DNA from: a virus
Strand: one strand, 5' to 3'
IMG/VR virus record: IMGVR_UViG_3300003790_000039
Location: 1 to 20,409 of that record
Length of the DNA: 20,409 bases
Position 1 is the stretch's first letter. Each line of letters starts with the position of its first letter. This document shows positions 1-20,409 of this stretch, one piece after another. Position numbers and translations under genes: made by a program. The notes beneath the pieces are model-generated. The model worked only from the letters and a program-made list of their open reading frames with translations. It searched no databases and was not told the DNA's origin.

Positions 1-1373
1 TCCTTGACTGGATCGACCCAGCCGCGACCGCCGAAGATGAAGCGCGCACGCAGGTAGGCGTAGCGGTTCTCGTAGAAGCCGGGCGCCTCGATCTCGCCGG
101 CATTGATCGCCTCTTCGAGCCACAGCTCATAGATGGCGCGCAGCCAGTAGTCCGACAGCCAGCGGCGGCGCCCGTGGAAGTAGCGCCAGGCTTCGAGCAG
201 CGCGGCCCGTGCGCTGCTGTAGTTCGACTTGCTGAAGTCCTTCAGCAGCAGCTCGTAAGGCAGGTTCATGCCCGCCGCGATGTGCCGCAGCGACGCCAGC
301 ATGAACGCCTCGAAGGCTTGGTTCGGGCGCCCGGGCGTGAAGCTCGACAGACGTGCACCTGCGGGCAGCGGGATGACAGCGGCGCCCTTGAGCTGGCGGA
401 TGTTGCGGGTCTGCGCGACCGAGGCATTCCACGCATCGCGCGGGTTCTCGCCGAACAGCTCGGCAGCGGACGCGGGATCGAGATCCGATTCGAGGAACGC
501 CGCGACCAGCGAATTCGCGAGGCTCGCCTGCAGCTCGTTGGCCGCGTACTTGCCGGCCATGTGGAATTCGCGCATGACGGCTGATACGACCGGCTTGCCG
601 CGCGACTGGCCGGTGCGTTCCTTGTCGTGCAGATGGATGACGCGACGACGGCCCCAGGGAGTGAAGGCGGGCACGCGGTCCCACTCCATGAACTGCGCCT
701 CCCGCGTCATGCCGTAGAAGCCGAACGCGAAGGCGTCACCCGGGTGCCGCTTGAGGATGTGGTACGCGACCGGGGCGCCCCACTTGTCGAACTCGATACC
801 CTTGCGGATGTCCTCGCGGTGCTCCATGCCGACTGGTGTCGCCAGCCGGTCGGACTCGACCATCATGAGCCGCGTGTTCCAGCGAGCGCCAGGACGGGGC
901 AGCCACAGCGGCAACGCCAGTGCGTCGCCGTTGAGCATCGCGCCGCCGAGGGCCTGCAGGGTCATGCCGAGCAGGTTCTGCGTGCGCGCGGCATCGCACT
1001 CGGGCGTTTCGGCCCAAGAGCGGAATTTGGCTTCGGTGACGTTGCCCCACTCGCGGGCCCGCTCGCGCGTCCAGCCGAGCAGGCGGTAATCGGGCGTGGC
1101 GCTCAGGCGCAGCACCGAGCCCACGATGTTGTCGCGCAGGGTCTGCATGCCGCCGGCCATCAGGCCGTTGTTGCGGCCGAGGTCGCGCGAGCGAGCGGTC
1201 AGCGTGTCGAGGTCTGGCAGCAGGTCGGCATCGGCACTGCCGGCGACAGGATTCCAGTCGCGCATCGCCAGGTCGGTGCCCGAGGCTGCATCGTGGGCGG
1301 CCATGGCTGCGCCAGGGCGTGCAGGCGCGCTGGCGCCTGCGGACGGATAGCGGTGACGGGTGCGGCGCGCCAT
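1..1373 (-). CDS. Phage portal protein, lambda gpB family (partial, 3' end outside window)
   Basis: Forms the dodecameric portal ring at the capsid vertex through which DNA is packaged and to which the tail attaches. Reading the minus strand from the ATG at 1373 gives 457 open codons running off the left edge, so the C-terminus is missing. Diagnostic lambda-portal features are an early ARSRDLGRNNG segment followed by GGMQTLRDNIVGS, and near the C-terminus the block NLPYELLLKDFSKSNYSSAR, which is highly characteristic of this family. The gene starts 1 nt after the stop of the gpW-like gene, the usual W-B order of lambdoid head operons. Long plus-strand ORFs over this stretch are antisense shadows. 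Family assignment is confident; capsid protease and scaffold genes should follow to the left. Confidence 0.93.
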   Translation of the reverse strand, partial: MARRTRHRYPSAGASAPARPGAAMAAHDAASGTDLAMRDWNPVAGSADADLLPDLDTLTARSRDLGRNNGLMAGGMQTLRDNIVGSVLRLSATPDYRLLGWTRERAREWGNVTEAKFRSWAETPECDAARTQNLLGMTLQALGGAMLNGDALALPLWLPRPGARWNTRLMMVESDRLATPVGMEHREDIRKGIEFDKWGAPVAYHILKRHPGDAFAFGFYGMTREAQFMEWDRVPAFTPWGRRRVIHLHDKERTGQSRGKPVVSAVMREFHMAGKYAANELQASLANSLVAAFLESDLDPASAAELFGENPRDAWNASVAQTRNIRQLKGAAVIPLPAGARLSSFTPGRPNQAFEAFMLASLRHIAAGMNLPYELLLKDFSKSNYSSARAALLEAWRYFHGRRRWLSDYWLRAIYELWLEEAINAGEIEAPGFYENRYAYLRARFIFGGRGWVDPVK

Positions 1374-1374
1374 C

Positions 1375-1602
1375 TCAGACTATGTAGATGGGGCCACGCG
1401 AGCTGCCGCCCGAGCGGCGGTCAAGCTCTTCGCTTATGGCGGCGATTTCCTTGCGGATCTCGGCGACGTTCTGCTGGTACTGGACAGACCGCCCGTTGTG
1501 GGCGGCGCTGGTGGGAGCGGCTAGCCGGTCCTGCAGCGACGCCATGAGGCGCGTGCGGGTGGCTTGAAGTTCAGAAACTGTGAGGTGGCGGTAAATGCCC
1601 AT
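1375..1602 (-). CDS. gpW-like head-to-tail joining protein
   Basis: A 75-residue protein directly upstream of the portal gene, the position and size of lambda gpW (68 residues), which sits below the portal and closes the head after packaging. The sequence is two helices (ELQATRTRLMASLQDRL and a C-terminal QNVAEIRKEIAAISEELDRR) joined by a short NGRSVQYQQ strand segment, matching the gpW alpha-beta-alpha pattern with its conserved R-x-V-x-Y/F hairpin. The start is the ATG at 1602. No good Shine-Dalgarno precedes it; instead an 8-bp inverted repeat ends 5 nt upstream. Normally this gene follows the terminase closely, but here about 4.4 kb of cargo plus a Mor-like gene intervene. Confidence 0.8.
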   Translation of the reverse strand: MGIYRHLTVSELQATRTRLMASLQDRLAAPTSAAHNGRSVQYQQNVAEIRKEIAAISEELDRRSGGSSRGPIYIV

Positions 1603-1732
1603 GGACGCAATGACAACAGGTCATTGCGGAATGGTCCGCGGGAACAGTTCACAAAAAGAGTTCCTCCCGTCTTACGCGGGCAATACCGCGTAGCCTGCAT
1701 AACTCCAGTTCGAAGTGGCCCGGCTAGTGAAT
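1603..1732. other. Non-coding junction with three inverted repeats between cargo and gpW
   Basis: No convincing gene is seen here. Three inverted repeats are packed into 130 bp: GCAATGAC/GTCATTGC (1607-1627, 5-nt loop, perfect), GGAAC/GTTCC (1641-1664, 14-nt loop) and TACGCGG/CCGCGTA (1673-1692, 6-nt loop, perfect). None is followed by a clear U-run in the minus direction, so I do not call an intrinsic terminator. The segment may hold a transcription or processing signal for the resuming head operon, or be the scar of cargo insertion. Confidence 0.5.
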
Positions 1733-2035
1733 CTATGCAGCGTGCCGAATGCAATACACCCAGCTGATGTCTTCGTTTGTCCCGTCTCTCCGATGTACCT
1801 GGAAGTGCTTGTTGCGATACTCATCTAGCCTGACTTCAATTCGATCTATACCGGGCCCGAACTTAGATTCCACGTCAGGATGAAAACGAAAAAGCGCGAG
1901 ACAGAAGGCCGTATCTTCTGGAGAGAGCCAAGCACCCACACGGTACCTCCCGATGAGTTCGCGCATATGCAAGGTCAGTGCCGTCTTATTTGCGAACAGC
2001 TTGCCTTGCACCTCGACAGGAATGCTCTTGCCCAT
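1733..2035 (-). CDS. DUF3223 (DCL-like) domain protein, fourth gene of the defence-type cassette
   Basis: A 100-residue protein starting 18 nt after the stop of the SMC-like ATPase gene and in the same direction, so probably co-transcribed. The C-terminal half reads FRFHPDVESKFGPGIDRIEV, then NKHFQVHRRDGTNEDISW and YCI. This resembles the DCL/DUF3223 fold known from plant DCL proteins, in which a plastid form is linked to rRNA processing (H-P-x2-E-K-x-G-x-G-I-D then a C-terminal F-x-V-x-R-x-D-G-x2-x-D-I-S pattern). Function in bacteria is not established. Its place suggests an accessory or regulatory partner, but it could be an unrelated passenger. The stop is TAG. The start at 2035 has GGGGA about 6 nt upstream. 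Confidence 0.62.
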   Translation of the reverse strand: MGKSIPVEVQGKLFANKTALTLHMRELIGRYRVGAWLSPEDTAFCLALFRFHPDVESKFGPGIDRIEVRLDEYRNKHFQVHRRDGTNEDISWVYCIRHAA

Positions 2036-2053
2036 ACAGTCCCCGGAAAAAAT

Positions 2054-3820
2054 TTAGCTTTGAGAACGCGCGGGACTTCCCAGATACATGAGCCTCTGAG
2101 AGCCCCTGAAGGTGGGCAACCACTCGACATCATTCGTACCGACTGGATGGTGATACTCGGTTGCTGAGATGATCAACTGGCCGTCGAGCCTTCCGCAAAC
2201 TTCTTGCAGAGCCTGCAAGTAAGTTGCCAAGTCGTCACTAGCTAGCTCCTGCTGCTTCGGTGTATCCAAGATCAAAAACCGGAAAGGACGGTCGGGGTCT
2301 TGAAGATAGTGCTCGAAGATGGCGGCGTGAATGGCAAGAATCAAGCGACTCCGCGTACTGCCATTAAAGGCTTCGATCGGTTGCCGACCGAAGCGAAACT
2401 TGAAGTCAAGGTCTACCTCCACATCGCGCGGCGCATTTGGCGTCCTGATGATGTCCATCCACTTCACCGTTAGGTCGCGCACCGCAAGTCGAAGCTTGTT
2501 AAATTCGAGGTCTGACTTTCCGTGATTGGATAGCGTAGCAATCCGGTCCTGAGTCCTCGCCCGCTCTTCCTCGAAGTTTATGTACTTCCGTCGCTCTTCC
2601 GTCAGACGGTCGATGGTGACGAGACGCTGCTCTACATCGAGTAGCTCCCGCGTGAGCGCCTGAGCTGTCGAGACAAGATGGCTTGTAGTGCCCGGCACAT
2701 TCTGCTGTCGCATCTTTGATGCGATGTTTGCACGCTCAGCCTCCTCCTCTTGCACCCTAGCTTCCAAGAAATCCAATTGGATCATCGCTCGATCTTCGTT
2801 CGCCTCAAGATCCTTTATTTGATCTTTAAGGTACATCAGGTTCTTGGCGTAAGAGGCCGAGCTTGATACGAAAAGTCCACAATCCTCGCGCGCGCAAATA
2901 TCAACGAAAGATTCGAACACGCGCTTCGACTCCTCGTTCAACGATAGCGTCTTAATCTCTCCTTCAATCTCGGCTCGAATGGAAGCGATCCCTGCGACCC
3001 GAGCACGCATATCCGATTGCTGGCGACGCAAGTTTCGAATCTGCTCCTCCTTCGCCTGCAGCAGCTCAAGTAAAGCGTCGTTTGCCGCACCCGCAACATC
3101 TACAGTTTCACGCAGGTTCTGAATCTGGTCATTGAGCACTTCCGCTCGCAGCTTGAGTACGTCTCGAGTTGCCGGAGCATCGTCAACGGTGGCAGATAGA
3201 TCGGTGACGATCTTTTGCTGAAACACGACGCGGCGTTGATCCAACTCGAGCTTGTCACGCGCATTTAACAAATCCCGCTGCGCGGTATATGACCGTTTCG
3301 GACCGAGCCCAAACGCGAAGCGAATCATCTCGACAAACTGGTCCGCAATAAATGCCGCTGGCGCCCGATACGGCTCATCGTAGCCGCCAATCTGTCTCAC
3401 GTAAAAGATGGGCAGCAAGGTCGATACGTACGGTCTTGTCGGCTGACGTTTGGTGTTGACAAGCGTCGGCACGTTAAGGCCCAGCTCTTCAAAAAGGGCT
3501 TTCGAGAAGTCGCCCTCAGAAAAAAATTCCTTCAAGCTACCGTCGCTTTGGGTGATGAGATGCAGGTCGGTGAAGTCTCGTTGTACGGTGTACGCACGAC
3601 CAGCATGCTCGAAGGCGAGAATCGCGGCTTGGCACTTTTCACGAATGTCACTCTGAAAGACAACATCAAAGCCGAGGCAAAACGGAATGGACTGAACGAT
3701 AGGCGTCTTACCGCTCCCGTTCGGTGCGTACAGCGACGTTGTGCGGCCGCCAAAAATTAACTGCGGGCTCTCCAACCCGTTTTCTCCTCGCGCAATGAGC
3801 TTCAGCGAAACCAGTTTCAT
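2054..3820 (-). CDS. lmuB: SMC/Rad50-like ATPase of a Lamassu/ABC-3C-type system (LmuB-like)
   Basis: A 588-residue ATPase from ATG 3820, chosen because TAGGAG lies 4 nt upstream and residues 1-12 (MKLVSLKLIARG) begin the first strand of an SMC head. Walker A is APNGSGKT at residues 32-39. A long charged coiled-coil region spans roughly residues 190-470, with a C-x4-C pair at residues 309 and 314 near its middle, recalling a zinc hook. The C-terminal half-head carries an ABC signature-like FNGSTRSRLILAI and a Walker B FLILDTPKQQEL with Asp519; the T-P after Asp replaces the classic D-E. In Lamassu the SMC protein senses DNA ends and controls the nuclease. The stop of the upstream gene overlaps this gene's Shine-Dalgarno, implying coupling. 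The family call is firm; the exact Lamassu subtype is inference. Confidence 0.82.
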   Translation of the reverse strand: MKLVSLKLIARGENGLESPQLIFGGRTTSLYAPNGSGKTPIVQSIPFCLGFDVVFQSDIREKCQAAILAFEHAGRAYTVQRDFTDLHLITQSDGSLKEFFSEGDFSKALFEELGLNVPTLVNTKRQPTRPYVSTLLPIFYVRQIGGYDEPYRAPAAFIADQFVEMIRFAFGLGPKRSYTAQRDLLNARDKLELDQRRVVFQQKIVTDLSATVDDAPATRDVLKLRAEVLNDQIQNLRETVDVAGAANDALLELLQAKEEQIRNLRRQQSDMRARVAGIASIRAEIEGEIKTLSLNEESKRVFESFVDICAREDCGLFVSSSASYAKNLMYLKDQIKDLEANEDRAMIQLDFLEARVQEEEAERANIASKMRQQNVPGTTSHLVSTAQALTRELLDVEQRLVTIDRLTEERRKYINFEEERARTQDRIATLSNHGKSDLEFNKLRLAVRDLTVKWMDIIRTPNAPRDVEVDLDFKFRFGRQPIEAFNGSTRSRLILAIHAAIFEHYLQDPDRPFRFLILDTPKQQELASDDLATYLQALQEVCGRLDGQLIISATEYHHPVGTNDVEWLPTFRGSQRLMYLGSPARSQS

Positions 3821-3827
3821 GGTGCTC

Positions 3828-4310
3828 CTAGAATTCGACTTCAGAACGGATGCGGCGCTCCGCCCTGATATTGTCAAAGCTTCTCTCAACAATCATGAGC
3901 GCGTTTGACAAAGGAGTTTCCTGCTCTAAGACGCTCGAAATAATCGTCCGCCCCCTAGGCTCAAGTGCTACGGTCCCATCGCGTACGTTCACCGCGACCA
4001 AGTTCGCACGTTCTAGAAAAGTGAGCGCCTTGACGGTTCGGATACGCAAATTTGCTGACCATCCAATGCCCTGAGACGAGTCGCGGAACCCAGAAACCGT
4101 TCGCTCAAGGCATTCGCCGACTAGTTGCCCCAGCTCCCCAAATCGTGGTTTGCTGTTTCCCTTGGCGAGTGTCAGTATCACCATCGCCAACAGGGGCAGC
4201 TGAAACAAGGCTTCGTTGTCTAGCGATGACCGATAAGCACGGTCCTCCTGCGTCTGGGGCGGTCGAATCTGCAGCCTAGAGGCTTCGCGAAAGAAGTCGT
4301 CGTAGTTCAT
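3828..4310 (-). CDS. lmuC: Winged-helix middle component of a Lamassu/ABC-3C-type system (LmuC-like)
   Basis: A 160-residue protein lying between the nuclease and the SMC ATPase genes, overlapping the former by 4 nt (ATGA at 4307-4310) and ending 7 nt before the latter. The C-terminal half looks like a winged helix: a helix RIRTVKALTFLERANLVAV followed by the hairpin NVRDGTVALEPRGR and a final helix. This size, fold and placement are those of the small middle component of ABC-three-component systems and of Lamassu LmuC, which bridges the SMC dimer and the nuclease. There are no catalytic motifs. Sequence similarity among these small proteins is low, so the identification rests mostly on the genomic context. 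Confidence 0.72.
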   Translation of the reverse strand: MNYDDFFREASRLQIRPPQTQEDRAYRSSLDNEALFQLPLLAMVILTLAKGNSKPRFGELGQLVGECLERTVSGFRDSSQGIGWSANLRIRTVKALTFLERANLVAVNVRDGTVALEPRGRTIISSVLEQETPLSNALMIVERSFDNIRAERRIRSEVEF

Positions 4311-5473
4311 TTCGAGCTTCGCCTTACCACAACTGAGCCAACTGCACCGAACAACAACTCACGGTCCAGCCTTTCAAACTTCTGCACTTCTGCAGTGGCA
4401 GCCATTTCAATCAGCAGATCGTTGAGCGATGCGAAGTCCGACGTACCTTTGAGCCACCTGCTATAGAGCGCATCAATCGACACCAGCAGCGTCTCGACAT
4501 CCATTGCTGAGTAGTTGTGGCGAGCGTTCCGCAGCCACTCGTCCCAAGCGACTTTCTGTCTAGATGCAAACTCAACCATGTTTTCGGTTGCTCCAGCGCC
4601 GCGCAGCCAACGCTGTATTACTGAAGCCTGCTTCAGCGCTTTCGAACTGGTGCCTGAAAGCAAGGCTTCGTACGCTGCACGCGAGATGCTAAGAACCCCC
4701 AGAAGATCATCTAGGCCCACGCCGATGTGGTCAGCAATTTGACTTGGGCTAATGTTTTCGAGCGGAACTCTTGACTTGCGATAAACGAGGTCCACGAGGC
4801 CGTTCGCAAGCTCCTCGGTCTCGTGAAAGTCGAGATCGATCTCGCTATATTCATAGATCGCCGAACGAGCTGCCCTGGCGAACACGTCGCGTTCTTTTCC
4901 GATGTAATCAACCGAAGGACGCAGCGAAAGCTTGCTGAGAAGAGTTGATGTCGCCTCAGCAGTTGCCTCAGGCTCCAGAACAAAAATCGCTGAGAAGTTG
5001 TCGCTTAGAAATTTCGAGGCTTTGCATTTGGGAGCCCTACCGCGCAACGCGCTGACAGCATTTACAACTTCATCGTTGAAATACACGTTCGACAGAAGCG
5101 TCACTTCGCTGCACGCTTCTTCGAAGACTATGCCGTGAAGTAGCAGCTTGCCTGCGAAACTCTTTCGAATTTTCTCAAGGCTTTCTTTGTCCTTTTGTTG
5201 GCCGCTCTTCTTGAAAGCAAAAACTTCCAAGAGACTCCACTGATGGTTGCCCTTTGCTTTTGTCTTGACCTGAAAGAAGTGATAGGTGGTTTTGCCATCG
5301 ACGACTCGGCGCACTACAAAGTCGTCCTGATAGTCGCAGTACACGCAGTCGATGCCCTTGCCTTCAAGAATCTGCAACGCCGCGTAGGCTGCGGCTTGAT
5401 ACTGCATATCGAACCGACTCGCAGTGTCGCGCCCCACGTCCTCTGCGGGGGCGACTATTTCAATGGTCTTCAC
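4307..5473 (-). CDS. lmuA: DUF4297/Cap4-type nuclease effector of a Lamassu/ABC-3C-type system (LmuA-like)
   Basis: A 388-residue protein from the GTG at 5473. The start is supported by AGGAGGG about 9 nt upstream; the open frame extends to 5707 but the extra N-terminus is basic and lacks domain features. Residues 15-25 (RDTASRFDMQY) begin a DUF4297-like N-terminal domain, then Asp47/Asp50 in YCDYQDDFVV and FFQVKTK at 66-72 give a PD-(D/E)xK-type site in its Q-x-K variant (Gln68, Lys70). The rest is helical and presumably contacts the SMC partner. In Lamassu such Cap4 nucleases cut DNA once released by SMC sensing, stopping phage replication or killing the cell. GC is lower than in the flanking phage genes (30 of 60 at 5041-5100 by hand count). 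It is the first gene of the cassette, 125 nt downstream of a LexA-type box. Confidence 0.8.
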   Translation of the reverse strand: MKTIEIVAPAEDVGRDTASRFDMQYQAAAYAALQILEGKGIDCVYCDYQDDFVVRRVVDGKTTYHFFQVKTKAKGNHQWSLLEVFAFKKSGQQKDKESLEKIRKSFAGKLLLHGIVFEEACSEVTLLSNVYFNDEVVNAVSALRGRAPKCKASKFLSDNFSAIFVLEPEATAEATSTLLSKLSLRPSVDYIGKERDVFARAARSAIYEYSEIDLDFHETEELANGLVDLVYRKSRVPLENISPSQIADHIGVGLDDLLGVLSISRAAYEALLSGTSSKALKQASVIQRWLRGAGATENMVEFASRQKVAWDEWLRNARHNYSAMDVETLLVSIDALYSRWLKGTSDFASLNDLLIEMAATAEVQKFERLDRELLFGAVGSVVVRRSSK

Positions 5474-5597
5474 GTGCGCAACCCTCCTCGGCCGCCACTT
5501 ACATGCGTAGCGCAAGGTTTGTAACACATCGTGAATAGAGCGGCGTACTCGTTTCTTCCTAATTTTCAGCGCCGGCATGGGTAGGAATCCGATTGGA

Positions 5598-5613
5598 CTG
5601 TTTTTTTGTACAG
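5598..5613 (-). promoter_or_regulatory. LexA-type SOS box (CTGT-N8-ACAG) upstream of the defence cassette
   Basis: The 16-bp element has perfect CTGT and ACAG arms with an AT-rich 8-nt centre, and on the minus strand is preceded by TA, matching the classic TACTGT-N8-ACAG LexA site used in gamma- and betaproteobacteria. It lies 125 nt before the GTG of the nuclease gene, in the only gap between the Mor-like gene and the cassette. A TTGGAC hexamer at 5636-5631 could be a -35 element just upstream, with the box over the -10 region, but I see no good -10. No plus-strand gene would be controlled by it. Confidence 0.6.
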
Positions 5614-5630
5614 TATTTTTAACGCTATGT

Positions 5631-5644
5631 CCAACGGTCGTTGG
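5631..5644. repeat. Short palindrome next to the LexA-type box
   Basis: CCAACG and CGTTGG arms separated by 2 nt form a 14-bp palindrome, 18 bp from the LexA-type box and between the end of the Mor-like gene and the cassette. There is no U-run, so it is unlikely to be a terminator. It could be an operator for a second regulator of the cassette, for example the adjacent Mor-like protein. Confidence 0.4.
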
Positions 5645-5707
5645 CTGGGCATCTCGGCGCTCACTTCCGGATATCTCCCCGCAACACATGCGAGGTCGCA
5701 ACGCCAA

Positions 5708-6025
5708 CTACGGCTTCGAACCATTGCCGGGCTGCCGCCCCGCGGCGAGGATCCTTCTGACATATCGCGGTGTCACGTCGTACTCCTTTGCAAGCTCAAA
5801 GAGGTTACGTCCGTTAAATCGCAGCACGATCTCGCGCGGAACCCTCTGGCGCTCCTTCAACGTGCGCTTAGGCAAATACAGATGTGCGCCACCTAACCGA
5901 AAGATGAGCCGCTCCATCAGCGATGCCGCAGCGTCCTCGGCCGCAGCCACACCAAAGGCTCGCGCCACCGCGCATGCCTCTTCTTCAATGATCGCCATGG
6001 GATCGTGGGGAGTCTCGTCAGTCAT
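5708..6025 (-). CDS. Mor-family-like transcription activator
   Basis: A 105-residue DNA-binding protein. After an N-terminal helical, likely dimerising segment comes GGAHLYLPK followed by a basic stretch and REIVLRFNGRNLFELAKEYD, then VTPRYVRRIL. The G-G-x-x-x-Y-x-P-K, F-N-G-R-N and L-A-x-x-Y-x-V-T-x-x-x-V-x-R-I-L pattern is that of Mor/C activators, first described in phage Mu, where Mor activates middle transcription. The start codon lies 2 nt after the TerL stop, so it is read from the same mRNA by reinitiation. It is the last phage gene before the defence cassette. It could activate head and tail transcription downstream or the cassette itself; neither can be shown from sequence. Confidence 0.66.
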   Translation of the reverse strand: MTDETPHDPMAIIEEEACAVARAFGVAAAEDAAASLMERLIFRLGGAHLYLPKRTLKERQRVPREIVLRFNGRNLFELAKEYDVTPRYVRRILAAGRQPGNGSKP

Positions 6026-6027
6026 GT

Positions 6028-8085
6028 TCAGTACAAAGCAATGGGAGTGAAGACATCAACGTCGGATCCGTGCGCATCAGATAAAGGGGCCAATCGCACG
6101 AGAGGGGTTGTCGGAGAGTGCCTAGCCGGGGGTGCCGCCTGCGCACCTTCGCTGGTCGGTGTCGAAGAGAACAGATCGCGTGAAGGCTGCACCGCTGCTT
6201 CAAGGTCGGCCCAGCGCTTGTCGCTGTGGTTGTGCAGTCCGAGGCCAAAAGCCGCATGCAACGCGTAGTTGCGGTTGTCAAGCACCTCGTTGCGCGGCCG
6301 GCGCTTCACCCAGCGAAAGACCTCCTTACCGTTGACCTTCACAAGGATGCGCTGCTCGGCCGTGAGCTGCTCGAACCACTCGCGCGGCAACTCCGAGCTG
6401 AAGTGAATAAAGCCGGGGCCAGGCTGCTCGATGGCGAGCTGCCCGAGCAGCAGATCCTTCGCCGTATCAACGCCGACATTCCAGAGCTTGATACCGTTTG
6501 GAATCTTCTTCCCGTTGAACCGCACCTCCTGCGGGCTGCTCGGCCCGAGCACGGGCACGTTGTCTTCGCCTCGCCCCTTCACGGCGCGCAGCTTGGGCAA
6601 CAGGTGCTGCGTCTTGCGCACCCAGTTGTAGACCGCCTGCGTCTGGTCGCTCGAATCGATGGAGATGGCGCTCAGTCCCAAGGAGCCGCCGTGCCAGGCC
6701 TGCACATAGCGGCCGGAGAGGTAGGCCGTCACCGGCGCCCAGTCGTCTTCAGACGCGGGGTTGCCGTAGATCACATGGTGCTCGACATGCCATGACTCGA
6801 GTCCGCGGCCCCATGCCCATACGTCGATCTCCCAGCGGTCGCGCTGCACGTCCACTCCGGCCGTGAGCACGAGGCCGCCGGCGGGCACGGTCCTGAGCGC
6901 ATAGGGCTCGGCACGCAACTGCAGGGCGTGTTCATCGGTGCGCTCGCCGACGACTTCCCATGTTTCGCCAAGCGTCTCATTGACGAAGAGCTGCATGGGG
7001 CCGGCATCGCCGCGTGCGAGCGCGTCGCATGCTTCTTCGAATTCCTTGACGATGCTTTCCCAGGTGCGCTGGGGGCTGTAAGCCGCCCACACATGCAGGC
7101 CGAGGCTTTGTGGCGGGCGCGTCGGCATGCCGGCGGCATCGCGCCAGACGCGATCGGGCCCGAAGGTCTTGCCGGTCTTCTCGCACACCCAGCGGCCGGG
7201 CATCGGCAAGCCGCCTTGCAGAAAGTCGCTCTGCCGAATGGGCTTGCGGCAGTGCGGGCAGACATGGCGCACGCTGGCCGGGTTGCCGCGCTCCCATTTG
7301 AAACCGTGGAGCTTTTCCTTGCCGCCCCACGAAAGCGGGTGCTCAAGGCCGCAATGCTTGCAGTCGATGTAGAAGCGAACGAAGCCGGCCGCATTCAAGG
7401 CAGCGCGCTCGACGTGACACAGGCCCTTCACGCCAGGCGTGGAGCCGCCAACGAACTTCGGATACGGGGCGCCCTCAAGACGGCCCTTCGCCAAGCCGCC
7501 GGGGTCGCCCGATTTCTCGATGGTCTGGTCAAAGGCCGACCACTCGTCGAGGATCGAGATGGCCACGGTGATGCGGCGATAGGCGCGCTTCGCCTTGCCG
7601 CCCAGCAGATGAAGCACGCTGTCGCGAAACTTCTTCATCTTGATGGTGTCGTCGTTGCCGCCACCCTTGCGGCGAGCAGCCTGCACGGAAGGCACACCGT
7701 CGCGCGCATCGAGGATGGGGTCGATCTCGCTCTTGACGTAGCTGTCGCGATCGTCGTCTGTCGGCTGCCAGAGTGCCTGTTTGCGACGGCGGTGCGCGAT
7801 GTTGTAGGCCACGAAGGCGGTAATCATCTTCGTGTAGCCGACGCGCTTCGACTTCATCACGTCGAGCTCTTCGATGCGGTCATCACTCATGAAGTCGAGG
7901 ATGCCGACTTGAAACGACCAGGCGATCCAGCCGCCCTTCTGGTGCGAGCTTTCACCAGCGAGCTTGAAGTGATCGGCGGCCCATTCGCTGAGCGTCTGGA
8001 AGACCTCCGCGCGCAGACTGCCGAGGCCGAGGGTCACGGCGTGAAGCACTGCCGTGAATGTTTCACGCGAAACGTGTGCGGCCAT
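6028..8085 (-). CDS. terL: Phage terminase large subunit, lambda gpA family
   Basis: The motor and nuclease that cuts concatemers and pumps DNA into the prohead. The 685-residue protein starts at ATG 8085, which overlaps the TerS stop (TGATG); a GGAGG lies about 10 nt upstream, and the longer frame to 8196 is a low-complexity Arg/Gly read-through. The gpA-type Walker A KSKRVGYTK is at residues 78-86. A zinc-binding set, CKHC at 242-245 and CPHC at 276-279, is also typical of GpA. The C-terminal nuclease begins with TAGVDVQRDRWEID (Asp412) and continues with SIDSSDQTQAVYNW. The protein ends with a divergent proline-rich tail. Packaging by this family is usually cos-type; no cos site can be identified by eye. 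Confidence 0.95.
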   Translation of the reverse strand: MAAHVSRETFTAVLHAVTLGLGSLRAEVFQTLSEWAADHFKLAGESSHQKGGWIAWSFQVGILDFMSDDRIEELDVMKSKRVGYTKMITAFVAYNIAHRRRKQALWQPTDDDRDSYVKSEIDPILDARDGVPSVQAARRKGGGNDDTIKMKKFRDSVLHLLGGKAKRAYRRITVAISILDEWSAFDQTIEKSGDPGGLAKGRLEGAPYPKFVGGSTPGVKGLCHVERAALNAAGFVRFYIDCKHCGLEHPLSWGGKEKLHGFKWERGNPASVRHVCPHCRKPIRQSDFLQGGLPMPGRWVCEKTGKTFGPDRVWRDAAGMPTRPPQSLGLHVWAAYSPQRTWESIVKEFEEACDALARGDAGPMQLFVNETLGETWEVVGERTDEHALQLRAEPYALRTVPAGGLVLTAGVDVQRDRWEIDVWAWGRGLESWHVEHHVIYGNPASEDDWAPVTAYLSGRYVQAWHGGSLGLSAISIDSSDQTQAVYNWVRKTQHLLPKLRAVKGRGEDNVPVLGPSSPQEVRFNGKKIPNGIKLWNVGVDTAKDLLLGQLAIEQPGPGFIHFSSELPREWFEQLTAEQRILVKVNGKEVFRWVKRRPRNEVLDNRNYALHAAFGLGLHNHSDKRWADLEAAVQPSRDLFSSTPTSEGAQAAPPARHSPTTPLVRLAPLSDAHGSDVDVFTPIALY

Positions 8086-8642
8086 CAGGTCGATGCCTCC
8101 GCTTCGTCTTCGATTGCTCCGCCCTCGTCTTCGTCCGCCTCTCGACTCATCCTGTCCAACTCCGACGCGACGAGCTTCTCGGTGGAGCGAATCCATTCAT
8201 TGCGCGCGTTGGCGATCACCTGCTGCAGCGTGGCCTTCGCTTCGTCCGGCAGATCCGGGCATGCCTTGCGCAGCGCGCCCTCCAGTTGCTCGAAGCGATC
8301 AACGACTGCGCTCGACGCCATGCCGAGCACGTCGGCGAGCAGACCGATTGGCGCGAACTCGCCGCGGGCCACAGCATTCTTGATCTCCTGCGCCTCGCGC
8401 TGACTGCGAGCCAGGGCGGCGCGCTCTTGAACGAGGTCGAGTCCGCCCAGCTCACCCGAGGCCCGACCGGCAGCGACCTCGCGCAGCCGCTCGCAGTAGG
8501 CGAGCAGCCATGCGTGCGCGGTCTGGCCGCGCTCGATCACGCCTTCGGCGACCAGTTGGCTGACCTTCGCCTCGCTCACGCCGATGATGGCCGCGAACTC
8601 GGCCTGCGTGATGCCGACTCCCATAGCCTCAACTACCTTCAC
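8085..8642 (-). CDS. terS: Phage terminase small subunit, Nu1-like
   Basis: A 185-residue DNA-recognition subunit. Residues 10-34 form a MerR/Nu1-type helix-turn-helix (GITQAEFAAIIGVSEAKVSQL, then VAEGVI), followed by a helical LAYCERLREVAAG segment and a long charged helix (LVQERAALARSQREAQEIKN) for oligomerisation. The acidic C-terminus (DEDEGGAIEDEAEAST) probably docks TerL. The start is GTG 8642, in the context AAGTGAAGG with a G-rich stretch 7-11 nt upstream, and it overlaps the stop of a small upstream ORF. The stop overlaps the TerL start. Confidence 0.88.
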   Translation of the reverse strand: MKVVEAMGVGITQAEFAAIIGVSEAKVSQLVAEGVIERGQTAHAWLLAYCERLREVAAGRASGELGGLDLVQERAALARSQREAQEIKNAVARGEFAPIGLLADVLGMASSAVVDRFEQLEGALRKACPDLPDEAKATLQQVIANARNEWIRSTEKLVASELDRMSREADEDEGGAIEDEAEAST

Positions 8643-8785
8643 TTAACCCCCTTAGCAAGCTCGGTGAACAGCCGGAGCACGCGGTTCGAATTACCCGTAT
8701 CGCGCGCTTCCCGGAAGGACCCGCCCGACGCCCCGGTCTGCCCCAAGCTGGTGCGGGGGCGAGGGCGCGCGCGACCGGCTGACAT
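8639..8785 (-). CDS. Small basic protein encoded just upstream of TerS
   Basis: A 48-residue ORF beginning MSAGRARPRPRTSLG and ending RVLRLFTELAKGVK. Support comes from translation signals rather than homology: GGGGAGGG lies about 7 nt before the ATG at 8785, the gene starts 14 nt after the stop of the preceding gene, and its TGA overlaps the GTG of terS. Arg-rich N-terminus with a short amphipathic helix at the end. No family recognised; it may serve mainly to couple terS translation. Confidence 0.55.
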   Translation of the reverse strand: MSAGRARPRPRTSLGQTGASGGSFREARDTGNSNRVLRLFTELAKGVK

Positions 8786-8799
8786 GACGTGCCCTCCCC

Positions 8800-9582
8800 T
8801 CATTCGCCCACCATCTGCCGGATGCGGAAGCGGATGCGCCGCTCGATGTACGGCTGCACATCCGCCCGGTCGGCCACACGCTCTCTGCTGATGCGTGCCT
8901 CGTACGTTGCATTGCGCACGAACATGAGCACGGGCCGCACGATGCCGCCCTGCGTGCCTGTCGCAGCCCAGATGCCAGGCGCAAGATGCTGCGTGGGGCC
9001 ACCGCGAAGACGACCGTACGCAACGAAGAAGCGCACGCCCTCGCGGCCCTTGCTGCCCCTGTGCAGACGGGCCTTGCTCCTGTCCGTCATGTTGGCCCGA
9101 TAGCCCTGCTCGCCCAGCGCCTGGAAGTACGACAGCAGCCGCACGAGGAAGCTGCCGCGCACGTTGCCTCGCCCGTCATCACTGCCCGGGAAGGGCGTCG
9201 CGGGAATGGCCGTCTGATGCCCGGCCGGGAGGATGCCGATGCGGCGCAGTGCCATCTCGCTGCGCTTGTCGCGCCGCGGGCCGCCGAACTCCTGCGCCTG
9301 CAGAATCTTCTGTGGGTCCACGCCCTTGCCGCCGAAGTACGTCGGCTCGATCTCCGCGCTGAGCCGCTCGGGCGTGGCCTTGCGCACGTACACGCTCTTG
9401 AGGATGTACGCGGTGGGCCGGTCGAACTGGTCGCCCATCTCGCGCTGCCACTCGCGGCGCACGCGAAAGCCAGCGTCGTTCAAGCCCTCGGCGTATGCCT
9501 GCTTGGCCTGCTGGCTCGACAGCTTGGCGAGCTGGCGCTGCACGCTGGCGAGGCCGCTATCGAAGTTCATCGTCAAGCGCAT
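8800..9582 (-). CDS. Phage structural protein, possibly minor tail protein Z-like
   Basis: A 260-residue protein from ATG 9582 (GGGAGG 4 nt upstream). The N-terminus is a helix LASVQRQLAKLSSQQAKQAY leading to GLNDAGFRVRREWQREM and DRPTAYILKSVYVRKAT, the sort of opening seen in gpZ/HK97 gp10-like tail completion proteins. The middle is strand-rich (LSAEIEPTYFGGKGVDP), and the C-terminus is basic (YIERRIRFRIRQMVGE). It overlaps the initiator gene by 10 nt and is followed within 14 nt by the 48-residue ORF before terS. A tail protein upstream of terminase is not the lambda order, so the identification is tentative; a head-associated function is equally possible. Confidence 0.55.
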   Translation of the reverse strand: MRLTMNFDSGLASVQRQLAKLSSQQAKQAYAEGLNDAGFRVRREWQREMGDQFDRPTAYILKSVYVRKATPERLSAEIEPTYFGGKGVDPQKILQAQEFGGPRRDKRSEMALRRIGILPAGHQTAIPATPFPGSDDGRGNVRGSFLVRLLSYFQALGEQGYRANMTDRSKARLHRGSKGREGVRFFVAYGRLRGGPTQHLAPGIWAATGTQGGIVRPVLMFVRNATYEARISRERVADRADVQPYIERRIRFRIRQMVGE

Positions 9583-10517
9583 GCGGCCTCCCTTGCTTCT
9601 GCTGCGCGTCGCACGCGCTCGGTGAATGCGGGGTAGCTCGGCCCCCTGCCCAGCGAGAACGCTGCCTCGTCCCATGCGGGGATGCCCAGCTCGCGAGCCT
9701 TCGCATCGATGCCTGCGCGTGTCTCGTTCCATCCTCGGCCGGTTACGCCGGCAGCGGCCGGCTCGTCGCGCCAACGCTCATTACGCAGCCAGGTCGCGAA
9801 CTCGGGCACGAACTCTCCGCCGTCCTTCGTCCACCTCTTGCCAAGCCTTTGTGCCTCGATGGCCGAGCGCATGGCCTGCTGCAGCGCGGCGCTCGGCGCG
9901 AGCCGGCGGTATCGCCGCTCTGCCTTCGCCCGGTTGTCGTGGTTCGGGTAGATCGACCAGAGGGCATCGAACCCGTCTGCCCCCCCATCGGGGGGTAGGG
10001 GGGTATGGTTCTTGATGGTTCCTGAAGATTCGGGTGACATAGCTGTGTCACCCCTCGCGTCACCGGTGACACCCCTCGCGTCACGGGTGACACCCCTCTC
10101 CCCTTCCCGAACGGGTGTCACTTTGTCACCCGTGTGGACAAGTTCATCCCCCGCGAGGGGTGTCAATGTGGCACCCGTCGCCCGTTCGGGTGAATCCTCG
10201 ACGGGTGTCACTTTGACACCCGTCTTCGGAAGCTCTGCGCCGGCGACCCATGCCGGGCAAACGCGGTATTCGTTCGTCGCGCCAGGGCGACCCGTGGCCG
10301 TGCGAACCTGCTCCAGCCAGCCAGAGGCCAGCATCTTCGCAATCTGCCGCTGCACCGTGCGCCGGCTCTGCCGCGTCTTGCGCGCCAACTCGTCGAGCGA
10401 CGGCCAGATGCGCGCGCCGTCGTCGTTCGCGTGGTCAGCCATCGCGAGCGCGAGCAGCATCTCGCTGCCCCCCTCGGGGTAGCGTTCGAAAATCATCGAC
10501 ATCAGCCGAATGCTCAT
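9573..10517 (-). CDS. Phage replication initiator with N-terminal winged helix (gpO-like role)
   Basis: A 314-residue protein. Residues 1-90 form a winged helix of the kind found in phage and plasmid initiators: SEMLLALAMADHANDDGARI, then WPSLDELARKTRQSRRTVQR as the recognition region and a wing ending at NEYRVCPAW. Residues about 95-165 are a low-complexity linker rich in GVTP/GVKVTP repeats, encoded by the iteron-like DNA described separately. The C-terminal half contains FDALWSIYPNHDNRAKAERR and WLRNERWRDEP, common in DnaD-like or helicase-loading initiator tails. An initiator with its origin inside the gene parallels lambda O. The start at ATG 10517 is best supported by the domain beginning; GGGAGG lies 12 nt upstream. 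There is no separate helicase or loader gene in the window. Confidence 0.75.
   Translation of the reverse strand: MSIRLMSMIFERYPEGGSEMLLALAMADHANDDGARIWPSLDELARKTRQSRRTVQRQIAKMLASGWLEQVRTATGRPGATNEYRVCPAWVAGAELPKTGVKVTPVEDSPERATGATLTPLAGDELVHTGDKVTPVREGERGVTRDARGVTGDARGDTAMSPESSGTIKNHTPLPPDGGADGFDALWSIYPNHDNRAKAERRYRRLAPSAALQQAMRSAIEAQRLGKRWTKDGGEFVPEFATWLRNERWRDEPAAAGVTGRGWNETRAGIDAKARELGIPAWDEAAFSLGRGPSYPAFTERVRRAAEAREAACA
10032..10224. repeat. Iteron-like array within the initiator gene; candidate phage replication origin
   Basis: About ten copies of GGTGACA/GGTGTCA in both orientations lie in 193 bp. They include an 8-bp perfect inverted repeat GGGTGACA/TGTCACCC (10032-10053), three tandem 21-bp units sharing CACCCCTC (10046-10108), arms ACGGGTG/CACCCGT (10111-10133), arms GGGTG/CACCC near 10158-10176, and an 11-bp perfect inverted repeat GACGGGTGTCA/TGACACCCGTC with a 3-nt spacer (10200-10224). 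The neighbouring 10004-10030 is comparatively AT-rich, as expected of an unwinding element. Lambda-type phages carry iterons inside gene O, so an origin is the simplest reading. The repeats also encode the protein linker, which is the alternative cause. Confidence 0.65.
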
Positions 10518-10554
10518 GGGGCCGTGCACCCTCCCCGTCTGGCGAACCCATGTC

Positions 10555-11085
10555 TCACGTCGTCGGTGCCTTCCGCACGCGCGAACGCAGCATCGCGAGG
10601 GTGTGCCCGACCGATGCGACGGTCTCCTGCCCGTGGTAGTCCGCACGCCGCATCTCGTTGCCTGTCACGAACCGGGAGCCGTCGCCTACCGCGTCTGAAA
10701 CGGCGCGTGTGAAGTCGGCGAACTCGCAGTGCATACGCATGATGGTTTCGACCGGATTGCCTTCGGCCTGCGCCGGTGTCGCGAGCGTGGCCGTGTGGCC
10801 CAGCTCATCCGCCATCGCATGCAGCAGCGCGAAGTTACCCGTCGCGCGCTGCAGGTCGATGGCTTCGCGCAGCGACAGGTGGTGCGTCTTGTTCTTCAGG
10901 TTTACCTTGTGCGCGAGCGTGTTCGCGCTCATGTTCATGCGCTTTGCGAGCACCTCGATGCCATGCTTGAAGCCGTACACCGTGTTGTAGGCAACCTCGG
11001 CAACGCTCTGCCCCTGCACTCTGGCGGGCAAGGTTTCGTCTGCGCCATAGGCAATGCCATCGGGAATTGAGACATTCACCTTCAT
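10555..11085 (-). CDS. Phage regulatory protein CII, CP76 family
   Basis: A 176-residue lysogeny-establishment regulator. After a short N-terminal strand region comes YGFKHGIEVLAKRMNMSANTL, then HKVNLKNKTHHLSLREA and TGNFALLHAMADELGH. The N-x-x-N/K-x-T-H-H-L-x-L-x-E-A pattern inside a helix-turn-helix is diagnostic of the CP76 CII family of P2/186-like and many mosaic phages. CII of 186 activates a promoter for cI establishment transcription antisense to the early operon. The ATG at 11085 has GGAGG 5 nt upstream. It precedes the initiator gene by 37 nt. The start overlaps a divergent plus-strand ORF. Confidence 0.82.
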   Translation of the reverse strand: MKVNVSIPDGIAYGADETLPARVQGQSVAEVAYNTVYGFKHGIEVLAKRMNMSANTLAHKVNLKNKTHHLSLREAIDLQRATGNFALLHAMADELGHTATLATPAQAEGNPVETIMRMHCEFADFTRAVSDAVGDGSRFVTGNEMRRADYHGQETVASVGHTLAMLRSRVRKAPTT

Positions 11086-11374
11086 GCAAACCTCCGATGA
11101 AGAAGACCGCCGCACCTCGGACGCGGCGACCGTGGCACCCACGCTCGAAGAGCGCATCGGTGCAGTTGAAGATTTCCTACAGCAGCTCGTGTTGCTGCTG
11201 GAGGTCGAGCCGGAGCTGACGCGTGAAAACATCGCGGCGTGGATCGAGCTGACCAACAGGTGCGCCACCGCGCATGGCCTGCAATCGCTGCGGGAGCGTG
11301 CCGCCATGGACCAGCTCTGTTCTCGAGTCTTGAACATCCCGCTCGACATCGCTCAAGCAACGCTGCCAACGTGA
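11084..11374 (+). CDS. Hypothetical helical protein divergent from cII
   Basis: A 96-residue ORF on the opposite strand to cro and cII. It is read as coding because it forms clean amphipathic helices: LEERIGAVEDFLQQLVLLLE, then ELTRENIAAWIELTNRCATA and MDQLCSRVLNIPLDIAQA. Minus-strand frames across the same DNA give Arg/Pro/Ser-rich, low-quality protein. No family is recognised. The start is uncertain: ATG 11084 overlaps the cII start codon by 2 nt and has no Shine-Dalgarno, and ATG 11054 is the alternative. It would lie on the path of a CII-activated transcript running rightwards to cI, so it might be made at lysogeny establishment. This is inference. Confidence 0.5.
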   Translation: MQTSDEEDRRTSDAATVAPTLEERIGAVEDFLQQLVLLLEVEPELTRENIAAWIELTNRCATAHGLQSLRERAAMDQLCSRVLNIPLDIAQATLPT

Positions 11375-11655
11375 ACGCAGCCAAGACCTCGGAGGCCGGC
11401 TTCGGGAGACGGACCTCGACCGATGCACCAGGACCACCCGCGGAAGGTCGCGGTATGACCGTCACGCATGCCCCGGCGGCATCGGGCGGTGGATCGCGAC
11501 GGTTTGTCCCAAATCCTGCGGCGCTAAGCAATAGGCGTGAAACGCGACCTATCGCGACAGCGCCGTGGATGCGGTCGAACGTGTTGATGTCTGGGAATTG
11601 ATCGGCGCTACCCTGCATGTTGACCTCTGCAGACCGAAGCTTCGAACGCCGGCGG
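11375..11655. other. Stretch without a confident gene between the helical ORF and cro
   Basis: Open frames exist on both strands but none is convincing. On plus, a GTG at 11371 overlaps the previous stop and runs to 11601 (76 residues, low complexity, basic). On minus, ATG 11618 has GAGG about 8 nt upstream and opens as MQGSADQFPDINTFDRIHG but then runs through low-quality sequence antisense to the helical ORF. In 186-like phages this interval before cII carries the establishment promoter; I cannot point to specific elements. Confidence 0.4.
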
Positions 11656-11973
11656 TCAATCACGTGGACCGCCCTCTTGCGATGTCTCACAACCCGGAGG
11701 CCAGCCGCGGACATGACGCCACGGCACATCAGGCCGAATTGCCTCGCAGTGCACAACGCAGCCCCTCGCCCTCGTCGCCCCCTCTAACGCAGGGCAATGC
11801 TCCGCAGGCACCAATCCCACTTTGAGCCAGTGCGAAAAATGCCCCTGGGTCTTTCCGCACGCGGCGCCCGCAGCAGCTTGGCTACCCATGACCGAAGCAA
11901 TGCGTAGCAGCACCTCACGGGTCCGCTCTCGGAAGGACTCATCGTCCGGGCTCGGTTGTTTTGGCTTGCTCAT
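11656..11973 (-). CDS. Cro-like repressor, YdaS/Cro family
   Basis: A 105-residue protein starting at ATG 11973, divergent from cI across the operator region. The helix-turn-helix is VMGSQAAAGAACGKTQGHF followed by SHWLKVGLVPAEHCPALEGA and a tail VVHCEAIRPDVPW. The V-P-A-E-x-C-P-x-I/L-E-x-A-T and L/I-R-P-D-V-x-W signatures are those of YdaS-like Cro proteins. It should bind the same TACAAA/TTTGTA operators as CI and commit the phage to lytic growth. The ATG overlaps operator O_R1; with -10 TACAAA at 11988-11983, the transcript would begin only a few nt upstream of the ATG, so translation may be nearly leaderless. Confidence 0.78.
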   Translation of the reverse strand: MSKPKQPSPDDESFRERTREVLLRIASVMGSQAAAGAACGKTQGHFSHWLKVGLVPAEHCPALEGATRARGCVVHCEAIRPDVPWRHVRGWPPGCETSQEGGPRD

Positions 11974-12034
11974 ACAAGCCTGTTTGTAATCGACTACAAA
12001 TGAATTTGCAACCCCAACAACAAACCCGTTTGTA
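11973..12034. promoter_or_regulatory. O_R operator triplet between cro and cI, with the leftward early promoter
   Basis: Three 16-bp sites match TACAAA-N4-TTTGTA with one mismatch each: 11973-11988 (left arm TACAAG), 11995-12010 (right arm TTTGCA) and 12019-12034 (left arm AACAAA). Centre-to-centre spacing is 22 and 24 bp, about two helical turns, like lambda O_R1-3. A minus-strand promoter fits over the first two sites: -35 TTGCAA at 12011-12006, a 17-bp spacer, and -10 TACAAA at 11988-11983. A plus-strand maintenance promoter for cI must overlap the sites but is less clear; TTGGCT, 18 bp, TGTAAT (ending 11990) is one possibility. Confidence 0.75.
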
Positions 12035-12044
12035 CCATTTGGCG

Positions 12045-12794
12045 GTGAACGACCGTGCGCCCTCCACTCCAAACAGCGATCCGCCCGACGTGGCAACGTA
12101 TGCGGGGCGCCTGCGCTTTGCCATGGAGAAGAGAGGGCAAAGCAATCAAAGCACGTTGGCGCGAGCAGTTGGGGTTAAGCCACAGGCCATCCAATATCTG
12201 CTGGACCCGCGCAACAGCGCTACCGGCAGTAAGCACACGGTCGCGCTCGCAGGCGCGCTCGCCATCAGCTCGCGATGGCTAGCAACCGGCGAGGGCGCGA
12301 TGGACGATACGCAGTCCACCAACGACGGCATGTTTGCGCCAGCCATTCCCGAGGACGCCATCAAGGTTGACCCGACTAGGTTTCGGGTCATATGGGTGAT
12401 CGGCAAGGGTGCCGGAGGTCTACCGGAGCGGGTGTGGACCGACGGCGACTATCCTGTTGGCATGACGGATGAATATGGGCTTGTGGCGAGTGCCGACCCT
12501 CATGCATTTCTTGTTCGCGTCGATGGCCCTAGCATGATTCCGGTTTACAACCCCGGTCACTTCGCGCTCGTAGAGCCAGGCACCGAGCCAGAGCTTGAAG
12601 ACGACGTGCTGGTGCGACTTCGCACCGGAGAAACAATGATCAAGCGGCTCGTTTCTAGACGCGATGGCTTCCGCTTCAGCAGCTACAACAGCCAAGAGGT
12701 GCTCTTCTTCGAGCCCTCGGACGTGACGTGGGTCTACTACATCGCGCACCCTGTTCCGCGGCGGCGGATCAAGTCCCGGAACGCGGGCGCATGA
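12045..12794 (+). CDS. CI-type repressor with S24/LexA-like autopeptidase domain
   Basis: Maintains lysogeny. An N-terminal helix-turn-helix (ATYAGRLRFAMEKRG, STLARAVGVKPQAIQYLL) is followed by a linker, a cleavage-type GAGG motif, and an S24 domain with catalytic Ser in VDGPSMIPVYNPG and catalytic Lys in TMIKRLVSR. RecA-stimulated self-cleavage and SOS induction follow from the family. The start is uncertain: GTG 12045 (249 residues) is preferred because it lies downstream of all three O_R sites, whereas ATG 12000 sits inside one of them and would add 15 residues rich in Gln encoded by operator DNA. No start has a Shine-Dalgarno, consistent with leaderless or weak translation as in lambda cI. 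The stop overlaps the next gene (ATGA). Confidence 0.87.
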   Translation: MNDRAPSTPNSDPPDVATYAGRLRFAMEKRGQSNQSTLARAVGVKPQAIQYLLDPRNSATGSKHTVALAGALAISSRWLATGEGAMDDTQSTNDGMFAPAIPEDAIKVDPTRFRVIWVIGKGAGGLPERVWTDGDYPVGMTDEYGLVASADPHAFLVRVDGPSMIPVYNPGHFALVEPGTEPELEDDVLVRLRTGETMIKRLVSRRDGFRFSSYNSQEVLFFEPSDVTWVYYIAHPVPRRRIKSRNAGA

Positions 12795-13324
12795 AGGCTT
12801 GGGCCATTACTGGAATGCTTGCGGCCAGCCTGAGCGCAAGCGCGCAGGTTGCCTGCACCATGCCCAACGGCCGCACCATCACCCTCAACCTGACGCATAC
12901 GTGTCCGGCGGGAGCGACCGGAGCGAAGTCACTCGACGGTCAGCCAGTGCAGATTGCGCAGCCTGCTGCCAGCACTGCTCAAGTCCCGCCCTCGAAGCCC
13001 TCGGCGCCGGCCACCTCCGCGATGACCAACTCGAAGCCTGCCACGCGGCCTGATGGCTCCCACATCGTCAGTCGTGCATCTTCGGCAGGTTGCGTGAGCA
13101 AGGAGGCCTACGAGCAGCTCACGAAGATTGCCGTACAGGGCGACAAGGAAGCCTTCTCGCGAGCGCTGGCAGCTGGAGTGCTCTCGGGCCAATGCATGAT
13201 CTTTAGCCGCGGGGCGGTCGTGTTCATAGATGACACAGCCATCTTTTCTGGCTTAGTGCGCTTGCGGCCGCAAGGGCAGGTGCAGGCCTACTGGACCGCA
13301 ATGGAGACCATTTCTACAAACTGA
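12791..13324 (+). CDS. Secreted protein co-expressed with CI; candidate lysogenic-conversion gene
   Basis: A 177-residue protein whose ATG overlaps the cI stop by 4 nt, so it should be made in the lysogen. Residues 1-19 form a Sec signal peptide (MKAWAITGMLAASLSASAQ) with a likely cleavage after ASA. The mature part has paired cysteines in CTMPNGRTITLNLTHTC, a Pro/Ser/Ala-rich linker at about residues 53-90, and a C-terminal domain from GCVSKEAYEQLTKI to about VFIDDTAIFSGLVRLRP, with one Cys at each end of its helical part. No family is recognised. An export-directed product from the repressor operon suggests a periplasmic or envelope role such as superinfection exclusion or host conversion; this is inference. 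Its stop lies within the first O_L site. Confidence 0.75.
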   Translation: MKAWAITGMLAASLSASAQVACTMPNGRTITLNLTHTCPAGATGAKSLDGQPVQIAQPAASTAQVPPSKPSAPATSAMTNSKPATRPDGSHIVSRASSAGCVSKEAYEQLTKIAVQGDKEAFSRALAAGVLSGQCMIFSRGAVVFIDDTAIFSGLVRLRPQGQVQAYWTAMETISTN

Positions 13325-13375
13325 TCTGTAGAACTACAAAGCAACTTGTTGACGACATCTACAAATTGATTTGTA
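13315..13375. promoter_or_regulatory. O_L operator triplet downstream of the cI operon
   Basis: Three 16-bp sites of the same form as at O_R: 13315-13330 (right arm TCTGTA, one mismatch), 13335-13350 (TACAAA with a weaker right arm CTTGTT) and 13360-13375 (both arms perfect). Spacing is 20 and 25 bp. The first site overlaps the stop codon of the secreted-protein gene. The set implies CI/Cro repression of the plus-strand early operon and potential looping with O_R about 1.3 kb away, as lambda CI does over 2.4 kb. Confidence 0.75.
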
Positions 13376-13377
13376 AT
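13349..13377 (+). promoter_or_regulatory. Early-left-type promoter of the plus-strand operon
   Basis: -35 TTGACG (13349-13354), a 17-bp spacer and -10 TGTAAT (13372-13377) match sigma70 at 5 of 6 positions in each hexamer. The third O_L site covers the spacer and -10, and the second overlaps the -35, so bound repressor would block it. Transcription would start near 13384, about 20 nt before the first start codon. Confidence 0.75.
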
Positions 13378-13403
13378 CCGTCCATCTCAACTTGGAGATG
13401 GAC

Positions 13404-13586
13404 ATGGCAACTCGCCGCTATCGCTGCTACTACACCCCACGGGATGCCCACGGCAACCTGAACCCCTCGGACACCGGCGCCGCGCCGTTCGTCCAATTCC
13501 AAGCCACCAGCGCCACACAGGCGGCCGACATCGCGCACCGCATCACCGGTTGCCCGGTGCTCGATACCGTGCGCATCGAGGGCTGA
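13404..13586 (+). CDS. Small phage protein, first gene of the early-left operon
   Basis: A 60-residue protein (MATRRYRCYYTPRDAHGNLN start) with a predicted beta-alpha arrangement: strand RRYRCYYTP, then PFVQFQATSATQAADIAHRI as strand plus helix, and a final strand VLDTVRIEG. The start at 13404 has GGAG 6 nt upstream; in-frame ATG 13398 is the alternative. No family recognised. It is not Arg-rich enough for an N-type antiterminator. As the first product of an operon repressed by CI it would be made immediately on infection, a position often holding host-takeover or anti-defence proteins. Confidence 0.7.
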   Translation: MATRRYRCYYTPRDAHGNLNPSDTGAAPFVQFQATSATQAADIAHRITGCPVLDTVRIEG

Positions 13587-13590
13587 CGCC

Positions 13591-13941
13591 GTGGCCCGCG
13601 CACAAACCAACCACGCGACCGCCGGCCGCCCGGCTCCGTTCGTCGCAACCCGCGCCGCGCGCGTCGAGATCTGGATGCGCACCACCGGCCGCCGGCGCCA
13701 GGCGTTCTATCGCTGCAAGCTCGCTGGCGTCACGACGTGGCAGGCCATGGGCGTGCCGCTGGCACTGAAGGCCCTCAAGGCTGGAAGCATCGACCTCCCC
13801 GGCCTCGCTGATGCGGCGGTCGAGAGCTACGAGGAAGACGAAGCGTCGGCACATCCGATGGCCGCGGAATTCGCCGAGCGTGCTCGTGCGCTCAATAGCG
13901 ACATCGACGCACTGAATCTCTGCGCGCGGGGTGAGGCATGA
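13591..13941 (+). CDS. Hypothetical phage protein
   Basis: A 116-residue protein from GTG 13591 with GAGGG 8 nt upstream, starting 4 nt after the previous stop. A basic N-terminal half contains ARVEIWMRTTGRRRQAFYRC and KLAGVTTWQAMGVPLALKAL, and an acidic C-terminal half contains VESYEEDEASAHPMAAEFAE. The WMRTTGRRRQAFYRCKLAG part resembles a short beta-hairpin DNA- or RNA-binding element, but no family is recognised. It overlaps the next gene by 4 nt. Confidence 0.65.
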   Translation: MARAQTNHATAGRPAPFVATRAARVEIWMRTTGRRRQAFYRCKLAGVTTWQAMGVPLALKALKAGSIDLPGLADAAVESYEEDEASAHPMAAEFAERARALNSDIDALNLCARGEA

Positions 13942-14132
13942 GCGCCCCGCGAAAGGTCAACGTCGAGAGCGTTGCCGAGCTGAAGGCGCAGCTTGCAGCT
14001 GCCCTCGCAGCGAAGGCCATCGCGGAGGCGATCGCCAGCTATCAGGAAGCCGGCTATGGCTCGCTCGTGACCGAGCCGCTTCACGACGCGCTGGCGAACG
14101 TCAACTTCTCGCTGCGGCAGGTGAAGTCATGA
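13938..14132 (+). CDS. Small helical phage protein
   Basis: A 64-residue protein, almost wholly alpha-helical and alanine-rich (SVAELKAQLAAALAAKAIAE, then AIASYQEAGYGSLV and LHDALANVNFSLRQVKS). The ATG at 13938 overlaps the previous stop and the stop overlaps the next ATG, so translation is coupled on both sides. No family recognised. Confidence 0.65.
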   Translation: MSAPRKVNVESVAELKAQLAAALAAKAIAEAIASYQEAGYGSLVTEPLHDALANVNFSLRQVKS

Positions 14133-14425
14133 GCGCCGCACACCCCACACCCGGCCCGGCCGTCCGCAGCAATCGCGCCGACGTGCGCAATCCGATGCTG
14201 AAGTTGCCAGAGGTGCGCAATGAATTCGATGCGCTCCCACCCGAAGCGCGTGCCGCGCTCGTGACGATGCTTCGCGTGGTCAGCCGTCTGTGCCGCGAGA
14301 ACGCCGTGCATGCGTACAAAACGCGCAAGCCTCCAATGTTCACGTATTGGCAAGGCCTCGCCGTCAACACGCGGCACCTCGCGCTCGCCGGCCGCACCAC
14401 GGCCAAGAAGACTCGCGGGAGCTAA
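14129..14425 (+). CDS. Hypothetical phage protein
   Basis: A 98-residue protein starting at ATG 14129 (4-nt overlap). A flexible N-terminus is followed by helices LPEVRNEFDALPPEARAALV and TMLRVVSRLCRENAVHAYKT, then a basic tail KTRKPPMFTYWQGLAVNTRH ending TAKKTRGS. The tail pattern suggests nucleic-acid contact. No family recognised. Confidence 0.65.
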   Translation: MSAAHPTPGPAVRSNRADVRNPMLKLPEVRNEFDALPPEARAALVTMLRVVSRLCRENAVHAYKTRKPPMFTYWQGLAVNTRHLALAGRTTAKKTRGS

Positions 14426-14429
14426 GCGC

Positions 14430-14702
14430 GTGGCCTTCCTCTTCCGCTGCCCCGAGTGCCGCACGCGCCGCCGCGACCATGGGCTGTTCACGCAGCACCT
14501 GCGCGCGACCGGTCATCGGCTGTGCCGGTGCGGCGGATACCACTACGAGCACCGCCCGGGCTCGCCGTATTGCGAGCGCAACCCGATGAGCGCGGCCCTG
14601 CTCGCGAGCCGACACGGCGCCTCTGACGAAGAGGTGTTCGAAATCGCGCTCGAAATCGCCCTCACCACCCCGGGCCGCGCACTCGCGGCCTGCCCCTTCT
14701 GA
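14430..14702 (+). CDS. Small zinc-ribbon-like phage protein
   Basis: A 90-residue protein from GTG 14430 (GGGAG 8 nt upstream). It opens with FLFRCPECRTRRRDHGLFTQ, continues HLRATGHRLCRCGGYHYEHR, and has a further Cys in SPYCERNP. A C-x2-C pair, a C-x-C pair and several His give a zinc-binding core of the type common in phage DNA-binding or regulatory proteins. The C-terminus is a helix EEVFEIALEIALTTPG. Specific function unknown. Confidence 0.65.
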   Translation: MAFLFRCPECRTRRRDHGLFTQHLRATGHRLCRCGGYHYEHRPGSPYCERNPMSAALLASRHGASDEEVFEIALEIALTTPGRALAACPF

Positions 14703-14712
14703 AAGGCCGGCC

Positions 14713-14874
14713 ATGCGCTCGACCTCTCTCCACGAAACCGGCGATGGCCTCATGCGGACGTCGCCCGTCGCGCCCGTTCCGGGCTTCCTCGCGACCGCTG
14801 CAGCGCTGGCGGTCTTCATCGTCCTGCCCATCGTGCTCGCCGCGATGTGCGTCTACGGCTGGAGCACTCCATGA
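14713..14874 (+). CDS. Small single-pass membrane protein
   Basis: A 53-residue protein from ATG 14713, preceded by AAAGG. Residues about 24-46 (GFLATAAALAVFIVLPIVLA then AMC) form one strongly hydrophobic helix, followed by a short VYGWSTP tail. Its stop overlaps the next ATG (ATGA). Early phage membrane miniproteins may act in superinfection exclusion or lysis timing; which, if any, applies cannot be told. Confidence 0.6.
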   Translation: MRSTSLHETGDGLMRTSPVAPVPGFLATAAALAVFIVLPIVLAAMCVYGWSTP

Positions 14875-15041
14875 TCGTGATCACCTCCCCTCGCCCGCGC
14901 CGGCCCAAGCAGCCGCAGCGCACAGGCCCGGTCGGCGGCCTCGCCGATGACCGCTTCCAGTACACGCCGGCCGTCGCCACCGACATCCGCAAGACCTTCA
15001 AGCGCATCCGCGCCGAGATGCAGCGGGGTGCGCCGCAATGA
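14871..15041 (+). CDS. Small basic phage protein
   Basis: A 56-residue protein with a very basic, proline-rich N-terminus (MIVITSPRPRRPKQPQRTGP) and a C-terminal helix TDIRKTFKRIRAEMQRG. Start and stop both overlap neighbours by 4 nt. Probably binds nucleic acid by charge; no family recognised. Confidence 0.6.
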   Translation: MIVITSPRPRRPKQPQRTGPVGGLADDRFQYTPAVATDIRKTFKRIRAEMQRGAPQ

Positions 15042-15382
15042 CGACCACCACGACAGGGCTCTTCTTCGTGGGCAAGGACCATCCCACGCGGCCCGCCGTC
15101 AGCGAGCACAGGAACGACGCCGGCGCCTTCGTCCTGAAGATGCGCGTCGTCGACAACCAGGGCCCCCGCGCAGTCGAGGTCTACGTGGTGCGCTGGATCG
15201 GCCCCGAGGCCGAAGCGTGGCGTGCCCAGCACCGCAGCCTCAAGGCCGGTGACGCCCTGCGCCTGGTGCTCACGAACCCGCGCTCGATGCCAGGCGCGCA
15301 CGCCCCCGAAATCCACGCCGCCATCACGTCGTGCGAGCTGCTGCCCGCACGCGCCACGGCGCCGGCGCACGCCGCCGCCTAA
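15038..15382 (+). CDS. Hypothetical phage protein, possible OB-fold
   Basis: A 114-residue protein from ATG 15038. The core alternates strands and a helix: FVLKMRVVDNQGPRAVEVYV, then a helix around EAEAWRAQHRSLKAG, DALRLVLTNP, and a last strand EIHAAITSCELLP. A five-strand barrel with a helix between strands and the phrase LKAGDALRLVL is reminiscent of single-strand DNA-binding OB-folds, which would suit an early recombination or replication operon. This is a low-confidence structural guess. Confidence 0.6.
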   Translation: MTTTTTGLFFVGKDHPTRPAVSEHRNDAGAFVLKMRVVDNQGPRAVEVYVVRWIGPEAEAWRAQHRSLKAGDALRLVLTNPRSMPGAHAPEIHAAITSCELLPARATAPAHAAA

Positions 15383-15403
15383 CCATCCATCAACGGAGAC
15401 TCC

Positions 15404-15601
15404 ATGGACTTTCCCATCGTGTCGCTCGACAAGATCGAGCGCGAAGCGAAGGCGGCGGCCGAGGCCGGCCACTCGCTCAACTTCGCTTGCAGTTACCCCT
15501 TCGACGAGCGCTCGGGCCAGCACTTCAAGAAGGTTTTCAACGACCACCGCGTCGCCCTGCGTGCCCGCAGCATGCAACAGCAGCCGGAGGGCGCGCAATG
15601 A
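15404..15601 (+). CDS. Small hypothetical phage protein
   Basis: A 65-residue protein with ATG 15404 preceded by GGAG at 5 nt. It has an N-terminal helix LDKIEREAKAAAEAGHSLN, then FACSYPFDERSGQHFKKVFN and a basic tail. Its stop overlaps the start of the HD phosphohydrolase. No family recognised. Confidence 0.6.
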   Translation: MDFPIVSLDKIEREAKAAAEAGHSLNFACSYPFDERSGQHFKKVFNDHRVALRARSMQQQPEGAQ

Positions 15602-16260
15602 CGTGGATGCTCACCGCCAGCGGCGCCGAGTACCACCTCGCCGGCCCCACCGCCTACGGCGCATGCGGGCGCCCCGTGGACATCAACGACGTGGCGCACC
15701 ACCTCGCCATCGTCGCCCAGTTCAACGGCGCGACTTCGCGCCCCTACAGCGTGGCCGAGCACAGCCTCCTGTGCTGCGACATCGCCCAGCGCGCCGGAGC
15801 CTCGGTGTTCCTGCAGATGGCAGCGCTGCTGCACGACGCGCACGAGGCATACACCAACGACCTCATCAGCCCGGCCAAGCAGGCCGTCAACAGCTACAGC
15901 ATGGCTTTCGGCGTCGGCGCATGGCAAGCCTTCGAAGCCGAGCATGCCAAGGGCGTGCGCGAGCACTTCAAGCTTCTGTCGGTGTTCGCCGGGCATCGTG
16001 AGTTTCTGCGCTCCATCGATCTGCAGGCGCTCGCCACTGCGCGCCGCGACCTGACGCCCTACGACCCGTCGCGGCATATGCCGTGGCCCGTGCTCGGCGA
16101 CCACACGCTGCAGCCGGTCGCGCCGGCCGACTGGGTTCGCCTAGACACGCCTGAGCGCGAGGGTGCGACGTGGAAGGACTGGCGCGAGCGCTTTCTCACG
16201 CGCTTCGCAGAGCTGCAGGGTGCGCGCACGCTCGCAGGACTGGGGGCGAAGCAATGCTGA
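15598..16260 (+). CDS. HD-domain phosphohydrolase, YfbR/DatZ-like nucleotidase
   Basis: A 220-residue metal-dependent hydrolase. The HD signature is spread as in E. coli YfbR: His55 in YSVAEHSLLCCD, His79-Asp80 in ALLHDAHEAYTNDLISPAK with Glu83 and Asp88, and a later Asp in SIDLQALATARRDL. YfbR is a dNMP 5'-nucleotidase, and the phage relative DatZ is a dATP triphosphohydrolase that empties the dATP pool. The N-terminal DINDVAHHLAIVAQFNGATS is characteristic of phage versions. Probable role: adjusting nucleotide pools or providing dN from host nucleotides early in infection. No PurZ-like gene is in the window, so 2-aminoadenine DNA is not implied. Start ATG 15598 has GGAGGG upstream and overlaps the previous stop. 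Confidence 0.83.
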   Translation: MTWMLTASGAEYHLAGPTAYGACGRPVDINDVAHHLAIVAQFNGATSRPYSVAEHSLLCCDIAQRAGASVFLQMAALLHDAHEAYTNDLISPAKQAVNSYSMAFGVGAWQAFEAEHAKGVREHFKLLSVFAGHREFLRSIDLQALATARRDLTPYDPSRHMPWPVLGDHTLQPVAPADWVRLDTPEREGATWKDWRERFLTRFAELQGARTLAGLGAKQC

Positions 16261-17855
16261 ACCCTCAATTCGTCCTCAACCTCTCCGCGAAGCTCGTGAT
16301 CGTGCTGTTTGCTGGCGCGGGCGGTAGCTGCACCGGCATCGAGCAGGCCATCGGCCGCCACGTTGACATCGCGGCCAATCACAACGAAGACGCCATCTCC
16401 AGCCACGCGAAGAACCACCCACAGACGAAGCACTACCGCGCCGACGTGCGCGAACTGTGCCCACGCGAGCTGACGGGCGGCAGGCCGGCGGGCTATCTGC
16501 ACCTCTCACCCGACTGCACTCACTTCAGCCAGGCGCTCGGCGGCCAGCCGCGCGACACGGAAATCCGCTCTCTCTCGTGGGTAGGACTGCGTTGGGCCGG
16601 CCAGGCAAAGCCCGATGTCATCACGCTGGAGAACGTCGAGCAGATTCGCAAATGGGGGCGTCTCATCGCTAAGCGCGACAAGGCAACCGGCCGTGTCGTC
16701 AAGATCGATGGCAGCGTGGCCGAGCCCGGCGAGGTGGTGCCGCGTCGCCTGCAGCACCTCATCCCTGACCCGCAGCACGTCGGCAAGACGTGGGAGCGTT
16801 TCCTGCGGCTGCTGCGCGGCTTGGGCTACGTGGTCGAACATCGTCTGCTGTGCGCCGCCGACTTCGGCGCGCCCACCACGCGCACGCGCCTCTTCATGAT
16901 CGCGCGCCGCGACGGCCTTCCGATCTGCTGGCCCACTCCCACGCACTTCCGCAACCCGCAGCCCGGGCAGCTGAAGTGGCGAAGCGCAGCCGAGTGCATC
17001 GACTTCTCGCTGCCGACCATGAGCATCTTCGACCGCAAGAAGCCGCTCGCAGATGCAACGTGCAAGCGCGTTGCCCATGGCTTGAAGCGCTACGTCCTCG
17101 ATAACGCAGACCCGTTCATCGTTCCGGTGACCCATTCGGGCAGCGTGCGCGTGCACGACATCCGCGAGCCGTTGCGAACCATCACCACTGCGCAGCGTGG
17201 TGAGTTCATGGTCGCCACTCCGGTGCTCGTGCAAACGGGTTACGGGGAGCGCGAGGGCCAGGCACCACGCGCGCTCGACCTCGGCCGGCCGCTCGGCACC
17301 GTGGTGGCCGGAGGTGCAAAACACGCTCTCGTAACGGCCTTCGTCGAGCAGGCGAACGGCGGTCACAACACCATGCCGGCTCGCGCGGCAACGGTGCCGC
17401 TCTCCACCGTCACGACCAGCGGTAGTCAGCAACGGCTCGTGACGGCCCAGCTCGCCAGCGCGCAGCCCGACTACGACCTCTCGCCCGAGGCAGAGGCAGG
17501 CGCCCTTCGCTGCGCCGCCTTCCTCATTCGCTATTACGGCGAAGGCGGTCAGCTCGGCGACCTCAACGAGCCCATGCACACCATCACCACAAAGGCCCGG
17601 CTCGCGCTCGTAACGGTGCGGATCAAGGGCGAGCCCTGGGTGATCGTAGATATTTGCCTGCGGATGCTCACGCCGCGCGAGCTGGCGAACGCGACCAGCT
17701 TTCCGCCGCAGCACATCATCGAGCGCGGCCACGACGGGCGCGTGTTCTCCAAGTCTAAACAGGTCGCCATGATCGGCAATGCAGTGCCGCCCCTAATGCA
17801 GTACGCCGTTACCGCGGCCAATTACTCTGAAGTCGATATGAGGAGAGCAGCATGA
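16254..17855 (+). CDS. C5-cytosine DNA methyltransferase with repeated target-recognition segment
   Basis: A 533-residue methyltransferase with the family motifs in order: I FAGAGG (residues 19-24, AdoMet), IV with Cys88 in LSPDCTHFS (P-D-C instead of P-C), VI ENV at 126-128, VIII TTRTRLFMI, and X GNAVPPLM near the C-terminus. Between VIII and IX-X, four copies of P-(L/M)-x-T-(I/V)-(T/V)-(T/A) followed by (L/M)-V-T/A occur at about residues 306, 346, 382 and 440, so the recognition region looks repeat-built. No cognate restriction gene is adjacent, so it is an orphan methylase that probably shields phage DNA or alters host methylation. The start at 16254 overlaps the HD stop; the end overlaps the next gene. 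Confidence 0.88.
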   Translation: MLNPQFVLNLSAKLVIVLFAGAGGSCTGIEQAIGRHVDIAANHNEDAISSHAKNHPQTKHYRADVRELCPRELTGGRPAGYLHLSPDCTHFSQALGGQPRDTEIRSLSWVGLRWAGQAKPDVITLENVEQIRKWGRLIAKRDKATGRVVKIDGSVAEPGEVVPRRLQHLIPDPQHVGKTWERFLRLLRGLGYVVEHRLLCAADFGAPTTRTRLFMIARRDGLPICWPTPTHFRNPQPGQLKWRSAAECIDFSLPTMSIFDRKKPLADATCKRVAHGLKRYVLDNADPFIVPVTHSGSVRVHDIREPLRTITTAQRGEFMVATPVLVQTGYGEREGQAPRALDLGRPLGTVVAGGAKHALVTAFVEQANGGHNTMPARAATVPLSTVTTSGSQQRLVTAQLASAQPDYDLSPEAEAGALRCAAFLIRYYGEGGQLGDLNEPMHTITTKARLALVTVRIKGEPWVIVDICLRMLTPRELANATSFPPQHIIERGHDGRVFSKSKQVAMIGNAVPPLMQYAVTAANYSEVDMRRAA

Positions 17856-18109
17856 GCACGCTATACGGAAACGCCCAGAGTCCGGAGGGCCTCAGCACTG
17901 GAAGCAACGGTGCGCCAGGTGCAGCGACCAAACAGCCTCAAGAGAAGCTGCTTATCCCGGCAGCGCAGGCAGCAGAAATGCTCTCGATGGGGCGTTCGAC
18001 CTTCTGGAACAAGGTGAAGTTACATCAGCTCCCGCAACCCGTGAAAGTAGCTGGACTAACAAGATGGCGTGTCGCTGATCTACGGCGTTTTGTGGAGATT
18101 GCGGTCTGA
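17852..18109 (+). CDS. AlpA/MerR-type helix-turn-helix protein, probable excisionase
   Basis: An 85-residue protein from ATG 17852, with AGGAG 6 nt upstream and a 4-nt overlap with the methyltransferase. After a flexible 30-residue N-terminus comes LLIPAAQAAEMLSMGRSTFW, NKVKLHQLPQPVKVAGLTRW and RVADLRRFVEIA, the AlpA winged-helix with W-R-x-x-D-L. It is the last gene of the early-left operon and the nearest small DNA-binding gene to the integrase, the usual position of Xis. A regulator of int is an alternative. Confidence 0.72.
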   Translation: MSTLYGNAQSPEGLSTGSNGAPGAATKQPQEKLLIPAAQAAEMLSMGRSTFWNKVKLHQLPQPVKVAGLTRWRVADLRRFVEIAV

Positions 18110-18189
18110 ATCCGAGGCAGGCGGCACCTTCGCTAGCAGCGGGTGCGGCCCTCGTCCAAGAGAACGAAATTGCGTCACGTCGAAGTAAC

Positions 18190-19020
18190 ATGCAGCCCTT
18201 CGATTTCCAACCCACAGGAATTCTCTTGAGCACTGAATACCCAGAGTTTTTTTACAAATACCGCGGCATTTCCAATCACGGAGAATTCGAAAAAGATTAC
18301 TCAATCGATGCGTTAATCAAAAACAAGGCAATTTTTTCGACGCGCACGAATTTTAACGATCTGTTTGATTCAAAAATTGAGCTTATAACCCCCACCCCTC
18401 GACAGGTGAAAACATTAGGCGACTCGCTCGACAAAAATAGAAAGGCCTTTTTTCGCTCTCTTATTAATCACGGTAAATTTACCGACGATGGGGCGAACTA
18501 TATTGAGAGATTAAAAAGAGAATTAAATTCACTCATCGATAGCTACAATTTCTTCTGCGTGTCGTCGCGAGCAGATAGCAATCTAATGTGGTCGCACTAT
18601 GGTGACTGCCATCGTGGGTTTTGCATCGAATTCAAGGCCGCAAACATCCGGGCAGATAAAGTGATTTATCAGAAGACCATACCTCAAGTCAAAGTGATTG
18701 AATTGATGAAGGTAAGCGCAGGCGTAGGCAACGAGGCTTTAGGAGGGGAAATTTGGACGGCGCTAAGAACCAAGCTCGACGAGTGGGCCTACGAGCAAGA
18801 GTATCGTTTTCAAGCGGGAACGGATATGCCCAGCCCAAAGGGTCAAAAATTTATTCCTCGCACGTATCAGCCAGATTGGATTGAATCCATCATTTTCGGC
18901 TGCAAAATGCCTCAATCGACCCGCGATAAGATCGTTAAGCTAATGCCCGAGAATACCAAGTTCAAAATGGCAGTGGAAAAAATCAGCACCGTCGAAATAG
19001 TGCCCTACAAGCGCAAATAG
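18190..19020 (+). CDS. DUF2971 domain protein, AT-rich cargo gene
   Basis: A 276-residue protein with DUF2971 hallmarks: FFYKYRGIS near the N-terminus, FSTRTNFNDLFDS, FFCVSSRADSNLMWSHYGDC, HRGFCIEF, WAYEQEYRF, and IESIIFGCKM. The biochemical function of this family is not firmly known; members are frequent in prophages and defence islands. Base use differs sharply from the neighbours: 22 of 60 are G or C at 18301-18360, against 41 of 60 at 16321-16380 (hand counts). It is packed tail-to-tail against int with only 3 nt between stops, a typical moron position. It could be a defence or conversion gene. The start at 18190 is preceded by a weak GAAG; TTG 18226 is an alternative. Confidence 0.78.
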   Translation: MQPFDFQPTGILLSTEYPEFFYKYRGISNHGEFEKDYSIDALIKNKAIFSTRTNFNDLFDSKIELITPTPRQVKTLGDSLDKNRKAFFRSLINHGKFTDDGANYIERLKRELNSLIDSYNFFCVSSRADSNLMWSHYGDCHRGFCIEFKAANIRADKVIYQKTIPQVKVIELMKVSAGVGNEALGGEIWTALRTKLDEWAYEQEYRFQAGTDMPSPKGQKFIPRTYQPDWIESIIFGCKMPQSTRDKIVKLMPENTKFKMAVEKISTVEIVPYKRK

Positions 19021-19023
19021 AGC

Positions 19024-20163
19024 TCAACTCTCTACTTTGGCTTCATCCAGCCAATTTGACCACCACTGCATCAGCTCACGGCGCTGCGCGAGGTATTCCG
19101 CACGGTTGTACGCAGCCCGAACGGCGTCTGTTTCCTTGTGCGCGAGCTGCCGCTCGATCACGTCATGCGGGAAGCCCGACCGCTCATTGAGCACTGTCGA
19201 AGCCAAGGCGCGGAACCCGTGGGCCGTCATTCGCCCACGGTAGCCAAGCCGATACAGCGCAAAGAGAAAGGTGTTCTCCGAAAGCGGGTGCCCCGGATGA
19301 ATGGGCGAATCGAGCACGAGCGCACCATCGCCACTCATCTCGCGCAGCTTTGCAAGGATCGACTGCGCCTGTCGCGAGAGAGGCACGACATGGGGCATGC
19401 GCATCTTCATGCGCGTCTCGGGAACGACCCACACCGCTCCGCCTTCCTTCAGCTCCCCCCATAACATCCCTCGCAACTCACCGACGCGGACGAAGGTGTG
19501 CGCGAGCAGTAGCAGGCCGAGCCGGGTTACCGAGTCGTCGTATCCATCGATGGCACGCATCAGCGCTCCAGCCTCTTCCGGCGGAATGCTTGCCATCGGC
19601 TTCTTTGTCTTGCGCGCAACGAGCACGCGGGTGAGGCCCGCCGCGCCATGCTGCTCTATCAGTCCGGTGTCCTGCGCGTAGTCGAAAACCGCCGAAATGC
19701 GGCTCGCGACGCGATGTCCCGTCTCGATTTTTCCGCCCTCCTGGGCAGCGCGCACCACCTTCACCAACTCTGACCTCGGGATCGTGTCGATGGGCAGCTT
19801 GCCGAGAAAGGGCAGCGCATAGCGCTCCAAGGTGTTCGCGACCTGAATCTGATGCTTGCCGTTGGAAAGGGTCGGCAGCTTTGCCTTCAACCAATCGCGC
19901 ATGACCGTCTCGAAGTTAGGCACCACCTTCCGGGCCGGAGCCTCCTCACGCCCCGCCAAGTGGGCTTTTCGCGCCTCGGCTAGGCTCACCCCAGGGTAGA
20001 GGCCATACGTCCTCGTCTTCTGCTTTCCGGCTTCCGTGTAGTTGGCTCGCCAGCTCTTCGCACCCTTGGGCGAAACATAGAGATAGAGGCCGTGGGCGTC
20101 CGCCAACTTGTACGCCTTCTCGCGCGGCTTGGCCGCATCAACAGCTTTAACGGTGAGTGTCAT
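19024..20163 (-). CDS. int: Tyrosine integrase, P4 family
   Basis: A 379-residue site-specific recombinase that inserts and excises the prophage at the tRNA. The N-terminal DUF4102-type arm-binding domain (KLADAHGLYLYVSPKGAKSW, YGLYPGVSLAEAR) is followed by a core-binding domain to about residue 170 and the catalytic domain with Arg in TFVRVGELRG, H-x-x-R in MTAHGFRALAS, His in RQLAHKE and the nucleophile Tyr in AVRAAYNRAEYL. P4-type integrases generally use tRNA 3' ends, matching the tRNA-Ser 160 bp upstream. The start codon lies in the arm of a perfect inverted repeat and lacks a Shine-Dalgarno. Intact, with all catalytic residues visible. Confidence 0.94.
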   Translation of the reverse strand: MTLTVKAVDAAKPREKAYKLADAHGLYLYVSPKGAKSWRANYTEAGKQKTRTYGLYPGVSLAEARKAHLAGREEAPARKVVPNFETVMRDWLKAKLPTLSNGKHQIQVANTLERYALPFLGKLPIDTIPRSELVKVVRAAQEGGKIETGHRVASRISAVFDYAQDTGLIEQHGAAGLTRVLVARKTKKPMASIPPEEAGALMRAIDGYDDSVTRLGLLLLAHTFVRVGELRGMLWGELKEGGAVWVVPETRMKMRMPHVVPLSRQAQSILAKLREMSGDGALVLDSPIHPGHPLSENTFLFALYRLGYRGRMTAHGFRALASTVLNERSGFPHDVIERQLAHKETDAVRAAYNRAEYLAQRRELMQWWSNWLDEAKVES

Positions 20164-20186
20164 GGTATCGGCAGAAAAATACCATG
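20161..20186 (-). promoter_or_regulatory. Inverted repeat covering the int start codon
   Basis: CATGGTAT (20161-20168) and ATACCATG (20179-20186) are perfect 8-bp arms with a 10-nt loop. In int mRNA the AUG would lie within the 3' arm, so the hairpin could mask translation start; as DNA it could equally be an operator or integrase arm site. Confidence 0.45.
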
Positions 20187-20265
20187 ACTGATGCCATGTT
20201 GGGAGCCGGGCTGGAGAGGATTCACGCCGGACCTCCCAAGACTCAATAGGACCAATCTTCCAATG

Positions 20266-20301
20266 AAAAAGTCCCGTCGCAGAGGCTGCGCGGGACTTTC
20301 A
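20266..20301 (-). terminator. Rho-independent terminator after tRNA-Ser
   Basis: On the minus strand, AAAGTCCCG plus CGCAG, a 3-nt CCT loop, CTGCG, one unpaired A and CGGGACTTT form a long GC-rich stem ending in a run of five T. It lies 22 bp past the tRNA 3' end in the direction of tRNA transcription and would stop read-through into int. Confidence 0.8.
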
Positions 20302-20322
20302 AAAACTGCCAGAGATCGACTC

Positions 20323-20360
20323 TGGCGGAGAGTGTGAGATTCGAACTCACGGACGCTTTC
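20323..20360. other. Probable attachment-site core at the 3' end of tRNA-Ser
   Basis: A P4-type integrase gene lies next to the tRNA 3' end, so recombination should occur in the T-arm/acceptor segment, leaving the tRNA intact. The matching copy at the other prophage end is outside this window, so the core length cannot be read. Confidence 0.55.
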
Positions 20361-20409
20361 ACGTCGGCAGTTTTCAAGACTGCTGGTTTAAACCACTCAC
20401 CCAACTCTC
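20323..20409 (-). tRNA. tRNA-Ser (anticodon UGA), 5' end clipped by the window
   Basis: Minus-strand reading gives a class II tRNA: D-arm GTGAGTGGTTTAAACC, anticodon loop CTTGAAA within CAGTCTTGAAAACTG, a long variable arm CCGACGTGAAAGCGTC, T-arm GTTCGAATC, acceptor ACTCTCC, discriminator G and an encoded CCA. About one 5' nucleotide lies beyond the window edge. Its 3' end faces int. Confidence 0.93.

Follow-up and report, generated by a model that had tools for sequence, protein, structure and literature searches.

Can a nuclease-based defence system carried by a prophage be switched by LexA, the SOS regulator of the host? The question is raised by a virus contig of 20,409 bp (called here the window, meaning the whole stretch of DNA that was analysed), in which a sequence-only reading had noted a perfect CTGT-N8-ACAG ahead of a Lamassu-like cassette. 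From the box, the geometry of its promoter, the gene content of the locus, and the recurrence of the box before other lmuA genes, all of which are observed, we consider it very likely that the box is a host LexA operator at the promoter of lmuA-lmuC-lmuB-DUF3223, where repression by LexA would be relieved by DNA damage.

A Lamassu-Cap4 cassette in a defence cargo site

The record is 100% identical to positions 23607-44015 of a contig of 44,054 bp, in which an 82-bp direct repeat (90% identical), situated at the 3' end of a tRNA-Ser, lies at both sides of the element. The gene order is that of a lambda-like prophage: terminase small subunit; terminase large subunit; Mor-like gene; box; Lamassu; DUF3223; gpW-like gene; and portal (Table 1). 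The cassette is Lamassu-Cap4 with the operon order A-C-B: LmuA carries a known effector domain, LmuB has a Walker A motif (GSGKT) with its residues conserved, and LmuC is encoded between the two, its gene overlapping the end of lmuA by 4 nt. The Lamassu-like identity given by the sequence-only reading is borne out by PADLOC, which assigns all three proteins to Lamassu; no solved structure with sequence similarity was found. The DUF3223 gene is probably the fourth gene of the cassette, and its product possibly a fourth Lamassu component: such a gene also stands directly 3' of lmuB in another prophage (L032, 5000-5356; match 2e-14), and both loci are boxed. PADLOC labels the DUF3223 domain as HamC of Hachiman. 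The start of lmuA was placed at the GTG at 5473, which aligns with the start residue of an annotated Cupriavidus homologue. Longer in-frame starts exist (an ATG giving MPALKIR, and a TTG at 5707), but they have neither a clear ribosome site nor the support of this homologue.

Table 1. Features of the window around the defence cassette, with the evidence for each.
Feature	Position	Strand	Evidence
Portal protein, incomplete at window edge	3..1373	-	Pfam Phage_portal_2 1.2e-100
gpW-like head-joining gene, right cargo border	1375..1602	-	Place before portal and conservation in relatives
DUF3223 protein gene	1733..2035	-	Pfam 4e-14; PADLOC HamC-type 4e-21
lmuB, SMC/Rad50-like ATPase	2054..3820	-	PADLOC LmuB 1.5e-219; weak Pfam SMC_N and Rad50
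lmuC, small middle component	3828..4310	-	PADLOC LmuC 6.2e-62
lmuA, Cap4-type nuclease effector, 388 aa, GTG start	4307..5473	-	Pfam Cap4_nuclease 1.3e-12; PADLOC LmuA 2.8e-149
Ribosome-binding sequence GAGGAGG	5483..5489	-	Read directly; 9 nt ahead of GTG
LexA (SOS) box, predicted	core 5598..5613	.	Exact match and matrix score
Candidate -10 TACAAA (4/6), within LexA box	5605..5610	-	Consensus match only
Candidate -35 TGGACA (5/6)	5628..5633	-	Consensus match only
Mor-like late transcription activator gene, left cargo border	5708..6025	-	Pfam Mor 4e-12; PHROG late activator
Terminase large subunit	6028..8196	-	Pfam GpA_ATPase and GpA_nuclease

The stretch from terminase/Mor-like to gpW/portal is variable, measuring 0.4-6.7 kb, in roughly 30 of 80 related phage loci. 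The cargo recognised there by PADLOC comprises DSR2-like, ThsA, DRT UG17, retron RT type IV, PD-Lambda-5, AbiLi, HerA-like, and others; PDC-M48 and unknown genes also occupy this position among the loci (L036-L097). In this family of lambda-like prophages, window positions 1375-6025 correspond to a site for defence cargo. On its left border a Mor-like gene comes after the terminase in many relatives; the gpW-like gene on its right has no Pfam match. Similarity to the relatives breaks off inside the Mor-like gene, which assigns the box-bearing gap to the cargo; a reading of the box as a feature of the phage backbone was accordingly ruled out. One other cargo at this site (L095, 9599-12655) encodes an NA37 nucleoid protein, a RelA/SpoT-domain protein, and a small membrane-like protein, and has a LexA-type box of its own at the same place, which scores 21.5 and is the only site of at least 19 across 954 kb of DNA from related phages; it is a possible SOS-gated defence cassette.

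A DUF2971 protein (window 18190-19017), listed by PADLOC as candidate defence PDC-S31 (5.6e-42), adjoins the integrase, and the 44-kb contig of the same prophage (L119) has a GmrSD-type gene at 705-2603, near the left attachment repeat. Just behind the latter is a fragment resembling a tRNA 3' end, perhaps the trace of a second, nested insertion.

The box, its candidate promoter, and its probable repressor

The box is an exact CTGT-N8-ACAG, CTGTTTTTTTGTACAG, exactly where the sequence-only reading had put it and the sole exact copy in the window; its extended 20-mer is GACTGTTTTTTTGTACAGTA (5596-5615). The centre is AT-rich and the palindrome is that of a beta/gammaproteobacterial-type LexA operator. 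In agreement with the earlier claim, the box falls in the intergenic gap before the nuclease gene, a gap of ca. 231-234 bp between the end of the Mor-like gene (5708) and the GTG of lmuA, with the core 125-140 bp ahead of the start codon. It has a single plausible target: the Mor-like gene ends upstream and Lamassu lies downstream on the same strand.

Could such a sequence have arisen by chance, and resemble a LexA site without binding LexA? At least one exact core was present somewhere in 21 of 100 shuffles of the whole window, so the bare 16-mer pattern alone is weak evidence. Against chance, an exact core is expected in a composition-matched copy of the gap with P ~0.0015, and the 20-bp matrix score of the box is 19.4 versus 13.8-27.2 for the E. 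coli sites themselves, on a matrix built from 17 textbook E. coli LexA boxes that serves as a yardstick. With the same E. coli matrix the runner-up in the window reaches 6.7, and the highest score in 60 simulated windows was 12.9; counts of exact cores are independent of this matrix. Because of the gap probability together with a score in the E. coli range, position and flanks turn the box into strong evidence.

The sequence-only reading had set the box upstream of the defence cassette, and we find that it overlaps the only promoter-like pair on the cassette strand in the region, TGGACA-17-TACAAA, a consensus match with 17-bp spacing. Its -10 hexamer lies within the box, as is usual where LexA represses. 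The two candidate hexamers are mediocre (9/12 to consensus), and a stricter promoter scan gave no promoter, this pair included. In the boxed prophage L032 a good-looking promoter stands downstream of the box; both points count against the LexA reading.

No terminator was detected in the gap between the Mor-like gene and lmuA, and by its position the cassette is part of the late operon, flanked by terminase/Mor-like and portal and encoded on the same strand. The sequence-only reading had the cassette rise exactly when the prophage is induced; because of this position, read-through at induction would raise it with or without LexA, and may supplement or overrule LexA control. The LexA site might then be real but secondary, fine-tuning a cassette dominated by the late promoter or tying it to the lytic cycle. 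We regard this as unlikely: it leaves unexplained the boxes found elsewhere, namely next to an integrase in L032, between portal and gpA in L135, and on a Photobacterium contig.

As to the type of repressor, CTGTatatatatACAG is the motif bound by most LexA proteins of beta- and gammaproteobacteria (PMC3108266). The 44-kb contig has exactly two exact CTGT-N8-ACAG cores, the lmuA box and one that precedes an operon whose last gene is SRAP, and it contains no LexA motif of the xanthomonad or alpha type. Since SRAP is SOS-associated, CTGT-N8-ACAG is probably the motif that applies in this host. The SRAP DNA resembles Burkholderiales and Pseudomonas DNA; the repressor region resembles an Acidovorax phage; and a 23S probe, GCCTTCCCACTTCGTTT, matched none of 36 genomes. 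The LexA of the host is probably compatible with the box.

A phage-borne cassette might also answer to the prophage's own CI or Cro, and one TACAAA half within the box does resemble a phage half-site. The presumed phage operators, which read TACAARC-N2-GTTTGTA, lie in clusters at 11973-12034 and 13315-13375. Even with up to 3 mismatches allowed, the box fails to fit this sequence, and we rejected it as a CI operator. Moreover, homologues on unrelated elements have the LexA motif in common and not the phage operator motif, which makes an operator of CI or Cro exceedingly improbable. The presumed operators form two triplets of palindromes, one on each side of the S24 repressor gene region, in the manner of lambda OR and OL.

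Recurrence upstream of lmuA relatives

LmuA relatives were collected from genomes, virus contigs, and one plasmid by means of several sequence probes, giving a small set of 20 distinct loci; phage and plasmid collections yielded almost no relatives. Exact cores stand upstream of lmuA at -140 (window), -166 (L007, a Photobacterium sanguinicancri contig), -146 (L032, a prophage with the boxed Lamassu beside the integrase), -175 (L135, a P2-like prophage with the boxed Lamassu between portal and gpA), and -347 (L158), and L159 has a box with one mismatch at ca. -190. The L158 box was set aside as lmuA control: an integron integrase (TIGR02249, 1.6e-93) faces it, and the box probably belongs to intI. 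This leaves four exact promoter boxes and one near-exact box among the 20 loci. Outside the lmuA upstream regions of the same loci we counted 3 exact cores over a total of 221 kb (0.0054 per 400 bp); at this background the binomial probability of exact cores at 5 of 20 loci (integron-linked L158 included) is 7e-8, and that of the four cases left on its exclusion ca. 4e-6 by the same arithmetic. A chance resemblance, on whose side stands the lack of a box in most homologues, is made very improbable by this recurrence, by the gap probability, and by a matrix score far above the simulations.

The scan for a box at the same distance in homologous cassettes, proposed by the sequence-only reading, was thus positive at four loci (window included) and nearly so at L159, while conservation in all homologues was rejected: the closest relative, on a Cupriavidus plasmid (64% identity), and most other homologues have no box. 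Other Cap4 nuclease genes of Vibrionaceae had none in 10 cases, with no site above 12. Because the presence of the box requires six changes on the LmuA tree and is not clustered there, the box has been gained or lost repeatedly and is no signature of the family. The arrangement had been called unusual for a Lamassu-like system; it is not a one-off, recurring in this lmuA type, and it is also no general property, the closest relative being without it. We think it fairly likely that direct control by LexA has been acquired repeatedly by some of the Lamassu-Cap4 systems on unrelated prophages and islands, and that prophage cargo sites can take up SOS-gated defence modules, Lamassu here and the NA37 + RelA/SpoT cassette in L095. 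Judging from these sequences, a switch triggered by damage is probably an arrangement that recurs rather than an accident.

At three loci Lamassu genes lie close to SOS boxes that belong, or in L158 probably belong, to neighbouring genes. At L158 (3357-5830) the Lamassu operon adjoins the integron integrase, the box lies between the two, and the Lamassu may be integron-borne. Boxes at L031 were rejected as lmuA control, since they belong to a umuDC operon and a downstream DNA methylase-like gene. On the virus contig L022 (3905-7619) the Lamassu genes come right after an SOS-boxed umuDC operon, and SOS control by read-through is possible there.

Proposed control and known systems

In the proposed control, whose steps of binding, repression, induction, and benefit are drawn from known LexA and Lamassu biology, LexA on the box would cover the -10 region of the lmuA-lmuC-lmuB-DUF3223 promoter and hold the potentially lethal Cap4 nuclease system low in the quiet lysogen. 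Damage to DNA, whether by an incoming phage, restriction fragments, or genotoxic stress, would lead to RecA filaments and self-cleavage of LexA, whereupon the promoter would open and Lamassu be made. The SMC-like sensor LmuB would then gate the firing of the nuclease, as reviews of Lamassu indicate (PMC10586767).

If this is true, an abortive nuclease defence joins the SOS regulon without a dedicated regulator, and the direct use of LexA would be a simpler way to silence a suicidal defence than the three families of dedicated damage-sensing regulators known for other systems. SOS-inducing drugs or restriction could then arm Lamassu. It would also pose a puzzle, namely that the signal arming Lamassu induces its carrier prophage as well. 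The boxed lmuA loci offer testable promoters from several bacteria. In the literature searched, which included few subscription papers and preprints, no LexA-Lamassu control was found (a paper on AbpAB mentions both, on another matter); damage-responsive control of defence is itself already known.

SOS-controlled colicin and tisB-type toxin genes have a lethal product that is repressed by LexA and freed by damage. The cassette would resemble them in placing a lethal product under LexA, and differs in that Lamassu, once expressed, still requires another trigger, which LmuB senses. With Lamassu as described (LmuABC; DdmABC of Vibrio cholerae; ABC-3C) it shares a Cap4 LmuA, a small LmuC, an SMC/Rad50-like LmuB, and the same operon order (PMC10586767), to which the window adds the predicted LexA box in the promoter and DUF3223 as a probable fourth gene. 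LexA-controlled integron integrases likewise show genes of mobile elements brought repeatedly under host LexA through CTGT-N8-ACAG, but there the target of LexA is a recombinase and not a defence system (PMC3108266). Similar in logic are the defence operons controlled by CapW/BrxR, CapH+CapP, and CapK+CapS, kept low and raised by DNA damage (PMC13373217). Those regulators are dedicated and encoded beside the operon, whereas the window has no regulator gene between box and cassette, and it is the global LexA that we propose for the part.
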